In this document: one piece after another, positions 1 to 64,000 of the stretch | Layout of the letters: every line of letters begins with the position of its first letter | Position numbering within the stretch: position 1 is the first letter of the stretch | Assembly: GCF_032818155.1 (NCBI RefSeq) | Contig: NZ_CP102590.1 | Coordinates: 1,054,001-1,118,000, forward strand | Direction: 5' to 3' | Source of the DNA: Niallia taxi | Lineage (GTDB): Bacteria; Bacillota; Bacilli; Bacillales; Cytobacillaceae | DNA: 64,000 bases | The notes under the pieces: model-generated | What the model saw: only the letters and a program-made list of their open reading frames with translations | Told to the model about the DNA's origin: nothing | Databases searched by the model: none | Program-made: the position numbers and the translations under genes

Positions 1-285
1 CTAACAAGCACACGAAATGCTGAATTTATTCATAATGAGGTTCCTGGAATTAAGCTTCCTGATACTGTAAGAAAGGCAATGGCTTCGGCAGGTAATGATC
101 CTATAAAGGCCAGAGCTGAAGGAATTGCGATTGCAAAAGAGTTAGTAGATGCAGCTTCAGAGAGGTTTAAAGGGATTTATTTAATAACACCTTTTCTGCG
201 GTTTGAGCTGACAGAGGAGCTGTCAAAATATATAAGAGAAGTGGATAATAAACGAGTTGTGGAACTAACAGCAAACGAGCAATAA
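1..285 (+). CDS. yitJ: Bifunctional homocysteine S-methyltransferase / methylenetetrahydrofolate reductase, C-terminal end (partial)
   Basis: The reading frame is open from base 1 and ends with TAA at 283-285, so only the last 94 residues are present. They match the C-terminal tail of the methylenetetrahydrofolate reductase half of YitJ-type fusions, with the phrases [26 protein letters not shown] and [12 protein letters not shown]. In this family the N-terminal half moves a methyl group to homocysteine and the C-terminal half makes 5-methyltetrahydrofolate. The neighbour metE begins 87 bp downstream on the same strand with no terminator between, so the two are probably one methionine operon whose promoter and any riboswitch lie outside the window. 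The N-terminal domain cannot be checked here. Confidence 0.85.
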
Positions 286-372
286 GAAGCAAGGCATATA
301 GAGGAAACAATAGTATGTTAATACCGATTAATAATATAGGAAAACTTTTAATAATTTAAGGAGGAACAAATA

Positions 373-2664
373 ATGAATTTAGTTAGTACAGTGATTGGCT
401 ATCCTTATATTGGTGGAAATCGTGAATGGAAGCGTTGTGTGGAATCTTTTTGGAATAAGAAAATATCTGAGGAACAATTTACGACAGAAATGAAATCAAT
501 CCGTTTGAATAACTTAAAGCACCAGCAAACTCTTGGTCTCGATCTACTGACTGTCGGGGATTTTACCTTTTATGATCGTATGCTTGATGTTGCGGCAATG
601 TTTGGATTGGTCCCAAACCGCTATAAATGGACAGGAGATGAAGTAGACTTAACAACATACTATACAATGGCTCGTGGCGGTAAAGAAGCAGTGGCATGTG
701 AAATGACTAAGTGGTTTAACACAAACTATCACTATATTGTACCTGAGTATGAAGGCAAGCAGCCACAGCTAACAAAAAACTATATTTTAGATTATTTCAT
801 TGAAGCGAAGGAAGAATTTGGTGTTATTGCTAAGCCGACTATTATCGGTCCATTTACTTTTGTACAATTAGCAAAAGGATATGATGGTAAATCGAAAAAT
901 TCGTTTTTAGTTAAATTATTGCCTCTGTATGTACAGGTTTTTCAAGAGCTGCTTGAAGCTGGAGCTGAATGGATTCAAGTAGAAGAACCTGCATTATGCC
1001 TTTCTTTGAATGAGGAAGACATAAAACTTGTACAGGAAGCTTACACATACTTGGCATCAGAATTACCTGAAGCAAAATTGATGCTGCAAACATACTTCGA
1101 AGCACTATCAGCATACAAAGAACTAACACAGCTCCCTGTTGCAGGATTTGGCCTTGATTTTGTCCATGGGGCAGAGGAAAACATCCTTTCTATTCGCAAA
1201 TACGGCTTCCCACAGGATAAAGTATTAGGAATAGGTCTAATAAATGGAAGAGATATATGGAAGGCTGACTTAGTTGAAAAAGCTGCGGCAGCACAATCAT
1301 TACTACTATTAAGTGGTGTTAAGGAGGCTTGGATTCAGTCATCATGCAGCCTCCAGCATGTACCTGTTACAACGAAAACGGAAAAAGAGCTTGATGCAAC
1401 ATTAAATGCTGCGCTGTCATTTGCTGATGAAAAGATAGAGGAGCTGACACAAGTAACAGCTTATTGTGTTGGAGCAGGAACGTCTGATAAAAATAGCCTC
1501 AAAAAAAGCAAACAAGCAATTGAAGCACTTGCACAGCATAAAACGAGAAATAATACGAATGTAAAGCAGCTTGAAGCTACAGTGAAGGCAGCGGATTTCT
1601 CACGCCCGCTATCATTTAAGGAGCGTCAGTCACTACAGCAAACAGCATTGAATTTACCGGATTTCCCGACAACAACAATCGGAAGTTTTCCTCAATCAGA
1701 CCAAGTGAAGCGGACACGAACTGCTTGGCGTAAAAAGGAAATTACAGATGCTGCTTACGCGGAATTTGTAAAAAACGAAACAGCTCGCTGGATTGAAATC
1801 CAAGAGGATATAGGTTTGGATGTGTTAGTAACTGGTGAGTTTGAGCGTACAGATATGGTAGAGTATTTTGGAGAAAAGCTAAGTGGTATCGCATTTACTA
1901 AATTCGCTTGGGTTGTTTCCTACGGTTCCCGCTGTGTAAAACCACCAATTATTTATGGAGATGTAGAATGGACATCTCCAATGACAGTGAAGGAAATAGT
2001 AGAGGCCCAAGAACTAACGGAAAAATATGTGAAAGGAATGCTGACAGGTCCTATTACAATCTTAAATTGGTCTTTCGTCCGTGATGATATTTCCAGAGAA
2101 CAAGTTGCAAACCAGTTAGCATTAGCTTTAAGAGAAGAGATTCAAGCACTAGAAGATGCAGGTATCGCCATTATTCAAGTAGATGAGCCGGCACTGCGTG
2201 AAGGGCTGCCATTGCGAAAAGAAAAATGGAATGAATATTTGCGCTGGGCCGTTAACGCGTTTAAGCTAGCGACATCAAGTGTGCAAAATGAAACGCAGGT
2301 GCATACTCATATGTGCTATTGTGAATTTAATGATTTTATTGATACAATTCGAGCACTAGATGCTGATGTTATATCAATTGAAACATCAAGAAGCCATGGT
2401 GAATTAATTCATTCACTTAAACAAAATTCCTATGAGCTTGGCATTGGTTTAGGCGTTTATGACATCCACAGCCCACGCGTACCGAGTGTAGCAGAAATGG
2501 AAAATATACTTAATGATAGTCTTGAAGTTATTTCAAAGGAACAGTTTTGGGTTAACCCAGACTGTGGCTTGAAAACACGCCGTGAGGAAGAAACAGTTAA
2601 ATCGTTGAAAAACATGGTGGCCGCAACACAGAAACTACGCGAGCAGCTGTCACAAACTGTATAA
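373..2664 (+). CDS. metE: Cobalamin-independent methionine synthase MetE
   Basis: The 763-residue product has the normal length and two-barrel layout of 5-methyltetrahydropteroyltriglutamate-homocysteine methyltransferase, which makes methionine in the cytosol. The start ATG follows an AAGGAGG site at 359-365. The zinc ligands and substrate residues of the C-terminal barrel are present: HTHMCYCEF supplies the His and Cys, ETSRSHGE a Glu, and NPDCGLKTR the last Cys. The motif TTTIGSFPQ opens the C-terminal half and SYGSRCVKPP is conserved. One oddity is FAWVVSYG, where the family usually has NGWVQSYG; I do not know whether this matters. It probably shares a transcript with yitJ and ends at the terminator at 2671. 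Confidence 0.97.
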   Translation: MNLVSTVIGYPYIGGNREWKRCVESFWNKKISEEQFTTEMKSIRLNNLKHQQTLGLDLLTVGDFTFYDRMLDVAAMFGLVPNRYKWTGDEVDLTTYYTMARGGKEAVACEMTKWFNTNYHYIVPEYEGKQPQLTKNYILDYFIEAKEEFGVIAKPTIIGPFTFVQLAKGYDGKSKNSFLVKLLPLYVQVFQELLEAGAEWIQVEEPALCLSLNEEDIKLVQEAYTYLASELPEAKLMLQTYFEALSAYKELTQLPVAGFGLDFVHGAEENILSIRKYGFPQDKVLGIGLINGRDIWKADLVEKAAAAQSLLLLSGVKEAWIQSSCSLQHVPVTTKTEKELDATLNAALSFADEKIEELTQVTAYCVGAGTSDKNSLKKSKQAIEALAQHKTRNNTNVKQLEATVKAADFSRPLSFKERQSLQQTALNLPDFPTTTIGSFPQSDQVKRTRTAWRKKEITDAAYAEFVKNETARWIEIQEDIGLDVLVTGEFERTDMVEYFGEKLSGIAFTKFAWVVSYGSRCVKPPIIYGDVEWTSPMTVKEIVEAQELTEKYVKGMLTGPITILNWSFVRDDISREQVANQLALALREEIQALEDAGIAIIQVDEPALREGLPLRKEKWNEYLRWAVNAFKLATSSVQNETQVHTHMCYCEFNDFIDTIRALDADVISIETSRSHGELIHSLKQNSYELGIGLGVYDIHSPRVPSVAEMENILNDSLEVISKEQFWVNPDCGLKTRREEETVKSLKNMVAATQKLREQLSQTV

Positions 2665-2670
2665 GGTGAA

Positions 2671-2702
2671 AGGAGCAGACCAGACTGGTTTGCTCCTTTT
2701 TA
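2671..2702 (+). terminator. Intrinsic terminator after metE
   Basis: AGGAGCA (2671-2677) pairs with TGCTCCT (2691-2697), with an inner ACCA/TGGT stem, and runs into TTTTT. It begins 6 bp after the metE stop codon. Confidence 0.85.
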
Positions 2703-2770
2703 AGGTGGTTATTGGGGCGAACTATCCATTTAGTAATTACTGCACAGATTAAGAGTTTATGAAAAACAGA

Positions 2771-2806
2771 CAAAAAGCCTACTATGTACCAACAACATAG
2801 TAGGCT
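2771..2806 (-). terminator. Orphan hairpin with terminator shape on the minus strand
   Basis: A perfect 12-bp inverted repeat (2776-2787 with 2795-2806) has a 7-nt loop. Read on the minus strand it is followed by a U run (AAAAA at 2772-2776 on the plus strand); read on the plus strand it has no U tail. No minus-strand gene lies to its right, so it could be a leftover terminator or a transcript-end block against antisense reading into metE. The rest of 2703-3041 shows nothing I can name. Confidence 0.5.
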
Positions 2807-3041
2807 CCCTGTTTGGGTTGGTTATTATCTTGCTAAACCATTTTATCAGAACACTATTATATCAATAAAAACGCGAAAAAAAGGATTTACGAAGAAAAGT
2901 AACGATATAGTAACCGTATTGTAATTCAATGAAGAAAATCTTAAAAATGGGTGAATATAGCAGTTGTAGAAGTAAACCGAATGATGCAAACAATTGTTGG
3001 TAATATTAAGTAGAGAGTTAGCCAGAGGAGAAGGATAATTT

Positions 3042-4298
3042 ATGCCACATCAAAGGTTCCAGTCAGCTAATATAAAACCTCGCTATACAAAGGGCCTAAT
3101 TTCAGCATTAGGAGTAAACTCGGCATATCCCCGAATCCCTTGGATTGCCGCATGGTGGTCTGCAGCCTTCCCAGGTTTTGGTCATATGTTTTTAGGAAAA
3201 TATCTACATGGATTTATTCTGATCATTTGGGAGCTTGTTGTAAATAGTCAAGCCAATTTAAATAAAGGCATAGCCTTATCAATGCTTGGCAGGTTTGAAG
3301 AAGCCAAGATTCAAATAAATGAAGACTGGTTTTTACTGTATATGGCAGTTTATGTATATAGTATCTGGGACAGTTATCGCTGTGCTGTTGAGGTCGCTAA
3401 AAGTCATGTTTTAGCAGAAGTGGAAGATGCACCGGTCACACCCTCAGAAGTAACGTTTTTTGATGTTGTTATTCTCGACAAAAAGAACCCTTGGGTAGGT
3501 GCTATCTGGTCCTTATTGTCTCCTGGTCTTGGCCAATTATATGCTGGCAGTACTGTTGTGGGGACACTTGTTTTAGCATGGTGGATATATGTCGCATATA
3601 AAGCAGAGGCCGTTCGGATGTGGCTTTACTCTTTCCTCGGTGATTTTAATGCAGTAGTTGAAATGGTAGATTGGCAATGGTTTCTATTTATGCCTTCTAT
3701 GTATGCTTTTGCTATTTATCAGGCATATACAGCCGTAATTGAAAGTAATACACTTTACGATATTGAGCAAATTCGTTACTTAAGAGTGAGGGATGCGAAC
3801 TTGTCACAGCAAAAAACATTTGTGAACAATAAAGTCCAAATAATAGCTACATTTGAACACTCGCCATTTGTAGAAATCGTCATTCACGAAATGGAGAAAA
3901 TAGGGATACCACAGGAGAATATAGTTGCAATGCCATTAGAAAATCTTAAGGCATCAACTCATATCCTCGATTCTCTTCATAGCGTAGATGGCAGAAGTCT
4001 ATTGGACGGAGCAATGCTTGGAGGAACAATAGGAATGGTTTTAGGATCAATATACGGTTTTGTTTTATACTTAGGGCCGATAATTTGGGGCTTACTGGGA
4101 CTTGTCGGCGGTTTTACATTGGGTCTGTTAATCGAAATAGCCATAAGTAAAGGGCAATTAAAACTCTTTTCCCCCAAAAAAAGCGAGGTTATCATACAGG
4201 TAACATGCAATGACACTCTTCAGGAACAACTGATTAAAATCCTTAAATCACGGAAAGCGATGGGGTATCTAGTTCTTCCGCAACGGATAGATGTTTAG
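3042..4298 (+). CDS. Polytopic membrane protein with two TM2-like segments
   Basis: The 418-residue protein begins at an ATG preceded by AGAGGAGAAGG (about 3026-3036). Two similar membrane blocks occur, PGFGHMFLGKYLHGFILI near residue 47 and PGLGQLYAGSTVVGTLVLAW near residue 163, each resembling the glycine-rich hairpin of TM2-type domains, so an internal duplication is likely. A soluble stretch follows (about 240-330), then a glycine-rich hydrophobic stretch (about 325-375) with GLLGLVGGFTLGLL, and a basic C-terminus. I do not recognise a specific family or function. It stands alone, with its own terminator. The first residues carry no signal peptide. Confidence 0.7.
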   Translation: MPHQRFQSANIKPRYTKGLISALGVNSAYPRIPWIAAWWSAAFPGFGHMFLGKYLHGFILIIWELVVNSQANLNKGIALSMLGRFEEAKIQINEDWFLLYMAVYVYSIWDSYRCAVEVAKSHVLAEVEDAPVTPSEVTFFDVVILDKKNPWVGAIWSLLSPGLGQLYAGSTVVGTLVLAWWIYVAYKAEAVRMWLYSFLGDFNAVVEMVDWQWFLFMPSMYAFAIYQAYTAVIESNTLYDIEQIRYLRVRDANLSQQKTFVNNKVQIIATFEHSPFVEIVIHEMEKIGIPQENIVAMPLENLKASTHILDSLHSVDGRSLLDGAMLGGTIGMVLGSIYGFVLYLGPIIWGLLGLVGGFTLGLLIEIAISKGQLKLFSPKKSEVIIQVTCNDTLQEQLIKILKSRKAMGYLVLPQRIDV

Positions 4299-4327
4299 GT
4301 TAAGTAAATTTAAAATTTGGTTTATGG

Positions 4328-4350
4328 CTGCAGGTAACTGCAGTTTTTTT
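4328..4350 (+). terminator. Intrinsic terminator after the TM2-like gene
   Basis: CTGCAG (4328-4333) and CTGCAG (4338-4343) pair around a GTAA loop and are followed by seven T residues. Confidence 0.75.
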
Positions 4351-4435
4351 ATGTTATGTGTATTGTTTTATTGCAGTTTAATGATAGGCATTTAGAAACT
4401 AGCAGGCTGACTGAAATTATATTGTCATATCTTAA

Positions 4436-4654
4436 TTGTACAGAGTTTTCCGAAAAGAAGAAGCTAATGCAGGTGAAAGGTTGGCCGTTAAAATTGCAGT
4501 AAAAGGCAGTATTTTAACAAAAATCCCTATTGTCCAGTCAGTATTTATTGATAAAATAAAAGAAAAACTTCCTGAAACAAAATTCATTACAGATGATGTA
4601 TCATCAACATTAGGGGGTTATTATTTAGCCTTGAAGAAGCTAAAGGAATACTAG
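4436..4654 (+). pseudogene. C-terminal remnant of a BadF/BadG-family N-acetylglucosamine kinase
   Basis: The 72 codons encode VKIAVKGSILTKIPIVQ and, near the end, DDVSSTLGGYYLALKKL. These resemble the last 60 or so residues of BadF/BadG/BcrA/BcrD-type amino-sugar kinases, which are normally about 300 residues. The nominal TTG start sits directly behind an in-frame TAA (4433-4435) with no ribosome binding site, and the 130 bp upstream do not encode the missing ATPase core. I therefore read it as a truncated gene, not a small protein. It lies 15 bp upstream of an RpiR regulator, the usual neighbour of such kinases, which supports the deletion of an amino-sugar operon here. Confidence 0.7.
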
Positions 4655-4669
4655 GAAGGAGGTAGAATA

Positions 4670-5527
4670 ATGGTTTCCGTTAATATATTAGTGAGAATTG
4701 AGAGTGTTATTGATGAGCTGCCTAATTCAGAAAGAAAAGTTGCTCAATACATATTAGAAAATGCAGACCATATTGTTAGAATGTCTGTTCACGAATTAGC
4801 GACCCAAGCAAATGCAAGCAGTGCTGCTGTTATACGTTTATGCCGTTCTATTGGGGTTGAAGGGTACTCGGAATTAAAGCTCTCCTTATCCTCTCAATTA
4901 TCACATTCTTTAAAAAGTGGCTTTTACGATATAGAACATAATGAAACAATCCAATCTATAAAAGGGAAGATTGTTTCAAATTCTGTACAGGTGATCAAGG
5001 AAACAGCAATAGAGTTAGATGAGGAAATCATTGGTCGAACCATTGAAAGTATTAAAAATGCTGATGTTGTTTATGTGTATGGATTAGGAGCCTCTTCTCT
5101 AGTAGCCGATGATATTATGCAAAAATGGTCTCGCCTTGGGAAAGTAGTTGTTGCTATTCAAGACGCACATATATATGCTTCAATTCTTTCTGGCGTAACA
5201 AAGAACTGTATCTTTTTCTGTGTTTCCAACACGGGAGAAACCTCAGAGGTTTTAAGCTTAGTTGATATTGCAAAAGAAGCTGGCTGTCAAACAATTGGAT
5301 TATCAAGATTTGGACAAAATAGCCTTTCACAAAAGGTCGGATTGTCACTCCAGTATGTTCGGGCACCAGAAGCACAATTCCGCAGTGCTGCCACTAGCTC
5401 TATCCTTGCACAATTTACAACTGTAGACATTATCTTTTATGCCTATGTTTCTAAGTATTATGAAGATAGTATGGAAAAAATCGTTAATTCACGAAACGCT
5501 GTCTTAAAATTTTCACAAAAAAAGTAA
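4670..5527 (+). CDS. RpiR/MurR-family transcriptional regulator
   Basis: The 285-residue protein has the family layout: an N-terminal helix-turn-helix (about residues 1-75, with MSVHELATQANASSAAVIRLCRSIG) and a C-terminal SIS sugar-phosphate domain (about 125-255, with VYVYGLGASSLVADD and FCVSNTGETSEVLSLV). AAGGAGG at 4656-4662 precedes the ATG. Members sense phosphosugars and control sugar or amino-sugar catabolism. The gene follows the kinase remnant and precedes a P-loop kinase, so its original targets may have been lost. Confidence 0.9.
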   Translation: MVSVNILVRIESVIDELPNSERKVAQYILENADHIVRMSVHELATQANASSAAVIRLCRSIGVEGYSELKLSLSSQLSHSLKSGFYDIEHNETIQSIKGKIVSNSVQVIKETAIELDEEIIGRTIESIKNADVVYVYGLGASSLVADDIMQKWSRLGKVVVAIQDAHIYASILSGVTKNCIFFCVSNTGETSEVLSLVDIAKEAGCQTIGLSRFGQNSLSQKVGLSLQYVRAPEAQFRSAATSSILAQFTTVDIIFYAYVSKYYEDSMEKIVNSRNAVLKFSQKK

Positions 5528-5554
5528 AGAATATGACATTTTTAGGTGCGAAGT

Positions 5555-6067
5555 ATGACAATCTCAAATACGGAATCAAAGCTAATTATTCTGCGCGGGA
5601 ATTCAGGGAGCGGGAAAACCACGATAGCCAAAAGTCTTCAAGACCATTTTGGTGCAGGTACTCTGTTGGTTTCTCAGGATACAATTCGTCGCGATATGTT
5701 AAAGGTTCAAGATAGAGAAGGCAATCTTTCCATTGATTTAATCCGTCAAGTTGCCGAATATGGTAAAGGCAAATGCGAATATGTAATAGTAGAGGGTATA
5801 TTATATAAAAAGCGTTATGGCGACATGCTTGCTAACTTGATTGATTTCTATGAAGGAAGGGCATTTAGTTATTATCTTGACTTAACCTTTGAAGAGACAG
5901 TCAAACGTCATAATACTCGTTCAAAAAAGACGGAGTTTGGAGAAGATGCACTACGCTCATGGTGGATTCCAGAGGATTATTTAGGTGTTGATGGAGAATG
6001 CAAGTTTACTAATGATATGACACGTACCGAAATAATGGAGCTACTATTAACTCAATTAAAGGAATAG
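5555..6067 (+). CDS. P-loop kinase of the AAA/zeta-toxin-like type
   Basis: The product is about 170 residues. It has a Walker A motif GNSGSGKTT at residues 15-23, SQDTIRRDML resembling a nucleotide-kinase substrate loop, VIVEGILY as a likely Walker B strand, and a possible lid region rich in basic residues (KRHNTRSKK). This is the layout of small ATP-dependent phosphotransferases that act on nucleosides, sugars or other small molecules; the substrate is not evident. I chose ATG 5555 with AGG upstream; an in-frame GTG at 5546 is the alternative. The gene lies 27 bp after the RpiR gene, so the two probably share a transcript that ends at 6131-6158. Confidence 0.75.
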   Translation: MTISNTESKLIILRGNSGSGKTTIAKSLQDHFGAGTLLVSQDTIRRDMLKVQDREGNLSIDLIRQVAEYGKGKCEYVIVEGILYKKRYGDMLANLIDFYEGRAFSYYLDLTFEETVKRHNTRSKKTEFGEDALRSWWIPEDYLGVDGECKFTNDMTRTEIMELLLTQLKE

Positions 6068-6130
6068 CACAATTTTATTTTTTAGTAGAAGGTAAATAAT
6101 TCCTTTTGAAGGAATAATACATAATACCGT

Positions 6131-6158
6131 AAAGGTCGTCCTTGCTGGACGGCCTTTT
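6131..6158 (+). terminator. Intrinsic terminator after the P-loop kinase
   Basis: GGTCGTCC pairs with GGACGGCC around TTGCT and is followed by TTTTGTTTT. Confidence 0.85.
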
Positions 6159-6172
6159 GTTTTGAAAAAAAG

Positions 6173-6199
6173 TGTAACTTTTCATGGTGCTCATACGAT
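6173..6199 (+). promoter_or_regulatory. Candidate ECF-type promoter of the sigma factor operon
   Basis: TGTAAC (6173-6178) and CGAT (6196-6199) are 17 bp apart, close to the TGAAAC...CGTA pattern read by many ECF sigma factors, and lie just upstream of the sigma gene. Autoregulation is inferred only. Confidence 0.35.
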
Positions 6200-6229
6200 T
6201 AATAATTGAAATAAAAAAGGGGGGATAAT

Positions 6230-6769
6230 GTGTTTCAATCTAATGAGAAAGAAGAAAAGATACTAGAAATATATAATATGTACTATTTAGATGTATACCG
6301 TTTCTTAATTGTTTTTACAGGAAACCGCAGTGATGCAGAGGATTTTACACAAGAGGTATTTATTCGAGTACTTCATAATTTATCCGAGCTAAATCGAATC
6401 AGCCATTTAAAAGCATGGGTTATGTCGATAGCAAAGAATGTAGCGATTGATCATTATCGAAAGAGGCGCTGGCTTGTTTATCTTAGTGAAAAAGTATTAT
6501 GGAATGAAATAACAGCCGAAAAGGAACCTGATGTAATGCTTGAGCAGGATGAATTGAAAAAATATGTTCATGCAGCAATTTCAAAATTAAAGCCTCCATT
6601 TAGAGCAGTTGTTATATTAAGAGGAATTAATGAATTTTCTATCAAAGAAACTGCAGAGATACTTCAATGCAGTGAATCAAAAGTGAAGGTAAACTATCAT
6701 CGAGCATTAAAGGAGCTTAGAAGAAAGCTGAATGTTGAAAATGTGGAGGTGTTTATTAATGCGAACTGA
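6230..6769 (+). CDS. ECF-family RNA polymerase sigma factor
   Basis: The 179-residue protein has sigma region 2 (about residues 14-85, with YRFLIVFTGNRSDAEDFTQEVFIRVL and a region 2.4-like AKNVAIDHYRKR) and region 4 (about 110-168, with KETAEILQCSESKVKVNYHRALKELRRKL as the helix-turn-helix). The GTG start follows a GGGGGGA site; the ATG at 6228 is out of frame and soon stops. Its 3' end overlaps the next gene by 11 bp, so the two are translationally coupled. The partner encodes a single-pass membrane protein with an outer SpoIIP domain, so the sigma factor probably answers a cell-envelope signal. Confidence 0.93.
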   Translation: MFQSNEKEEKILEIYNMYYLDVYRFLIVFTGNRSDAEDFTQEVFIRVLHNLSELNRISHLKAWVMSIAKNVAIDHYRKRRWLVYLSEKVLWNEITAEKEPDVMLEQDELKKYVHAAISKLKPPFRAVVILRGINEFSIKETAEILQCSESKVKVNYHRALKELRRKLNVENVEVFINAN

Positions 6770-7676
6770 AAAAGAGCTAATGGAATTAATAAAAAGCTCC
6801 TATTCACTTGAGCCAAGGGAAGATTTCATTCAAGAGACAGAAAAAAAATTAAGACTTAAAGCAAGAAAATCTCGCAGCAAAAAGGCTGTTGGATTTCTAA
6901 CAGTTGCAGTAAGTGTTTTTATCTTAGGTTTCTTTGCTTTAACCTCATTCAATCAGCAGACAAAAGAACCAGCAATCCAGCTTTCCACAAATACGAATCA
7001 GTATCAACCTTCCACCATACTAACAGACGATCCTCTTGTGTATATAAGTCAAACACATAATTACGAATCCTTTTTACCTGAACTAACGGCAATTTACCCT
7101 GAAGAAACTTTTAATGTAAACGATAGTATCCATGAAACAATTAATATGACATTAGTCGGCCAAAGGCTAAGCAGCGCTTTAAAACAAAGGAATATCAATA
7201 ATATTCTTGATACTAATGATAATACAAAGCAGCTCCAGGAAAAGGAATTACCTTACCAAGATGCCTATAAAATATCGAGGATAAATATGCAAGACGCACT
7301 TATGAAGAATCAAAGCATTCAAATGGCATTTGATTTACATAGAGATTCTGCAAGAAGAGAAGTAACAACCTTGGAGATTGATGGCAAAGCTTATGCGAAG
7401 ATTACCATTGTTGTATCAGAAGGAGATGCGGGAAATTCTAATTATGAAAAAAACCAAGAGTTTGCGAGACAGCTTCATAAGAAAATAAATGACAAATATC
7501 CTGGAATATCGAGAGGTGTATTCTCGAAAAGCTATGACACTTATCAAAATCATTATAATCAGGATTTATTAAATCAATCTGCCGTCATTGAAATAGGTGG
7601 TTTTGAAAACACGTTAGAGGAAGAGTATAACACGGTGGAGGCTTTGGCGAATGTGATTCAAACATTGGTTAAGTAG
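6759..7676 (+). CDS. Membrane-anchored SpoIIP-domain protein, putative anti-sigma factor
   Basis: ATG 6759 follows GGAGG at 6745-6749 inside the sigma gene and gives 305 residues. Residues 1-41 are a charged cytoplasmic segment, 42-64 a single membrane helix, and about 92-303 match the SpoIIP peptidoglycan amidase/endopeptidase domain. The marks are VYISQTHNYESF (His100, Glu103), NMTLVGQRLSSAL, FDLHRDSAR (His194), NYEKNQEFARQLHKKIN and AVIEIGGFENTLEEEY (Glu278). The histidines and glutamates expected for zinc binding and catalysis in SpoIIP are therefore present. The overlap with an ECF sigma gene and the N-terminal helix layout suggest the cytoplasmic tail holds the sigma factor. Whether the domain cuts the wall or only senses it is unknown. 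It is shorter at the N-terminus than sporulation SpoIIP. Confidence 0.85.
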   Translation: MRTEKELMELIKSSYSLEPREDFIQETEKKLRLKARKSRSKKAVGFLTVAVSVFILGFFALTSFNQQTKEPAIQLSTNTNQYQPSTILTDDPLVYISQTHNYESFLPELTAIYPEETFNVNDSIHETINMTLVGQRLSSALKQRNINNILDTNDNTKQLQEKELPYQDAYKISRINMQDALMKNQSIQMAFDLHRDSARREVTTLEIDGKAYAKITIVVSEGDAGNSNYEKNQEFARQLHKKINDKYPGISRGVFSKSYDTYQNHYNQDLLNQSAVIEIGGFENTLEEEYNTVEALANVIQTLVK

Positions 7677-7730
7677 ATTTTGAGTGAATATTTATACGGA
7701 ATTTAAGGTTCATAAACAGGAAAATAATCT

Positions 7731-7775
7731 AAAGCCGCCTATCCAGAACAAAGTATTAGATGGATAGGCAGCTTT
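7731..7775. terminator. Bidirectional terminator between the SpoIIP-domain and MerR genes
   Basis: AAAGCCGCCTATCCA (7731-7745) pairs with TGGATAGGCAGCTTT (7761-7775) with one mismatch; both strands end in U-rich sequence. It serves the two converging genes. Confidence 0.75.
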
Positions 7776-7778
7776 ATG

Positions 7779-8189
7779 TTAATTTAGGCTACCAATTTTA
7801 TCGTCTTTATGAATATCTTCCGTTCCTGCGTCTAAAGCAGTTTTATAATAATCACATTTATGATTAATGATCTCCATTGTCTTGTTCAATTCTGCCATCT
7901 GTGCTTCTACAGCAGCCTTTCGTTCTAAAAACATATCAAATCTTTGCTGCAAGGTGGAATCTCCATCCTGACACCAATCAATGAAGCTTTTAATCTCTTT
8001 AATAGGCATTCCAGTGGATTTAAGGCATTCAATAATTCTTAAAGCACCAATATCAGATTCTTTAAACAGTCGTGTTCCGTTAGGTGTCCGTTCCACAAAA
8101 GGCAAAAGGCCTTCCTTGTCGTAGTACCGTAATGTATAGGTTGTTAGGTTCAATTCCTTTGCCACTTCACTAATAGAATAAGTACTCAT
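7779..8189 (-). CDS. MerR-family transcriptional regulator
   Basis: The 136-residue protein starts at the ATG whose complement is at 8187-8189, behind a GGAGAG site; a longer frame to 8282 has no such site. The N-terminal winged helix-turn-helix is typical (YSISEVAKELNLTTYTLRYYDKEGLLPF), followed by a dimerising coiled-coil (about 80-115). It resembles the AdhR/YyaN-type MerR proteins that answer aldehydes or other electrophiles. Two copies of TTCGAGTTAACT, one in its own promoter region and one in the promoter of the divergent Crh-like/hydrolase pair, are its likely operators. No metal-binding cysteine pattern is seen; one Cys occurs near residue 67 and another near 112. Confidence 0.88.
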   Translation of the reverse strand: MSTYSISEVAKELNLTTYTLRYYDKEGLLPFVERTPNGTRLFKESDIGALRIIECLKSTGMPIKEIKSFIDWCQDGDSTLQQRFDMFLERKAAVEAQMAELNKTMEIINHKCDYYKTALDAGTEDIHKDDKIGSLN

Positions 8190-8220
8190 CTTTTTCTCTC
8201 CAATTCTCCTAAAGATAAAT

Positions 8221-8236
8221 TTCGAGTTAACTCTAA
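8221..8236. promoter_or_regulatory. Candidate MerR operator, regulator side
   Basis: TTCGAGTTAACTCTAA contains the imperfect dyad GAGTTAACTC and lies 32 bp upstream of the MerR start. It repeats the 12-mer found at 8354-8365. Confidence 0.55.
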
Positions 8237-8348
8237 CATATGCGAAAATAGTAACACGGGTATCGGTGTATGTCAAAATCACAAATAACTAATTTAAAAT
8301 AAAACGATAATGATGGTTTCCTGCCTAAAATAAAGATGAAGTAATCGC

Positions 8349-8379
8349 TTGACTTCGAGTTAACTATAAGGTTTAAGAT
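8349..8379 (+). promoter_or_regulatory. MerR-type promoter with 19-bp spacer and operator
   Basis: TTGACT (8349-8354) and TAAGAT (8374-8379) are separated by 19 bp, the long spacer typical of MerR-activated promoters, and the spacer holds TTCGAGTTAACTATAAG. The genes served are the Crh-like gene at 8518 and the hydrolase at 8806. Confidence 0.6.
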
Positions 8380-8517
8380 TGCTTTTGCAAGAGAATGAAA
8401 ATTGAAAACGGAAGATTTCTCATTCGCACCAGTGCCTCTTGAAAATATAATAATGGATTAGTATTCAGCCAAGTATCATCCTGAAGAATTAACAAGTTTA
8501 ACATTAGGAAGGTGAAT

Positions 8518-8775
8518 ATGGTGTTTGTAGCAAAGGAAAAAGTTAGACTCTACCGTGGACTTCAAGCAAGAAATACTACCATATTTGTTGCTAAAGCTCG
8601 AACGTTTAGCAGTGATGTGATACTAACTAAAAATGGTAAATCCTCTAATGGGAAAGAGATTATGAAGGTAATGGATTTAAATGTAAATAGTGGCGATGAT
8701 ATAACCTTGCTAGTAAGTGGGACAGATAAACAGATTGCCATTCATACATTAAAAGATTTTCTGTTAAATAAATAA
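8518..8775 (+). CDS. Crh-like HPr-family protein lacking both phosphorylation sites
   Basis: The 85-residue product aligns end to end with Crh and HPr: RLYRGLQARNTTIFVAKARTFSSDVILTKNGK, then NGKEIMKVMDLNVNSGDDITLLVSG. HPr carries a catalytic His at position 15 within HARPA; here the place is taken by Gln (GLQARN), as in Crh. The regulatory Ser46 of HPr and Crh (KSIMG) is replaced by Glu (KEIMK), a natural phosphomimic. The Pro of ARPA is also replaced. It therefore cannot carry PTS phosphate and probably cannot be switched by HPr kinase. ATG 8518 follows AGGAAGG; GTG 8521 would place the Gln exactly at 15. It lies 30 bp ahead of the hydrolase gene. Confidence 0.8.
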   Translation: MVFVAKEKVRLYRGLQARNTTIFVAKARTFSSDVILTKNGKSSNGKEIMKVMDLNVNSGDDITLLVSGTDKQIAIHTLKDFLLNK

Positions 8776-8805
8776 AAATAGCAGAAGGAGGAGGAGAAAG
8801 ATAAA

Positions 8806-9753
8806 ATGACAGATAACTATATTTTTGAGTTAAGCAGTAATGTTACAAGAAAGTCTGTTTTATACAAAAACAGGTTCGGAATTAACATTTCAGCAGATCT
8901 TTACATTCCAACTAATTTTGATGAAACAAAAAAATACGCAGGTCTTATTATAGGGGCTCCATATGGTGGTGTAAAAGAGCAGGGTCCAGGTATTTATGCT
9001 CAAAGCATGGCAGAACGAGGGTTTGTGGCACTTACATTTGACCCGTCCTATAACGGATACAGCGGTGGAGAGCCACGACATATTTCTTCACCTGATTTAT
9101 TTGTTGAAGATTTCAGTGCAGCTGTTGATTATCTTGGTACTCGTTCATTCATAGATAGAAATAAAATTGGCGTAATCGGAATTTGTGGAAGTGGTGGTTT
9201 TGGAATTAGTGCTGCACAGGTGGACAGACGAATTAAGGCTGTTGCAACTGTAAGTATGTATGATATTTCTCGCGTTGCGTCAAACGGTTGGAAAGACTCA
9301 TTTACTGAAGAAAATCGCAATAATATACTCGATTCAATTGCAGAGCAACGTTACGAAGATTTTGAGGCAGCACAGCCAACGCTTGCTCAGCGTGGAGCAC
9401 CAATCGGATTTGATGAAAATACAGACCCTATTGGCCGTGAGTTTGGTGAGTTCTATTCAACTCCGCGTGGTTACCATCCGAATTCAATTACTCAATTTAC
9501 GGTAACAAGCAGTATGTCATTTATGAACCTTCCTCTGTTAACACATATTAAATCCATTTCACCACGTCCGCTGTTATTAATCATTGGCGAACATGCACAT
9601 TCACGATACTTCAGTGAAGATGCTTTTGAGCTGGCAGCAGAACCAAAAGAACTTTACGTCGTTCCAAATGCAGGACATGTTGATTTGTACGACAAAACAG
9701 ATTTGATTCCTTTTGACAAGTTGGAAGCATTCTTTACCGAGAATTTTAGATAA
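8806..9753 (+). CDS. YcjY/dienelactone-hydrolase-type alpha/beta hydrolase
   Basis: The 315-residue cytosolic protein starts at an ATG behind GGAGGAGGAG. It has the alpha/beta-hydrolase order: strand motif GLIIGAPYGGVKEQGPGIYAQ (about 44-66), the nucleophile elbow GVIGICGSGGFG (about 117-128), a late acid around LLLIIGEHAHSR, and the histidine in VPNAGHVDLYD. The elbow GICGSGG resembles YcjY and could use Cys or Ser as nucleophile. Substrates of this group are poorly known. It shares the MerR-type promoter with the Crh-like gene and ends at the terminator at 9759. Confidence 0.85.
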   Translation: MTDNYIFELSSNVTRKSVLYKNRFGINISADLYIPTNFDETKKYAGLIIGAPYGGVKEQGPGIYAQSMAERGFVALTFDPSYNGYSGGEPRHISSPDLFVEDFSAAVDYLGTRSFIDRNKIGVIGICGSGGFGISAAQVDRRIKAVATVSMYDISRVASNGWKDSFTEENRNNILDSIAEQRYEDFEAAQPTLAQRGAPIGFDENTDPIGREFGEFYSTPRGYHPNSITQFTVTSSMSFMNLPLLTHIKSISPRPLLLIIGEHAHSRYFSEDAFELAAEPKELYVVPNAGHVDLYDKTDLIPFDKLEAFFTENFR

Positions 9754-9758
9754 TAGCC

Positions 9759-9795
9759 AAAAACCAACAGGAGTGTGATACTCCTGTTGGTTTTG
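9759..9795. terminator. Bidirectional terminator between the hydrolase and the SMR genes
   Basis: AAAACCAACAGGAGT (9760-9774) pairs with ACTCCTGTTGGTTTT (9780-9794) around GTGAT. Confidence 0.85.
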
Positions 9796-9834
9796 TACAC
9801 AGCTGACTTGTGAAAATTTGAAGCTTTATATTAG

Positions 9835-10146
9835 TTAAGCAACAAGCTTCAATCCTACCGCAGAAAACAATATAACACCGATACATGCTAGTCTTTTCCA
9901 ATCCTTTGGTTCACTAAATAAAAGCATTCCTAATAGTGCAGACCCGATTGTTCCAATTCCAGTCCAAATATCATAAGCCATTCCCATTGGAATTTCTGTC
10001 ATAGCATATGATAATAATAGAAAACTTAAACCAAAACAAAATATCATGTAATAAAGAGCATTTTTCTGTTTTTCACCAAGTCTTTTTACATTTAAAACAC
10101 CAACAACCTCAAAACCACCTGCTGCTATTAATGCTAACCAAGTCAT
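9835..10146 (-). CDS. ykkD: SMR-family efflux subunit, YkkD-like
   Basis: The 103-residue protein has four membrane helices and the SMR hallmark Glu in helix 1 (AAGGFEVVGVLNVKRL). The stretch TEIPMGMAYDIWTGIGTIGSALLGMLLFSEPKD matches the helix 2-3 region of YkkD. SMR proteins exchange protons for cationic drugs; YkkC and YkkD act as a heterodimer in Bacillus. A TAAAAGGAGG site lies in the end of the upstream partner gene, three bases separate the two, and the pair must be co-translated. The partner Asp in YAMT..YDIW, where YkkD has YAVW, is a small difference. Confidence 0.88.
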   Translation of the reverse strand: MTWLALIAAGGFEVVGVLNVKRLGEKQKNALYYMIFCFGLSFLLLSYAMTEIPMGMAYDIWTGIGTIGSALLGMLLFSEPKDWKRLACIGVILFSAVGLKLVA

Positions 10147-10149
10147 TTT

Positions 10150-10503
10150 TCAGCCTCCTTTTACTTCCATTTCTGTTGTTTCTTTTGAACTACTTAATAT
10201 TTTCAAGCCAACAACTCCACAGAGAAGTGTCGCAATAAAGATAATTTTGTACATATTAAAGGGTTCTCCGAAAACTACCATTTCGGCTAAAACAGTACCT
10301 GCTGTGCCAATTCCTGTAAAGACCGCATATAACGTACCTACAGGTAAACTCTTTGAGGCATATGTTAACAAACAAAAGCTAGTAGCAATTGCTGTGATGG
10401 TTACTATCCATTCAAGGGAGTTATCTGCGTGCTTAAGACCAGATACCCAAAATATTTCTAATACTCCTGCTATCAGGACGAACAGCCAATTTCGATTCAT
10501 CAT
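10150..10503 (-). CDS. ykkC: SMR-family efflux subunit, YkkC-like
   Basis: The start ATG (complement at 10501-10503) follows AAAGGTG. The 117-residue product has four helices, the essential Glu in GVLEIFWVSGLKHAD, and SLPVGTLYAVFTGIGTAGTVLAE, which closely match YkkC. With the YkkD-like gene it should form an asymmetric two-gene SMR pump in the membrane. In several Bacillus species ykkCD is preceded by a guanidine riboswitch; none is visible here, and instead a perfect palindrome shared with the TetR gene upstream sits at 10526-10547. Drug or toxic-cation export under TetR control is the best reading. Confidence 0.88.
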   Translation of the reverse strand: MMNRNWLFVLIAGVLEIFWVSGLKHADNSLEWIVTITAIATSFCLLTYASKSLPVGTLYAVFTGIGTAGTVLAEMVVFGEPFNMYKIIFIATLLCGVVGLKILSSSKETTEMEVKGG

Positions 10504-10525
10504 AATCACCTTTTCTTGAATATTC

Positions 10526-10547
10526 ACCTTACGAATGTTCGTAAGGT
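10526..10547. promoter_or_regulatory. TetR operator in front of the SMR pair
   Basis: A perfect 22-bp palindrome has the core CTTACGAATGTTCGTAAG. It sits 23 bp upstream of the ykkC-like start and shares ACGAA-NN... TTCGT half-sites with 11208-11225. Confidence 0.75.
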
Positions 10548-10554
10548 TTAGTTT

Positions 10555-10579
10555 GCAATGACAGAAATAATGTCATTGC
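10555..10579. repeat. Second inverted repeat in the SMR leader
   Basis: GCAATGACA (10555-10563) and TGTCATTGC (10571-10579) form perfect 9-bp arms around GAAATAA. It lies upstream of the TetR operator and could be a further protein site or a hairpin. Confidence 0.5.
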
Positions 10580-10626
10580 TATGCCTACACATTATAATTT
10601 AACTCTATTATGTATAGGCATATTAC

Positions 10627-11196
10627 TTATATATCATTGGAGATTCCTCTCCAGTATATCTTCCAAGAGATGTTCAGCCTATTATCAACATTATTTGCAT
10701 AAATTAATTCCACAAGTATTCCATCTAGAAAATTCAAGAATGAAACAGTGCCTTCTTCGGCAGTTACATGGATATTTGTTGCTTTTACAAACACCTCGAG
10801 CAAATGCTGTTCTAAATTATGGTTATAAAAGTTAAATTGGTCTATGACAAAATCACGCAAATGATACGGTGGGATGAAGGCCATCCGCAGCAAAAATTGA
10901 ATGTTTTTATCTTCTCGATGCAAATACCTTTCTTTATACTTTACTAACAGTTGAAATAAAACCTCTTCAAGTTCAGCCTGTTTGCGCTCTTGAAAAAAGT
11001 TCTTCAAAAAAGATATTTCTTCATCAACGACATCCTTCATCACTTGAAGAAAGATATCTTCCTTGTGCTTGAAATGTGAATAAACAGATTGTTTTTTAAT
11101 ACCTATACCAGCCACAATATCGTCTAAAGATGTTGCTTCATACCCTTTGTTAACAAACTGTGCTAAGGCACTTTTTTTTATTTCGGTTGCTTTCAT
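10627..11196 (-). CDS. TetR-family repressor of the SMR pair
   Basis: The 189-residue protein starts at the ATG complementing 11194-11196 with GGGAGG upstream; the longer frame to 11256 lacks a site. Residues 1-50 carry the TetR DNA-binding domain (KSALAQFVNKGYEATSLDDIVAGIGIKKQSVYSHFKHKEDIFLQVM); the rest is a helical ligand-binding half. It is transcribed towards the ykkC/ykkD genes, with 123 bp to the ykkC start. An operator at 11208-11225 lies directly upstream of its ribosome binding site and a second one fronts the efflux genes, so it should repress both and be released by the exported compound. Confidence 0.9.
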   Translation of the reverse strand: MKATEIKKSALAQFVNKGYEATSLDDIVAGIGIKKQSVYSHFKHKEDIFLQVMKDVVDEEISFLKNFFQERKQAELEEVLFQLLVKYKERYLHREDKNIQFLLRMAFIPPYHLRDFVIDQFNFYNHNLEQHLLEVFVKATNIHVTAEEGTVSFLNFLDGILVELIYANNVDNRLNISWKIYWRGISNDI

Positions 11197-11207
11197 GATA
11201 AACCTCC

Positions 11208-11225
11208 CTGACGAACGTTCGTAAG
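11208..11225. promoter_or_regulatory. TetR operator in front of its own gene
   Basis: CTGACGAACGTTCGTAAG contains the perfect 12-bp palindrome ACGAACGTTCGT (11211-11222) and sits 12 bp upstream of the repressor start. It matches the site at 10526-10547. Confidence 0.72.
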
Positions 11226-11413
11226 TTAGTATATGTGAGAAATCCGAACATGTCAATCACCTTTTATAGTGTGATAAGTTACACTTAAGTTGGCTATAAA
11301 GTCACCCAAAAATCTGTTAACGATCCGAGCTTTTTTTAGCAGTTTGATTACAACTAGAGTAAGGGTATATGTTTTTCCTAAACATGCTCCCGGTTTCCAC
11401 TGTTGGCAGTCAA

Positions 11414-11442
11414 TTGACATGAACAAATACATCGTGTAAGAT
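11414..11442 (+). promoter_or_regulatory. MarR-gene promoter with overlapping operator half-site
   Basis: TTGACA (11414-11419), a 17-bp spacer and TAAGAT (11437-11442) form a strong promoter. TACATCGTGTAA (11428-11439) overlaps the -10 and resembles the TATATCGTATAA arm at 12245; a further GATGTATCG lies at 11468-11476. Confidence 0.65.
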
Positions 11443-11505
11443 GTTTTTTAATTAATATATCTAATGCGATGTATCGTAACCGATGTTAATGAGAGGAATG
11501 GAAAA

Positions 11506-12009
11506 ATGTTAGAAAGAGCTGATTATCTTCGCGAATCGATAGATTTTTTACAACGCTTTATAGCAAAAAGTATGCAGACAGAAGCTGAGGGGTATGGCCT
11601 TACAGTCCCGCAAATTAGGGTTATTGCCGAAGTAGTGACAAATAAAATTACAAACATTAAATTATTAACATATAATTTGAAAATGACGCAAAGTACTGTT
11701 TCAGATATTGTTGATAGGCTTGTAGGAAAAGGCATACTCGAGAAAAGTCCTAATCCTAAAGACAAGCGCTCGGTCGTTATTACATTAACGAAGGCTGCTG
11801 AAGAAGGCATAAACAAAAAAGATTACACTTACTTAAATAAAATGATAAATGGTGCACTAGATCAGTTAAAAGCAGAAGAGCAAGAAATCGTTATGAAGGG
11901 AATGCAGCTTCTCGTTGGCGCAGTAAAAGAAAAAATGACAACAGAAGGTATAAATTATAAGGAATCCTTTGATGTAATGCTTTTTCCCGATAAAGATAAT
12001 AATCAATAA
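11506..12009 (+). CDS. MarR-family regulator of the ABC exporter
   Basis: ATG 11506 follows GAGAGGAATGG and yields 167 residues; the in-frame ATG at 11464 lies inside the operator region and has no site. The winged helix domain is clear (TVPQIRVIAEVV...ITNIKLLTYNLKMTQSTVSDIVDRLVGKGILEKSPNPKDKRSVVITLT), flanked by dimerisation helices. Its promoter and that of the downstream ABC pair share TTGACA-N17-TAAGAT and a TATATCGTATAA-like site over the -10, so it probably represses both and responds to a drug or toxic compound. A terminator separates it from the ABC genes, which have their own promoter. Confidence 0.88.
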   Translation: MLERADYLRESIDFLQRFIAKSMQTEAEGYGLTVPQIRVIAEVVTNKITNIKLLTYNLKMTQSTVSDIVDRLVGKGILEKSPNPKDKRSVVITLTKAAEEGINKKDYTYLNKMINGALDQLKAEEQEIVMKGMQLLVGAVKEKMTTEGINYKESFDVMLFPDKDNNQ

Positions 12010-12163
12010 AATTATCTGAGGTCTATGTATCTAAATAAACTATTGTTATGTTTTTTATGATACTTTTATTGATTAAATTTTATGAGTTATAAGTAGTCGG
12101 GAAGCTTGCTTGACTAGATCATATGTGTACACTAAAAGGAACTAAGCTGAATATATGGATTTA

Positions 12164-12197
12164 GAAACGGAAACTAAACGGGTTCCGTTTTTTTTTA
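12164..12197 (+). terminator. Intrinsic terminator after the MarR gene
   Basis: AACGGAAAC pairs with GGTTCCGTT around TAAACG and is followed by nine or more T residues. Confidence 0.8.
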
Positions 12198-12230
12198 TTT
12201 TTCAAGCAGAAAAAAACCATTTATTAAAAA

Positions 12231-12276
12231 TTGACAAGGTAAAATATATCGTATAAGATGCATGTTATACGATATA
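12231..12276 (+). promoter_or_regulatory. ABC-exporter promoter with MarR operator
   Basis: TTGACA (12231-12236), 17 bp, TAAGAT (12254-12259). TATATCGTATAA (12245-12256) and its perfect complement TTATACGATATA (12265-12276) flank an 8-bp centre and cover the -10. A further GTACGATGTA follows at 12281. Confidence 0.75.
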
Positions 12277-12422
12277 TCCTGTACGATGTAGTTTGCGAAT
12301 TGTAAACTATGTCTCTCAGTAACAATAGAGACGTACGTGGATAATTATGGATTATAAGATCATTTTTCACTTAAAATTATACGGACCTTAAGAAGCGGGT
12401 TTTGCAAAAAGGAGGACATTTG

Positions 12423-14180
12423 ATGTTAAAAATATTTAGCCATTTTCAAAGGAAGGATTGGCTGTTAGTTTTTTGTGCATTGATATTTATTGTTATACAA
12501 GTATGGCTTGATTTGAAGCTTCCTGATTATATGGCGGAAATTACTAAGCTTGTTCAAACAGAAGGTAGTGAAATTAGTGATGTTCTTTCCCAAGGCGGTT
12601 TTATGCTATTGTGTGCGGTGGGAAGTATGGTAGCATCCATTATCACTGTCTATTTTGCTGCAAAAGTGGCGGCGAAATTCTCAAACCGTTTAAGAGGAAA
12701 GGTGTTTGACAAAACCCTTTCGTTTTCGATGGAGGAACTCACTGGTTTTTCGACAGCAAGTTTAATTACTCGTTCTACCAATGATATTATGCAGGTTCAA
12801 ATGCTTATTATTCTTGGTTTGCAGGTTGTTTTGAAAGCACCTATACTGGCTGTTTGGGCTGTTTTGAAAATTATGGGCAAAAGCTGGCAGTGGACAGCTG
12901 CAACAGGAGTCGCAGTCTTCGTGCTGTTAGTATTAATTGCTATCATCGTATTAGTGGCATTGCCTAAATTTAAAGTGATCCAAACATTAACAGATAATCT
13001 TAATATGGTTACAAGAGAAAATTTAACAGGAATTCGTGTAGTTCATGCCTACAATTCTACTAAGTTCCACCAGAATAAATTTGAAAAAGCAAACAACGAA
13101 CTGACAGAAACAAATCTATTTACAACGAGAACAATGGCGATCTTAATGCCGACTATTTCTTTAATAATGTCTGGAATCAGTCTTGCTATCTATTGGATTG
13201 GTGCTGTCTTAATAAACAATGCACCGATAACAAGTAAGCTGACTATATTCTCTGATATGGTCGTATTTTCATCTTATGCGATGCAGGTTATTATGGCCTT
13301 TATGATGGTTTCCATCACCTTTGTCTTGCTCCCTCGTGCAGCTGTGTCTGCAAAACGAATTAACGAGGTCCTCGATACGGAAGTAAGCATAAAGGATGGA
13401 AGTGCAACAGACGGCATATCAGAAGCTGAAATCGAATTTCGAAATGTCAGCTTTAAATATCCTGGCGCGACAGAATATGTTTTGCAAGATATAAGTTTTA
13501 AAGCATCTAAGGGAGAAACGCTGGCCATTATTGGTTCTACAGGCAGCGGAAAAAGCACGCTAGTTAATCTAATACCTCGTTTTATGGAAGCAACAGAAGG
13601 AGAAATTTTAGTGGATGGTCTTAATGTAAAAGATTATAAGCTAGAATCACTCAGAGACAAGCTTGGTTACGTCTCCCAAAAAGCAGTTATGTTCAGCGGG
13701 TCCGTTTCTTCCAATGTTGCTTTTGGTGAACCCGACAAAAAGTCAGCAGAAGAAAATAATATGAAAAGAGCAGTAGAAATTGCTCAAGGAAAAGACTTTA
13801 TTGAAAATATGGATCAGCAATACGAGTCAATTATATCTCAAGGAGGAACAAATCTTTCAGGTGGACAGAAGCAAAGATTATCCATTGCACGTGCCATCTA
13901 TAAGTTACCTGAAATATATCTATTTGATGATTCCTTCTCTGCCTTAGATTATAAAACAGACCGTGTCCTGCGCTCCAAATTAAAGCAAGAAATAAAGGAC
14001 GCAACCTCAATTATTGTTGCTCAACGAATAGGTACGATTAAAGACGCTGACCGCATCCTAGTATTAGATGAAGGTAAAATAGTCGGAATAGGCACACATG
14101 CTGAATTAATGCACACATGTGATGTTTACCAAGAAATTGCGTATTCACAATTGTCAAAGGAGGAACTGGAAATTGGATGA
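12423..14180 (+). CDS. ABC multidrug exporter subunit 1 (degenerate ATP site)
   Basis: ATG 12423 follows AAAAAGGAGG and gives 585 residues. Residues 1-320 form the six-helix exporter domain; the rest is the nucleotide-binding domain with Walker A GSTGSGKST (about 370), signature LSGGQKQR and Walker B IYLFDDSFSALD. The catalytic Glu after Walker B is Asp, the usual sign of the non-catalytic site in heterodimeric exporters such as BmrCD, LmrCD and EfrAB. The next gene supplies the other half, and its TTG start overlaps this stop codon, so the two are coupled and should form one drug or lipid exporter under MarR control. Confidence 0.93.
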   Translation: MLKIFSHFQRKDWLLVFCALIFIVIQVWLDLKLPDYMAEITKLVQTEGSEISDVLSQGGFMLLCAVGSMVASIITVYFAAKVAAKFSNRLRGKVFDKTLSFSMEELTGFSTASLITRSTNDIMQVQMLIILGLQVVLKAPILAVWAVLKIMGKSWQWTAATGVAVFVLLVLIAIIVLVALPKFKVIQTLTDNLNMVTRENLTGIRVVHAYNSTKFHQNKFEKANNELTETNLFTTRTMAILMPTISLIMSGISLAIYWIGAVLINNAPITSKLTIFSDMVVFSSYAMQVIMAFMMVSITFVLLPRAAVSAKRINEVLDTEVSIKDGSATDGISEAEIEFRNVSFKYPGATEYVLQDISFKASKGETLAIIGSTGSGKSTLVNLIPRFMEATEGEILVDGLNVKDYKLESLRDKLGYVSQKAVMFSGSVSSNVAFGEPDKKSAEENNMKRAVEIAQGKDFIENMDQQYESIISQGGTNLSGGQKQRLSIARAIYKLPEIYLFDDSFSALDYKTDRVLRSKLKQEIKDATSIIVAQRIGTIKDADRILVLDEGKIVGIGTHAELMHTCDVYQEIAYSQLSKEELEIG

Positions 14181-16008
14181 AAAACGTCAAGCTGAACAGG
14201 AGCATACTAACAGAAAATCTGATGAAAAGCTAAAGGATGCTAATATTCAAGGCCCTAAAAAAGGCATGAACGTTAAAAGCTTAAAAGAATTAGCAATGTA
14301 TTCCAAGGTTTTCTTCCCAGCAATAATCATTGCCTTAATTCTTGCTATGGCTGCAGCAATCTTTAGTATTGTTGGCCCGAATCAGCTAAGCAAGATGACG
14401 GATCTTATCACAGAAGGATTAATGGGAAGCATTGATTTAGATGCTGTGTTCGATGTTGCCATTTTACTTGTATTTTTATATGGATTGGGTTTTATATTTA
14501 ATTACGTTCAAGGCTTTATTATGGCTACCGTTACCCAAAGAGTTTCTAAGCAATTACGACAGGATATTTCCGTGAAAATAAACCGTCTGCCTTTAAAATA
14601 CTTCGATTCTACTACTACAGGAGATGTGCTAAGCAGAGTAACTAATGATGTAGATATGGTCGGACAGACAATGAACCAGAGTATCAGTGGATTAATTTCA
14701 GCAATTACGATGTTTGTGGGATCATTGATTATGATGTTTTACACAAACTGGATTATGGCCATATCAGCAGTGCTGTCAACCTTTATTGGATTTGTATTGA
14801 TGGTTTTTATCATCTCAAAATCACAGCGTTTCTTTGCACAGCAGCAAGCAGAACTTGGAAAGCTGAATGGTCATATTGAGGAGACATATTCAGGGCATAA
14901 TGTGGTGAAAGCATATAATGGGGAGAAGCAGGCAAAACATGATTTTTCTCTAATTAATACAAGATTATATGATAGTGCATGGAAATCGCAATTCTTGTCA
15001 GGTCTAATGATGCCATTAATGATGTTTATTGGTAACTTTGGGTATGTAGTCGTTTGTATTGTTGGTGCTGCCCTTGCAGTCAATGGAACGATATCGTTTG
15101 GGGTAATCGTCGCATTTATGCTGTATATCCGCTTATTTACACAACCACTTCAGCAGCTCGCCCAAGCAGCGACTAATCTGCAGTCTACAGCAGCAGCAAG
15201 TGGAAGGGTCTTTGAATTTTTAAATGAAGAAGAGCTTGTTAAGGAAAGCAATAGGTTAGAAAAATTGGAAAATGTTAAAGGTGATGTGGAATTTAAGCAT
15301 GTTCAATTTGGTTATGACGAAAACAAATTAATTATTAAGGATTTTTCTGTCAAGGTGAAAGCAGGCCAAAAAGTAGCGATTGTTGGTCCAACAGGAGCAG
15401 GAAAAACAACCTTAATCAACCTATTGATGCGTTTTTATGAATTAAATGGAGGAGAAATTACCATTGACGGTATCCCTACTAATCATATGACGAGAGAATG
15501 CTTACATGATCTCTTCTGTATGGTGCTTCAAGATACATGGGTTTTTGAAGGGTCAATCCGAGATAATATTGTTTATGCAAGGAATGACGTATCAGAACAA
15601 GAGGTAGTGGCAGCATGTAAAGCAGTAGGACTGGACCACTTCATAAATACGCTGCCAGATAAATACGATACCATCTTAAATGACAAATCAAGCTTATCAG
15701 CAGGACAAAGACAGCTGATTACAATCGCTCGAGCTATGGTGAAAATGGCACCATTACTTATTCTGGATGAAGCAACTAGTTCGGTTGATACACGCACAGA
15801 AGTACTTATCCAGCAAGCAATGGATAAGCTCACAGAAGGAAAAACATCCTTTGTTATCGCCCACAGGCTTTCTACAATAAAAAATGCAGACTTAATTTTA
15901 GTGATGAAAGATGGAGATATTATTGAAGCAGGCAACCATCAAGAATTAATCAGCAAAGACGGTTTCTACGCGGAACTTTATAATAGCCAGTTTGAAGAAG
16001 CTTCTTAA
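14173..16008 (+). CDS. ABC multidrug exporter subunit 2 (catalytic ATP site)
   Basis: The TTG at 14173 follows AAAGGAGG (14157-14164) and overlaps the stop of subunit 1; the ATG at 14178 is in another frame. The 611-residue protein has a charged N-terminal extension (1-35), the membrane domain, and a nucleotide-binding domain with Walker A GPTGAGKTT (about 404), Walker B LLILDEATSSVD with the catalytic Glu, and the H-loop VIAHRLSTI. Its signature is LSAGQRQ rather than LSGGQ. Together with the Asp in subunit 1 this gives one weak and one full ATP site, as known for heterodimeric exporters. Confidence 0.93.
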   Translation: MDEKRQAEQEHTNRKSDEKLKDANIQGPKKGMNVKSLKELAMYSKVFFPAIIIALILAMAAAIFSIVGPNQLSKMTDLITEGLMGSIDLDAVFDVAILLVFLYGLGFIFNYVQGFIMATVTQRVSKQLRQDISVKINRLPLKYFDSTTTGDVLSRVTNDVDMVGQTMNQSISGLISAITMFVGSLIMMFYTNWIMAISAVLSTFIGFVLMVFIISKSQRFFAQQQAELGKLNGHIEETYSGHNVVKAYNGEKQAKHDFSLINTRLYDSAWKSQFLSGLMMPLMMFIGNFGYVVVCIVGAALAVNGTISFGVIVAFMLYIRLFTQPLQQLAQAATNLQSTAAASGRVFEFLNEEELVKESNRLEKLENVKGDVEFKHVQFGYDENKLIIKDFSVKVKAGQKVAIVGPTGAGKTTLINLLMRFYELNGGEITIDGIPTNHMTRECLHDLFCMVLQDTWVFEGSIRDNIVYARNDVSEQEVVAACKAVGLDHFINTLPDKYDTILNDKSSLSAGQRQLITIARAMVKMAPLLILDEATSSVDTRTEVLIQQAMDKLTEGKTSFVIAHRLSTIKNADLILVMKDGDIIEAGNHQELISKDGFYAELYNSQFEEAS

Positions 16009-16045
16009 TAGTTATAAGAATAAAAATCTAGGCAACATAGAGTAA

Positions 16046-16322
16046 GAGGTTGGAAATAAGTTTTATTCAAAGTAAGTCCGAACTAATAGTTGGAAATTTA
16101 TTTAAAAGTAGGGTTTAGTTTGGGTTCTTTATTTGTCTTGTTCAATAAAGTTTGTAGCTTTAGAATATCTCTTATAATAAAAAATCTTAGTGGAATGAAG
16201 CGGAAGCCACTCGACTACTAAGGGAAATAGAGGAAAGGATGAGACTCCATAGGCGATGCTAGAGGAGGCTCATCTTCCTCCCCGTGGAAAGCGCGAGGAC
16301 GTGCGCACAATGAAACGAACAT
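16046..16322 (+). repeat. Dispersed element, copy A (degenerate)
   Basis: From AATCTTAG (about 16183) to TGAAACGAAC (16320) the sequence follows the GC-rich core of copies B and C, with changes such as CTACTAAGGG for CTCCTGCGGG and CATAGG for CGCAGG that keep parts of the pairing. The left flank (GAGGTTGGAAATAAG, 16046) is a weak relative of the GAGGCTGGGACAAAAG end. The right end is missing. This fills most of the gap 16009-16355; nothing else is seen there. Confidence 0.65.
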
Positions 16323-16355
16323 AATTTTATAGCTGGGCTCCATCAGTAAACCTTT

Positions 16356-16727
16356 TCAACGATGCTGATCTACAAGAATTTGATTCCCGTCTGGATCTTC
16401 AATGAAAAAATGAGCAGGTCCCTCTTTTGTTTCAACAGCTGCAGAAAGCATGGTTATTCCCTCAGTCTTTAGTTGGTTATGAATTTCTCGGACATCTGTA
16501 AACGATTCGAGATTTTCAGCGTTTTGATCCCAGCCTGGATTAAAGGTTAGAATATTCTTTTCAAACATTCCTTGGAATAAGCCAATGATGCTATTTTCAT
16601 TCTTCATAATAAGCCAATTATTAGCTATGTCACCACCTAAAGCTTGGAATCCTAATTTTTCGTAGAAAGCTTTGGAAACATGAATGTCTTTTACGTTTAA
16701 ACTTACAGAAAATGCACCTAATTTCAT
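16356..16727 (-). CDS. VOC (glyoxalase/bleomycin-resistance) family protein
   Basis: The 123-residue protein has the paired beta-alpha-beta-beta-beta layout of the vicinal oxygen chelate fold: FSVSLNVKDIHVSKAFYEKLGFQALGG at the start and HFFIEDPDGNQILVDQHR at the end. The ATG follows AAGAAGGAC. Members of this size bind a metal or small ligand and include glyoxalases, fosfomycin-type and antibiotic-binding proteins; the specific function cannot be told. It stands alone, facing the ABC operon. Confidence 0.82.
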   Translation of the reverse strand: MKLGAFSVSLNVKDIHVSKAFYEKLGFQALGGDIANNWLIMKNENSIIGLFQGMFEKNILTFNPGWDQNAENLESFTDVREIHNQLKTEGITMLSAAVETKEGPAHFFIEDPDGNQILVDQHR

Positions 16728-16943
16728 TTGTCCTTCTTCTTTTTTGTGAATTTTCGGAAAAATTTTATTTCATTTTACTATAAAGGAATGATGGAATACT
16801 AGCGTGGTTAAAAGTTTTATGTAAAAGCCTCATTTCTGCCACTGAATAGTTTCTATACTGAATAAAATTCAGCAATTCTGCTATATTTTTCCCTTTTCAG
16901 GGTAAAATAAAAGGGTTCATTCCAACTAAAAGGGGAGTTTCAT

Positions 16944-17234
16944 TTGACTAACATTTATAATCTTTATAGTTCAGACGAAAACCATTTAGGCATTAGTAAA
17001 TCCTATCATATTCAATGCGATTTACCTCCGCATAAATTCCGTCAAATCCTGATGGAATTCCGTCAAAATAACAATGTTGGCAACGACATTCAGGCATTTG
17101 TTGATTATTTAAAGGAAACATTTCCGGAGAGTTTACACACCTTTGATTATGATGATGTTGTCCAGTTTGACGCAGACCAAGAAAATAGTGCAATACTGAC
17201 TAATTTGACCGATCAAATGAACAAGCCAGTTTAA
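16944..17234 (+). CDS. Small acidic protein, not recognised
   Basis: A TTG start behind AGGGGAG gives 96 residues, acidic (DYDDVVQFDADQEN) and without membrane segments or signal peptide. Coding is supported by the ribosome binding site and by a strong terminator directly after it. I do not recognise the family. The phrase DYLKETFPESLHTFDYDDVVQF suggests a small folded cytosolic protein. Confidence 0.6.
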   Translation: MTNIYNLYSSDENHLGISKSYHIQCDLPPHKFRQILMEFRQNNNVGNDIQAFVDYLKETFPESLHTFDYDDVVQFDADQENSAILTNLTDQMNKPV

Positions 17235-17278
17235 CCAACAGATGATTTTAGAAACTTGAATTTACCCATCGCCAGTAC

Positions 17279-17318
17279 AAAACACCAACCCACGCGGGTT
17301 GGTGTTTTGTGTTTTTTT
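17279..17318 (+). terminator. Intrinsic terminator
   Basis: ACACCAACCC (17282-17291) pairs with GGGTTGGTGT (17296-17305) around ACGC, followed by a T-rich run. Confidence 0.88.
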
Positions 17319-17434
17319 ACATCCATGTATTCATTTTAGTTTGCATTAGTGTATCTATCAAAGCATAAAGTTAATATCGATACTGTACTCATATATATTT
17401 TCCATATCGGTAAATGAAGAAGTGAGGTTGAGAT

Positions 17435-17836
17435 ATGTTAGAAAAAATAAGGTTAATTAAATGGAAAACAGCTGTAAATATGGGGATTTGGTTTTATACA
17501 TTGACATTGCTGCTGCATGTTCTTATTCTGTGTGGTGTTATTCCATTCACGATTGTTAATGGCGGACGCTCTCAAGACTTCGAAGCTCAAGTGCCAATCT
17601 CTATTCTCAATATCATTATTAGTTTAATTGGCGGAGTTTTTACACTAGTTATTGGAGGGAATCTGATTAAACATAAAAGGGGAATAACCGTGGTCTGCTG
17701 GTTTTTTGTTGCTCTATGGTCCTTCGGATTCGCACAGCAGCTTTTTGGAACGACATTTGAAAGGCTGTTTTGTTCCATCCTTTTGCTCCTTGGAGTTATA
17801 GCAAACTTGCGGATGGCAATTGAAAAAAAGCAGTGA
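17435..17836 (+). CDS. Four-helix membrane protein, not recognised
   Basis: The 133-residue product begins at an ATG behind GAAGTGAGG and has four predicted membrane helices (about 15-37, 53-75, 82-102 and 107-127) with a basic C-terminus IEKKQ. No catalytic or binding motif is visible. It resembles small uncharacterised Bacillus membrane proteins and appears to be a single-gene unit. Confidence 0.6.
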   Translation: MLEKIRLIKWKTAVNMGIWFYTLTLLLHVLILCGVIPFTIVNGGRSQDFEAQVPISILNIIISLIGGVFTLVIGGNLIKHKRGITVVCWFFVALWSFGFAQQLFGTTFERLFCSILLLLGVIANLRMAIEKKQ

Positions 17837-17996
17837 AATCGGTGTCTGCAACTACTTTTTCTTATAAAATAAAGGTAGACAGAATTTTTGCCCCGATTTG
17901 GGACAGCAACAGAATTTCCAGTATAGACACTTTACAAAAACTATTTTATTTTAAATAATGAATGTAACAAGCAGTTTTTTAGAAAAGGTGATCGCA

Positions 17997-18878
17997 GTGT
18001 TACTACAAGAAAAAATGAAAACTTTAAAGTTCTCACCTAATGAAAGGATTGTTTTAGATTTTATTCTAGAAAAACAAGAACTTATTGATGATTATTCGAC
18101 AACAATGATTGCTGAAGAGACATATACCTCCCCATCCATTTTAGTAAGAATATCAAAAAAATTAGGCTTTAACGGGTGGAATGAGTTGAAAAAGGCCTTT
18201 CTTAAAGAAGTGGATTATTTAAAAACAAATTTCACGGATTTAGATGCAAATACTCCTTTTACAGAACAAGACTCTATGATGAATATTGCCAGTAAAATTA
18301 CACAGATACATATTGAAAGTGCGAAAGACACTTTATCTCTTATTCACCATGACTCCTTGAAAAAGGCAGTTAGATTATTAAGTAACAGTAGTGAAGTAAA
18401 GGTTTTTACCATATCTAATTTAACTTTTTTAGGGCAAGAATTCGTCTATAAATTAAGGCATATTGGCAAAAAAGCAGACACTAATCCTACAGAAAGCATG
18501 ATGTATCAGGAAGCAGTTATGACATCTGCAAATGATTGTGCAGTTTGTATTTCTTATTCAGGTGAGTCTGCATCCATTTTGGAAACAGCGAATTACTTAA
18601 AAATGAATAAGGTCCCTATTATCGCTATTACTAGTATTGGAGAAAACAGTTTGTCCAGACTTGCGGATGTAACATTACATATCACAACAAGAGAAAAATC
18701 GTATACTAAAATTGCTGGATTTGCCTCACTTGAATCGATTTCTCTTATTTTAGATATTCTATACTCTTGCTTATTTTCTGTTGCATATGATAAAAATTAT
18801 GACTTTAAAGTGAAATTAGCTCAAAGAACGGAAACACGACAAATTAATAATCAGATTATTAAAGAGGATGAGCAATAA
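17997..18878 (+). CDS. RpiR/MurR-family transcriptional regulator
   Basis: GTG 17997 follows AAAAGGTGATC; the in-frame ATG at 17958 has no site, so I prefer the shorter form of 293 residues. The helix-turn-helix (about 15-65, with ETYTSPSILVRISKKLGFNGWNELK) and the SIS domain (about 115-245, with VFTISNLTFLGQEFVYKLRHIGKK and VCISYSGESASILETANY) are typical. The gene lies 140 bp ahead of a sugar-nucleotide-type epimerase on the same strand, which is its probable target or partner. Confidence 0.88.
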   Translation: MLLQEKMKTLKFSPNERIVLDFILEKQELIDDYSTTMIAEETYTSPSILVRISKKLGFNGWNELKKAFLKEVDYLKTNFTDLDANTPFTEQDSMMNIASKITQIHIESAKDTLSLIHHDSLKKAVRLLSNSSEVKVFTISNLTFLGQEFVYKLRHIGKKADTNPTESMMYQEAVMTSANDCAVCISYSGESASILETANYLKMNKVPIIAITSIGENSLSRLADVTLHITTREKSYTKIAGFASLESISLILDILYSCLFSVAYDKNYDFKVKLAQRTETRQINNQIIKEDEQ

Positions 18879-19018
18879 GATTAAGAAAATATTGAAAAGC
18901 TTTTTACGTTTTATCGTTATTAACACAGAAAATAATAGAAAACACTTCGAAGATGATTGAAAGCCATTTCATTTTTAGTTAATCTCTGTTAAATTCAATT
19001 TCAAGGGAGGAATGATTG

Positions 19019-19969
19019 ATGAAGGTCGTAGTTATCGGTGGATGCGGGCATATAGGATCTTATTTAGTTCCTAAGCTAGTTAAAGCGGGATTCAATGTTT
19101 TTAATATAAGCAGAGGGAAAAGCAAGCCATATACAAGTGATTATGCATGGAATGAAGTTACCAATGTTATTTTAGATAGAAGCAATGATGAAGCATTTGC
19201 TGAAAAAGTCGCAGCTATGGAAGCTGATATTGTCATCGATTTAATCAATTTCACTTTAGAAGATACGAAGAAAATGGTAGAAGCACTTCATAATACAAGA
19301 TTGTCTCATTATTTATTCTGTTCCTCTATTTGGGCACATGGTCGTGCTGAAATGCTACCTGTAATAGAGGATTGTGTTAAAGAGCCGATTTGTGAGTATG
19401 GAATCGAAAAGTACAAATGTGAACAATATTTGCAGGAGCAATATCGTGTAAATGGCTTCCCTGCAACTACGGTTATGCCAGGACAAATCTCTGGTCCAGG
19501 ATGGAATATCATTAGTCCGTTAGGAAATGTCAATCCTGACATTTTCCAAAAAATTGCTGACGGAAAGGAAATTTTTCTTCCTAATTTAGGCATGGAGACA
19601 TTACATCATGTTCATGCAGATGATGTTGCACAAGTTTTTTTGAATGCGATTACACATAGAAACCAAGCTTTAGGTGAAAGCTTCCATGCAGTTGCTGCAG
19701 ATTCCATGACCTTATATGGATATGCAAAAGCGATGTATCGTTTCTTTGGCCAAGAACCGAAAATCAGTTTTCTTCCATGGGACAAGTGGTGTGAGCATGT
19801 CGAAAAGGAAGATGATATTAATTCTTCTTATTATCACCTTGCACGCAGTGGTCAATTTAGTATCGAAAAGGGAAAACGGCTTATTGAATATCAACCAAGA
19901 TATACTACATTAGAAACAGTTGAAGAAAGTATTAAGAATTATATGGAGAGAAATCTTGTTATTAATTAG
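19019..19969 (+). CDS. NAD-dependent epimerase/dehydratase (extended SDR)
   Basis: ATG 19019 follows GGGAGG (19005-19010). The 316-residue protein opens with the Rossmann motif VVVIGGCGHIGSYL and has the catalytic SSIWAHG...YGIEKYKCE (Ser, Tyr, Lys) of extended short-chain dehydrogenases. VMPGQISGPGWN and HHVHADDVAQVF are conserved in sugar epimerases. The substrate is not known, but the RpiR neighbour points to sugar or amino-sugar metabolism. A terminator follows at 20041. Confidence 0.85.
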   Translation: MKVVVIGGCGHIGSYLVPKLVKAGFNVFNISRGKSKPYTSDYAWNEVTNVILDRSNDEAFAEKVAAMEADIVIDLINFTLEDTKKMVEALHNTRLSHYLFCSSIWAHGRAEMLPVIEDCVKEPICEYGIEKYKCEQYLQEQYRVNGFPATTVMPGQISGPGWNIISPLGNVNPDIFQKIADGKEIFLPNLGMETLHHVHADDVAQVFLNAITHRNQALGESFHAVAADSMTLYGYAKAMYRFFGQEPKISFLPWDKWCEHVEKEDDINSSYYHLARSGQFSIEKGKRLIEYQPRYTTLETVEESIKNYMERNLVIN

Positions 19970-20040
19970 TGCGGGAAGCTTAAATTAAGCTTTCAACTAA
20001 CTAGAAGAAAATACTGACTATAGTGTTGAGATTTTATCAG

Positions 20041-20069
20041 TGGCTGCCTTACATTGGCAGCCTTTTTTG
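20041..20069 (+). terminator. Intrinsic terminator after the epimerase
   Basis: GGCTGCC (20042-20048) pairs with GGCAGCC (20056-20062), followed by six T residues. Confidence 0.85.
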
Positions 20070-20181
20070 TATCAAAAATAGTGCGGCTATGTAACGAACG
20101 TTATTGACTGAGTAATTGAAATGAAAAGAAAAAAGGATTGAATTAAACAACGTACCGAAATAATAGCTTTTTACAAATTAA

Positions 20182-20247
20182 TACATCTTAAGGCTGACAA
20201 GGATATATTACTTTAGGTTGATTACTTTATTTAAGATGTAAAGTAAT
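20182..20247. repeat. Nested inverted and direct repeats upstream of a hydrolase gene
   Basis: TACATCTTAA (20182-20191) is matched by TTAAGATGTA (20231-20240). Inside, ATTACTTTA occurs twice (20207-20215 and 20221-20229) and its complement TAAAGTAAT at 20239-20247. The arrangement lies about 80 bp upstream of the hydrolase start and looks like a regulator site. The rest of 19970-20323 shows only the terminator. Confidence 0.5.
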
Positions 20248-20323
20248 ATGGACTAAGAGTTATTTAGAAAATAATGTAAAAATCATGTGCTGAAAAGTTA
20301 AATAAGAAAAAGGGAGTGAGGAA

Positions 20324-21292
20324 TTGAGTAAAAAAAAGAAACGAAGATTTTTAACTGTTTTGAAAACTATATTGTTAGTGGTAATTTCGGCTCTCGTTAT
20401 TTGGTTTGTATGCAGTAATTTACTAACTATTTACGAGAAAAAGAAATATCCTCCAATAGGAGAGCTAGTCGAAATAGACGGAAAGAATATGCATGTCTAT
20501 AAAAAAGGGGATGGAAAAAATACAATTGTTTTATTAAGTGGACTTGGAACGACCGCACCAGTTCTTGACTTCGAGCCGTTAGTTAATGAATTAGCAAAGA
20601 AAAACAAGGTCGTTGTAGTAGAAGCTTTTGGATACGGTTGGAGCGATTTAACAGGGAAAGAGCGAACCGTTGAAAACATAATTGGGGAGTTGAGAGCAGC
20701 TTTACAGGCAGCTAATATAAATGGGCCATATGTATTGATGCCCCACTCCATATCGGGTATTTATAGTATGTACTATGCTAATGCATATCCTGAGGAAGTT
20801 AAAGCAATTATCGGAATTGATCCCACATTACCTCAGGCATTGAATTATTTCGGTGAATCAGCTCCTTCTATGCCAAAATATATGAGTTATTTAGTCCCAA
20901 CTGGTGTGGCGAGGTTAGCTTCCTATATAACTCCAGATAGCTTTCTGCCGATTGCTGAAGATGGTACATATTCCAATACAAACTTAAAAACAACAAAAGC
21001 TGTCACAGCCTGGAAAGGCTACAATAAGAATGTAGTGAGTGAAGCAAACGAGATTAAAGATAACATCAATAAAACAGAAAAAATGACTTTTCCGGCTGAT
21101 ATACCAGTTCTGATTTTCACTACGAAGGAGGACTTGAATAATCAAGGTAAGTCAAATATCACCTTTTATAAAGACCAACTAAACAATGTAGCTAATAAAA
21201 AATTAGTTAGCTTGGATGGCCATCATTATTTACATTGGACTTATTTCAAGGAAATGTGTAAAATGGTTAACGAGTTTTTGAAAATTCAATGA
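20324..21292 (+). CDS. Membrane-anchored alpha/beta hydrolase
   Basis: A TTG start behind AGGGAG gives 322 residues. A lysine-rich start (MSKKKKRRF) and one hydrophobic helix (about 12-34) anchor it to the membrane with the enzyme domain probably outside. The hydrolase fold is shown by VLLSGLGTTAPVLDFEPLV (oxyanion region), the nucleophile elbow MPHSISGIYS (Ser in HSxS), an acidic residue around IFTTKEDL and the histidine in LDGHHYLHW. The elbow reads PHSISG rather than the usual GHSxGG. Substrate unknown. Confidence 0.82.
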   Translation: MSKKKKRRFLTVLKTILLVVISALVIWFVCSNLLTIYEKKKYPPIGELVEIDGKNMHVYKKGDGKNTIVLLSGLGTTAPVLDFEPLVNELAKKNKVVVVEAFGYGWSDLTGKERTVENIIGELRAALQAANINGPYVLMPHSISGIYSMYYANAYPEEVKAIIGIDPTLPQALNYFGESAPSMPKYMSYLVPTGVARLASYITPDSFLPIAEDGTYSNTNLKTTKAVTAWKGYNKNVVSEANEIKDNINKTEKMTFPADIPVLIFTTKEDLNNQGKSNITFYKDQLNNVANKKLVSLDGHHYLHWTYFKEMCKMVNEFLKIQ

Positions 21293-21405
21293 CATGAATT
21301 TTTTGATTATCTGACTCAGAGAAACAGAGCTGCAAATTATCTGGAAATAAGGGGTATTATCCTTTTTCTAGATAATCCCCCTCGAAATAGCAGCTATTAA
21401 TGCCA

Positions 21406-22620
21406 TTATACAGGTGTATCCTCCGTGTAATGGTCTAATACCATACAGCCTGCGCCTTGTGCGACAATATTGTATGCATCAGATGATTTTACCATTTTGA
21501 TTTTTGCACTTGAATAGTGTGTCAGTCGGTTGCTTGCTGCTTTAGCAGCTGCTTCAAAGAAAAGAGGTTTCGGAACTAAAGTTCCTCCGAAGATGACAAT
21601 TTCCGGACGTAACAGGAAGATTAGGTTACTTAAGCCGACACCAAAATAATAAGCAGCTTCCTCCACAACTTCTAGACAAAGTGAATCATTTTGTTCTAGC
21701 GCGTATAAAATATGGTGAAAATTAATATCCTCCATGTTACTCAGCTTTTCTTGCAGGAGAGACGCTTTCCCACGTTTTAATAGACGTATTACTTCATCAC
21801 GAATGGCTGGCAAACTACTGTAAGCTTGCAGACATCCGTATGCCCCACATGAGCAACGACGCCCATGAATATCTATGATGATATGCCCAAAAGCATCCTC
21901 CATTTCAAATTTGTTAGTAATCAATCTCCCTTGAGAAATAGTTCCACAACGAATACCGATATCACTTGATACAAAAACTATATTGTCAGTATCCTGCCAG
22001 TAATTCATCCTATATTCGGCTAGTGCTGCTAAATCTGTTCCATTATCAAGGAAAACGGGGACATTATTAGTTTGTTTTAAATAGTCTACCAAATTTATGT
22101 CCCATCCACCTGCAGGAAAGGAATGAGTGGATGTAATCATTCCTTTTTCTGCATCAAAACGGTCAAGCACCCCAACGCCAATACCTAATAACTTATCCTT
22201 TGGAATGTTATTTTGGATCAGCAGTTGATCAACGCAGGCAGTTATATAGTTTAATGTATATTTCCCCGTACATTCAGCAGTCATTTTTAGCTTTTCAACG
22301 CTTACAATATTCAGTTTTAAATCAAGTAGTAATACGGTTGTGTAAAAACTGGTGATTTCGACACCAATTAAGTAATAAGCATCTGGCTTGATTACGTACA
22401 TTAACGGCTTACGGCCACCACTTGATTTGCCTACACCACTATCATAGATTAGCCCTTCATCAACAAGCTCCTCCAGTAAACGAGCACAAGTGACATGTTT
22501 AAAGCCTGTGAGCTCCGTTAATCTATTTATTTTAACTGGCCCCAATTTACGGACCAAGCTATATAAGAGCTTTAGGTTTCTGGCTTTTGGCGAAGATAAT
22601 TCGGTAAATTTTTTTAGCAT
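21406..22620 (-). CDS. ROK-family transcriptional regulator (NagC/XylR type)
   Basis: I place the start at the ATG complementing 22618-22620, preceded by GGGGAAAC; the frame extends to 22686 but that part overlaps a perfect operator palindrome. The 404-residue protein has an N-terminal winged helix (about 15-75, VKINRLTELTGFKHVTCARLLEELVDEGLI) and a ROK domain with the zinc motif CSCGAYGCLQAYSS. ROK repressors bind sugars or sugar phosphates. It is divergent from the purine nucleoside phosphorylase gene, with the palindrome at 22659-22688 between them. Confidence 0.88.
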   Translation of the reverse strand: MLKKFTELSSPKARNLKLLYSLVRKLGPVKINRLTELTGFKHVTCARLLEELVDEGLIYDSGVGKSSGGRKPLMYVIKPDAYYLIGVEITSFYTTVLLLDLKLNIVSVEKLKMTAECTGKYTLNYITACVDQLLIQNNIPKDKLLGIGVGVLDRFDAEKGMITSTHSFPAGGWDINLVDYLKQTNNVPVFLDNGTDLAALAEYRMNYWQDTDNIVFVSSDIGIRCGTISQGRLITNKFEMEDAFGHIIIDIHGRRCSCGAYGCLQAYSSLPAIRDEVIRLLKRGKASLLQEKLSNMEDINFHHILYALEQNDSLCLEVVEEAAYYFGVGLSNLIFLLRPEIVIFGGTLVPKPLFFEAAAKAASNRLTHYSSAKIKMVKSSDAYNIVAQGAGCMVLDHYTEDTPV

Positions 22621-22658
22621 GTGTTTCCCCCATAATTTGGCCCTGTAAAGGCTATCGC

Positions 22659-22688
22659 TTATGTTCATTTTATCTAAAATGAACATAA
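22659..22688. promoter_or_regulatory. Palindromic operator of the ROK regulator
   Basis: TTATGTTCATTTTA (22659-22672) and TAAAATGAACATAA (22675-22688) are perfect 14-bp arms with 2 bp between. A partial copy TTCATTTTAT recurs at 22749-22758, nearer the divergent gene. Confidence 0.72.
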
Positions 22689-22902
22689 AGAAAAAGGTAA
22701 TCTGTAAAATACTTTTTTTATAAAAAAAGAAAAGATTTAAATGTTAGTTTCATTTTATATTAGTTAATCAGATTATTTATTATACTTTTTATAAAAATGA
22801 TAAAAAGTCATTTACATCTCAAGACTAACCTATTAAACTGACCATAGCAGAAGTATTTTAAACAATAAGAATTTAGATATTTCATTCAAGGAGGAATTAG
22901 TA

Positions 22903-23721
22903 ATGCACAAGACACATGAAATTTTCGAAGCAAGAGATTTTATCATGACTAAGACGGCTTATCGCCCGACGATTGGTTTAATTCTAGGGTCTGGCTTAGG
23001 GAATCTGGCAGACGAAATAGAAAACCCCTTTATCATTCCGTATAGTGAAATTCCTCACTTTGCAAAATCTGAAGCAGTAGGGCATGCAAATGAATTAGTT
23101 ATTGGAAGCTTAAATGGGAAAACAGTTTTGGCGATGAAGGGACGTTTTCATTATTATGAAGGATTCACCTTGGATGAGGTAACTTTTCCTGTACGTGTTA
23201 TGAAGGCGCTTGGTGTAGAGGAGTTAATAATTACAAATGCTTGCGGTGCCATTAACACAAGCTTTAACCCAGGCGACTTAATGCTAATTACAGACCACCT
23301 TAATTTGGTCGGTACAAATCCACTAATCGGACCAAATAATCCTGAATTAGGCACTCGTTTTCCTGATGTTTCGGAAGTGTATAATCGCAATTTGCGAACA
23401 ATTGCTACTGAGGTTGCTAATGATCAAAATACGACTTTGCAAAATGGAGTTTATGCATGGTGGAGCGGACCTGCTTATGAAACACCAGCTGAAATCCGCA
23501 TGATTCGTACATTAGGCGCAGATGCTGTTGGTATGTCGACCGTTCCAGAAGCGATAGTAGCTGTTCATGGACAAATGAAGGTCCTTGGTATTTCCTGCTT
23601 AACAAATATGGCATGTGGAATTCTTGATCAGCCGCTAAGCCATGAAGAGGTAATAGAAACAGCAGCAATGGTGAGGGAGAAGTTTATTCAATTAGTTAAA
23701 GGGATTATCGAGAAAATGTAA
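22903..23721 (+). CDS. punA: Purine nucleoside phosphorylase (trimeric PNP type)
   Basis: The 272-residue protein starts at an ATG behind AAGGAGG. It matches inosine/guanosine phosphorylases of the PunA/PNP-I type: phosphate loop GLILGSGLGNLADEI, GRFHYYEG, NACGAINTSFNPGDLMLI, then SGPAYETPAEIRMIRTLGADAVGMSTVPEAIVAVH and LTNMACGI with the base-binding Glu and Asn. It splits purine nucleosides with phosphate to base and (deoxy)ribose-1-phosphate. One oddity is VYAWWSGP, where VYAGVSGP is usual. It is followed closely by a deaminase gene and faces a ROK regulator. Confidence 0.93.
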   Translation: MHKTHEIFEARDFIMTKTAYRPTIGLILGSGLGNLADEIENPFIIPYSEIPHFAKSEAVGHANELVIGSLNGKTVLAMKGRFHYYEGFTLDEVTFPVRVMKALGVEELIITNACGAINTSFNPGDLMLITDHLNLVGTNPLIGPNNPELGTRFPDVSEVYNRNLRTIATEVANDQNTTLQNGVYAWWSGPAYETPAEIRMIRTLGADAVGMSTVPEAIVAVHGQMKVLGISCLTNMACGILDQPLSHEEVIETAAMVREKFIQLVKGIIEKM

Positions 23722-23762
23722 GTGTAAATCAAAAAAAGGTTATGTGATTGGAGCTTCTAACT

Positions 23763-24218
23763 GTGACAAATAAAGATGAATTGTTTATGAGAAAAGCAAT
23801 TGATATAGCTAAACAAGCCCGAAAGGAAGGCAATGAACCTTTCGGAGCTATTTTAGTCAAAGACGACGAAATTGTAATGGTCGGCGAAAACAAAATAAAT
23901 ACTTTCTGTGATCCTACACATCATGCCGAAATTGGGCTAATCAGAAGGTATTGCTCTGAGAACAATATCTTTGATTTGAGCGAATACACGTTATACACAA
24001 GCTGTGAACCATGTGTGATGTGTTCTGGGGCAATGGTTTGGGCGAATTTAGGAAGATTAGTATTCAGTGTCACACACGATCAGCTATCAGAAATAGCTGG
24101 CAGTAATATAATGATTTCATGCAGCGAAGTGTTCGAAAAAAGCCCAAATACACCATTAGTAGTAGAAAAAACATTAAATGAAGAAGGCTTAAGTGTTTTT
24201 GAAGGATATACGTTTTAA
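23763..24218 (+). CDS. Cytidine-deaminase-fold nucleobase deaminase (guanine deaminase-like)
   Basis: The protein has the zinc motifs THHAEIGLI (His, Glu) and SCEPCVMCSGAMVWANLGRLVFSV (two Cys), and FEGYTF at the end. Length (about 151) and the phrases EPFGAILVKDDEIV and NKINTFCDPTHHAE resemble GuaD/TadA-type deaminases; guanine or another purine base is the likely substrate given the phosphorylase upstream. GTG 23763 lies 9 bp after GGAG; TTG 23748 in the same frame is an alternative. With PNP it would turn guanosine into xanthine plus ribose-1-phosphate. Confidence 0.85.
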   Translation: MTNKDELFMRKAIDIAKQARKEGNEPFGAILVKDDEIVMVGENKINTFCDPTHHAEIGLIRRYCSENNIFDLSEYTLYTSCEPCVMCSGAMVWANLGRLVFSVTHDQLSEIAGSNIMISCSEVFEKSPNTPLVVEKTLNEEGLSVFEGYTF

Positions 24219-24263
24219 ACATAAAGGCTCATGCATTGATAGAAAAAAATAGTAATTTTTTTA

Positions 24264-24298
24264 AAAAGTCCAATCAGTTTTTATTGGGCTTTTTTTTT
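24264..24298 (+). terminator. Intrinsic terminator after the deaminase
   Basis: AGTCCAAT pairs with ATTGGGCT and is followed by nine T residues. Confidence 0.85.
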
Positions 24299-24390
24299 GT
24301 GAGAAAAATAGGAATGGAGATTACCTTTGGTGGTGGCGAGCTAATTAACTGAAACAATTTTCATAGTTTGGAAGAGATGGATGAAAATGC

Positions 24391-24440
24391 TTGAAACCGT
24401 TTGAAACCCCATTGAACCAGTCTATTTGCGGATATATGAT
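24391..24440 (+). promoter_or_regulatory. PTS-operon promoter with a cre-like site
   Basis: TTGAAC (24412-24417), 17 bp, TATGAT (24435-24440). Just upstream TTGAAACCGTTTGAA (24391-24405) fits the CcpA cre consensus WTGNAANCGNWNNCW with one mismatch. Confidence 0.55.
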
Positions 24441-24486
24441 AACGATATAGAAAGAACAAAAATCAAGATAAGGGAGGGGAACAGCA

Positions 24487-26019
24487 ATGAAAAAAGCTTT
24501 TGAAAAAGCTCAGCAATTTGGTAAATCGTTTATGCTGCCGATTGCTGTATTACCAGCAGCGGGTTTGTTATTAGGTATAGGTGGTGCGCTGTCAAATCCA
24601 AATACTGTTTCAGCATATCCATTTTTAGATATTAGTTGGTTACAAGCTATTTTTACCATTATGAGTGCTGCAGGCTCCATTGTATTTGGTAACCTGCCTA
24701 TTATATTCGCAGTAGGTGTAGCGATTGGGTTAGCTCGTTCCGATAAAGCAACAGCAGGTTTAGCTGCAATGATTGGTTATTTTGTCATGAATAGTACCAT
24801 CAATGCCTTACTTTTTTTAACTGGTGACCTGGTGCACGAAAATTTGACTGGGGCAGGGCAAGGAATGTCAGTTGGAATACAAACATTAGAAACTGGGGTA
24901 TTCGGTGGCATTATTGTTGGTATTGTGGCAGCTGCTTTGCACAATAAATACAATAAAATTCAGCTGCCTCAAGTATTGGGATTCTTTGGAGGCTCGCGCT
25001 TTATTCCGATCGTTGTGTCGTTTGCTTCCATTTTTGTAGGAGCAATTCTTTTTCTAATTTGGCCTTATTTCCAAGCGTTTATTAACCAATTAGGATCACT
25101 TGTAACAAGTACCGGAGAAATTGGAACCCTTTTTTATGGATTTCTTTTGCGTATGCTGGGACCGCTTGGGTTGCACCATATTTTCTATCTTCCATTCTGG
25201 CAAACGGCTCTTGGCGGAACATTAGAGATAAGCGGGAAAATTGTAAGCGGTACTCAAAATATCTTCTTTGCCCAATTAGGTGATCCTTCGACTGAACAAT
25301 ATTATGAAGGGGTCTCAAGATTCATGTCTGGCCGATTTATTACGATGATGTTTGGTCTGCCAGGTGCCGCACTAGCTATCTATCATTGCTCTAAAAAGAA
25401 AAATAGAAAAGTAGTAGCAGGAATACTACTATCAGCGGCGCTAACTTCATTCTTAACTGGAATTACAGAACCACTAGAATTCAGCTTTTTATTCGTGGCA
25501 CCGCTTCTTTATTTAGTACATTCCATTTTTGATGGTTTTGCTTTTATGATGGCAGATATTTTTAATATTACTGTTGGTCAAACCTTCTCAGGCGGATTTA
25601 TTGATTTTATTTTATTTGGAGTATTGCAAGGTGTTGATAAAACAAATTGGCCATATGTGTTATTGGTAGGTATTCCATGGTTCTTCTTATATTACTTTAC
25701 ATTCAAGTTTTTGATAAGAAAAAGGAATTTTAAAGTCCTTGGACGCGAAGATGAGGAGCAGGTTACTGAGCAAGTAGCAGCGACAGAGCGGGCTAAAACG
25801 ATTGTTCAAGGATTAGGCGGAGAACAAAATATTGATGTTGTCGATTGCTGTGCGACACGTTTACGTATAACCATTAAGGATGAATCCTTAGTGAATGATG
25901 ATGTCATTAAACAGACTGGTTCAAAAGCAATCGTGAAAAAGGGAACAGGTGTCCAAATTATTTATGGGCCTCAAGTTACTATTATTAAAAACGAAGTAGA
26001 GGAGTATTTAGGTCAGTAA
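24487..26019 (+). CDS. PTS transporter, glucose/amino-sugar family, EIICB
   Basis: The 510-residue protein has an EIIC membrane domain (about 1-405, opening with SFMLPIAVLPAAGLLLGIGGAL and including GITEPLEFSFLFVAPLLY) and a C-terminal EIIB domain (about 430-510) with the phosphorylation site DCCATRLR at Cys454-Cys455. No EIIA domain is present, so it must borrow one from another PTS protein. The start follows GGGAGGGGA. It is followed directly by nanE, which makes N-acetylmannosamine (or a related N-acetylhexosamine) the best guess for its sugar. Two adjacent cysteines at the active site are unusual. Confidence 0.9.
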   Translation: MKKAFEKAQQFGKSFMLPIAVLPAAGLLLGIGGALSNPNTVSAYPFLDISWLQAIFTIMSAAGSIVFGNLPIIFAVGVAIGLARSDKATAGLAAMIGYFVMNSTINALLFLTGDLVHENLTGAGQGMSVGIQTLETGVFGGIIVGIVAAALHNKYNKIQLPQVLGFFGGSRFIPIVVSFASIFVGAILFLIWPYFQAFINQLGSLVTSTGEIGTLFYGFLLRMLGPLGLHHIFYLPFWQTALGGTLEISGKIVSGTQNIFFAQLGDPSTEQYYEGVSRFMSGRFITMMFGLPGAALAIYHCSKKKNRKVVAGILLSAALTSFLTGITEPLEFSFLFVAPLLYLVHSIFDGFAFMMADIFNITVGQTFSGGFIDFILFGVLQGVDKTNWPYVLLVGIPWFFLYYFTFKFLIRKRNFKVLGREDEEQVTEQVAATERAKTIVQGLGGEQNIDVVDCCATRLRITIKDESLVNDDVIKQTGSKAIVKKGTGVQIIYGPQVTIIKNEVEEYLGQ

Positions 26020-26040
26020 TAATTAAAGGAAGTGTTTGGA

Positions 26041-26733
26041 ATGTATCAAGTACTAGAACAAATTAATAAAGGATTAATCGTTTCATGTCAAGCTTTAGAA
26101 GGGGAACCATTGCATAGTTCGTTTATCATGGGCCGTATGGCAATAGCCGCAAAGGAAGGCGGTGCAGTTGGAATTCGGGCAAACTCTGTCTCTGATATTA
26201 TCGAGATAAAGAAGCAAGTATCTCTTCCTGTAATTGGCATCATCAAAAAAGTGTATGGGGACCAGCCTGTTTTTATTACGCCAACCATGCAAGAGATCGA
26301 TGCATTAGCCAAGACAGGTACCGAAATAATTGCGACTGATGCAACGAATCGAATCCGCCCTGATGGTAGTGATTTACAATCATTTTATCAAGAAGTTAGA
26401 AGGGCGTATCCTCATATACTTCTGATGGCTGATGTTTCAACAGTTGATGAAGCTATTTTCGCTGATGAGTTAGGATTTGATATTGTGGCACCCACGTTAT
26501 ATGGATATACGGAAGAGACAAAGGGCTTAAAAATTGATGATCATGATTATGCTGTTATTAAACAAATTATCAAAGAAGTGAAAAAAGCAAAGGTTATCGC
26601 AGAAGGGAATGTATTAACCCCAGAAATTGCCCGCTCCTTGTTAAATATGAACGTCCATGCAGTTGTTGTCGGAGGTGCGATTACAAGACCACAGTTAATT
26701 ACGAAAAGATTTGTGGATGCTTTGCAAAGATAA
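26041..26733 (+). CDS. nanE: N-acetylmannosamine-6-phosphate 2-epimerase NanE
   Basis: ATG 26041 follows AGGAAG; GTG 26032 in frame is too close to that site. The 230-residue TIM barrel matches Nan[71 protein letters not shown] and [15 protein letters not shown]. It converts ManNAc-6-phosphate to GlcNAc-6-phosphate. It is 21 bp after the PTS gene, so import as the phosphosugar and epimerisation are one route; NagA and NagB for the later steps are not in the window. Confidence 0.95.
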
Positions 26734-26780
26734 TAAACTTAAGCGGTTTCGCGAATACTAAAAAGTCTGAAAATTATTTA

Positions 26781-26825
26781 GGCAGTAGAAGGTTTATTAC
26801 CATTAAACCTTCTGCTGCCTTTTTA
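26781..26825 (+). terminator. Intrinsic terminator after nanE
   Basis: GGCAGTAGAAGGTTTA pairs with TTAAACCTTCTGCTGCC, one mismatch, followed by TTTTTATTT. Nothing else is seen in 26826-27123 apart from the next gene's ribosome binding site. Confidence 0.88.
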
Positions 26826-27123
26826 TTTCTAAATACAAAAACTATTTCTAATTCTGGCTTTCCAGACATAATCATCTCAAAACCGAAGGATATCTCAATA
26901 AATAAGAAAACATGTTAAATAAAACAATAATGGTGAATGCCACTCAAGCAATAGTAAGTTATAATTAATCATCACCAAACTAAAAAACTTAATGTAATCA
27001 AGGTTTATGGGGTTATTTTATTATCAATTGCCAGTGATGCATTCTAATTGCTTCAAGCACTTTGAATAAGGTCATCAGTGTGTTTATAGAATGAATATTA
27101 TATCTAAAAGAGGAGAAATCATT

Positions 27124-27963
27124 ATGGAATATCTCGGTGAGAACCTTCTTAATGGTATAGCTTCCACCATGGAGAAATTTACAAGCTCTGAGGCGGACTT
27201 AGCAAATTATATTATTAAAAATCCTGATGAAATCAGTCAATTAACAATTAGTCAAATTGCAAAAAAAATTCACATATCACCTGCTACCATTACTCGTTTT
27301 TGTCAAAAAATATCTTTTTCCGGATTTAATGAATTTAAACATGAGTTAAAACGATATATCGACCTAAGAAACAAACCTACGAGGAATACTGATATTAAAG
27401 AGATTGATTATTTTTCTAATCTCTATCAAAACCATTTGGAGATTATTGAAACAACCTTCCGAAAAATGAATGTTTTGGATATTCAAGAAGCCGTGTCACT
27501 TATAAACAGTGCACATAAAGTTCATGTTTACGGTATCGGTAATTCAGGGATTGCTGCTCAAGAGTTTAAATGGAAATTTTTTCGAATCGGTATACATGTT
27601 GAATCCATCACAGATCCACATCAAGCTGTGATGGATGCCGCTTTAAGCACAAAAAAATGTCTCGTCATTGGCATTTCTGTTTCTGGTAAAACGAGAGAAG
27701 TTACCGATGCTATTAATATTGCCAAGAAGCAGGGGGCGTCTATTCTTGCAATTACAAGTGATAAAAAATCGCAGCTGTCTCAGTTAGCAGATCTGACACT
27801 TTTGGTTACAAATAAAAGTAATATGCATATGGGTCAAAATATTTCTCCAACTTTACCTCTATTTTTACTTTTTGATTTAATTTACACAGAACTAGTGGCA
27901 AAGGACTATATGAACCGTATTCAGTTTCGCAATAAGACTTTAAATGCTTTGAAAGATATTTAA
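27124..27963 (+). CDS. RpiR/MurR-family regulator of the PTS-NanE unit
   Basis: ATG 27124 follows AGGAG; a frame to 27091 has no site. The 279-residue protein has the RpiR helix-turn-helix (TISQIAKKIHISPATITRFCQKISFSGFNEFKHEL, about 35-75) and a SIS domain (VHVYGIGNSGIAAQEFKWKFFRIG, LVIGISVSGKTREVTDAINIAK). Its place behind nanE suggests it senses ManNAc-6-phosphate or GlcNAc-6-phosphate and controls the PTS-nanE unit, as NanR-type RpiR proteins do elsewhere. Confidence 0.88.
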   Translation: MEYLGENLLNGIASTMEKFTSSEADLANYIIKNPDEISQLTISQIAKKIHISPATITRFCQKISFSGFNEFKHELKRYIDLRNKPTRNTDIKEIDYFSNLYQNHLEIIETTFRKMNVLDIQEAVSLINSAHKVHVYGIGNSGIAAQEFKWKFFRIGIHVESITDPHQAVMDAALSTKKCLVIGISVSGKTREVTDAINIAKKQGASILAITSDKKSQLSQLADLTLLVTNKSNMHMGQNISPTLPLFLLFDLIYTELVAKDYMNRIQFRNKTLNALKDI

Positions 27964-28211
27964 GCAGTCACTTTTTACATATTGTTAGCAATACCTAGAC
28001 AAATAATTGGTTTAAGACTTAAGTCAAAAACGAGTTATAAGTGGTAGAAAGAAAGGAAGTTTAAATTACTATAAAAAGTGTAATTTAATGTTAATAATTT
28101 GTTTGTTTTCAACAGACAGAATAATCGGCTTTAGAAAGTAATTAGGTAATAATTACTTTAAATACCAAATATTAAAAGCGAATTTTGGTAAACATAGTGA
28201 AGGAATCGAGT

Positions 28212-28557
28212 GCTGGGACATAAGTATGTGCGTAAAGATCGAACTACTTAATCAACTATTTATTAAATGGTTCTGTTTTTGTTTTTAATAGTTTTTAATA
28301 CAATAATTAGAAATCTTAGTGAATGGAGCGGAGGCCACTCGACTCCTGCGGGAAATAGAGGAAAGGCTGAGACCCCGCAGGCGAAGACGAGGAGGCTCAG
28401 CTTCCTCCCCGTGGAAAGCGAGTGGGTGTAGCGTAATGGAACGAACTTATTTTGAAACCATATTCTATTTAGCCACAAGCTTCATTTTTCATTTTTTAAA
28501 TATTGATGTAATTTTATTATTCGTGTTTAGAAAGGTTATCTTTTGTTTTGTCCCAGG
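28212..28557 (+). repeat. Dispersed element, copy B (full length)
   Basis: Left end GCTGGGACATAAGTATG, right end TTTTGTCCCAGGC, giving inverted ends. Between them lies a weak hairpin (28240-28275), AATTAGAAATCTTAGTG, and the GC-rich core 28322-28447 whose segments pair: CCACTCG with CGAGTGG, CTGCGGG with CCCGCAG, GGCTGAG with CTCAGC. The core is nearly identical to copy C. The region 27964-28211 between the RpiR gene and this copy shows nothing I can name. Confidence 0.8.
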
Positions 28558-28650
28558 CTCTTTTTATTGAAGAAGGAATTTATATTTATTTCTTGAATTT
28601 CTATTATGAGTAGAAAAATGAAGTACATGGAAGAAGGGAATGATGTTTTT

Positions 28651-29007
28651 ATGATAAAAGGTTTTGGCGGGATATTTTGGAGGACTAATAATATAGATGT
28701 CGTGAAAAAATGGTATAATGAGGCGTTGAAATTGGATATAGGAGATTGGAACGGGACTATTATTAAACCGCAATCAGGAAATGAAACGATTTTTTCTTTG
28801 TTTGCTGAAGATGACCAGTACTTTCCAACAGAACAGCAAGTAATGTTGAATTTTCAAGTATTTAATCTAGACGAGACGATAAAGCATCTTGAACAAATTG
28901 GTGTTCCGCTTGAAAAAAATAAAGAGACTAGCGAATTTGGTGAGTTTATATGGATTAAAGACCCTGAAGGCAGGCTAATTGAGCTATGGGAGAAAAGTGA
29001 GCTGTAA
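28651..29007 (+). CDS. VOC-family protein
   Basis: The ATG at 28651 (MIKGFGGIFWRTNNID) lies 12 bp after AAGGG; the frame is open to 28606, so a start at 28618 or 28627 is possible. The 118-residue product has one vicinal oxygen chelate unit pair: KGFGGIFWRTNNIDVVKKWYNEALKLDIG at the start and FIWIKDPEGRLIELWEKSE at the end, with the metal-type Glu in the final strand. Function within the glyoxalase/dioxygenase superfamily is not known. It is not close to the other VOC gene in sequence. Confidence 0.78.
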   Translation: MIKGFGGIFWRTNNIDVVKKWYNEALKLDIGDWNGTIIKPQSGNETIFSLFAEDDQYFPTEQQVMLNFQVFNLDETIKHLEQIGVPLEKNKETSEFGEFIWIKDPEGRLIELWEKSEL

Positions 29008-29228
29008 TTAGACAAACTCGAGCAGCTTCTTAAGGTATGACAGGACAGGATTAAGAAGGAAAAAACGAGAACTTTCGGTAAATGATAGAAAGTCCTTTTC
29101 AAATGTATCCAGTTTGCAGGCGCAGGTGGAGATAGGATGATTGCCGAAATAAGCTTTCCGCAATTGAAATTTAAAACTGATGTGGTAGTCCGTCTGTAAT
29201 CCCCTTGTTAGAAACCTTATGATATACA

Positions 29229-29260
29229 AAAAGAGCACTTCAATTTGAAGTGCTCTTTTA
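29229..29260. terminator. Bidirectional terminator between VOC and metallo-hydrolase genes
   Basis: AAAAGAGCACTTCAA pairs with TTGAAGTGCTCTTTT with a very short loop; both strands end in T runs. The stretch 29008-29228 has no ORF I can support. Confidence 0.8.
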
Positions 29261-30181
29261 CTCAAGCCAAAATGTTTCCCCAATAAGCAGTTTTTTTAAT
29301 TGCGAAGCATCTACATTTAATCTGTGCCACTCTGCATCTAATCTTGCCAAAGCCTCTGGACCAGTATCATCAGCTAAATGATATGTTCCATAGTGCATGG
29401 GGATAAAGGTGCTTCCGTTTAACTCTAAAAAAGCACGAACCGAGTCCTCTGGGTTTATATGACTTACTTTCATAAACCACTCTGGTTCGTAGGCTCCAAT
29501 TGGCATTAAGACTGTTTGGATGTTAAATTTCTCAGCTACTTCTTTAAAGCCTCTAAAATAACCTGTGTCACCGACAAAATACACGGAATGCTCCTTTCCT
29601 TCAATAATCCAGCCACCCCAATGAGATGTATTTGTGTCAGTAATAGTTCTTTTTGTCCAATGCTGGGCGGGGACAAAGGAGAAGGTTAGATCATGCTGCT
29701 GGAACGAATCATACCAATTACTTTCGATGACTTTAATTAAACCGCGCTTTTTAAAAGCTTTGCCTAAACCGATCGGAACATAATAAGTAGGATTGCCTTT
29801 TAGCTTTTTTAATGTTGGGTAATCGAGATGATCATAATGTCCATGGGAGATAAATACTACATCAATTGCAGGTAAATCATCTAGTGGAATTCCTGGCACA
29901 GTAAGTCTTTTTTGAAACCCCATTCTATTAGCCCAGACAGGATCTGTTAACATATTCAGACCATTCATCTGTATCAAAAAGGTAGAATGTCCAATCCATG
30001 TTATAGAAGCACTCCTATCATTATTATGTAATTTCTCTACTTCTTTAATGGGTGCCTGTTCAATCTTGAGCTTTAAATCCTTTTTATTACTTCTGCGTTC
30101 CTTTTGCCAGCGTCGAAAATCATTAAATGTTTTTTTCGTATCAATATTATCTAAATTTGCATAGCGTTGTTTCTGTTTCAT
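29258..30181 (-). CDS. Beta-lactamase-fold metal-dependent hydrolase (NAPE-PLD/UlaG-like)
   Basis: The start ATG complements 30179-30181, 5 bp from a GGAGG site; the frame reaches 30193. The 307-residue protein has the metal motif ISHGHYDHLD, the opening strand TWIGHSTFLIQMNGLNMLTDPVWANR, FVGDTGYFRGF, and a late HINPEDS and PMHYGTYHLAD. The layout matches the NAPE-phospholipase D-like branch of the metallo-beta-lactamase superfamily, whose bacterial members hydrolyse phosphodiester or lactone bonds; the substrate here is unknown. It is downstream of the TetR gene on the same strand with 45 bp between, so they may share a transcript. Confidence 0.85.
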   Translation of the reverse strand: MKQKQRYANLDNIDTKKTFNDFRRWQKERRSNKKDLKLKIEQAPIKEVEKLHNNDRSASITWIGHSTFLIQMNGLNMLTDPVWANRMGFQKRLTVPGIPLDDLPAIDVVFISHGHYDHLDYPTLKKLKGNPTYYVPIGLGKAFKKRGLIKVIESNWYDSFQQHDLTFSFVPAQHWTKRTITDTNTSHWGGWIIEGKEHSVYFVGDTGYFRGFKEVAEKFNIQTVLMPIGAYEPEWFMKVSHINPEDSVRAFLELNGSTFIPMHYGTYHLADDTGPEALARLDAEWHRLNVDASQLKKLLIGETFWLE

Positions 30182-30226
30182 CATTACCTCCACTATATAA
30201 TCGTTATCTCTTTATAGTTCTTAAGG

Positions 30227-30844
30227 TTATTTTTTTAACCCAGCAGCATAGAAGGGACCATTGACATTAATAATAGTCAGGATTCGAGCCATTTCTTGAG
30301 GAGATTCTTTTCGGCCGCTATTAAGCCATTGTTGAACAACTCCTATTAAGGCAGTTCCCATGTAAGAGGATAAATATTGACCAGGTACAAGAAAGTTTTC
30401 TTCCTTTACAAGGGCAATTGGATTATTTCCGTAAAGTGTGTCCCACATAAATTCTTTCAGTCTTGTTTGAAAGGATAAATCTCCTTTTGGACCTAATAAA
30501 GCTTTCATAATATCACTATTTTTATTTAGATATTCAAATAAAGAAACAGTGAGCGGGAATGGTGGTACATTTGAAGAATCCATTTCAAGTGAAGCGATAA
30601 CGTTTGGGAAGTTTTGCTTTGCAATACTAGAAATTTCTAGCATCACTTTTTCTTCACATTTTGCCATTAAGTCGAATTTATCTTGATAATGTGCGTAAAA
30701 TGTTCCTCTATTTATATTTGCCCGATTCGTTATATCTTTTACTGTAATTGTTTCAAAGCCTTTTTCCTCTATTAAATCAATTAGAGCAGTAAGGATGGAT
30801 TCTTTCGTGCGAATTATTCGTAAATCGGTTTTACTATCAGCCAT
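30227..30844 (-). CDS. TetR-family regulator
   Basis: The ATG follows TAGGAGG. The 205-residue protein has the TetR helix-turn-helix (RTKESILTALIDLIEEKGFETITVKDITNRANINRGTFYAHYQDKFDLM, about 12-58) and a C-terminal domain ending NVNGPFYAAGLKK of the DhaS-like type. It is divergent from a YhgE-like permease gene. The 127-bp spacer holds ACACATT/AATGTGT and AACACGGTGTT dyads, and a strong promoter for the permease lies between them. Confidence 0.9.
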   Translation of the reverse strand: MADSKTDLRIIRTKESILTALIDLIEEKGFETITVKDITNRANINRGTFYAHYQDKFDLMAKCEEKVMLEISSIAKQNFPNVIASLEMDSSNVPPFPLTVSLFEYLNKNSDIMKALLGPKGDLSFQTRLKEFMWDTLYGNNPIALVKEENFLVPGQYLSSYMGTALIGVVQQWLNSGRKESPQEMARILTIINVNGPFYAAGLKK

Positions 30845-30868
30845 TTTTTCCTCCTATCCACTTATCCC

Positions 30869-30887
30869 ACACATTTAAGGAATGTGT
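30869..30887. promoter_or_regulatory. Candidate TetR operator, regulator side
   Basis: ACACATT (30869-30875) and AATGTGT (30881-30887) are perfect 7-bp arms; AACACATT recurs at 30897-30904. Confidence 0.5.
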
Positions 30888-30919
30888 TCTGTAACCAACA
30901 CATTTTGCATTTTTGCTTA

Positions 30920-30976
30920 TTGAAGGGATTGTCATTCACATTTATAATTTAGAACGTAATAAAACAACACGGTGTT
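30920..30976 (+). promoter_or_regulatory. Promoter of the YhgE-like gene with a dyad operator
   Basis: TTGAAG (30920-30925), 17 bp, TATAAT (30943-30948). AACACGGTGTT (30966-30976), a perfect dyad, lies just downstream and resembles TetR-type sites. Confidence 0.6.
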
Positions 30977-31013
30977 CTTTTATTATAACTTATTATTTTG
31001 GAGGAGCTCAAAT

Positions 31014-32210
31014 ATGTTTAAAAACAAATTATTGTTGCTAACACCAATCATTGCATTGGCTATTATATTTATTTTTTCCTTAACACTAATTCCATCTGTT
31101 CAACCAGAGCCTAAAAACTTACCGATTGCTATCGTTAATGAGGACGAAGGGGTAGAACTTCCTAATCAGGCAAAAATGAATATGGGCAAACAGCTCGTGG
31201 AAATGATTAAAGAAAACTCAAAAGCGTCATCAGATCAAAAAGACCCAACAGTAAAGTGGGTTGAAGTGAAAAACACAGAAGAATTGCAAAAAGGCTTAGA
31301 TAATCAGGAATATTACGCAGCATTAGTTATTCCAAAGGATTTAAGTGCGAAGCAAGCTTCCTTACAAACTGCAGCACCGTCTCCTGCAGGAATTGAAATA
31401 TACGTAAACCAAGGTATGAATACAATGGCATCAACTTTGGCAGGACAAATATTGAATGGAATTGTTGATAATATGAACAATAATGTTCGTACACAGCTTC
31501 TACAAGGATTAGAACAACAAGGAGCAACAATAACAGCAAAGCAAGCTGAAATTCTAGCAGCACCTATTACAAGTAAGGTCACTAATGTCAACGAAACAGG
31601 TACTAATAGCGCAAACGGAAATGCTCCGGTTTCTTTATTCCAGCCACTTTGGATGGCGAGCTTAGCAAGTGCTGCTATTATTTATGTCGCTCTTAGAAAA
31701 ATAGCTAATACTGCTAATAGAAAAAGAAACTTTGCAGTAAAATTAGTGCAAATTCTAATTGGTGCGATTGCCACGCTTGTCGTTGGATTTGGATTAACTT
31801 GGATTGCAAGTGACCTGGTGGGACTTCACATTCCAGATTTCACAAATACAGCTCTGTTTTTATCTTTAACATCCTTTAGTTTCTTCCTTATGATTTCAGC
31901 AGTTCTGTCTCTGATAGGACTTCGAGGGATGCCATTATTTATCTTAATGCTTTTCTTTGGTGCTCCATTACTTGCTATGGCTCCGGAAATGATGTCACCA
32001 TTCTATCATGATTGGGTGTATTCTTGGTTGCCAATGCGCTTTATGGTAGGTGGATTACGTGAGCTTCTATTCTTCGGAAAAGGATTAACTTGGGATTCTG
32101 TTTCACATCTTGTTTGGATTGGAGCAGGTGGCTTAATTGTTATGCTTGCTACTGCATTAAGAGTTAATGAAGCAAATAAAAACCCACAAAATCAAAATTT
32201 AGAAGGATAA
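31014..32210 (+). CDS. YhgE/Pip-like membrane protein (ABC-2 permease-like)
   Basis: ATG 31014 follows GGAGGAG (31000-31006) and yields 398 residues. A first helix (about 5-25) is followed by a large outer domain (to about 210) containing NLPIAIVNEDEGVELPNQ and VPKDLSAKQASL-like text typical of YhgE/Pip N-terminal regions, then five or so helices (about 215-390). Such proteins form the permease part of lipid or drug exporters or act in protein export. No ATPase gene is next to it. The divergent TetR gene probably represses it. The dispersed element copy C begins 11 bp after the stop codon and supplies its terminator. Confidence 0.82.
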   Translation: MFKNKLLLLTPIIALAIIFIFSLTLIPSVQPEPKNLPIAIVNEDEGVELPNQAKMNMGKQLVEMIKENSKASSDQKDPTVKWVEVKNTEELQKGLDNQEYYAALVIPKDLSAKQASLQTAAPSPAGIEIYVNQGMNTMASTLAGQILNGIVDNMNNNVRTQLLQGLEQQGATITAKQAEILAAPITSKVTNVNETGTNSANGNAPVSLFQPLWMASLASAAIIYVALRKIANTANRKRNFAVKLVQILIGAIATLVVGFGLTWIASDLVGLHIPDFTNTALFLSLTSFSFFLMISAVLSLIGLRGMPLFILMLFFGAPLLAMAPEMMSPFYHDWVYSWLPMRFMVGGLRELLFFGKGLTWDSVSHLVWIGAGGLIVMLATALRVNEANKNPQNQNLEG

Positions 32211-32220
32211 TCTTAACGAG

Positions 32221-32568
32221 GCTGGGACAAAAGTATGTGAATTTATGTAAAAACCGAACCATTAAATCGACTAATGATTAAATGGTTCGGTTTTTTGGTT
32301 TCTTTAGGTTTAATACAAATGATTAGAAATCTTAGTGGAGTGGAGCGGAGGACACTCGACTCCTGCGGGAAATAGAGGAAAGGCTGAGACCCCGCAGGCG
32401 AAGACGAGGAGGCTCAGCTTCCTCCCCGCGGAAAGCGAGTGGCTGCAGCGCAATGAAACGAACTAACTTTAACTCAAAAATTCTATTTAGACACAACCTT
32501 CATTTTTCAAATTTAGTTGTAATTCTATTATTCGTGTTTAGAAAGCTTATCTTTTGTTTTGTCCCAGC
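32221..32568 (+). repeat. Dispersed element, copy C (full length, perfect ends)
   Basis: GCTGGGACAAAA (32221-32232) and TTTTGTCCCAGC (32557-32568) are perfect 12-bp inverted ends. The 348-bp body contains an intrinsic terminator (32251-32296) and the GC-rich core 32340-32462. The core repeats that of copy B with compensating changes. The rest of the gap, 32569-32840, shows nothing I can name. Confidence 0.85.
32251..32296 (+). terminator. Intrinsic terminator inside element copy C
   Basis: AACCGAACCATTAAATC (32252-32268) pairs with GATTAAATGGTTCGGTT (32276-32292) and continues into six T residues. It is the first terminator after the YhgE-like gene. Confidence 0.8.
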
Positions 32569-32840
32569 TTCGTTTTATTTTTTTCTTTATGGCTTTCTAA
32601 AACAGCAAATAAAAAATTACTTGTTCATTTTTCGAAAGTATTTCTCTCTTTGGGTCTTTATAATGAATAATACAAGCTAAGAAAAGACGGGAATCCGTTA
32701 ATTATTCCTTAAAGTATGGGCATAGATGAAATGATGCAGAAATGTGTACTTTGAACAGTTGAAGAGACTATTAAAGACATGGAAGACATCTTTTGTCTGT
32801 TTATTTTTAAAAATTAAATCAAAAATGAGGTGAGCCGACT

Positions 32841-33890
32841 TTGATTATGTCTGAAAGAAAGAAACAAGAATTCTATAAAGCGTTAGTAGAAAAAAATCCT
32901 CAATACGATGGTATTTTTTTTGCGGGGATTAAAACAACAGGAATATTTTGTCATGCAACATGTACTGCGAAAAAGCCGAAATACGAAAACTGTGAATTTT
33001 ATTTAACCGCAGAAGAAGCGTTATTAGCAGGGTTTCGTCCTTGTAAACGATGTAATCCGCTCCATTATCCTCACAGTATCCCAGAGGAAGTCGAGATATT
33101 AGTTGCGGCAATTGAAAATAATCCGGAGAAAAGATGGAAGGAAGCAGATTTTCATGAATTAGGTATTCATTCTGCAACAGCCAGAAGAAAGTTTAAAGAA
33201 GTGTATGGAATGACATTTGTACAATATGCCCGCTCTCGTCGCATGGGAATGGCATTCAAAAAGATAATTACTGGAAAAAAAGTAATTGAACAGCAAGTAT
33301 CTGTTGGCTATGATTCTCCAAGCGGATTTAATGATGCATTTACAAAAATTATGGGTAATCCGCCAAAGAAAACCTCTATTTCGATTATTCATGCGAACAT
33401 CTTTTCCACACCGCTGGGAAATATGATTAGCTTGACTGATGCAGATTATTTATATTTGTTAGAGTTTACAGATAGAAGAGGGCTTGAAAGGGAAATAGAA
33501 AAATTGCGGGTGAAGCATAATGCAAGAATCCTACCTGGAAATACGGATGTTCATACAAGCTTAGTACACCAGTTGAATTTATATTTTTCCAATAAGCTAT
33601 TTCAATTTTCCATTCCTATTTTAAAAAACGGTACTCCTTTTCAAATGAGGGTATGGGATATTCTTTCGTCCATTCCTACAGGCCAAACGATGTCCTATCA
33701 AGATATTGCCTCTAAATTAGGAGATAAAAATCTTGTTAGAGCTGTTGGCAATGCGAATGGTGCAAACCAAATTGCCATCATTATTCCTTGTCATAGAGTA
33801 ATAAATACAAACGGGGAATTAGGCGGGTATGGTGGTGGAATAGAGCGGAAAAAGTATTTACTTGAGTTAGAAAAACCAATTGGAAATTAA
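32841..33890 (+). CDS. ada: Ada-type fused regulator and O6-methylguanine-DNA methyltransferase
   Basis: A TTG start lies 7 bp after AGGTGA; ATG 32847 in frame is further away. The 349-residue protein has the Ada zinc domain (GIFCHATC...CKRC; Cys37, Cys41, Cys68, Cys71), an AraC-type helix-turn-helix (about 85-185, SATARRKFKEVYGMTFVQYARSRRMG) and the methyltransferase domain (about 190-345) with the acceptor Cys317 in IIPCHRVI. It repairs methylphosphotriesters and O6-methylguanine and turns on its own gene when methylated. In Bacillus subtilis the halves are the separate AdaA and AdaB; here they are fused as in enterics. Confidence 0.93.
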   Translation: MIMSERKKQEFYKALVEKNPQYDGIFFAGIKTTGIFCHATCTAKKPKYENCEFYLTAEEALLAGFRPCKRCNPLHYPHSIPEEVEILVAAIENNPEKRWKEADFHELGIHSATARRKFKEVYGMTFVQYARSRRMGMAFKKIITGKKVIEQQVSVGYDSPSGFNDAFTKIMGNPPKKTSISIIHANIFSTPLGNMISLTDADYLYLLEFTDRRGLEREIEKLRVKHNARILPGNTDVHTSLVHQLNLYFSNKLFQFSIPILKNGTPFQMRVWDILSSIPTGQTMSYQDIASKLGDKNLVRAVGNANGANQIAIIIPCHRVINTNGELGGYGGGIERKKYLLELEKPIGN

Positions 33891-33928
33891 AAAGGACGGT
33901 TTGCCTTCATATGCAAACCGTCCTTTTA
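33890..33928 (+). terminator. Intrinsic terminator after ada
   Basis: AAAAGGACGGTTTGC (33890-33904) pairs with GCAAACCGTCCTTTT (33913-33927). Confidence 0.88.
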
Positions 33929-33994
33929 ATTATCGCTAATACATAACACTTTTAACTAGAGTACAAACTAATAAAATATTTTGGAGGTGATTTA

Positions 33995-34309
33995 ATGGAA
34001 AGTAAGGACTTTCAAAAAACATATGATGAATACATGCAACAAGGAAAAGATCAGGCTCGAATGGAAGCAGCTGAGGAGGCAGCATCTGGAACTGAACAAA
34101 TTATTGCGGTACGCAAAAACGAGGATGAAGATATTATCGCTTTTAAAACAAGCAGTGGAAGAGAGTTAGATTATTTAACTGCACTTGAGGAAGCTAAAGC
34201 AGGTAAGTTAGCACATATAGATGTATTTCATAAGTATGGCAGGGATATTATTCGAAGTGAGCCTGATGGTATTACTGAAAATAACTTAGATAACCTACCG
34301 TCTTTTTAG
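33995..34309 (+). CDS. DUF3892-type small protein
   Basis: The 104-residue protein starts at an ATG behind TTGGAGGTG. The C-terminal half (IIAVRKNEDEDIIAFKTSSGRELDYLTALEEAKAGKLAHIDVFHKYGRDIIRSEPDG) matches the DUF3892 family of small Bacillus proteins; the N-terminal 30 residues are a charged helix. Function unknown. It forms a single-gene unit between two terminators. Confidence 0.78.
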   Translation: MESKDFQKTYDEYMQQGKDQARMEAAEEAASGTEQIIAVRKNEDEDIIAFKTSSGRELDYLTALEEAKAGKLAHIDVFHKYGRDIIRSEPDGITENNLDNLPSF

Positions 34310-34316
34310 GAAGATA

Positions 34317-34358
34317 GAAAGTAAGGACGCCTTTCTCTCTAAAGGCGTCCTTACTTTC
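34317..34358. terminator. Bidirectional terminator between the DUF3892 and LysR genes
   Basis: GAAAGTAAGGACGCCTTT (34317-34334) pairs perfectly with AAAGGCGTCCTTACTTTC (34341-34358). Confidence 0.88.
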
Positions 34359-34363
34359 TAATA

Positions 34364-35230
34364 TCATTGCTTACGGTATCTCTGCAAAATAAAATCAATA
34401 AAATGCCTACAGGCGATTGGCAGCACTCTTTTGTCCTTGTATGCAAGGCTAATGGTCCGGACAAAGGGCGGGTTTATTTGCTTCGTTACAATTTGATAAG
34501 GGCATCTTTGCAGCACGAGCTTTGGCAGGATAGAGATGCCAAGTCCTTGTTCTATCATGGACATAATGGTGTAATCATCATGAACGTGATAGTGAATGTT
34601 TGGTTCAAAATGATAATGATTGAAAATCGTTAATGCCTCGCTAATTTCCCCATCTTTTAAAAGAATGAACGGATCATTTGTCAGCTGTTGAAGCGGTACT
34701 TTATCAAGACTTGCCAATGGATGATCTAAAGGTAAAACAGCAAGCATGTCATCCTCCTGCAGCTTTATTGTTGTCAGGTTATTGATGCCGTATGGATTTA
34801 CGAAGCCAAAATCAACACTTCCCTCTTTAATCCAATTGGAGATATCAGTGTAATCCCCTTGATGTAATTCAAAGTGAACGGCAGGATGCTGTTCCTTAAA
34901 ATCCTTCATTAATCTTGGAAGCCAATGGCTGGAGACGCTGGAAAATGCGCCAATCCTGATAAGTCCGCTTTCAAGACCCTCCATCTCCTTACGCCTTTCA
35001 AGCAGCTCCCGATGTGAATTGCATATTTTCCGAATGAAAGGTAACAATTCCACTCCATCAGGTGTTAAGGTTATGCCTGTTCTGGAGCGAATGATTAAGG
35101 TTGCAGAAAGGTCCTTTTCAAGCGTATGGATCATTTGACTAACGGCGGATTGTGTGTAGCCAAGCTCTTCTGCCGCTTTTGTAAAGCTGCCTGTTTCAAT
35201 CGCTTTAATAAATGCGTAATATTGATTCAT
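34364..35230 (-). CDS. LysR-family regulator of the EamA transporters
   Basis: The ATG complementing 35228-35230 lies about 7 bp after GGGAG; a second ATG at 35236 is too near. The 288-residue protein has the LysR helix-turn-helix (YYAFIKAIETGSFTKAAEELGYTQSAVSQMIHTLEKDL) and an effector domain (about 90-288) with IRIGAFSSVSSHWLPRLMKDF. It is divergent from an EamA transporter gene with about 125 bp between, the usual layout for a LysR protein controlling its neighbour. Confidence 0.9.
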   Translation of the reverse strand: MNQYYAFIKAIETGSFTKAAEELGYTQSAVSQMIHTLEKDLSATLIIRSRTGITLTPDGVELLPFIRKICNSHRELLERRKEMEGLESGLIRIGAFSSVSSHWLPRLMKDFKEQHPAVHFELHQGDYTDISNWIKEGSVDFGFVNPYGINNLTTIKLQEDDMLAVLPLDHPLASLDKVPLQQLTNDPFILLKDGEISEALTIFNHYHFEPNIHYHVHDDYTIMSMIEQGLGISILPKLVLQRCPYQIVTKQINPPFVRTISLAYKDKRVLPIACRHFIDFILQRYRKQ

Positions 35231-35354
35231 TTGCATTCTCCCTTTAGATTAGGAATTCTAATGGTTAAATTATAAATATTCGTTTTACTAATGTAAATGC
35301 TGTTGATAATATTAAGCCGAAAGAATATTTAGAAGAGGGAAGGGCTTAGGCACT

Positions 35355-36263
35355 ATGACACAGAAGCAAGCAAACTTAATATTGGCGACAGTCTCAATGG
35401 GATGGGGAACTTCATATATTTTTATGAAGATTTGTGCTGATTCCATGTCACCGATGACAATGGTGGCATTTCGATTCGGTATCGCATTTTTTGTCATGAT
35501 TGCGTTATTTTCAAAAAGAATTTTTCCAATTGATGTTAAAACATTAAAATACAGTATGGTAACAGGTTTGCTTTTATTAGGGATATTCATCTCCCTCTCT
35601 TACGGGATGAAAACCACAACTGCCTCTACTGCAGGCTTCCTCACAAGTACGACAGTAATACTTGTACCAATGCTGCAAGCACTTATATATAGAAAATGGC
35701 CGAGTACCATGATTTCTGTAGGAGTAATTATAGTTGCTATTGGCTTGGCACTTCTGACAATTGGCGATGACTTTGCACTTGCAACAGGCTCTCTCTATTG
35801 CTTGGCAGCTGCTGTTTTTTATGCATTGCATATTATCGTGACAAACCGTTTTATAAAGAATGTTGATCCGTTAAAGCTTGGTGTATATCAGCTTGGGTTT
35901 GCAGCCTTATTTGCAGCAATTATCGGGATATTCGTGTTTGGTGATCTGTCACTGCCAAATAACGGTTTAGATTGGTTTGCTATCCTTGGTCTTGCGCTCA
36001 TTTGCTCAGCATATGGGTTTGTGATGCAGCCTATTGCCCAAAAGCATACAACACCTGAGGTCACAGGCTTTATTTTTGCGCTCGAACCGATTTTTGCAGC
36101 AATATTTGCAGCCATTTTTCTGCACGAAAATATTGGCTTGCAAGGATATGCAGGAGCATTACTTGTATTAGCTGGTGTAATTGCGGCAAGTCTCAAGTCT
36201 GAGAAGAAGGAAGACGAGGCAATCAGTCAGCCTGTGATGAAGATAAAGAAACAAACGATTTAA
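35355..36263 (+). CDS. EamA-family (DMT) transporter 1
   Basis: The 302-residue protein has ten predicted helices in two EamA repeats (about 5-135 and 145-285). Marks are MGWGTSYIFMKICADSMSPMTMVAFRFGIAF and, in the second repeat, GFIFALEPIFAAIFAAIFLHENIGLQGYAGALLVLAGV. The start ATG follows AGAGGGAAGGG. Members export amino acids, metabolites or drugs. It is divergent from the LysR gene, and the second EamA gene follows on the same strand without a clear terminator. Confidence 0.88.
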   Translation: MTQKQANLILATVSMGWGTSYIFMKICADSMSPMTMVAFRFGIAFFVMIALFSKRIFPIDVKTLKYSMVTGLLLLGIFISLSYGMKTTTASTAGFLTSTTVILVPMLQALIYRKWPSTMISVGVIIVAIGLALLTIGDDFALATGSLYCLAAAVFYALHIIVTNRFIKNVDPLKLGVYQLGFAALFAAIIGIFVFGDLSLPNNGLDWFAILGLALICSAYGFVMQPIAQKHTTPEVTGFIFALEPIFAAIFAAIFLHENIGLQGYAGALLVLAGVIAASLKSEKKEDEAISQPVMKIKKQTI

Positions 36264-36372
36264 AAAATCAGCCAGCTAAGCGAGGACGTTTTGATTGTAG
36301 ATTAAATGGTTATGAGATAATCTTTTCATGGAGACTTTCAGTCAGAGTAAGATATAGGAGAGAGGTCACAAA

Positions 36373-37281
36373 ATGAAAAAATTATCTCAAACAAAGACGA
36401 TATTGCTTTTGACTTTTCTCGTTATAGTATGGGGAGTCAACTGGCCGTTATCAAAAATGGCCCTTGAATACACACCACCACTGCTTTTTGCCGGGATACG
36501 AACCGTCCTTGGAGGATTAATATTGCTTGTGTTTGCATTGCCACGTATCAAGCAACTAAGATTTAAGGAAACATGGCACTTATATGTTATTTCTGCTGTA
36601 TTAAACATTATTATTTTTTACGGATTGCAAACAGTCGGGTTAGGTTTTATGCCGGCAGGCCTATTTTCTGCAATTGTATTTATAGAGCCAGTTCTTCTTG
36701 GCATTTTTTCATGGCTTTGGCTTGGGGAATTAATGTATGGATTGAAAATTGTTGGATTGATATTAGGGTTTGTTGGCGTTGCTGTTATAAGTATGGGCGG
36801 TCTAACTGGTGATATCTCTGTCATTGGAATATTCCTTGCCCTTGGTTCAGCGGTTGGCTGGGGCTTAGGCACGGTTTTTGTGAAAAAAACAGGCAATCGA
36901 GTTGACTCGATATGGATGGTTACCATGCAGCTTCTGATAGGCGGAATCGTCTTATTAACGATTGGATCAGGAACAGAAAGCTGGTCCAGTATTGATTGGC
37001 AGCTTCCTTTCATTGCTAACCTGTTGTTCATTTCCATATTTGTGATTGCATTTGGCTGGCTCGTCTACTTTACACTTGTTGGCGCTGGTGAGGCAAGTAA
37101 AGTTGGTTCGTACACCTTTCTCATACCGCTAATTGCCATTTTCTGCAGCTCTATTGTTTTAAATGAATCGATAACCTTCAAGCTAGTATTAGGACTAATA
37201 TGTATTGTTATCAGCATATGCTTTGTGAATATTAAGCTAAAACCTAGAAGTGTGAAAACACAAATAAATGAAAGATTATAG
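36373..37281 (+). CDS. EamA-family (DMT) transporter 2
   Basis: The 302-residue protein starts at an ATG behind AGGAGAGAGG. Ten helices in two EamA repeats are seen, with VIVWGVNWPLSKMALEYTPPLLFAGIRTVLGG at the start and YTFLIPLIAIFCSSIVLNESITFKLVLGLICIVISI at the end. It is only distantly similar to transporter 1, so it is not a recent duplicate. The 109-bp gap to transporter 1 leaves room for a promoter. Substrate unknown. Confidence 0.88.
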   Translation: MKKLSQTKTILLLTFLVIVWGVNWPLSKMALEYTPPLLFAGIRTVLGGLILLVFALPRIKQLRFKETWHLYVISAVLNIIIFYGLQTVGLGFMPAGLFSAIVFIEPVLLGIFSWLWLGELMYGLKIVGLILGFVGVAVISMGGLTGDISVIGIFLALGSAVGWGLGTVFVKKTGNRVDSIWMVTMQLLIGGIVLLTIGSGTESWSSIDWQLPFIANLLFISIFVIAFGWLVYFTLVGAGEASKVGSYTFLIPLIAIFCSSIVLNESITFKLVLGLICIVISICFVNIKLKPRSVKTQINERL

Positions 37282-37290
37282 TATTTTGTA

Positions 37291-37328
37291 GAAAAGAGTC
37301 TTTTGCTTACAAAAGGCTCTTTTCTTTT
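37291..37328 (+). terminator. Intrinsic terminator after EamA 2
   Basis: AAAAGAGTCTTTTG pairs with CAAAAGGCTCTTTT (one mismatch) and continues into CTTTT. Confidence 0.78.
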
Positions 37329-37509
37329 GGGGATTTGTCAATAAAATGAAATTGACTGAGGCGGAAATGTTGAAATTTATATAAATTAACAAATTGTGGT
37401 TTATTATATGAAAAATCCTTAAAAAATTCAATGAAGATGCTTGCATCCGACTGGAGAAAATAATAAGGTGTATGTAGCAATTTTATAAGTATTATTTCGG
37501 GGGTACTAA

Positions 37510-37758
37510 ATGTCACATGTAAAACAACATGTAGTGAGCATACTAGATTATGAAAAAACAGGGCATCAAACCATTTTTGTGCAGTTTTCAGGAATGGATG
37601 CCATTACAGGCAAAAACTTTGCAGGAGAGGTCAAGTTTGTCGGCTCTATGCCATATGGTGATTTAATTCATCCAAAAAGAACCTTTTTATCAACAGAATG
37701 CAGAGAACATGTACAAGCATGGCTAATAGATAAGTATTGTTCAGGTGCATTTAACTAA
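37510..37758 (+). CDS. Small protein, not recognised
   Basis: An ATG behind TCGGGGG gives 82 residues with no membrane segment: HVVSILDYEKTGHQTIFVQFSGMDAITGKNFAGEVKFVGSMPYGD looks like a small beta-rich domain. I do not recognise the family. It slightly overlaps the frame of the next gene. Confidence 0.55.
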   Translation: MSHVKQHVVSILDYEKTGHQTIFVQFSGMDAITGKNFAGEVKFVGSMPYGDLIHPKRTFLSTECREHVQAWLIDKYCSGAFN

Positions 37759-38167
37759 ATCATTTAAGGGAGTGGGAAGTATCGACAGTATAAAAGTGAA
37801 AAGTCCAAAAGACTGCGGTAACTCACCTAAAAAAAGATTTATTAACGAACATATTATTGCTTTAGCAAGGAAAGACATCGGTATGCTAGAGACTACTTTT
37901 ACTAATAATAGTAATTGGATTTTAGTCGGACAAGAATCAGCTACTGGGAAAAAAGAGGTGCTTGAGGCGATACTAGACCGCTTCAATAGAGAAATAGCAG
38001 AAATAGAGGTTCAGCAAATCATTACACACGGCAGTACCGCTGCTGCTCATGGCAGCTTTAAAACAGCAGAGGGCAGTGAGTTCTCCTTCGGTCATTTATA
38101 CCAATTCGTTAGTGCAGGAAAGAATGTAATTAAGGAAATGACTACATATTTGATAATGACAAATTGA
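37745..38167 (+). CDS. NTF2/SnoaL-like protein
   Basis: The product has the cone-shaped NTF2-like order of helix and sheet: KKRFINEHIIALARKDIGMLETTFTNNSNWILVGQESATGKKEVLEAILDRF, then VQQIITHGSTAAAHGSFKTAEGSEFSFGHLYQFVSAGKNVIKEMTTYLI. Many such proteins are small isomerases or ligand binders. The frame opens at GTG 37745, but no ribosome binding site precedes it; AAGGGAG (37765-37771) suggests the true start is around 37780-37796, so the N-terminus (about 12-17 residues) is uncertain. It overlaps the previous frame by 14 bp if 37745 is right. Confidence 0.65.
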   Translation: MHLTKSFKGVGSIDSIKVKSPKDCGNSPKKRFINEHIIALARKDIGMLETTFTNNSNWILVGQESATGKKEVLEAILDRFNREIAEIEVQQIITHGSTAAAHGSFKTAEGSEFSFGHLYQFVSAGKNVIKEMTTYLIMTN

Positions 38168-38180
38168 TTGGGGGCATATA

Positions 38181-38801
38181 ATGAAGGAGTCTGAATGGCT
38201 GAAATGGGCGAAGGAGCTGCAAGCAATAGCCCAAACAGGATTGACTTACTCAAAGGATGTATATGATAAGGAAAGATTTGAATCAATTCGCAGAATAAGT
38301 GTGGAGATATTGGCTAAGTATACTAATATGGATGCTTCCATCATCAAGGACTTGTTTGCAAATGAAACAGGCTACGCAACTCCAAAGGTTGATATAAGAG
38401 CAGCTGTGTTTTTAGATAAGAAGATTTTGTTAGTAAAGGAAAAAACAGATGGCAAATGGGCATTGCCTGGCGGTTGGGGAGACATCGGCTTATCTCCAAG
38501 TGAAGTTGCTGTTAAAGAAGTGAAGGAGGAATCTGGTTTTGACGTAAAAGCATTGAAATTGATTGCAGTGTTTGATAAGAAATTTCATAACCATCCTCCA
38601 TCTCCAATACATGTGTATAAGCTGTTGATCCAGTGTGAAATTATTGGTGGTCTTGCAGCAGAAGGGATAGAAACAAGCGCTGTTCAGTTTTTTGCAGAAA
38701 GCAATCTCCCGCCGCTGTCATTGCCAAGAAATACAGAGGCACAGATTCAACTTGCTTTTAAGCATTTATATAATCAAAATGAGCCAGTATATTTTGATTA
38801 A
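38181..38801 (+). CDS. Nudix hydrolase with N-terminal extension
   Basis: The 206-residue protein starts at an ATG 7 bp or so after TGGGGG. Residues 1-62 form an all-helical extension of the Nudix-N type and 65-200 the Nudix domain, with the box GGWGDIGLSPSEVAVKEVKEESGFDV; the usual Arg in REUXEE is Lys. ALPGGW before the box is typical of ADP-ribose or ADP-sugar hydrolases with this extension. It is 13 bp after the NTF2-like gene and may share its transcript. Confidence 0.85.
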   Translation: MKESEWLKWAKELQAIAQTGLTYSKDVYDKERFESIRRISVEILAKYTNMDASIIKDLFANETGYATPKVDIRAAVFLDKKILLVKEKTDGKWALPGGWGDIGLSPSEVAVKEVKEESGFDVKALKLIAVFDKKFHNHPPSPIHVYKLLIQCEIIGGLAAEGIETSAVQFFAESNLPPLSLPRNTEAQIQLAFKHLYNQNEPVYFD

Positions 38802-38820
38802 TATTTTTTTTAAAAAGCTG

Positions 38821-38935
38821 TTGACATCTAACGATAAATATTTTATTATTATCTCATATTCAAGATATATTAATTCGAGATATTGTTAATCAACTTCATT
38901 TTATTTTTTTAAATAAATATCTCGAATTCAAAATA
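38821..38935 (+). promoter_or_regulatory. Promoter and MhqR boxes of the quinone-stress cluster
   Basis: TTGACA (38821-38826), 17 bp, TATTAT (38844-38849). Three sites follow the MhqR box TATCTCGAATTCGAGATA: 38850-38867 (TATCTCATATTCAAGATA), 38865-38882 (ending TTCGAGATA) and 38918-38935 (TATCTCGAATTC then AAAATA). They lie from the transcript start to just upstream of the gene at 38966. Confidence 0.78.
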
Positions 38936-38965
38936 AATTAATTAGAAGAGTGGAGGAAAAATGAA

Positions 38966-39904
38966 ATGAGCAAAAAAACAATGGGAATTCATCATATTAC
39001 AGCAATTGTCGGGCATCCACAGGAAAATGTTGATTTTTATGCAGGTGTATTAGGATTAAGATTAGTGAAACAAACGGTTAACTTTGATGATCCTGGAACA
39101 TATCATCTCTATTTCGGTAATGAAGGCGGCAAGCCTGGTACAATTATTACGTTCTTCCCATGGGCTGGAGCAAGGCAAGGGAAGATTGGAGATGGTCAAG
39201 TAGGTGTCACTTCTTATGCTGTACCAGTCGGAGCATTAAGTTTCTGGGAAAAAAGACTAGAAAAATTCAATATTCCTTTTGAAAAAGCGGAGCACTTTGG
39301 AGAAATGTATCTTGAATTTAATGATCCACATGGCCTTCAGCTACAATTAGTTGAAAGAGCAGAAGGAGAAGAAAATACTTGGACATTCGGCAATGTGACT
39401 CCAGATGTGGCCATTAAAGGTTTTGGCGGTGCAACATTGTTGTCTGCACAACCAGAAAAAACGGCTGAATTGTTGGAGCATGTAATGGGACTTGAAGTCG
39501 TCGGAAAAGAAACCGATATTATCCGATTCCGCTCAACAGCTGATATCGGTAATATTATTGATCTAAAAACAACGACTATTGGCAGAGGTGAAATGGGAGT
39601 CGGCACTGTTCATCATATTGCTTGGCGTGCTACTGATGATGCAGACCAATTAGACTGGCAGGAATATATCGCAGATAAAGGATATGGTGTAACAGCTGTT
39701 CGTGACAGAAACTACTTTAATGCTATCTACTTTAGAGAGCATGGAGAGATTTTATTTGAAATTGCTACAGATCCTCCAGGGTTTGCTCATGATGAAACGC
39801 TTGAAACAATGGGAACAAACTTGAAGCTGCCAGCGCAATATGAGCAGCATCGTGCACAGCTTGAGAAAGTCCTTATCCCAATTGAAGTAAAACAGCTAGA
39901 TTAA
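38966..39904 (+). CDS. mhqO: Ring-cleaving dioxygenase of the MhqO/MhqA type
   Basis: ATG 38966 is 9 bp after GGAGG; the ATG at 38961 stops at once. The 312-residue protein is two vicinal oxygen chelate halves. The first opens with GIHHITAIVGHPQENVDFYAGVLGLRLVKQTVNFDDPGTYHLYFG, the second has GTVHHIAWRATDD and ILFEIATDPPGFAHDE, giving the two His and the Glu that hold the iron. MhqO-type enzymes open hydroquinone or catechol rings during quinone stress. MhqR boxes in front and the neighbours support this; the regulator gene itself is not in the window. Confidence 0.9.
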   Translation: MSKKTMGIHHITAIVGHPQENVDFYAGVLGLRLVKQTVNFDDPGTYHLYFGNEGGKPGTIITFFPWAGARQGKIGDGQVGVTSYAVPVGALSFWEKRLEKFNIPFEKAEHFGEMYLEFNDPHGLQLQLVERAEGEENTWTFGNVTPDVAIKGFGGATLLSAQPEKTAELLEHVMGLEVVGKETDIIRFRSTADIGNIIDLKTTTIGRGEMGVGTVHHIAWRATDDADQLDWQEYIADKGYGVTAVRDRNYFNAIYFREHGEILFEIATDPPGFAHDETLETMGTNLKLPAQYEQHRAQLEKVLIPIEVKQLD

Positions 39905-39907
39905 CCG

Positions 39908-39936
39908 TGTGAAGCCATAGGTAATATGGCTTCACA
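39908..39936 (+). other. Hairpin between mhqO and doxX
   Basis: TGTGAAGCCATA (39908-39919) and TATGGCTTCACA (39925-39936) are perfect 12-bp arms without a T run. It may protect or process the transcript between the two genes. Confidence 0.6.
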
Positions 39937-39993
39937 GGAGGGTTATTTAAGTCACATAAAAAAATGAAGAAATAGTAGAGGAGAAGATAAAAA

Positions 39994-40383
39994 ATGGAAG
40001 ATTTAGGTTTATTATTAATTCGAGTAATGGTTGGAATTGTGTTTATGTTTTATGGATCACAGAAGCTGTTCGGATTATTTGGTGGACACGGAATAAAAGG
40101 AACAGGCGGCTGGTTTGAGTCTATTGGTGTGAAACCAGGGGTACCTGCAGCAGTATTGAGCGGCCTTGGTGAGTTCTTAAGTGGAATTTTGTTTATTATA
40201 GGTTTATTTTTACCATTGGCAGCAGCTATCATTACGATTATTATGGCAGGAGCAATTGTAAAAGTTCATGGTTCGAAAGGCTTTGCCAATGGTGCAGGCG
40301 GTTATGAATATAATTTAATGCTTATTGTTGTGGCAATTGGAATGGCTTTAGTTGGACCTGGAGCATTTGCATTAGGCTTATAA
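39994..40383 (+). CDS. mhqP: DoxX-family membrane protein, MhqP/CatD-like
   Basis: The 129-residue protein starts at an ATG behind GGAGAAG and has four helices. [64 protein letters not shown] is the DoxX hallmark. In Bacillus the related MhqP and CatD work with ring-cleaving dioxygenases in quinone and catechol resistance. It lies between two such dioxygenase genes here. Confidence 0.88.
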
Positions 40384-40406
40384 GAAATTAAGTAGGTATA
40401 CTGTTA

Positions 40407-40506
40407 TTGACCTTTATATATGTAAGTGATATAATTATCACGAATTAAAGATATCTTAATTAAAAATAAAAATATATTTTTTCGCTCATATCTCGATATC
40501 GAGATA
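40407..40506 (+). promoter_or_regulatory. Second Mhq promoter with a perfect MhqR box
   Basis: TTGACC (40407-40412), 17 bp, TATAAT (40430-40435). TATCTCGATATCGAGATA (40489-40506) is a perfect 18-bp palindrome and a near-exact MhqR box; ATTAAAGATATCTTAAT (40444-40460) is a weaker dyad. Confidence 0.82.
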
Positions 40507-40525
40507 AAAATAGGAGGACTATTCC

Positions 40526-41509
40526 ATGAATGAATTAAAAGGACTTCATCACATTACAGCAATTACAAGCAGCGCTGAAAAAATTTATGAGTTTTTTACT
40601 AATGTTCTAGGATTAAGACTTGTGAAAAAAACAGTTAATCAGGATGACATCCAAACATATCATTTATACTTCACTGATGATGTTGGCAGTCCTGGTACAG
40701 ACATGACATTTTTCGATTTTCCTGGTATCCCAAAAGGAGTGCACGGCACGAATGAAATTTCAAAAACCTCTTTCCGTGTGCCGACAGACGCAGCTCTTGC
40801 ATATTGGGTGAAACGCTTTGACAAATACGATGTAAAACATAAAGGCATTCAAGAGCAATTTGGTAAAAAGACGTTAGCATTTATCGATTTTGACGACCAG
40901 CAGTACCAGTTAATTTCAGATGAACAAAATGAAGGAGTTCCAGCAGGTACACCGTGGCAAAATGGTCCAGTGCCATTAGAATTTGCGATAACTGGTTTAG
41001 GACCAATTTTTGTTCGAACATCTTATTTTGATTACTTCAAAGAGGTATTGGAGAAAGTGTTCCTCATGAAGGAGGTAGGGCAGGAAGATTCATTCCATCT
41101 ATTTGAAATGGGTGAAGGCGGGAATGGTGCACAAGTAATCGTCGAATTCAATAACATTCTCCCTCAAGCGCGACAAGGATTTGGGACAATCCACCATGCT
41201 GCATTTCGTGTGGCAGATCGCGCTGAATTGGATGAATGGACAAATCGGTTATCAAGCTTCCAATTACCAAATTCAGGTTTTGTGGAGCGATACTATTTCG
41301 GATCCTTGTACTCTAATGTGGCACCACAAGTATTGTTTGAATTGGCAACAGATGGACCAGGATTCATGGGTGATGAGCCGTATGAAACGCTTGGAGAAAA
41401 ATTATCACTACCGCCATTCTTTGAATCAAAACGAGATGAAATTGAGCAGCTTGTCCGCCCAATCAACACCGTTCGCAGCAATCTAAAAATAGACAAAGAA
41501 TATTTGTAA
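40526..41509 (+). CDS. Second ring-cleaving dioxygenase (MhqO family)
   Basis: The 327-residue protein starts at an ATG behind AGGAGGA. It shares the double vicinal-oxygen-chelate build of the first enzyme (GLHHITAITSSAEKIYEFFTNVLGLRLVKKTVNQDDIQTYHLYF; GTIHHAAFRVADRAEL; VLFELATDGPGFMGDE) with the His, His and Glu ligands, but is clearly diverged, so the two probably accept different quinols or catechols. A perfect MhqR box in its own promoter and a flavin reductase gene 18 bp downstream complete the unit. Confidence 0.9.
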   Translation: MNELKGLHHITAITSSAEKIYEFFTNVLGLRLVKKTVNQDDIQTYHLYFTDDVGSPGTDMTFFDFPGIPKGVHGTNEISKTSFRVPTDAALAYWVKRFDKYDVKHKGIQEQFGKKTLAFIDFDDQQYQLISDEQNEGVPAGTPWQNGPVPLEFAITGLGPIFVRTSYFDYFKEVLEKVFLMKEVGQEDSFHLFEMGEGGNGAQVIVEFNNILPQARQGFGTIHHAAFRVADRAELDEWTNRLSSFQLPNSGFVERYYFGSLYSNVAPQVLFELATDGPGFMGDEPYETLGEKLSLPPFFESKRDEIEQLVRPINTVRSNLKIDKEYL

Positions 41510-41527
41510 TAAAAGGGGATTATGTTA

Positions 41528-42124
41528 ATGGGTTTTTTCAGTAAACTATTTGGAACAAAACAAGAGGAGGAACAAACAATGGAAAAATTAAATATCGGTA
41601 TTATACTTGGATCTACTAGAGAAGGACGTGTAAGTCCACAGGTTGGCGCATGGGTGAAGGAATTAGCAGATAAACGCGGTGATGCAAACTATACAGTTAT
41701 TGATATCGCTGATTATAAATTGCCATTCTTAGGTGAGCCAGGTGCGGATGCTTCAGGAGCTGCTGCTTGGTCTGAAATTATCGCGAAACAAGACGGCTTC
41801 GTATTTATCGTGCAAGAATACAACCACTCTATTACAGCAGCATTGAAAAATGCTTTAGACTTCCTTCGTGATGAATGGAATAACAAAGCTGCAGGTATTG
41901 TTTCTTACGGTTCAGTTGGTGGCGCTCGTGCAGCAGAGCATCTGCGTGGAATACTAGGAGAATTGCTTGTGGCAGATGTTCGTGTACACCCAGCATTGTC
42001 TTTATTCACTGATTTTGAAAATGGGACAGAATTCAAACCGAAAGAAGTTCAAGGAGAGTCAGTTAACCAAATGCTAGACCAAGTAATACCATGGTCAACT
42101 GCATTGAAAACTATCCGTAAATAA
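41528..42124 (+). CDS. NADPH-dependent FMN/quinone reductase
   Basis: The flavodoxin-like core LNIGIILGSTREGRVSPQVGAWV, VFIVQEYNHSITAALKNALDFL and GIVSYGSVGGARAAEHLR marks an NADPH-dependent FMN reductase, which in this context would reduce quinones or azo compounds to less harmful products. Two starts are supported. ATG 41528 is 9 bp after AAAAGGGG and adds GFFSKLFGTKQEEEQT; ATG 41579 follows a stronger AGAGGAGG (41563-41570) inside that extension and gives the usual family length. Both forms may be made. Confidence 0.88.
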   Translation: MGFFSKLFGTKQEEEQTMEKLNIGIILGSTREGRVSPQVGAWVKELADKRGDANYTVIDIADYKLPFLGEPGADASGAAAWSEIIAKQDGFVFIVQEYNHSITAALKNALDFLRDEWNNKAAGIVSYGSVGGARAAEHLRGILGELLVADVRVHPALSLFTDFENGTEFKPKEVQGESVNQMLDQVIPWSTALKTIRK

Positions 42125-42132
42125 TAGTATGA

Positions 42133-42167
42133 AGATAAGCCTGTGCATGCTGCACAGGCTTATTTGT
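42133..42167. terminator. Intrinsic terminator after the FMN reductase
   Basis: ATAAGCCTGTGCA pairs with TGCACAGGCTTAT around a 3-nt loop and continues into TTGTT. Confidence 0.85.
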
Positions 42168-42258
42168 TAATATAGGGCAGTTTTTTTATATTTACAGAGA
42201 ATCAATTCAAGTCAACACGCACCTTGCTATGCAATGTTCGTGTTTTGCTTGTTTTTTA

Positions 42259-43632
42259 TTACACTCGAGAATGAACTCTTTCCCCTTGAACCCAAACCTC
42301 TTTAATGTTTTCTGGGCGAACAAGATAAATGATCTTTTGGAAAATGTCATCTAAAGCTTCATGAGCATCAAAAATAGGAAGCTTTGCTGATGGCGTCTTT
42401 GTATCAATAATTTGGACGTCCCACGTATAGTTTTCTTCTAATTTTCCAATAGGCAGGCTTAAGCTTTCACCACCGCCAGCAGTAGCTAAATAAAAGGCTT
42501 CATGAATGGAAATACGAGAATCTGCCACGCCACGTTCTTCTGTACAAAGAGCGGTACTGACACCATCCTCTAGCATTCTAGACGAGACGACTGCTTGTTT
42601 GGCATTGTCATAAATACTCGGTGTAGCACCTGCTGAAATGTCTGTTCCAAGCCCTACATCGATTCCCATCGCTTGAAACCTTTTCAACGGCAATACACTG
42701 TTGGCAAAGTATGCGTTTGAGAGTGGACAGTGGCTAATGGCGGTACCAGTGCTAGCGAACAATTCAGCATCCTTGTCATCAAGGAAATTACTATGTGCCA
42801 TGACAGATTTATCGCCTAACAATCCGAAGTCATGAAGTGCGAAGGCATCATTTTTCTGGAATCTATCCTTCACATATTGATGAGCCCAATCACTTTCACT
42901 GCAATGTGACTGGATATGAGTGTCGTATTTAGCTGCAAGCTCACCAAGTCCTTTCAATGCTTCATCTGAACAGCTCGGGATAAAACGCGGAGTTACAACA
43001 GGGTAGACACCTTGCTTTACTTCCTTGGCTAAATCCTTCATTGCAAGGATAAACTCCTCCGTATCTTTTATAGCTGTTTTTGGATCTGCATCTCGGTAGT
43101 AATCTGGATTTTGGTCTGGATCATCCATGACTACCTTTCCAACAAGACCGCGTTGACCCTTTCTTGCACAAATTTCTGCTAATAACAAGCTTGCTTCCTT
43201 GTGGACTGTCGCAAAATACAGGACAGTAGTGGTTCCGTTAGCGAGTAATGTACTAACTAAATCCTCATACACAGTTTTGGCAAATGCCAAATCCGCATAT
43301 TTTGCTTCAAGTGGAAAGGTATACGTATGCAGCCAATCATACAGCGGAAGATCCAGGGCAGTACCTGATTGAGCCCATTGCGGAGCGTGAACATGTAAAT
43401 CGACAAAACCAGGTAAGAAATATTGGCCATCTTCCAACTGATGAAAGTTAGCTTCTTCTTGATGTTTAGCTAAAAGGGATGTGTAATCCTCTTGTTCAGG
43501 ACTAACAATCTTTTCGATTATCCCATTGTCATTTACAAAAAAGAGATGATTCTCCAAAATATTTACTTTTTCAGGAGAGTAACTGGTAAATGCGGTCCCA
43601 TGAAAAATATACGTATAATTAATAATAAACAC
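42259..43632 (-). CDS. guaD: Guanine deaminase (amidohydrolase family)
   Basis: The 457-residue protein has the amidohydrolase barrel with metal motifs DLHVHAPQW, SHCSES, AHSNF and GLGTDISAG, and PLYDWLHTYTFPLEAKY as in guanine deaminases of the ATZ/TRZ type. It turns guanine into xanthine and ammonia. The ATG follows AAGGTGT (complement). It is divergent from a guanine-riboswitch-controlled permease and Rieske oxygenase. It is unrelated in fold to the small deaminase at 23763. Confidence 0.92.
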   Translation of the reverse strand: MFIINYTYIFHGTAFTSYSPEKVNILENHLFFVNDNGIIEKIVSPEQEDYTSLLAKHQEEANFHQLEDGQYFLPGFVDLHVHAPQWAQSGTALDLPLYDWLHTYTFPLEAKYADLAFAKTVYEDLVSTLLANGTTTVLYFATVHKEASLLLAEICARKGQRGLVGKVVMDDPDQNPDYYRDADPKTAIKDTEEFILAMKDLAKEVKQGVYPVVTPRFIPSCSDEALKGLGELAAKYDTHIQSHCSESDWAHQYVKDRFQKNDAFALHDFGLLGDKSVMAHSNFLDDKDAELFASTGTAISHCPLSNAYFANSVLPLKRFQAMGIDVGLGTDISAGATPSIYDNAKQAVVSSRMLEDGVSTALCTEERGVADSRISIHEAFYLATAGGGESLSLPIGKLEENYTWDVQIIDTKTPSAKLPIFDAHEALDDIFQKIIYLVRPENIKEVWVQGERVHSRV

Positions 43633-43758
43633 CTTCCTATCGTTCGTGTTTTATGGTAATATAAATATTGTAATAGATGATTAATAGCTAGTCTACAGGA
43701 AATCAGATAGTTTTACTAGATTTTAAATATTAAGAAAAAACTATTTTTGAAAAATATC

Positions 43759-43786
43759 TTGCACTAAAAAAAAATCGTGGTATTGT
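43759..43786 (+). promoter_or_regulatory. Promoter of the purine permease operon
   Basis: TTGCAC (43759-43764), 16 bp, TATTGT (43781-43786), placed just upstream of the riboswitch. Confidence 0.5.
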
Positions 43787-43810
43787 AGTAAAAAACAAAA
43801 CTAAATAGTG

Positions 43811-43992
43811 TTTTTCATATAATCGTGGGGATATGGCCTACAAGTTTCTACCTGTTTACCGTAAATAAACTGACTATGAAAAGCAAAAAGAATGGTCTAT
43901 GGGTTTAGTCTATTCTTTTGATACTTTGAATCTATAAAGCTCGAAGTACATGCTTTTCTGTTGTCTGGAAAATTATGTATTTCGAGCTTTTT
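43811..43992 (+). promoter_or_regulatory. Guanine-class purine riboswitch with terminator switch
   Basis: The aptamer (43811-43883) shows the conserved ATAAT...GGATATGGC...AGTTTCTACC...ACCGTAAA...GACTATG. P1 pairs 43812-43819 with 43875-43882. The base that selects the ligand (position 74 in xpt numbering) is C43874, which marks guanine/hypoxanthine/xanthine rather than adenine. A terminator follows: AAAGCTCGAAGTACAT (43936-43951) with ATGTATTTCGAGCTTT (43975-43990) and T run. GAAAAGCA (43878-43885, the P1 3' side) can instead pair with TGCTTTTC (43951-43958), a ready antiterminator. Ligand binding should switch the permease and Rieske genes off. Confidence 0.93.
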
Positions 43993-44051
43993 GCGTTGGT
44001 AGAAACTTTTGATTATATGAATGTCTAGTAACCTACAGGGGGAATGGGAGA

Positions 44052-45395
44052 ATGGCAAAAGGTATGAAGGAGAATATGACGGGAGAAAAAGAAAATATTT
44101 CCGTTGGTAAGTCGATATTTTTAGGGTTACAGCAAGTATTAGCAATGGATTTATTTATTCCGCCAATCATCTTGGCAGGCTTACTTTCATTTTCTGTATC
44201 AGATAGTGCTTTGTTGATTCAAATGACATTTATTGCTTGCGGTATTGCCACAATTATTCAAGCAGGATTTGCAATGAGGCTTCCTGTTATGCAAGGGCCG
44301 TCATTTGTGCCATTAAGTGCACTGGCAGCAATTGGCACAACATCTGGTATTGGGGCGATGATTGGCAGTTTAATACCAGGTGCGTTAATCGTTGCTTTAT
44401 TAGGTTATCCGCTTAAGGTTTATAGTAAGGTCGTTAGAAAAATCATTCCACCTATCGTTGCAGGGACGGTGATTGTGGTTGTTGGACTTTCATTAATGCC
44501 AAGTGCCATTAATTCTATTTACTCAGCAGAAGGCAGCTTTGGAGAGAACATCCTTATTGCTACAATTACAGCTGCTATTCTTATATTTTGTATGTATGTT
44601 GGCGAAAAAGCGAAATCCAAATGGAAATATATTAAAGTTGTGTCCGTTGTATTAGCACTTATTATAGGTTCAATTATTGCTTCCTTCTTTGGATTAGTTC
44701 ATTTTGATTCGCTTAAGACTGCTGCATGGTTCCAAATGCCAGGTCTATTTTCATTCGGTATGCCAGAGTTTAATCTCCATGCCATTATCGTTATGATCGT
44801 TGTTTACCTTATTGTCACTATAGAAACTACTGGAACTTGGTTTACTGTAAGTAAAGTAACTGGCGAAGAGCTAGATGACAAGCGTTTAAATGGTGGAGCA
44901 CTTGGTGAAGGGTTAGGCTGTTTTGTTGGTTCCTTCTTTGGAGGAACACCCGTAACAGGTTATTCTTCTAATGCTGGTATTATTGCGATAACTGGAGTGA
45001 AGAGCCGTAAACCAATTATTGTAGGTGGAGTTATTTTAGTATTACTTGGCATGATGCCAAAGCTCACAAGCTTAATCGCATGTATTCCTAGTGTGGTTGT
45101 GAATAGCGTATTTGCGATTTTATGTGTTGTTATCATGATGAATGGTTTTAAAGTTATTAAAGATGAAGCATTCACTGAAAGAAATATGCTTGTTATCGGT
45201 GTCCCAATTATGCTTGCATTATTTGCTGTATTGATGCCTGCTGATGTGCTAGCAGGATTGCCGGAAATCGTTACTTATTTTGTATCATCTGGAACAGCTA
45301 TTGGAGCAATTGCTGCATTGGTACTGAACCTAGTGTTACCACAGAAAAAAGACGATAAAGTTAAAGTTAATGATGTTTCCATGAACGTAAACTAG
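44052..45395 (+). CDS. Nucleobase permease (NCS2 xanthine/uracil family)
   Basis: The 447-residue protein starts at an ATG behind GGGGGAATGGGAG. It has about 13 helices and the NCS2 motifs: LQQVLAMDLFIPPIILAG with the Gln-His region altered to QQ, VMQGPSFVPLSALAAIG, and EGLGCFVGSFFGGTPVTGYSSNAGIIAITGVKSR. It belongs to the proton-linked xanthine/uracil/uric acid permeases. Riboswitch control and the guanine deaminase next door point to a purine, perhaps xanthine, guanine or a methylated or oxidised derivative. The Rieske gene begins 24 bp downstream. Confidence 0.9.
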   Translation: MAKGMKENMTGEKENISVGKSIFLGLQQVLAMDLFIPPIILAGLLSFSVSDSALLIQMTFIACGIATIIQAGFAMRLPVMQGPSFVPLSALAAIGTTSGIGAMIGSLIPGALIVALLGYPLKVYSKVVRKIIPPIVAGTVIVVVGLSLMPSAINSIYSAEGSFGENILIATITAAILIFCMYVGEKAKSKWKYIKVVSVVLALIIGSIIASFFGLVHFDSLKTAAWFQMPGLFSFGMPEFNLHAIIVMIVVYLIVTIETTGTWFTVSKVTGEELDDKRLNGGALGEGLGCFVGSFFGGTPVTGYSSNAGIIAITGVKSRKPIIVGGVILVLLGMMPKLTSLIACIPSVVVNSVFAILCVVIMMNGFKVIKDEAFTERNMLVIGVPIMLALFAVLMPADVLAGLPEIVTYFVSSGTAIGAIAALVLNLVLPQKKDDKVKVNDVSMNVN

Positions 45396-45419
45396 GAAGA
45401 AAAAAGGAGAGTCAACACT

Positions 45420-46412
45420 ATGATGCAACAGGATAGACTATGGAATGAATGGCATCCAGTATGTAAAGCAGAGGAGCTATTAGAAGATCCCAAGCAAGTA
45501 TTTGTGCTTGGCGAAAGAGTCGCTATTTTCCGAAATGAAAAGGGAGTTCATGCCTTTAAGGATTTATGTATCCACCGTGGTGCTGCCCTTTCGCTTGGAA
45601 AGGTGAAAAACGGGAATTTAGTGTGTGCCTACCATGCTTGGGAATATGATTGTGTAGGAGCATGTGTAAAGATACCTGCCCTTCCAAATGGCAGAGCGAT
45701 TCCAAAAAAGGCTAAAGCGACTGTTTATCATTGTGAAGAATATCTTGGGCTGATTTGGGTGAACTTAGGCGACAATCCGTCGCCGCTTATTTCTTATCCA
45801 GAATATAACATGGAGAATCACCGTACTGTCATTTGTGGCCCATATGATGTAAATGCAAACGCACCAAGAATTATCGAGAACTTTCTTGATGTGTCACATC
45901 TTATGTTCGTACATGAAGGCTTATTAGGAGACGAGGAACATGCGGAAGTAGTAGATTATAAAGTAGATTTTATCGATAATCGCTATATTACAAGCAAAAT
46001 TCCTGTTTACCAGCCAAATCCAGATGGCCGTTCAAAAGGCGGGTATGCAGACTATGTATACGAAATCTTAAATCCAACAACAGCTCGATTTACGAAAACA
46101 TCTGAAGGCTCTGATGATGCATTAACGATTCTGCTAATTGTTAATCAAGCGGGAAATGAACAATCACAGGCTTATATGCTGTTAACAAGAAACTATGATT
46201 TGGATATGCCTGACGAACCATTTGTTGAGTTCCAAGACACGATTTTTTATCAGGATCTTGATATTGTACAAAGTCAAAAACCAGAATTGCTTCCGTTAGA
46301 TTTACAAGCGGAATTACATCTTAAATCAGATGCGTTAACAATTGCTTATCGCAGATGGTTAAATCAATTGGGTGTTGAGAATGGGACTACACCAGTATTA
46401 GAGAGAGTGTAA
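45420..46412 (+). CDS. Rieske non-haem iron oxygenase, alpha subunit (VanA/NdmA-like)
   Basis: The 330-residue protein follows AAAGGAGAG. Its Rieske domain (about 8-115) binds the 2Fe-2S cluster with Cys50-x-His52 and Cys69-x2-His72. The C-terminal domain holds the mononuclear iron with NFLDVSHLMFVH (Asp157, His160, His165). The single-subunit build and NFLDVSH are typical of O- and N-demethylases such as VanA and the methylxanthine enzymes NdmA/NdmB. It shares a riboswitch-controlled transcript with a purine permease, so I infer an oxidised purine substrate, for example N-demethylation; that is not shown. No reductase partner is in the neighbourhood. Confidence 0.9.
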   Translation: MMQQDRLWNEWHPVCKAEELLEDPKQVFVLGERVAIFRNEKGVHAFKDLCIHRGAALSLGKVKNGNLVCAYHAWEYDCVGACVKIPALPNGRAIPKKAKATVYHCEEYLGLIWVNLGDNPSPLISYPEYNMENHRTVICGPYDVNANAPRIIENFLDVSHLMFVHEGLLGDEEHAEVVDYKVDFIDNRYITSKIPVYQPNPDGRSKGGYADYVYEILNPTTARFTKTSEGSDDALTILLIVNQAGNEQSQAYMLLTRNYDLDMPDEPFVEFQDTIFYQDLDIVQSQKPELLPLDLQAELHLKSDALTIAYRRWLNQLGVENGTTPVLERV

Positions 46413-46438
46413 GCGCGGGGATACCCGTGCTTTTTTTA
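46412..46438 (+). terminator. Intrinsic terminator after the Rieske gene
   Basis: GCGCGGG and CCCGTGC pair around GATA and lead into seven T residues. Confidence 0.88.
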
Positions 46439-46530
46439 TTGCGGGCAGGTGGAAACAATTATTATACGTTTTTAAGATTTATTTTGTCCGATCTTTAATA
46501 TAATGAAAAAAAAAGACAGGAGTTAGGACA

Positions 46531-46992
46531 ATGACTGAATTTCACGAAATAAAAATTATCAACACACAAAAAAATAATATGATAGATATTATATATTTTC
46601 ACGATGATTTTTTTGGATATCTTGAAGAAGCACATCCTCGTCAAATAGAACTGTTAAATAATCTCCCGGTTTTTTATCCAGATAATATAGATTTCAATCA
46701 TTTATCTGTACAAGATTTTAAGTTTTTAAAAAAATTCCATACAAAGAAAGCAACAGAAAAAGGTATTTCTTTAGCAGGAATAAGTATAATCAATGGTTGT
46801 TCTTTTGAAGAATTATTAGACATAAGTAAACAGTTAATAATAGCTGAAAATTCAGTTGATTATACACCTAATAAATTCGTTAATACTTTTACAAAAGATG
46901 AAACGAAAAGTAATCTTGAAAAATTATCAACTATATTGAGTAATATATCGCTACATAAAACAGAATATATATTGCTGTGGGAAGGTATTTAA
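46531..46992 (+). CDS. Protein of unknown function
   Basis: An ATG behind AGACAGGAG gives 153 residues, AT-rich and poor in Gly and Ala compared with its neighbours. No membrane segment or signal peptide is seen. Phrases such as HDDFFGYLEEAHPRQIELLNNLPVFYPDNIDFNHLSVQDF resemble small acidic immunity or accessory proteins in a general way only; I cannot place it. The skewed base use hints at transfer, and the degenerate element copy D lies just after it. Confidence 0.6.
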   Translation: MTEFHEIKIINTQKNNMIDIIYFHDDFFGYLEEAHPRQIELLNNLPVFYPDNIDFNHLSVQDFKFLKKFHTKKATEKGISLAGISIINGCSFEELLDISKQLIIAENSVDYTPNKFVNTFTKDETKSNLEKLSTILSNISLHKTEYILLWEGI

Positions 46993-47024
46993 AAGGAATG
47001 TTTAAGGTGTAGCGGTACACAAAA

Positions 47025-47177
47025 AGGCTGGAGCAAAAGTATTTAAGGTTAGGTTAAAACTGGGCTGTTTAATAGAATATTGTTTGATAGTTCAGAGATT
47101 TATTTGGGTATTTTCTGCTACCAAGAGGAGGCTCCATCCTCCCTGCGGAAAGCGAGTGGCCGCAGTGCAATGAAACT
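47025..47177 (+). repeat. Dispersed element, copy D (internally deleted)
   Basis: GGCTGGAGCAAAAGTAT (about 47026) matches the left end and CCAAGAGGAGGCT...CGGAAAGCGAGTGGCCGCAGTGCAATGAAAC (47121-47176) the right half of the GC-rich core; the first half of the core and the right end are missing. The remaining bases of 46993-47302 show nothing I can name. Confidence 0.6.
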
Positions 47178-47302
47178 TCCATACTCGATTGTTTCAAAGC
47201 TAGATGATACGTTATAGCTGGTTCGTCTCGACCTCTTACTACATAATACAGATAAAAAGGTACAAGCACTCAATCACTTACTGAATATCATATAGGAAGT
47301 TT

Positions 47303-48172
47303 ATGAAAAAGAGTGTGATGAAAATGAATAAACAAAGAAGTGGTAATTCGGGCTCTAACCGTACTCCGTTAACCCAATCTAGTTTACAGGCAACGTCAAG
47401 CTATACTGTCAACATAGCAGTTATTGGGGATAGTCATGTAGGCTATTTGAACAGCCAAAGTATTTTTAATAATTTTCTCCCAAGGGCGATAAATAGTGGG
47501 ACGAAAAGGTATGTCATTTTTGGCGGAGACAATGCCCATGCATTAGGAGCTTTTACAACAGCAGAGGCGCGAAGCTATTATCAGCAGTTCAAAAACATTG
47601 TGGATCACAATTTAGGACCGAAAAATATCTACTATCGGACATCAATAGGAAACTGGGAGGATACGAGCAGAAATGATAGTAGGAATTTATTTCTGCAATA
47701 TTTTAACCCGTTAACAGGCAGGGTGAGTATTCCGAGAACTCGAGGGTTAGTGCAGCATGTATGGCTTGATAATGGGACGGGGACATTCAGCCAAGACAGT
47801 ATTAATCTATTAAATAATTTAGATCCTAATCATTACTATATTATTGATACACATTGGCCTCTTTATGTACCAGGAATCTATAATACAGTTAGTTCTGATC
47901 ATGTCGTGAGCAGACAAGAAACAGACCGGTTTTTTAATGCAATTCCAGCTAATGTAAGGAGCAGAATCCTTGGTATCTTCACACATCATGCCCATGTTTT
48001 TTATTCAAAGCTAACAAATATTCATGCTAACTTTCCGAATACCCCATTTTTTGTGACTGGTTGTTCTGGTGATTATAAATGTTCTTCCTTTGAAAGTGGA
48101 TACTATGATGCAGACATAACCATCCAAAGTAATAACCAAGCATCCTTACAGGTAAGAGAAGTGATTCTTTAA
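47303..48172 (+). CDS. Calcineurin-like metallophosphoesterase, divergent
   Basis: The 289-residue protein has the metal motifs in order: IGDSHVG (Asp43, His45), FGGDNAH (Asp76, Asn77), IGNWED (Asn117), DTHWPLY (His184) and THHAHVF (His229, His231). The usual GNHE/D has Trp118 in place of the catalytic His, so proton donation must differ. The N-terminal 35 residues are polar and disordered-looking, without a signal peptide. The ATG lies after AGGAAG; ATG 47321 is an alternative start. Substrate unknown. Confidence 0.8.
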   Translation: MKKSVMKMNKQRSGNSGSNRTPLTQSSLQATSSYTVNIAVIGDSHVGYLNSQSIFNNFLPRAINSGTKRYVIFGGDNAHALGAFTTAEARSYYQQFKNIVDHNLGPKNIYYRTSIGNWEDTSRNDSRNLFLQYFNPLTGRVSIPRTRGLVQHVWLDNGTGTFSQDSINLLNNLDPNHYYIIDTHWPLYVPGIYNTVSSDHVVSRQETDRFFNAIPANVRSRILGIFTHHAHVFYSKLTNIHANFPNTPFFVTGCSGDYKCSSFESGYYDADITIQSNNQASLQVREVIL

Positions 48173-48215
48173 TTTTGTAAAATAATGGGCTGAAGTACCC
48201 TTGATAAAAATATTC

Positions 48216-48260
48216 TTGCTATTTTTTATTTTATTTGATAAGATATAGGAAGCGTATACA
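48216..48260 (+). promoter_or_regulatory. licT-bgl promoter with cre-like site
   Basis: TTGCTA (48216-48221), 17 bp, TAAGAT (48239-48244). TAGGAAGCGTATACA (48246-48260), at the likely transcript start, fits the CcpA cre consensus with one mismatch. Confidence 0.65.
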
Positions 48261-48264
48261 GAAC

Positions 48265-48330
48265 GGATTGTAACTGTTAAATCAGGCAAAACCGATTACC
48301 TTATTTTTAAAGGGTGGGTTTTGCCTTTTT
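48265..48330 (+). promoter_or_regulatory. LicT-type RAT and terminator in front of licT
   Basis: The 29-nt ribonucleic antiterminator (48265-48293) reads GGATTGTAACTG...CAGGCAAAACC. AGGCAAAACC (48284-48293), its 3' end, also pairs with GGTTTTGCCT (48317-48326) to make a terminator with a T run. LicT binding to the RAT would block the terminator. Confidence 0.9.
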
Positions 48331-48354
48331 CTCTATATATCGGAGGGTAATAAA

Positions 48355-49197
48355 GTGAAAATCGAGAAAATATTAAACAACAATGCGGTTATCTCTTTAA
48401 AAGATAATCAAGAAATTATTATCATTGGTCGCGGGATAGCTTTTCAAAAGCGAGCTGGTGATCAGATTGCTGAAGAGCAAATTGATAAAATTTTCACTTT
48501 AGAAAACGAAGATATGATGACGAATTTCAAAACCTTGATAGCTGATATGCCGATTGAATATATGCAATTATCAGAGAAGATTATTGCTTATGCAAAGATG
48601 AAGCTTGGTAAGAAATTAAACGAAAGCATTTATATTCATTTAACAGACCATATTTATTATGCGGTGGATCGCTTTAAGAACCACCTTCCAATAAAAAATG
48701 GATTACTTTGGGAAATTAGACAACTGTATAGAGATGAGTATGAGGTAGGACTAGAAGCATTGAATATGATTTGTGATCAATTTGGTGTAATCTTGCCAGA
48801 GGATGAAGCAGGATTTTTGGCACTTCACTTCATCAACGCTGAGTTGAATGAAGAGATGCCAGTTGTTCATGATATGACAAAAATCATGCAGGAAATCTTA
48901 ACACTTGTAAGGTATCACTTTAAAATTGATTTTAATGAAAATTCGCTGCATTTCTACCGCTTTATTACACATCTTAAGTTTTTTGCGCAGCGTTTAGTGA
49001 AAGGTAATCACTATAACAGCTCAACAGATGACGATTTATATCAAGTAATTCAAATGAAATACCCTGATGCACATACATGTGCCCTGAAAATAAAGAAATT
49101 TATTGAAAGCATGTATACCTATGTGTTAACAGACGAAGAAATGATTTATTTAACCATCCATATAGAACGAGTTGTCAAAAGCAATAATGACAAATAG
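48355..49197 (+). CDS. licT: Transcription antiterminator LicT (BglG family)
   Basis: The 280-residue protein follows TCGGAGGG. Residues 1-55 are the RNA-binding domain (IEKILNNNAVISLKDNQEIIIIGRGIAFQKRAGDQI); two PRD domains follow (about 65-170 and 171-280) with the phosphorylated His in HLTDHIYYAVDRF, ALHFINAEL, HFYRFITHLKFFAQRL and LTIHIERVV. It is activated when beta-glucosides are present and preferred sugars are absent. Its leader and the gap to bglP each carry a RAT-terminator pair. Confidence 0.95.
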   Translation: MKIEKILNNNAVISLKDNQEIIIIGRGIAFQKRAGDQIAEEQIDKIFTLENEDMMTNFKTLIADMPIEYMQLSEKIIAYAKMKLGKKLNESIYIHLTDHIYYAVDRFKNHLPIKNGLLWEIRQLYRDEYEVGLEALNMICDQFGVILPEDEAGFLALHFINAELNEEMPVVHDMTKIMQEILTLVRYHFKIDFNENSLHFYRFITHLKFFAQRLVKGNHYNSSTDDDLYQVIQMKYPDAHTCALKIKKFIESMYTYVLTDEEMIYLTIHIERVVKSNNDK

Positions 49198-49257
49198 GGT
49201 TGTAACCTAGCGGGCAAAACCTAAATCAAACAGAGATGTTTTGATTTAGGTTTTTTT
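49197..49257 (+). promoter_or_regulatory. Shortened RAT and terminator in front of bglP
   Basis: GGGTTGTAACCTAG...GGGCAAAACC (49197-49221) has both conserved RAT flanks but is 25 nt long rather than 29. ACC at its end opens a strong terminator: ACCTAAATCAAA (49219-49230) with TTTGATTTAGGT (49240-49251) and T run. Confidence 0.82.
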
Positions 49258-49302
49258 GTTGGAAATTTTTACGTCAATAGGGAATGAATATAAGTGTTAT
49301 AA

Positions 49303-51186
<1,884 letters not shown>

Positions 51187-51196
51187 ACCAATGTGA

Positions 51197-52690
<1,494 letters not shown>

Positions 52691-52694
52691 TAGT

Positions 52695-52728
52695 AAAAAG
52701 CATGGGACTTGGTCTCATGCTTTTTTTG
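52695..52728 (+). terminator. Intrinsic terminator after bglH
   Basis: AAAAAGCATGGGAC pairs with GTCTCATGCTTTTT around TTG, followed by more T. Confidence 0.88.
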
Positions 52729-52792
52729 TATTCAATAAGTTAACATAAGAAACCATAATTGGAGGGAAAATAAGCAAAAAGGAGGTTGTTTT

Positions 52793-53527
52793 ATGGTGAA
52801 ATATTCGGCAGTTATATGGATGCTTGTGTTATTTTTTCTTCCTTCTCAAGCTTGGGCGCAGCAAAAGGTGCCAATCCTTATATATCACTCTATCGATGAA
52901 TTTAAAGGTCAAGGCTCTAAGGAGCTATATGTAACACCTGAAAACTTTGAAAAACAAATGATATATTTACGAGACCATGGTTTTACGTTATTAACATTCG
53001 AACATTGGCAGGACACTTCAAAGGTTAAAAAGCCAATTTTTCTTACGTTTGATGATGGATACAAAAACAATATGAAAGTTTATTCTATCTTTGAAAAGTT
53101 GGAAACAGACCAGTTTCGACCGACTGCTACATTTTTTGTTATCTCAGACTTTATCGGCCGTTCCAACCGCCTATCAAAGACTGAATTGAAAAAGCTGGCT
53201 GATAGTGGAATGGTCTCTGTCCAATCACATACGGCGACACATCCCGACTTAACGAAGATAACAAATTATAAGGAAGAGCTGGAGGGTGCAAGAGATGCTA
53301 TTAAGAGTATTACAGGCAAACCAGTTATAGCAGTAGCCTATCCATACGGCAGCTTTAACAGCAAAGTGATGGAGGAAGCGAAAAAATATTATTCATTCGG
53401 ATTAAGTACAACACCCCAATATTATTCCGAGAATGGTCTTAAAAACGAGTTGTTTCTACTGCCGCGTATATATATTAAGTACTCCACTTCAATCAGTGAT
53501 TTTGAAAAAATAGTAAACGGTGGATAG
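52793..53527 (+). CDS. Secreted polysaccharide deacetylase
   Basis: The 244-residue protein begins with a signal peptide (1-22, cut after AWA) behind AAGGAGG. The NodB-type domain has VPILIYHSIDE, the metal and catalytic motif TFDDGY (Asp87, Asp88), SHTATH (His146, His150) and VAYPYGSFNS. Such enzymes remove acetyl groups from peptidoglycan, chitin-like or exported polysaccharides. It stands apart from the bgl operon behind its terminator; its acceptor polymer is unknown. Confidence 0.9.
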   Translation: MVKYSAVIWMLVLFFLPSQAWAQQKVPILIYHSIDEFKGQGSKELYVTPENFEKQMIYLRDHGFTLLTFEHWQDTSKVKKPIFLTFDDGYKNNMKVYSIFEKLETDQFRPTATFFVISDFIGRSNRLSKTELKKLADSGMVSVQSHTATHPDLTKITNYKEELEGARDAIKSITGKPVIAVAYPYGSFNSKVMEEAKKYYSFGLSTTPQYYSENGLKNELFLLPRIYIKYSTSISDFEKIVNGG

Positions 53528-53690
53528 CCTTTATTAAAAAAGGCAGATGACGAAAAAACTACTAATGAATATTGGAAAATAATGAGATATAATTTATGAA
53601 AGTTATATGTCATTCTTTGGGGTTTTGAGACGCTTTTTCATAAATAAGATATGATAGAAAAAAACATTGAAAGGGGAGGGGAAAAATTCA

Positions 53691-54575
53691 ATGAGTTTAA
53701 CTGTTAATATATCTAAACAGGACGACAAGCGTAAAACTATACGGTTTTTGACAGTGGGTATCATTATTGCTGTAACCGCATTATACATAGTAGCTTATTT
53801 CAATTTAAAGCATGATGTAGAGAAAGAAAATATGCTCTTAAATTCAGTGCAAGGCGCAAATACACAGTGGAAAAGCTCAGGTAAGGAATTTCATTTGTGG
53901 AGTGCGATTTCCTATTTCCAAGAAGAAAAAACGATTGGCGAACAAAAAGTTGTCACAAGTTCATTGAAGGAGAAGGTTAGTGTTCTTGGCAATATGGAAT
54001 CGAATTTAGAAGTTTCCATTTTAGCAGACAGCAGCTATGAAGATGACGGAAGCAAAGAACTGTTTTTTTATGATCCGAAAACAGACTATGAGAATCTACC
54101 GCAGGAGCTGAACATGCTGGCTGACATGAACAGCAATACAATGGCAGAGGTTGCACTTTCCTTCGATAATTCCTATTCTTTAACAGAAATAGAGGATATA
54201 CTTGGCTCCAAGCATGTTAATTGGCTGTGGGTAGACACAGCAACAGATGCAGAATTACAAGAAATGAATATGTCGCTAATTGAAGATAATGCTTACGCTG
54301 GGGATACAACAATCGGTTTTCAAGTGAAAGGGGCCGGATTTGTTAGTCATGGACAAGTATTCCTTGATAAACTAAAAAAACTAAGTGATGATGAAGCATA
54401 TCGAAAAGAAGCTGAACTCGTTTTATCTGGAATAAGTAAAAGTACTTTTCCGTCCGTAAAAGATATCAAAGTGAGAGGCGCTGTTATTTCAGGCACGCCA
54501 GAACAGTTGGCTGCCTTTATGAAAGTAAAAATGATTAAAGCATCCACGATAGGAACAAAAATACACCAGATATAA
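53691..54575 (+). CDS. Membrane protein with a Sigma_reg_C-like domain
   Basis: ATG 53691 follows GGGGAGGGG. The 294-residue protein has a short cytoplasmic start, one helix (about 18-38) and a long outer domain in which MAEVALSFDNSYSLTEIEDILGSKHVNWLWVDT resembles the sigma-factor-regulator C-terminal domain found in anti-sigma proteins of Bacillus. No sigma gene lies next to it, so it may be an orphan. It runs into the GyrI-like gene 15 bp downstream. Confidence 0.72.
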   Translation: MSLTVNISKQDDKRKTIRFLTVGIIIAVTALYIVAYFNLKHDVEKENMLLNSVQGANTQWKSSGKEFHLWSAISYFQEEKTIGEQKVVTSSLKEKVSVLGNMESNLEVSILADSSYEDDGSKELFFYDPKTDYENLPQELNMLADMNSNTMAEVALSFDNSYSLTEIEDILGSKHVNWLWVDTATDAELQEMNMSLIEDNAYAGDTTIGFQVKGAGFVSHGQVFLDKLKKLSDDEAYRKEAELVLSGISKSTFPSVKDIKVRGAVISGTPEQLAAFMKVKMIKASTIGTKIHQI

Positions 54576-54590
54576 AGGGAGGCGAGAGGC

Positions 54591-55214
54591 TTGAAACATG
54601 AATGGAGAAAGCATGAAAAGAGCTTGTATTTGCCCAAAGCAACACCAGATCTTGTCGAGGTACCAGCACAAAAGTTTTTTATGATAGATGGCCAAGGAAA
54701 TCCTAATGGAGAAGAGTTTGCCGAAAGGGTTAAAGTTTTATATTCAATGGCGTATGCTGTTCGTATGATGCCTAAAGGAGGAGTTACTCCTCCTGGTTAT
54801 GTAGAATATACAGTTTATCCGCTAGAAGGAATATGGAGTTTAACAGAGAAAGGCAGGAAACTGAAAGAACTGAATAAAGATGAATTCCTCTATACAATCA
54901 TGATAAGACAGCCCGAGTTTGTGACAAAGGAAGTTGCACAAATGGCATTAGAAAAAGTAATGAAAAAGAATCCTCATCCCTTCTTAGAACGAGTGTATTT
55001 CCAAACCTCCGAGGAAAGCCTTAATATCCAAATGCTGCATATCGGTCCATATGATGACGAACCAGAAAGCTTTGCCAAAATGGACGAGTTTGCGCAGGAA
55101 AATAACCTCCTAAGAATTGAAAAGGAGCACAGAGAAATATACTTGTCTGATGCAAGGAAAGTGGCTCCAGAAAAACTAAAAACCGTTTTGAGATATAAAG
55201 TCCAACCTAAATGA
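54591..55214 (+). CDS. GyrI-like small-molecule-binding protein
   Basis: A TTG start 8 bp after GGGAGG gives 207 residues. EVPAQKFFMIDGQGNPNGEEFAERVKVLYSMAYAVRM is the opening of stand-alone GyrI-like proteins, and LERVYFQTSEESLNIQMLHIGPYDDEPESFAKMDEF is their second repeat. Such proteins bind or hydrolyse small hydrophobic compounds, as do the effector domains of BmrR-like regulators; no DNA-binding part is present here. It probably shares a transcript with the gene in front of it and ends at the terminator at 55222. Confidence 0.85.
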   Translation: MKHEWRKHEKSLYLPKATPDLVEVPAQKFFMIDGQGNPNGEEFAERVKVLYSMAYAVRMMPKGGVTPPGYVEYTVYPLEGIWSLTEKGRKLKELNKDEFLYTIMIRQPEFVTKEVAQMALEKVMKKNPHPFLERVYFQTSEESLNIQMLHIGPYDDEPESFAKMDEFAQENNLLRIEKEHREIYLSDARKVAPEKLKTVLRYKVQPK

Positions 55215-55221
55215 AGTTAAT

Positions 55222-55251
55222 AAAAAGGGAACTTGATTAAGTTCCCTTTTT
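55222..55251. terminator. Bidirectional terminator
   Basis: AAAAAGGGAACTT (55222-55234) pairs with AAGTTCCCTTTTT (55239-55251) around GATT; it serves converging genes. Confidence 0.9.
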
Positions 55252-55257
55252 CGACTG

Positions 55258-55563
55258 TTATTGTGGGATAAAGTCATAAACAATTAAACCAATGGAAAGT
55301 AAAGAAACGGTAAAAAAGAGTATGGTATTACCGAATATGGAGATTATCTTAAACACTGATTTCTCCCCCTTAAACCCGAAAACAACCCCGAGTATTGGTG
55401 TGATAATCATAGGTGCGAAAAACAAATATCCTAACCATTCAAATCCAGTAAAATATGAATTGCCTGTTGGAGAGTATAGACTGCCAACCATATATGCCAG
55501 TAATGTCCATCCTATTGTTCCTAAAAAGCAATAAAATGAGAAGGAAGTATAAATATTTCTCAA
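55258..55563 (-). CDS. Small three-helix membrane protein, not recognised
   Basis: A TTG start behind GAAGAGG (complement) gives 101 residues with three helices (about 9-28, 43-65 and 74-96). There is no catalytic motif. The strong terminator directly after it and the membrane pattern support a real gene. Confidence 0.58.
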   Translation of the reverse strand: MRNIYTSFSFYCFLGTIGWTLLAYMVGSLYSPTGNSYFTGFEWLGYLFFAPMIITPILGVVFGFKGEKSVFKIISIFGNTILFFTVSLLSIGLIVYDFIPQ

Positions 55564-55716
55564 AGTAAAAAACCTCTTCCAATAATTGTCTTATCGGTTC
55601 ATAATATACAAATAATGGTATCGTTGAAAGTGCAATATTACCTGATTGAAGGATCGCAAACTAAAAAGGCTATAAGCAAGTTGGCCTATATATGAAACTA
55701 AAATGGAGTGATGACA

Positions 55717-55914
55717 ATGGCTGAAACAACATGCCCTCAATGCAACAGCGACAATATAAACAAGGGAGTTATTGTATCAGGAGTTAATAACTTGCATATG
55801 TATGCTTATGATAATAGAAGACGCGGGTCTTCCCCAATTTTGTCTTATTACTGTGAGAAATGTGGCTATATTATTGGATCGTTTGTGGAGAATCCCAATA
55901 GACTAGCAGACTAG
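55717..55914 (+). CDS. Small zinc-ribbon protein
   Basis: ATG 55717 lies 8 bp after GGAG; an earlier GTG at 55708 overlaps that site. The 65-residue protein has two CxxC knuckles, TCPQCNSDN and YYCEKCGYI, which hold one zinc. Between them is NNLHMYAYDNRRRGSSPILS. It is probably a nucleic-acid or protein adaptor. It lies just upstream of the kinase/Nudix pair. Confidence 0.7.
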   Translation: MAETTCPQCNSDNINKGVIVSGVNNLHMYAYDNRRRGSSPILSYYCEKCGYIIGSFVENPNRLAD

Positions 55915-55960
55915 CAAGGGAATATGCCGCCAGCCTACTACAAAAATCGAGGTGGTAACT

Positions 55961-56525
55961 ATGGGCAAATTTCCATTAATTTTGTCAATTTCAGCAATAT
56001 CAGGTGGTGGAAAAACGACAGTAGCAAAAAGGCTGGCTGCTCATCTAAATGAAGGAGTAAGAATAGTACATTATGATGAATATCAGTTAACCGGACCAAG
56101 TGACTTCGGCAATTGGGCTGTGAGTAGCGGAGATTATAATGATTGGGATGTGTCGCCAATTGTTAAAGATATTAATTTACATATTAAAAATCCAGAAGTA
56201 AAATACATTATTCTGGATTATCCTTTTTCTTATCTTCATGCTCAGTTGAAGGATATGATTAGCATCTCTATTTTCATTTATTTTCATTGATACGCCATTA
56301 GATATAGCTATGGCAAGAAGGCTTATCCGTGGAAATTACATAACAGTGGATATGATAAAAATAGATTCTCAAATCTATCTGGATAAGGGCAGAAAAGCAT
56401 ATCAAATCATGATTGAGAAGGTAAAACCAAGTGCTGATAGAGTTATAGATGGAACTCTGTCAGTAGAAGCTATCACGCAAAAACTAGTAAATATAATAAG
56501 GAGCAAAAGCCTAAATGAACGTTAG
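55961..56525 (+). pseudogene. Uridine-kinase-like P-loop kinase broken by a 10-bp duplication
   Basis: ATG 55961 (behind GAGGTGG) opens a kinase with Walker A AISGGGKTT (about residues 11-19), HYDEYQLTGPSDFGNW and IILDYPFSYLH. The frame stops at 56288 after ISIFIYFH. The rest, DTPLDIAMARRLIRGNYITVDMIKIDSQIYLDKGRKAY and on to 56525, is in another frame. The cause is visible: ATTTTCATT occurs twice in tandem (56270-56278 and 56280-56288, 10-bp period). Removing one 10-bp unit restores ISIFIDTPLDIAMARRL and a full-length protein of about 184 residues. It is a recent mutation or a sequence error. Confidence 0.88.
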
Positions 56526-56973
56526 AATATCAGCAAAAGCCATTATTATAGATAATGATAGATTATTGTTAACAAAGAATAAAGACGACGAAGGGCATTT
56601 TTATTTATTCCCAGGGGGCGGACAGGAGCATGGAGAAACATTACATCATGCTGTGAAAAGAGAGTGCTTAGAAGAAATTGGCGAAGATGTCGAGGTTGGA
56701 GAGCTGCTGTTTATCCGAGAATACATCGGGAAAAATCACGAGCACGCATCCTTTGATTCAAACTTTCATCAAGTTGAACATTATTTTATATGCCGTTTGT
56801 TAAATGAAAATGATATTCTGCCATCAAATCCAGATAGTCACCAAGTTGGAATGGAATGGCTGCCTATTCAACAATTACAAAACTACAGGATTTATCCGAA
56901 GGAACTGCTTCCGTATCTTATCAAATATACAAAAAATAGATCAACTCCTGTTTATTTAGGGGATATAAATTAA
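56515..56973 (+). CDS. Nudix hydrolase
   Basis: The 152-residue protein has the Nudix box GGGQEHGETLHHAVKRECLEEIGEDVEVG with the full GX5EX7REUXEEXGU pattern (REC-LEEIG). ISAKAIIIDNDRLLLTKNKDD at the start and GMEWLPIQQLQ near the end are typical of small housekeeping Nudix enzymes. The ATG overlaps the end of the broken kinase gene by 11 bp, with AAGGAGC upstream, so the pair was translationally coupled. Substrate unknown; a nucleotide or sugar-nucleotide is likely. Confidence 0.9.
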   Translation: MNVRISAKAIIIDNDRLLLTKNKDDEGHFYLFPGGGQEHGETLHHAVKRECLEEIGEDVEVGELLFIREYIGKNHEHASFDSNFHQVEHYFICRLLNENDILPSNPDSHQVGMEWLPIQQLQNYRIYPKELLPYLIKYTKNRSTPVYLGDIN

Positions 56974-57020
56974 GCCTGAATACTGAGTCTATCTGTTTTG
57001 ACAAAGTTTAAGACTATTTA

Positions 57021-57437
57021 TTACTTAATTTCTCTTAGTGACTTACCTTCATGGAGCTCCTGGATTCCTTCTTCACATACTCCGTATGAACGCCAGGAGC
57101 ATGTTTCACAAATAATTGGGATATCGGAAGGCACAGCATGTGTTAGAATAGCTGTTTCAATATCTCTCCAACGAATAATCTCACCAACATGAAGTCCTAG
57201 TTTTTCTAAAAAAGCAGAATCTCTATCATATATATGACTGTCTAAACAATGGTACTTTCCTGAATTAGGATATTTCTCGCATAATTGATCAGGACCTTCT
57301 ACAATTTGAACCAATGTTTCGGGATTTTTCCGCAATGTTTGATGCAGCTTGGTCATGTTTTGTACGTACTCTGCTGAATAGCCCATCCCCCGGTATCCTA
57401 ACAGACAGAAAAGATGATGACCCCGAAGTTTATACAT
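57021..57437 (-). CDS. DUF1284-family cysteine-rich protein
   Basis: The 138-residue protein has the family start YKLRGHHLFCLLGYRGMGYSAEYVQNM and conserved cysteines (Cys11, CEKYP, YHC, CETCSW, GVC), which suggest an iron-sulfur or zinc site. DUF1284 has no known function. The ATG follows AGGAGGATTTTC (complement). It is a single gene. Confidence 0.85.
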   Translation of the reverse strand: MYKLRGHHLFCLLGYRGMGYSAEYVQNMTKLHQTLRKNPETLVQIVEGPDQLCEKYPNSGKYHCLDSHIYDRDSAFLEKLGLHVGEIIRWRDIETAILTHAVPSDIPIICETCSWRSYGVCEEGIQELHEGKSLREIK

Positions 57438-57729
57438 GAAAATCCTCCTGTATTTTTGATATGTAAACTATAATTATATTTTAGTTAACTTATTATTAAT
57501 ATAGCATTTATTTCATACAAGCGTAAATAAAGAATTTTCTCGAATCTATATATTTCGGGAATTGCAAACGAAAATGCTCAAGGATAATAAAGTGAAAGTG
57601 GAGAGGGCGAGATATAGTCTTATAGATAAGTTAGGTGGTGGACTGTTCAACAGAGCTTTCGCAAATAAAAGCAAGCTGTTTCCTATTGTTTTTTAATGGA
57701 TGTCTACCCGAAGCTTAGAGGAGAACTAT

Positions 57730-57755
57730 AAAGGGCCAGCGACTTTGCTAGCCCC
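57730..57755 (-). terminator. Terminator of the sugar/polyol operon
   Basis: On the minus strand GGGGCTAGC pairs with GCTGGCCC around AAAGTC and is followed by TTTATAG. It ends the operon read from 61491. The remaining gap 57438-57729 shows nothing I can name. Confidence 0.65.
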
Positions 57756-57766
57756 TGTTTCATATA

Positions 57767-59125
57767 TCAATGGTTAACGATACTTTCCTCAACATCTTTA
57801 GCTGCTAATGCTCGCCTGCGACCGAGTTCAACATCCATATCTGTCCGCTTCTCATCCAGTTTATAAAAGAACATGGTAATTCCTATCAGTACACAAATAA
57901 TTAATGGAACCCAGATAAAGCTGATTTCAATATAATGCAAGGCAGTTGTCGTTTGGGTGGCATTTGGCACATAGCCGCCCAATTTCAAAAACACACCTAC
58001 AAGCGCACTGCCGAGACCTAAGCTGACTTTAACAAAAAAGCCTTGGAAAGCAGCAATCATGCCGGAAATACTGCGATGGTTTTTGTACTCTGAATAATCA
58101 ATAACGTCTGGCTGGATGGAAAAGGTCGTGCCGAATATTCCATAAATCCCAAGTCCTGTTATTGTTAAGCCAGCAATCAGCATGGAAGGGGAGGTTTTTC
58201 CGAAATAAATAACTAAATCGCCAATGATATAAATGACAGTACTTAAAAGCAATACGGTTTTCTTCGGCATTTTCTTTTGCAGCCATGGTAATAGAAGCAG
58301 CATTGGCAGACCTGATAATATCCCGAATAATCCTACAAATGTGAGCCAATCCGTCCGTCCGAGATTGTAAGTGAAATAGTAGATGACGGTTGTATTGCGA
58401 ATAACAAATAGGCCAAAGTAAAGAAAATTTAAGATGAAGAAAATAACAGCAGGTCCGGTTAATCCTTTAAAATCTTCTTTAAAGGAGGATTTGCCTGGCT
58501 GGACGGTTGGTGGCACAACCTCCTTCGTATTTAAGAAGGTAAACACAAATACAAACACAGCTGCGATACCGTATATAGTCATTGTTACTAAATAACCCTT
58601 TTGATCATCTCCTTGACCAAAGTAATGAACCATTGGTGTCGTAATCGTCATAACTAAAGCGCTTCCAATTAATGCGCAAATCATTCTCGTCGAAACTAAC
58701 CAGTTACGCTCATGATTATCCGACGTTAATCTTGGCACAATGGTGTTTAAAGGGATATTAACGACCGTATATGCAATGTTTAATAAGCAGTATGTGACAT
58801 ATGCCCAGAGAATCTTACCTGACATGCCGACATCAGGAACAATAAAAGTCATGATCGTAAAGACAGCGAATGGTATTGCTCCAATGATGAAATAAGGTCT
58901 TCCTTGGCCCCATCTCGTTTTTGTTCTGTCTACTAATAATCCCATGCCGGTATCTGCAAAAGCATCGATGATTTTGGTTACTAACATTAACGTACCAGCA
59001 ACCGCTGCGCTAATACCAAACACATCTGTATAGAAAAAAAGGAGATAAGATGCCATTGTACTAAATACGAGGTTGCAGGCGAAATCGCCTGCACCGTATC
59101 CAATTCTCTTTTTCCATTTATCCAT
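57767..59125 (-). CDS. GPH-family sugar:cation symporter
   Basis: The 452-residue protein has twelve helices and the opening typical of glycoside-pentoside-hexuronide symporters (KRIGYGAGDFACNLVFSTMASYLLFFYTDVFGISAAVAGTLMLVTKIIDAFADTGMGLLVDRTKTRWGQGRPYFI). The conserved Asp pair in DAFADTGMG and the loop DRTKTRWGQGRPY fit. The ATG follows AAAAGGAGC (complement). It is the third gene of a unit with an FGGY kinase and an SDR, so it should import the sugar or polyol they use. Confidence 0.9.
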   Translation of the reverse strand: MDKWKKRIGYGAGDFACNLVFSTMASYLLFFYTDVFGISAAVAGTLMLVTKIIDAFADTGMGLLVDRTKTRWGQGRPYFIIGAIPFAVFTIMTFIVPDVGMSGKILWAYVTYCLLNIAYTVVNIPLNTIVPRLTSDNHERNWLVSTRMICALIGSALVMTITTPMVHYFGQGDDQKGYLVTMTIYGIAAVFVFVFTFLNTKEVVPPTVQPGKSSFKEDFKGLTGPAVIFFILNFLYFGLFVIRNTTVIYYFTYNLGRTDWLTFVGLFGILSGLPMLLLLPWLQKKMPKKTVLLLSTVIYIIGDLVIYFGKTSPSMLIAGLTITGLGIYGIFGTTFSIQPDVIDYSEYKNHRSISGMIAAFQGFFVKVSLGLGSALVGVFLKLGGYVPNATQTTTALHYIEISFIWVPLIICVLIGITMFFYKLDEKRTDMDVELGRRRALAAKDVEESIVNH

Positions 59126-59157
59126 TTTGTCACAGCTCCTTTTGCATATTTACTTAG

Positions 59158-60687
59158 TCAGCGTACTGAAATGCTTGTTAGTGTTTTCATATCTGTCTTT
59201 AAGTTTTGATAGATTGATTTATATACCTTGTAATAGTCATTATATTTACGATGATTTTCTTGATTAGGCATAATTTTATCATCTAATACCTGCCACTTTT
59301 TGACATCGTCATAAGAAAGAAGGCCTGTGCCAATACCAGCGAGCATGACATCCCCCATATTTGCTTCTACATCATGGATAGGGCAAACGATTGGATATCC
59401 GGTAACGTCTGCGAAAATTTGTCTCCAAAGCTTCGACTTTGTAACACCGCCGGCAAGGAGAATATATTCACCTAAATATTCTCCAGTTGCTTCAATTGCA
59501 TCTCTTAAGCTGAAGGCAACCGCTTCCAAAAAGGCTCGATACATATGTGCCTTCGTATGTGCCAGCGAAAGTCCGACAATGGTGCCTTTTGCATCAGAAT
59601 CCCAAATCGGACTTCTTTCCCCCATAAAGTAGGGGAGTACAACCAAGCCATCACTTCCTGCCGGAATGTTAGCCGCCTGTTCATTTAATACATCATAAGC
59701 ATTTTTGCCGCCGGCTTTTTCTGCTTCCAATTCAAATTGACATAAGGTTTGCCGGAACCATTTTACAATCGCACCTGCAGTCGCACCTCCTGCAAAATAG
59801 TAGGAGAGACGTTTAGCATCATATAAATATGGCCAGACAATTAAGTCTTTTCCTTGCACAGGTTTATCAGAAATTAAAGCTGCACACATCGAGGTACCAA
59901 TTGCTGCTGCATAAATCCCTGAATCGAAAACACCAAGTCCGATAGTTGCTGCACCGCAGTCAATTCCACTTGCAATAACAGGCATACCTGCAGTCAGTCC
60001 TAATTCGGCTGCCGCTTCTATCGTTAATCCCCCGACAATATCTGTTGATTCGACGATTTTTTCAGGCATCATGGAGAAAGGAATATCCATTGCAGCCATC
60101 ATTTCCTTTGACCAAGCCCGATTATTCATATCGAAAATTCCACCAATATTTCCTGCAGAGGAATAATCAATGACAACTTCGCCAGTTAGTTTATAAATGA
60201 CATAATCATTTGGCGGTAGGAAGAGCTTCGTTTTGCGCCAGTTTTCCGGCTCATTATTTTTCATCCACAATATTTTCGTATATCCATAGTAAGGATCTGC
60301 CCCATTATGGGTAACCTCAAGCAGTTTCTCTTTTCCAATAGATTCTAGAACCCAATTTGCTTCTTTTTCTGCTCTGCGGTCCATCCAAATCATACAAGGT
60401 CTGACAGGCTCCATATTCTCATCCAATGGGATGCCAGAGCCACCGTAAAGGCCGCTGACAGCAATCCCACGTATATTCTCAGGGGGGATTCCCGATTTTA
60501 ATACAGTGTTTTTAATAGATGCTTTCGCCGCATCAAGCCAAACAGATGGCCATTGCTCTGCCCACAAAGGCTTTGGTGTTAACACATCGTATTCCTGCAG
60601 ATCTTGAGCAATTAGATTGCCATCTGTGTCCATTAGTATTGTTTTTGTGCCAGATGTGCCAATGTCTGTGCCGAGTAAGTAGTTCAT
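59158..60687 (-). CDS. FGGY-family sugar/polyol kinase (xylulokinase-like)
   Basis: The 509-residue protein has the FGGY kinase marks: GTDIGTSGTKTILMD at the start, WMDRRAEKEANW, GIDCGAATIGLGVFDSGIYAAAIGTSMCA and LAGGVTKSKLWRQIFADVTG near the end. Length and motifs are closest to xylulokinases and related polyol or ketose kinases; the substrate is not fixed by motif alone. The ATG follows AGGAGGTCATGA (complement). The SDR gene lies 24 bp upstream and the transporter gene 32 bp downstream. Confidence 0.9.
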   Translation of the reverse strand: MNYLLGTDIGTSGTKTILMDTDGNLIAQDLQEYDVLTPKPLWAEQWPSVWLDAAKASIKNTVLKSGIPPENIRGIAVSGLYGGSGIPLDENMEPVRPCMIWMDRRAEKEANWVLESIGKEKLLEVTHNGADPYYGYTKILWMKNNEPENWRKTKLFLPPNDYVIYKLTGEVVIDYSSAGNIGGIFDMNNRAWSKEMMAAMDIPFSMMPEKIVESTDIVGGLTIEAAAELGLTAGMPVIASGIDCGAATIGLGVFDSGIYAAAIGTSMCAALISDKPVQGKDLIVWPYLYDAKRLSYYFAGGATAGAIVKWFRQTLCQFELEAEKAGGKNAYDVLNEQAANIPAGSDGLVVLPYFMGERSPIWDSDAKGTIVGLSLAHTKAHMYRAFLEAVAFSLRDAIEATGEYLGEYILLAGGVTKSKLWRQIFADVTGYPIVCPIHDVEANMGDVMLAGIGTGLLSYDDVKKWQVLDDKIMPNQENHRKYNDYYKVYKSIYQNLKTDMKTLTSISVR

Positions 60688-60711
60688 CGTTCATGACCTC
60701 CTAGGAATCTA

Positions 60712-61491
60712 TTAAATCGCAGTGAAAGCTCCATCAATGACAAAGTCTGATCCAGTCGTAAAGCTGCTTGTGTCTCCTGCGAGATATACACAAATGGATT
60801 GAAGTTCCTCAGGTCTGCCCATACGCTTAAGCGGTGCCATTTCATTCCATTGTTCAATGAGTGGCTTTAAGCTTGGTGAGTTTAAAGTAAGCTCTGTTCC
60901 GATGTATCCTGGGCTGATACAGTTAACACGAACATTTCTTGTTGCCCATTCAACTGCAAGTGATTTCGTCAGCTGTATGACACCTGCTTTTGAAGCATTA
61001 TAGGAGGCCTGTGGCTGCGGTACATTTACAATATGTCCTGACATGGAAGCAGTGTTAATAATAGAGCCGCCGCCTTGTTTTAACATAACCTTTCCAGCAG
61101 CTTGAGCTGTTAGGAAAACACCTGTGAGATTAATATCAATGACTTTCTTCCATTGGTCAAAAGTCATTTCCTCTGCAGGTATATTCAAGCAGATTCCCGC
61201 ATTACAAAAAGCAACATCCAACCGGCCGAAATTTTCCAACACAGTATCAATCATAGCGCTTACATCTTTTGGGTTAGTAACATCTGCTTTAATGGCAATC
61301 GACTTAATGCCATTATTTTCTTCCAATTCCTTCGCAGTTTTTGTAGCTTCGTCGATATCTAAATCAACAATGGCAATATCTGCTCCAGCTTCAGCGAAGG
61401 CAGTCGCAACGCTTTTACCAATACCTCTTGCACCACCAGTTACAAAGATTTTTTTCCCGTCTAAACGCATTTTTTCAATAATACCCATCAT
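60712..61491 (-). CDS. Short-chain dehydrogenase (polyol or sugar dehydrogenase-like)
   Basis: I place the start at the ATG 6 bp after AAAAGGA (complement 61489-61491); another ATG lies at 61497. The 259-residue protein has TGGARGIGKSVATAF (NAD binding), NAG, Ser in NTASMSG, the YNASK catalytic pair and CISPGYIGTEL. Among SDRs it resembles arabitol, sorbose or gluconate dehydrogenases. As the first gene of the operon it would make the ketose that the FGGY kinase phosphorylates. Confidence 0.9.
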   Translation of the reverse strand: MMGIIEKMRLDGKKIFVTGGARGIGKSVATAFAEAGADIAIVDLDIDEATKTAKELEENNGIKSIAIKADVTNPKDVSAMIDTVLENFGRLDVAFCNAGICLNIPAEEMTFDQWKKVIDINLTGVFLTAQAAGKVMLKQGGGSIINTASMSGHIVNVPQPQASYNASKAGVIQLTKSLAVEWATRNVRVNCISPGYIGTELTLNSPSLKPLIEQWNEMAPLKRMGRPEELQSICVYLAGDTSSFTTGSDFVIDGAFTAI

Positions 61492-61511
61492 TATCATTCC
61501 TTTTCGTTAAT

Positions 61512-61527
61512 GTATTTTGTAAAATAC
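61512..61527. promoter_or_regulatory. Candidate ROK operator of the sugar/polyol operon
   Basis: GTATTTT (61512-61518) and AAAATAC (61521-61527) form a perfect dyad 21 bp upstream of the SDR start. A/T-rich TTTATAAAAT stretches at 61530 and 61670 may be further half-sites. Confidence 0.45.
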
Positions 61528-61703
61528 TTTTATAAAATATATTTACATAATAAATCCTGTTAAGCGAATAGTCAATAATTAGAATAGAAAAAGTTGGCAG
61601 AAGGTTTTTGACAAAGCTGTGATTGTATACGTATATATGGTATATTTAATGTGCTAACATAAAGGTTTTTTATAAAATTAGTTTGTAAAAATGGGGTATT
61701 ATC

Positions 61704-62828
61704 ATGGAAAATAACATCACATTTAAAGATATAAAAAAAAGTAATTACTCCTCGATCTATCATCTAATCTATCATCATGAAAAGCTTTCCAAACAAGAAG
61801 TAGCGAATCAGCTTAATCTAAGCTTGCCAACAGTTACCCAAAACCTTGTTCGCTTAGAAAATGAGGGACTAATAGAAAAAAGCGGGCAATTTGAATCCTC
61901 TGTAGGAAGGCGGGCTGCTGCATATGCGATTTGTCCGCAAGCAAGAGTCAGCATTGGTGTTGAAATTGAAAAGAAAACGGTGCAAATAGTGGCGATTGAT
62001 TTGCGTGGACATGCTGTTCAGCAGGAGAAATTAGTGATGAAGTATGCAGAAGAGGAGCATTATTATAAAAGCTTAAGTCAAGCAGTTCAAGCCTTTATTT
62101 CGAATCTTGAACTAAAGAAAGAACAGGTACTTGGGATAGGCTTTGCTGTACAGGGGTTAACATCAAACAACGGACAAAATATTACGTATGGAAAAATATT
62201 AATTTCAACCGGATTGAATATTGACGTATTTGCACAATATCTTTCATATCCTTGTAGTTTTTTGCATGATGCTAAATGTGCTGCAACGACCGAGCTATGG
62301 GTAAGAGATGATATTGGCGATGCTGTCTATTTGTCAATTGGTCCCCATCTTGGTGGAGCGATAATTATTAATGGTCAAATTTACATGGGAAAAGAAGGGC
62401 ATAGTGGCACAGTTGAGCATATGACAGTGAATGCTGAGGGTCCTGCCTGCTACTGCGGGAAAAGGGGATGCATGGAAACATATAGCTCTGTTAATGCATT
62501 GCTGAAAGAGGAGGAATCATTACCATTCTTCTTTGAAAAAGTTCGTTCAAATGTCCCTTCCTATACAAATAGGTGGGATGCCTTTTTAGAGTATTTAGCC
62601 ATTTCCATAAACAATATTCACCTTGTCCTCAATAGAGATTTTATATTAGGAGGACATTTATCGCCTTACTTAACGGAAGAGGATATAGATACTCTACATG
62701 AAAAAGTAAATGGAAAAACAGCATTCCCAAGCAATGAAGCATTTATTTTTATAAGTCGTTCTGCCGCAAATGGTGTACCTATGGGTGCAGCTATTCCATT
62801 CATACAGACATTTTTGAACAAAATTTAG
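61704..62828 (+). CDS. ROK-family transcriptional regulator (XylR type)
   Basis: The 374-residue protein has a winged helix (about 10-65, HEKLSKQEVANQLNLSLPTVTQNLVRLENEGLIEK) and a ROK domain with the zinc motif CYCGKRGCMETYSS and IGIEI-like sugar-binding sequence. The start ATG has only a weak upstream GGGGTA. It is divergent from the SDR-kinase-transporter operon and most likely represses it until the sugar or polyol appears. Confidence 0.9.
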   Translation: MENNITFKDIKKSNYSSIYHLIYHHEKLSKQEVANQLNLSLPTVTQNLVRLENEGLIEKSGQFESSVGRRAAAYAICPQARVSIGVEIEKKTVQIVAIDLRGHAVQQEKLVMKYAEEEHYYKSLSQAVQAFISNLELKKEQVLGIGFAVQGLTSNNGQNITYGKILISTGLNIDVFAQYLSYPCSFLHDAKCAATTELWVRDDIGDAVYLSIGPHLGGAIIINGQIYMGKEGHSGTVEHMTVNAEGPACYCGKRGCMETYSSVNALLKEEESLPFFFEKVRSNVPSYTNRWDAFLEYLAISINNIHLVLNRDFILGGHLSPYLTEEDIDTLHEKVNGKTAFPSNEAFIFISRSAANGVPMGAAIPFIQTFLNKI

Positions 62829-62836
62829 AAAAAATC

Positions 62837-62872
62837 AGAAAGCTAGATACTTCACTGTGTCTAGCTTTCTTC
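62837..62872 (+). terminator. Intrinsic terminator after the ROK gene
   Basis: AGAAAGCTAGATAC pairs with GTGTCTAGCTTTCT (one bulge), followed by TCCTG; the T run is short. Confidence 0.65.
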
Positions 62873-63072
62873 CTGCCTGATTGCTTAATTTTCTTTGTTT
62901 TAATTCCGATTGGTTTAATCTCGGAGTTAACCTTAATATTCACTATTGAGCTTCTTTTGTATATATCCATTTATTTATAGTTTGTTAATTAGTGAGAGAG
63001 TATGAGTAGTATTTTGGGAGGCTGTAAGGGGAATAGAGAATAAAGAAAAATTGTAAACTTTCCAATCCCTAG

Positions 63073-63201
63073 TTGACAGATGGGTAAAATAAGTATAAAT
63101 TACGAATTAGAAAACTTAATTTTAAAAATTTTATAAAAATGACGCTGATCAGATAACTGAAAGCTGCTACTTTTTTCTTAAAAAGTTGGCAGCTTTTTTT
63201 T
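63073..63201 (+). promoter_or_regulatory. Promoter and attenuator-like leader of the sulfate-binding gene
   Basis: TTGACA (63073-63078) with TATAAA (63094-63099, 15 bp) or TAAATT (63096-63101, 17 bp). About 60 nt later AAAGCTGC (63160-63167) pairs with GCAGCTTT (63189-63196), with an inner ACTTTTT/AAAAAGT stem and a T run: a terminator between the promoter and the gene. The S-box signature is not present. The rest of 62873-63226 shows nothing more. Confidence 0.5.
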
Positions 63202-63226
63202 ATAAAAAAAAGGGGGAGCTCTAACT

Positions 63227-64000
63227 ATGAAGAGAAAAAAGAAATCATTTTTTAAAGCAACTGCACTAATATTGGCCGCTTTTGTAACCCTTGCTGGGTG
63301 CAGCAGTTCGGAAAGCAGCGGGGAAAGTTCTGATTCCAAAAAAGTAGAATTATTGAATGTTTCCTATGATCCAACGAGAGAGCTGTATGAAGAATATAAC
63401 AAAGCGTTTGCAGATTATTGGAAAGAGAAAACAGGGCAGGAGGTAACCGTTCAGCAGTCACATGGCGGATCAGGAAAACAAGCACGAGCTGTCATTGATG
63501 GGATTGAAGCAGATGTCGTGACATTGGCTCTAGCTGGAGATATTGATGCGATTGTGAAGGAAAGAGGAATCATTTCAGAGGATTGGCAATCGAAGCTGGA
63601 GAACAATTCCACTCCATACACTTCGACTATCGTATTTTTAGTAAGAAAGGGCAATCCAAAGAATATTCAAGACTGGAATGACTTAATAAAGGACGATGTT
63701 TCGGTCATTACTCCAAATCCAAAAACATCAGGCGGTGCTCGGTGGAATTACCTTGCAGCTTGGGCTTATGCCGACAAACAATTTAATGGAGACGAAACTA
63801 AAATTAAAGATTTTGTGAAAAAGCTATATTCAAATGTAGAGGTTCTTGATTCAGGGGCACGGGATTCTACTAACACATTTGTACAACGGGAGATTGGTGA
63901 TGTATTAATTGCTTGGGAGAACGAAGCGTACTTAGCGATAAATGAATTAGGGAAAGAAAACTTTGAAATTGTCAGCCCATCCTTGAGTATATTAGCAGAG
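63227..64000 (+). CDS. Sulfate/thiosulfate ABC transporter binding lipoprotein (partial, runs off the end)
   Basis: ATG 63227 follows AGGGGGAG; the frame stays open to base 64000, 258 codons. A lipoprotein signal peptide ends in LAGC (Cys25). The mature part matches the sulfate-binding family: [95 protein letters not shown]. It would deliver sulfate to a CysT/CysW/CysA-type transporter, whose genes should follow outside the window. Confidence 0.93.

Follow-up and report, generated by a model that had tools for sequence, protein, structure and literature searches.

The locus and its question

Why should a guanine riboswitch control an oxygenase? The question is raised by a stretch of Niallia taxi DNA (GCF_032818155.1, contig NZ_CP102590.1, positions 1,054,001-1,118,000), the whole 64,000 nt of which are called the window below. 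Here a guanine-class riboswitch is followed by an NCS2 permease and a Rieske non-haem iron oxygenase; a guanine deaminase is encoded divergently. Guanine uptake is a normal control target of guanine riboswitches. With this operon their regulon gains an oxygenase. Full-text literature searches aimed at the pairing yielded no report of a permease and a Rieske oxygenase behind such a switch.

Our preferred answer, offered tentatively and from sequence comparison, is purine scavenging. A guanine-type base would be imported, and the oxygenase would convert it, most likely by N-demethylation, into a usable purine.

A conserved unit

The unit of riboswitch, permease and oxygenase is real and its arrangement is conserved. 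Full-length orthologues of the oxygenase (74-100% identity) were found at 22 loci, here called clade A. The initial annotation had proposed to look for the pair behind purine riboswitches in relatives; permease and RF00167 riboswitch are present at 22/22 of these loci, in the same order. Loss of the pairing in relatives, named there as grounds for dropping the purine-oxidation idea, is thus not what is seen. The pair was seen in about twenty relatives of Bacillus from many genera. The substrate of this transporter-enzyme pair can be sought with a short list of assays.

The deaminase (42259-43632, minus strand) is of the amidohydrolase type. It reaches 422.6 bits with TIGR02967 (cut-off 375.4), and is the only match above cut-off in the Niallia taxi genome; its first description is borne out. 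It is the divergent neighbour in 17 of the 22 loci; its absence from the other five speaks against purine scavenging. No third operon gene recurs: besides permease, oxygenase and deaminase, other families of open reading frames occur in at most 4 of 23 loci. Nor does a formaldehyde-handling gene recur near the clade A loci, which also counts against the scavenging proposal. The operon ends in a terminator-like hairpin at 46411-46432 on the plus strand (9-bp stem plus T run; −16.2 kcal/mol).

The riboswitch leader

The aptamer (43795-43896, plus strand) scores 86.6 bits with RF00167 (gathering threshold 37, E 2.7e-14) and is the sole match at gathering threshold within the window. Its core reads GTTTCTACC, CCGTAAAT and GACTATG. 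The ligand-selecting position in J3/1, located by eye, is the C at 43874, which makes the switch one of the guanine, not the adenine, type. An aptamer with this C had been annotated at 43811-43883, and this holds. C is also found in 22/22 orthologous riboswitches, as read from the loci.

An intrinsic terminator follows at 43936-43990 on the plus strand. The hairpin runs into a U run, with −26.8 kcal/mol and a z of −6.4; 0/200 shuffles were as good. A U-tailed hairpin is present in all 22 orthologous leaders, at −19.3 to −36.0 kcal/mol. A simple terminator pattern scan of the leader found none, probably because of a mismatch within the stem.

Two antiterminator pairings are predicted between 43878 and 43958 on the plus strand. 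The segment TACTTTGA (43922-43929) is complementary to the 5′ arm of the terminator, TCGAAGTA (43941-43948), and the 3′ strand of P1, GAAAAGCA (43878-43885), to TGCTTTTC (43951-43958). The terminator would thus compete with P1 and antiterminator pairing. In a shuffle test restricted to segments beside the terminator, which were picked after inspecting the leaders, the P1 pairing reached p 0.016 and the other 0.038 in the window, and p≤0.05 was obtained in 17 and 12 of the 22 leaders, respectively. A first, broader duplex test gave z values from −2.8 to 1.4, near 0 and non-significant in most leaders. That such tests fail in some leaders weighs against the proposed scavenging; for the window, the annotated terminator/antiterminator pair can be upheld.

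This architecture is predicted to be OFF with guanine, as would then be the response in the cell. Four other purine riboswitches in the genome are of the C type and have a canonical core; they lie upstream of xpt-pbuX, guaA, pbuG and purE (names read from translations). Their target genes supply guanine nucleotides, which argues for purine scavenging. The present operon has the aptamer, the C in J3/1, the terminator-type platform and the permease target in common with the guanine riboswitch operons of Bacilli (RF00167; xpt-pbuX, pbuG, purE), but, unlike these, it ends in a Rieske oxygenase. Another purine-sensing riboswitch tied to oxygenases is NMT1, which responds to xanthine and uric acid. 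According to PMC7373994, it is associated with hpxD-like genes. It is, however, an unrelated RNA class with platforms that sequester the ribosome binding site, and its oxygenases are HpxD/HpxE-like or alpha-ketoglutarate-dependent (PMC7373994).

The permease

The permease (44052-45395, plus strand; PF00860, 255.8 bits) is the nucleobase permease it had been taken for, yet of a distinct subtype. With TIGR03173 (PbuX) it scores 370.3 bits, below the cut-off of 414.15, whereas it scores above that of the general NCS2_1 model. Tree and motif comparison mark the subtype by a two-residue deletion in TM1 and by the motifs ETTGTW and YSSNAG.

In UapA, Gln408 contacts N1-H and C2=O of xanthine, and Glu356 contacts N7-H (PMC4837479). 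The equivalent of the Glu is retained. The place of Gln408 is taken by Ser/Thr in the permeases of the 22 clade A loci and of 19 clade B partners read. A subtype of NCS2 permease is thereby marked out in which a residue that reads the substrate has changed, and the permease appears suited to guanine-type (2-amino) bases. 7-Methylguanine is disfavoured as a substrate because of the retained Glu.

On a plasmid of Latilactobacillus curvatus the same subtype forms one operon with a guanine deaminase, with no oxygenase seen within 13.3 kb. This favours purine scavenging, but the joint operon was seen in one record, and in a second no deaminase lies within 13.3 kb, a weak point of the proposal. The pairing would also suit another substrate: guanine itself, or xanthine made from it, imported under the classical feedback that guanine uptake normally obeys, with the oxygenase as the entry to an oxidative branch that bypasses urate. 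To oxidise away scarce guanine makes little sense, however, and the oxygenase has no conserved partner gene downstream. We deem this option quite improbable.

The oxygenase and its relatives

The oxygenase (45420-46412, plus strand) is complete, as had been claimed. It combines a Rieske domain (PF00355) with a VanA_C-type catalytic domain (PF19112) and has intact ligands, as in NdmA and NdmB. C50/H52/C69/H72, D157, H160/H165 and D279, which serve as metal ligands, are invariant across 45 aligned sequences. The motif NFLDVSH, in contrast, had been misread as a feature shared with NdmA/NdmB, which have NFTDFSH. FLDV[SAG]H is common to clades A, B and C and to HpxD, with single-residue exceptions, and therefore gives no substrate.

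Nor did the tree place the clade A oxygenase with NdmA/NdmB, as the initial annotation had wished to see checked. In this quick tree, from which SxtT and GxtA were left out, clade A groups with neither HpxD nor the Ndm proteins, and a separate branch (100) unites NdmA with NdmB. Could the enzyme nevertheless be a demethylase of caffeine-type methylxanthines, supplying xanthine to xpt? We consider this improbable. Its identity to NdmA/NdmB is only 29-31%, the ndm-linked permease has the canonical QN motif that the operon permease lacks, the genome yielded no NdmD-like reductase bearing Fer2, and the neighbouring guanine deaminase would be left unexplained.

HpxD, the molybdenum-independent xanthine hydroxylase of hpxDE, is likewise a purine-linked Rieske oxygenase. 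It has a similar length and 31-32% identity to clade A. Orthology with HpxD, on the model of Klebsiella hpxDE, was the first strong idea; it was abandoned when tree and genome contents put HpxD with clade C of the Bacillales. There, 14/15 rows group with HpxD (SH-aLRT 99), two compared oxygenases share 51-55% identity with the HpxD of Paraburkholderia, and 10/12 fetched loci lie within puc clusters. Clade A also differs at the place of NdmA residue 282 (presumed numbering), where all clade A and B rows and NdmB have Gln, but HpxD and clade C have Asn. Two groups can thus be told apart among the purine-linked Rieske oxygenases of Bacillales. One is HpxD-like, belongs to the urate route and often goes without a subunit of the xanthine dehydrogenase type; the other is salvage-like. 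PDB titles mention a "QL mutant" of NdmA; a paper search for N282Q/F286L found nothing.

Clade B complicates the picture. The same permease subtype, divergently oriented, adjoins 19 of its oxygenases. No purine riboswitch stands beside the pair in any clade B locus scanned with Rfam, which again argues against scavenging; the single purine match at gathering threshold (L125) precedes another gene. Among 17 clade B oxygenases fetched from an order-wide sample, nine lack such a permease alongside. Neither switch nor permease is therefore essential to the wider group. Moreover, the genes around close tree neighbours outside Bacillales (Mycetohabitans; Pantoea plasmid oxygenase 2) look non-purine, a further objection to scavenging. 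Since the family is catalytically broad, the substrate might not be a purine at all, and the place behind the riboswitch a relic of history. Against this, order and switch are the same in all 22 loci, and a single permease subtype is kept beside clade A and 19 clade B oxygenases. We regard a non-purine substrate, too, as quite improbable.

A structure model built from 37 sequences replaced a single-sequence model (pLDDT 37.4). The nearest solved folds are NdmA/B and SxtT/GxtA, whose substrates are purine-like, a point in favour of purine scavenging. SxtT and GxtA, oxygenases of the saxitoxin pathway, are biosynthetic and linked to clade A by homology alone.

Purine catabolism in the hosts

The HpxD-like alternative has a metabolic side: C-hydroxylation of hypoxanthine or xanthine might be a molybdenum-free stand-in for xanthine dehydrogenase. 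Indeed, 11/19 clade A genomes lack a MoCoBD (xanthine dehydrogenase-type) subunit. The same 11, however, lack OHCU decarboxylase as well, and this enzyme is missing from 14/19 hosts, in which urate could go no further. A pucD-type xanthine dehydrogenase is already encoded in the Niallia taxi genome, together with hydroxyisourate hydrolase, OHCU decarboxylase and allantoinase; a PF01014 uricase was not found in it. The idea that the oxygenase replaces xanthine dehydrogenase in this organism is thereby rejected, and with the separate branch and the Gln an HpxD-like activity appears rather improbable.

From these absences it follows that the oxygenase product is probably salvaged. Eight of the 19 hosts do possess MoCoBD, which weakens the case for scavenging. 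The initial annotation had envisaged a route of purine oxidation or demethylation. A purine-type substrate is indeed probable; degradation fits badly with a switch that is OFF with guanine and with the 11/19 hosts lacking both proteins. The findings agree better with salvage of an uncommon base of the guanine type.

A tentative scheme

Purine scavenging could proceed as follows. Plentiful guanine would shut the operon via the riboswitch. When guanine runs short, the antiterminator would form, and permease and oxygenase would be made. The NCS2 symporter would bring in a guanine-type (2-amino) base, to be oxidised by the oxygenase, most likely by oxidative N-demethylation of methylated guanine from RNA turnover. 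The guanine yielded could enter GMP salvage, be deaminated by the divergent deaminase and feed back on the riboswitch. Electrons would come from a general 4Fe-4S ferredoxin.

A more specific version, which in this precise form we hold to be possible though unlikely, names the bases: guanine-starved Bacillaceae might import N1- or N2-methylated guanines from decaying tRNA and rRNA, strip the methyl group and recover guanine. It would employ the dedicated NCS2 subtype, the new oxygenase clade, a housekeeping ferredoxin and guanine-riboswitch control. If demethylation is the right reading, methylated RNA bases would prove to be a source from which cells regain guanine.

Electron supply

The reductase partner had been reported as missing, and no VanB-like or NdmD-type Fer2 reductase was found in the Niallia taxi genome; its two Fer2 hits are small subunits beside molybdenum-hydroxylase genes. 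The locus thus differs from VanA-type two-component monooxygenases and from NdmA/NdmB. No open reading frame with a plant-type ferredoxin motif lies at the clade A loci. Compared with the two HpxD records read, clade A lacks an adjoining reductase or rubredoxin gene. An HpxE-type (PDR/VanB) reductase was not found next door, a weak test in that annotated Paraburkholderia HpxD has a rubredoxin and an FAD oxidoreductase in its stead.

The gap is no special mystery, since a 4Fe-4S ferredoxin gene adjoins the clade C oxygenase in 7/14 loci and Niallia taxi has two homologues of this ferredoxin. The donor is probably such an ordinary general ferredoxin rather than a dedicated VanB-type reductase. 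Among the 19 clade A genomes, one (G309) has a VanB-sized open frame with a full Fer2 hit, and another (G305) an open frame of such size with a marginal, partial one.

A conserved unit of riboswitch, permease and oxygenase

On the plus strand of the window, a guanine-class riboswitch (43795-43896) is followed by a nucleobase permease of the NCS2 family (44052-45395), a Rieske oxygenase (45420-46412) and a terminator; guanine deaminase (42259-43632) is encoded on the opposite strand. Only 24 bases separate permease and oxygenase, and a terminator-like hairpin stands immediately 3' of the latter, so that the transcript would most simply comprise permease and oxygenase. At E 1e-5, Pfam gives no family for the ORFs that follow downstream, 46531-46992 and 47303-48172. 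Niallia taxi M5HDSG1-1 encodes an oxygenase 100% identical to this one.

This arrangement, correctly observed in the initial annotation, is real and conserved. The orthologue scan covered a genome collection of 84,980 species and, being based on query peptides, retrieves close orthologues only. It yielded 23 oxygenase loci, 22 of them full length (74-100% identity). In all 22 the permease is directly upstream and preceded by a purine riboswitch. Guanine deaminase is divergent in 17, its match in the orthologous locus L010 being split in two pieces; the five deaminase-free loci belong to Allobacillus (three) and Alkalibacillus (two). In the remaining locus, from Cytobacillus firmus (L030, about 6668-7204), guanine deaminase and oxygenase survive only as adjoining fragments and no purine riboswitch was found; either the unit has been lost or the assembly is at fault. 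Every additional ORF family is confined to at most 4 of the 23 loci. Even sampling of 299 Bacillales genomes gave 32 with oxygenase relatives at E 1e-20; three of these are of the window type (clade A), namely the window and two that apparently correspond to L021 and L027. The unit is patchy yet spread over many genera.

Some neighbours deserve mention. At 38966-42124 Pfam identifies a pair of glyoxalase-superfamily ORFs flanking DoxX, then an FMN reductase-family ORF; among the 23 loci, this set is present only in the Niallia taxi copy L008. In L021, an ORF downstream of the oxygenase is homologous to the FMN reductase ORF (family F10). The window contig (G000:C2) measures 1.44 Mb. The window may be part of a secondary replicon, since the Niallia taxi record of a permease 99% identical to its own, on a 1.3-Mb contig, bears the label "(plasmid)".

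Proposed regulation by the leader

The window aptamer scores 86.6 bits with Rfam. Its leader folds far better than shuffled sequences (z -6.2); the terminator alone reaches z -6.4. Leaders were examined in the window and the 21 loci L009-L029, L008 being left out. A hairpin with a U tail is present in all 22 (-19.3 to -36.0 kcal/mol), by a count made without shuffles. Complementarity at p<=0.05 was seen between the 3' strand of P1 and the terminator's apical part in 17 of 22 leaders, and between a segment directly before the terminator and the terminator's 5' arm in 12 of 22; the segments were picked after inspection of the leaders, and the p values are uncorrected for multiple tests. An earlier, broader test of antiterminator pairing was not significant for most of the 22. 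Judged from these sequences, the leader appears to be of the usual OFF design: the ligand would close P1, P1 would remove the antiterminator, and the terminator would form. The ligand core is canonical: by eye, C occupies the ligand-selecting place in 22/22 loci, and J2/3 reads GTTTCTACC in all except L020.

In Salirhabdus (L017) a second purine riboswitch (3759-3860, 86.8 bits) lies upstream of the first and is flanked by guanine deaminase and an inserted ORF. The window's own genome contains an off-consensus one (G000:C1:161233-161332; L007 1501-1600, minus strand; 71.4 bits), with AATTGG for ATATGG in its core, J2/3 GTCTCTAC and J3/1 AGCTACG. It directly precedes a 5'-deoxyadenosine deaminase gene (L101 1353-2711, minus strand; PRK07228 722 bits, cut-off 522) and is possibly a variant with another ligand.

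More distant oxygenases and the permease subtype

Rows at 45-56% identity were labelled clade B, although they are not one clade in the tree. One group (support 99; L066, L067, L069-L071, L074-L076) is divergent from an NCS2 permease of the window subtype in 8/8 cases. A second (support 100; L072, L073, L077-L082) has such a permease beside none of its eight members, nor does L068, which stands alone. This makes 8 of 17 permease-linked in the order-wide sample. The class-wide sample adds 12 loci, of which 11 have the divergent permease and belong to a single family. No purine riboswitch was found beside a clade B permease-oxygenase pair in the loci scanned. The Rfam scan covered L066-L078 and L081-L083 (15 clade B loci plus L083) and L122-L126; its sole purine riboswitch, in L125, precedes a different gene. 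L079, L080, L084-L097 and L127-L133 were checked by a regular expression only, which detects 22 of 27 known aptamers but not the one in L125; its matches, L084 and L085, are clade A. The L125 riboswitch (clade B, f68 set; 5438-5537, minus strand) lies about 1 kb from the pair, before a 502-aa ORF that by eye is FAD oxidoreductase-like.

In a quick tree with long branches, the permease partners of clades A and B fall into a single clade (SH-aLRT 100, 41 rows), apart from the QN-type permeases, including PbuX of the own genome (partial sequence) and E. coli UacT. They share, the 11 class-wide partners included, a two-residue deletion in TM1, ETTGTW in TM8 and Y-S/A-S/T-N-A-G in TM10. In the UapA structure, Gln408 touches N1-H and C2=O of xanthine and Glu356 touches N7-H (PMC4837479). 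The partners retain this Glu and have Ser or Thr in place of the Gln, so the subtype would read the edge distinguishing xanthine from guanine differently. The best single hint that it may carry a guanine-type base is an operon on a Latilactobacillus curvatus plasmid: the gene of a permease with the same features (41.6% identical) overlaps that of a guanine deaminase (TIGR02967 389 bits; 46% identity to the window enzyme). No oxygenase was found in 13.3 kb around it, and no such deaminase within 13.3 kb of a second such permease, in Limosilactobacillus fermentum.

Salvage or degradation

Oxygenases of 31-35% identity (clade C) group in 14 of 15 rows with annotated HpxD, the molybdenum-independent xanthine hydroxylase (SH-aLRT 99); the fifteenth, L083, has a very long branch and is placed elsewhere. 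Compared with Paraburkholderia HpxD, two clade C proteins show 51% and 55% identity. In one fetched set, 10 of 12 loci sit among three recurrent gene families, in L090 identified as allantoinase, aminotransferase and allantoate deiminase; OHCU decarboxylase, hydroxyisourate hydrolase and PucR were also confirmed there. Among 46 genomes searched, OHCU decarboxylase occurs in 18/18 with clade C versus 6/28 others (Fisher p 5e-8, the genomes being related and not independent). Within the genomes having this decarboxylase, the MoCoBD (xanthine dehydrogenase-type) subunit is found in 6/6 without clade C versus 7/18 with it (p 0.016). These distributions suggest that clade C serves the urate route as a molybdenum-free replacement. 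Most of the Bacillales HpxD-like oxygenases (L072, L073, L086-L097) are found in puc clusters, and the MoCoBD subunit is often missing from their genomes; L072 and L073 show a tandem of clade C oxygenase, ferredoxin and clade B oxygenase.

Clade A does not look like such a replacement. Its 19 genomes contain the MoCoBD subunit in 8 cases, OHCU decarboxylase in 5 and neither in 11; the simplest account is that its product is usable by the cell only through salvage. The window genome itself has a cluster of pucD-type xanthine dehydrogenase, hydroxyisourate hydrolase, OHCU decarboxylase and allantoinase (G000:C1 about 2505800-2513400, L099), and no match to PF01014 uricase.

The initial proposal of purine oxidation survives in part: a purine is quite probably the oxygenase substrate, but salvage is more likely than degradation. 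Guanine shortage would release the switch, and the permease would import a guanine-type base not directly usable by the cell. The oxygenase would turn it into a usable purine, most likely guanine through N-demethylation. The resulting guanine would enter salvage or be deaminated, and would repress the operon. Taken as a whole, this sequence of import under guanine shortage, conversion and guanine feedback is offered tentatively, as a serious possibility somewhat short of a probable one.

As a combination of known parts the unit is new, and it lends itself to direct testing. The literature searched, with subscription papers mostly outside its scope, yielded no report of a guanine riboswitch paired with a Rieske enzyme, nor of a purine riboswitch with a ring-hydroxylating enzyme or 7-methylguanine with a Rieske enzyme. 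A broader search, judged by titles and the opening lines of abstracts, likewise gave no paper on this pairing. The one paper in which guanine riboswitch and Rieske enzyme are both mentioned deals with the xanthine/urate-sensing NMT1 riboswitch and hpxD-like genes (PMC7373994).

Probable electron donor

The own genome has two Fer2 matches, both small subunits adjoining molybdenum-hydroxylase genes. Across the 19 clade A genomes, six have zero matches; an open frame of VanB size was seen in two, with a full match in G309 and a marginal partial match in G305. A ferredoxin gene lies beside the clade C oxygenase in 7 of 14 loci (L072, L073, L086-L097), its 4Fe-4S family being checked in one, and the own genome has two homologues of this ferredoxin, 74% and 56% identical. 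These counts suggest that the oxygenase likely receives its electrons from an ordinary ferredoxin.
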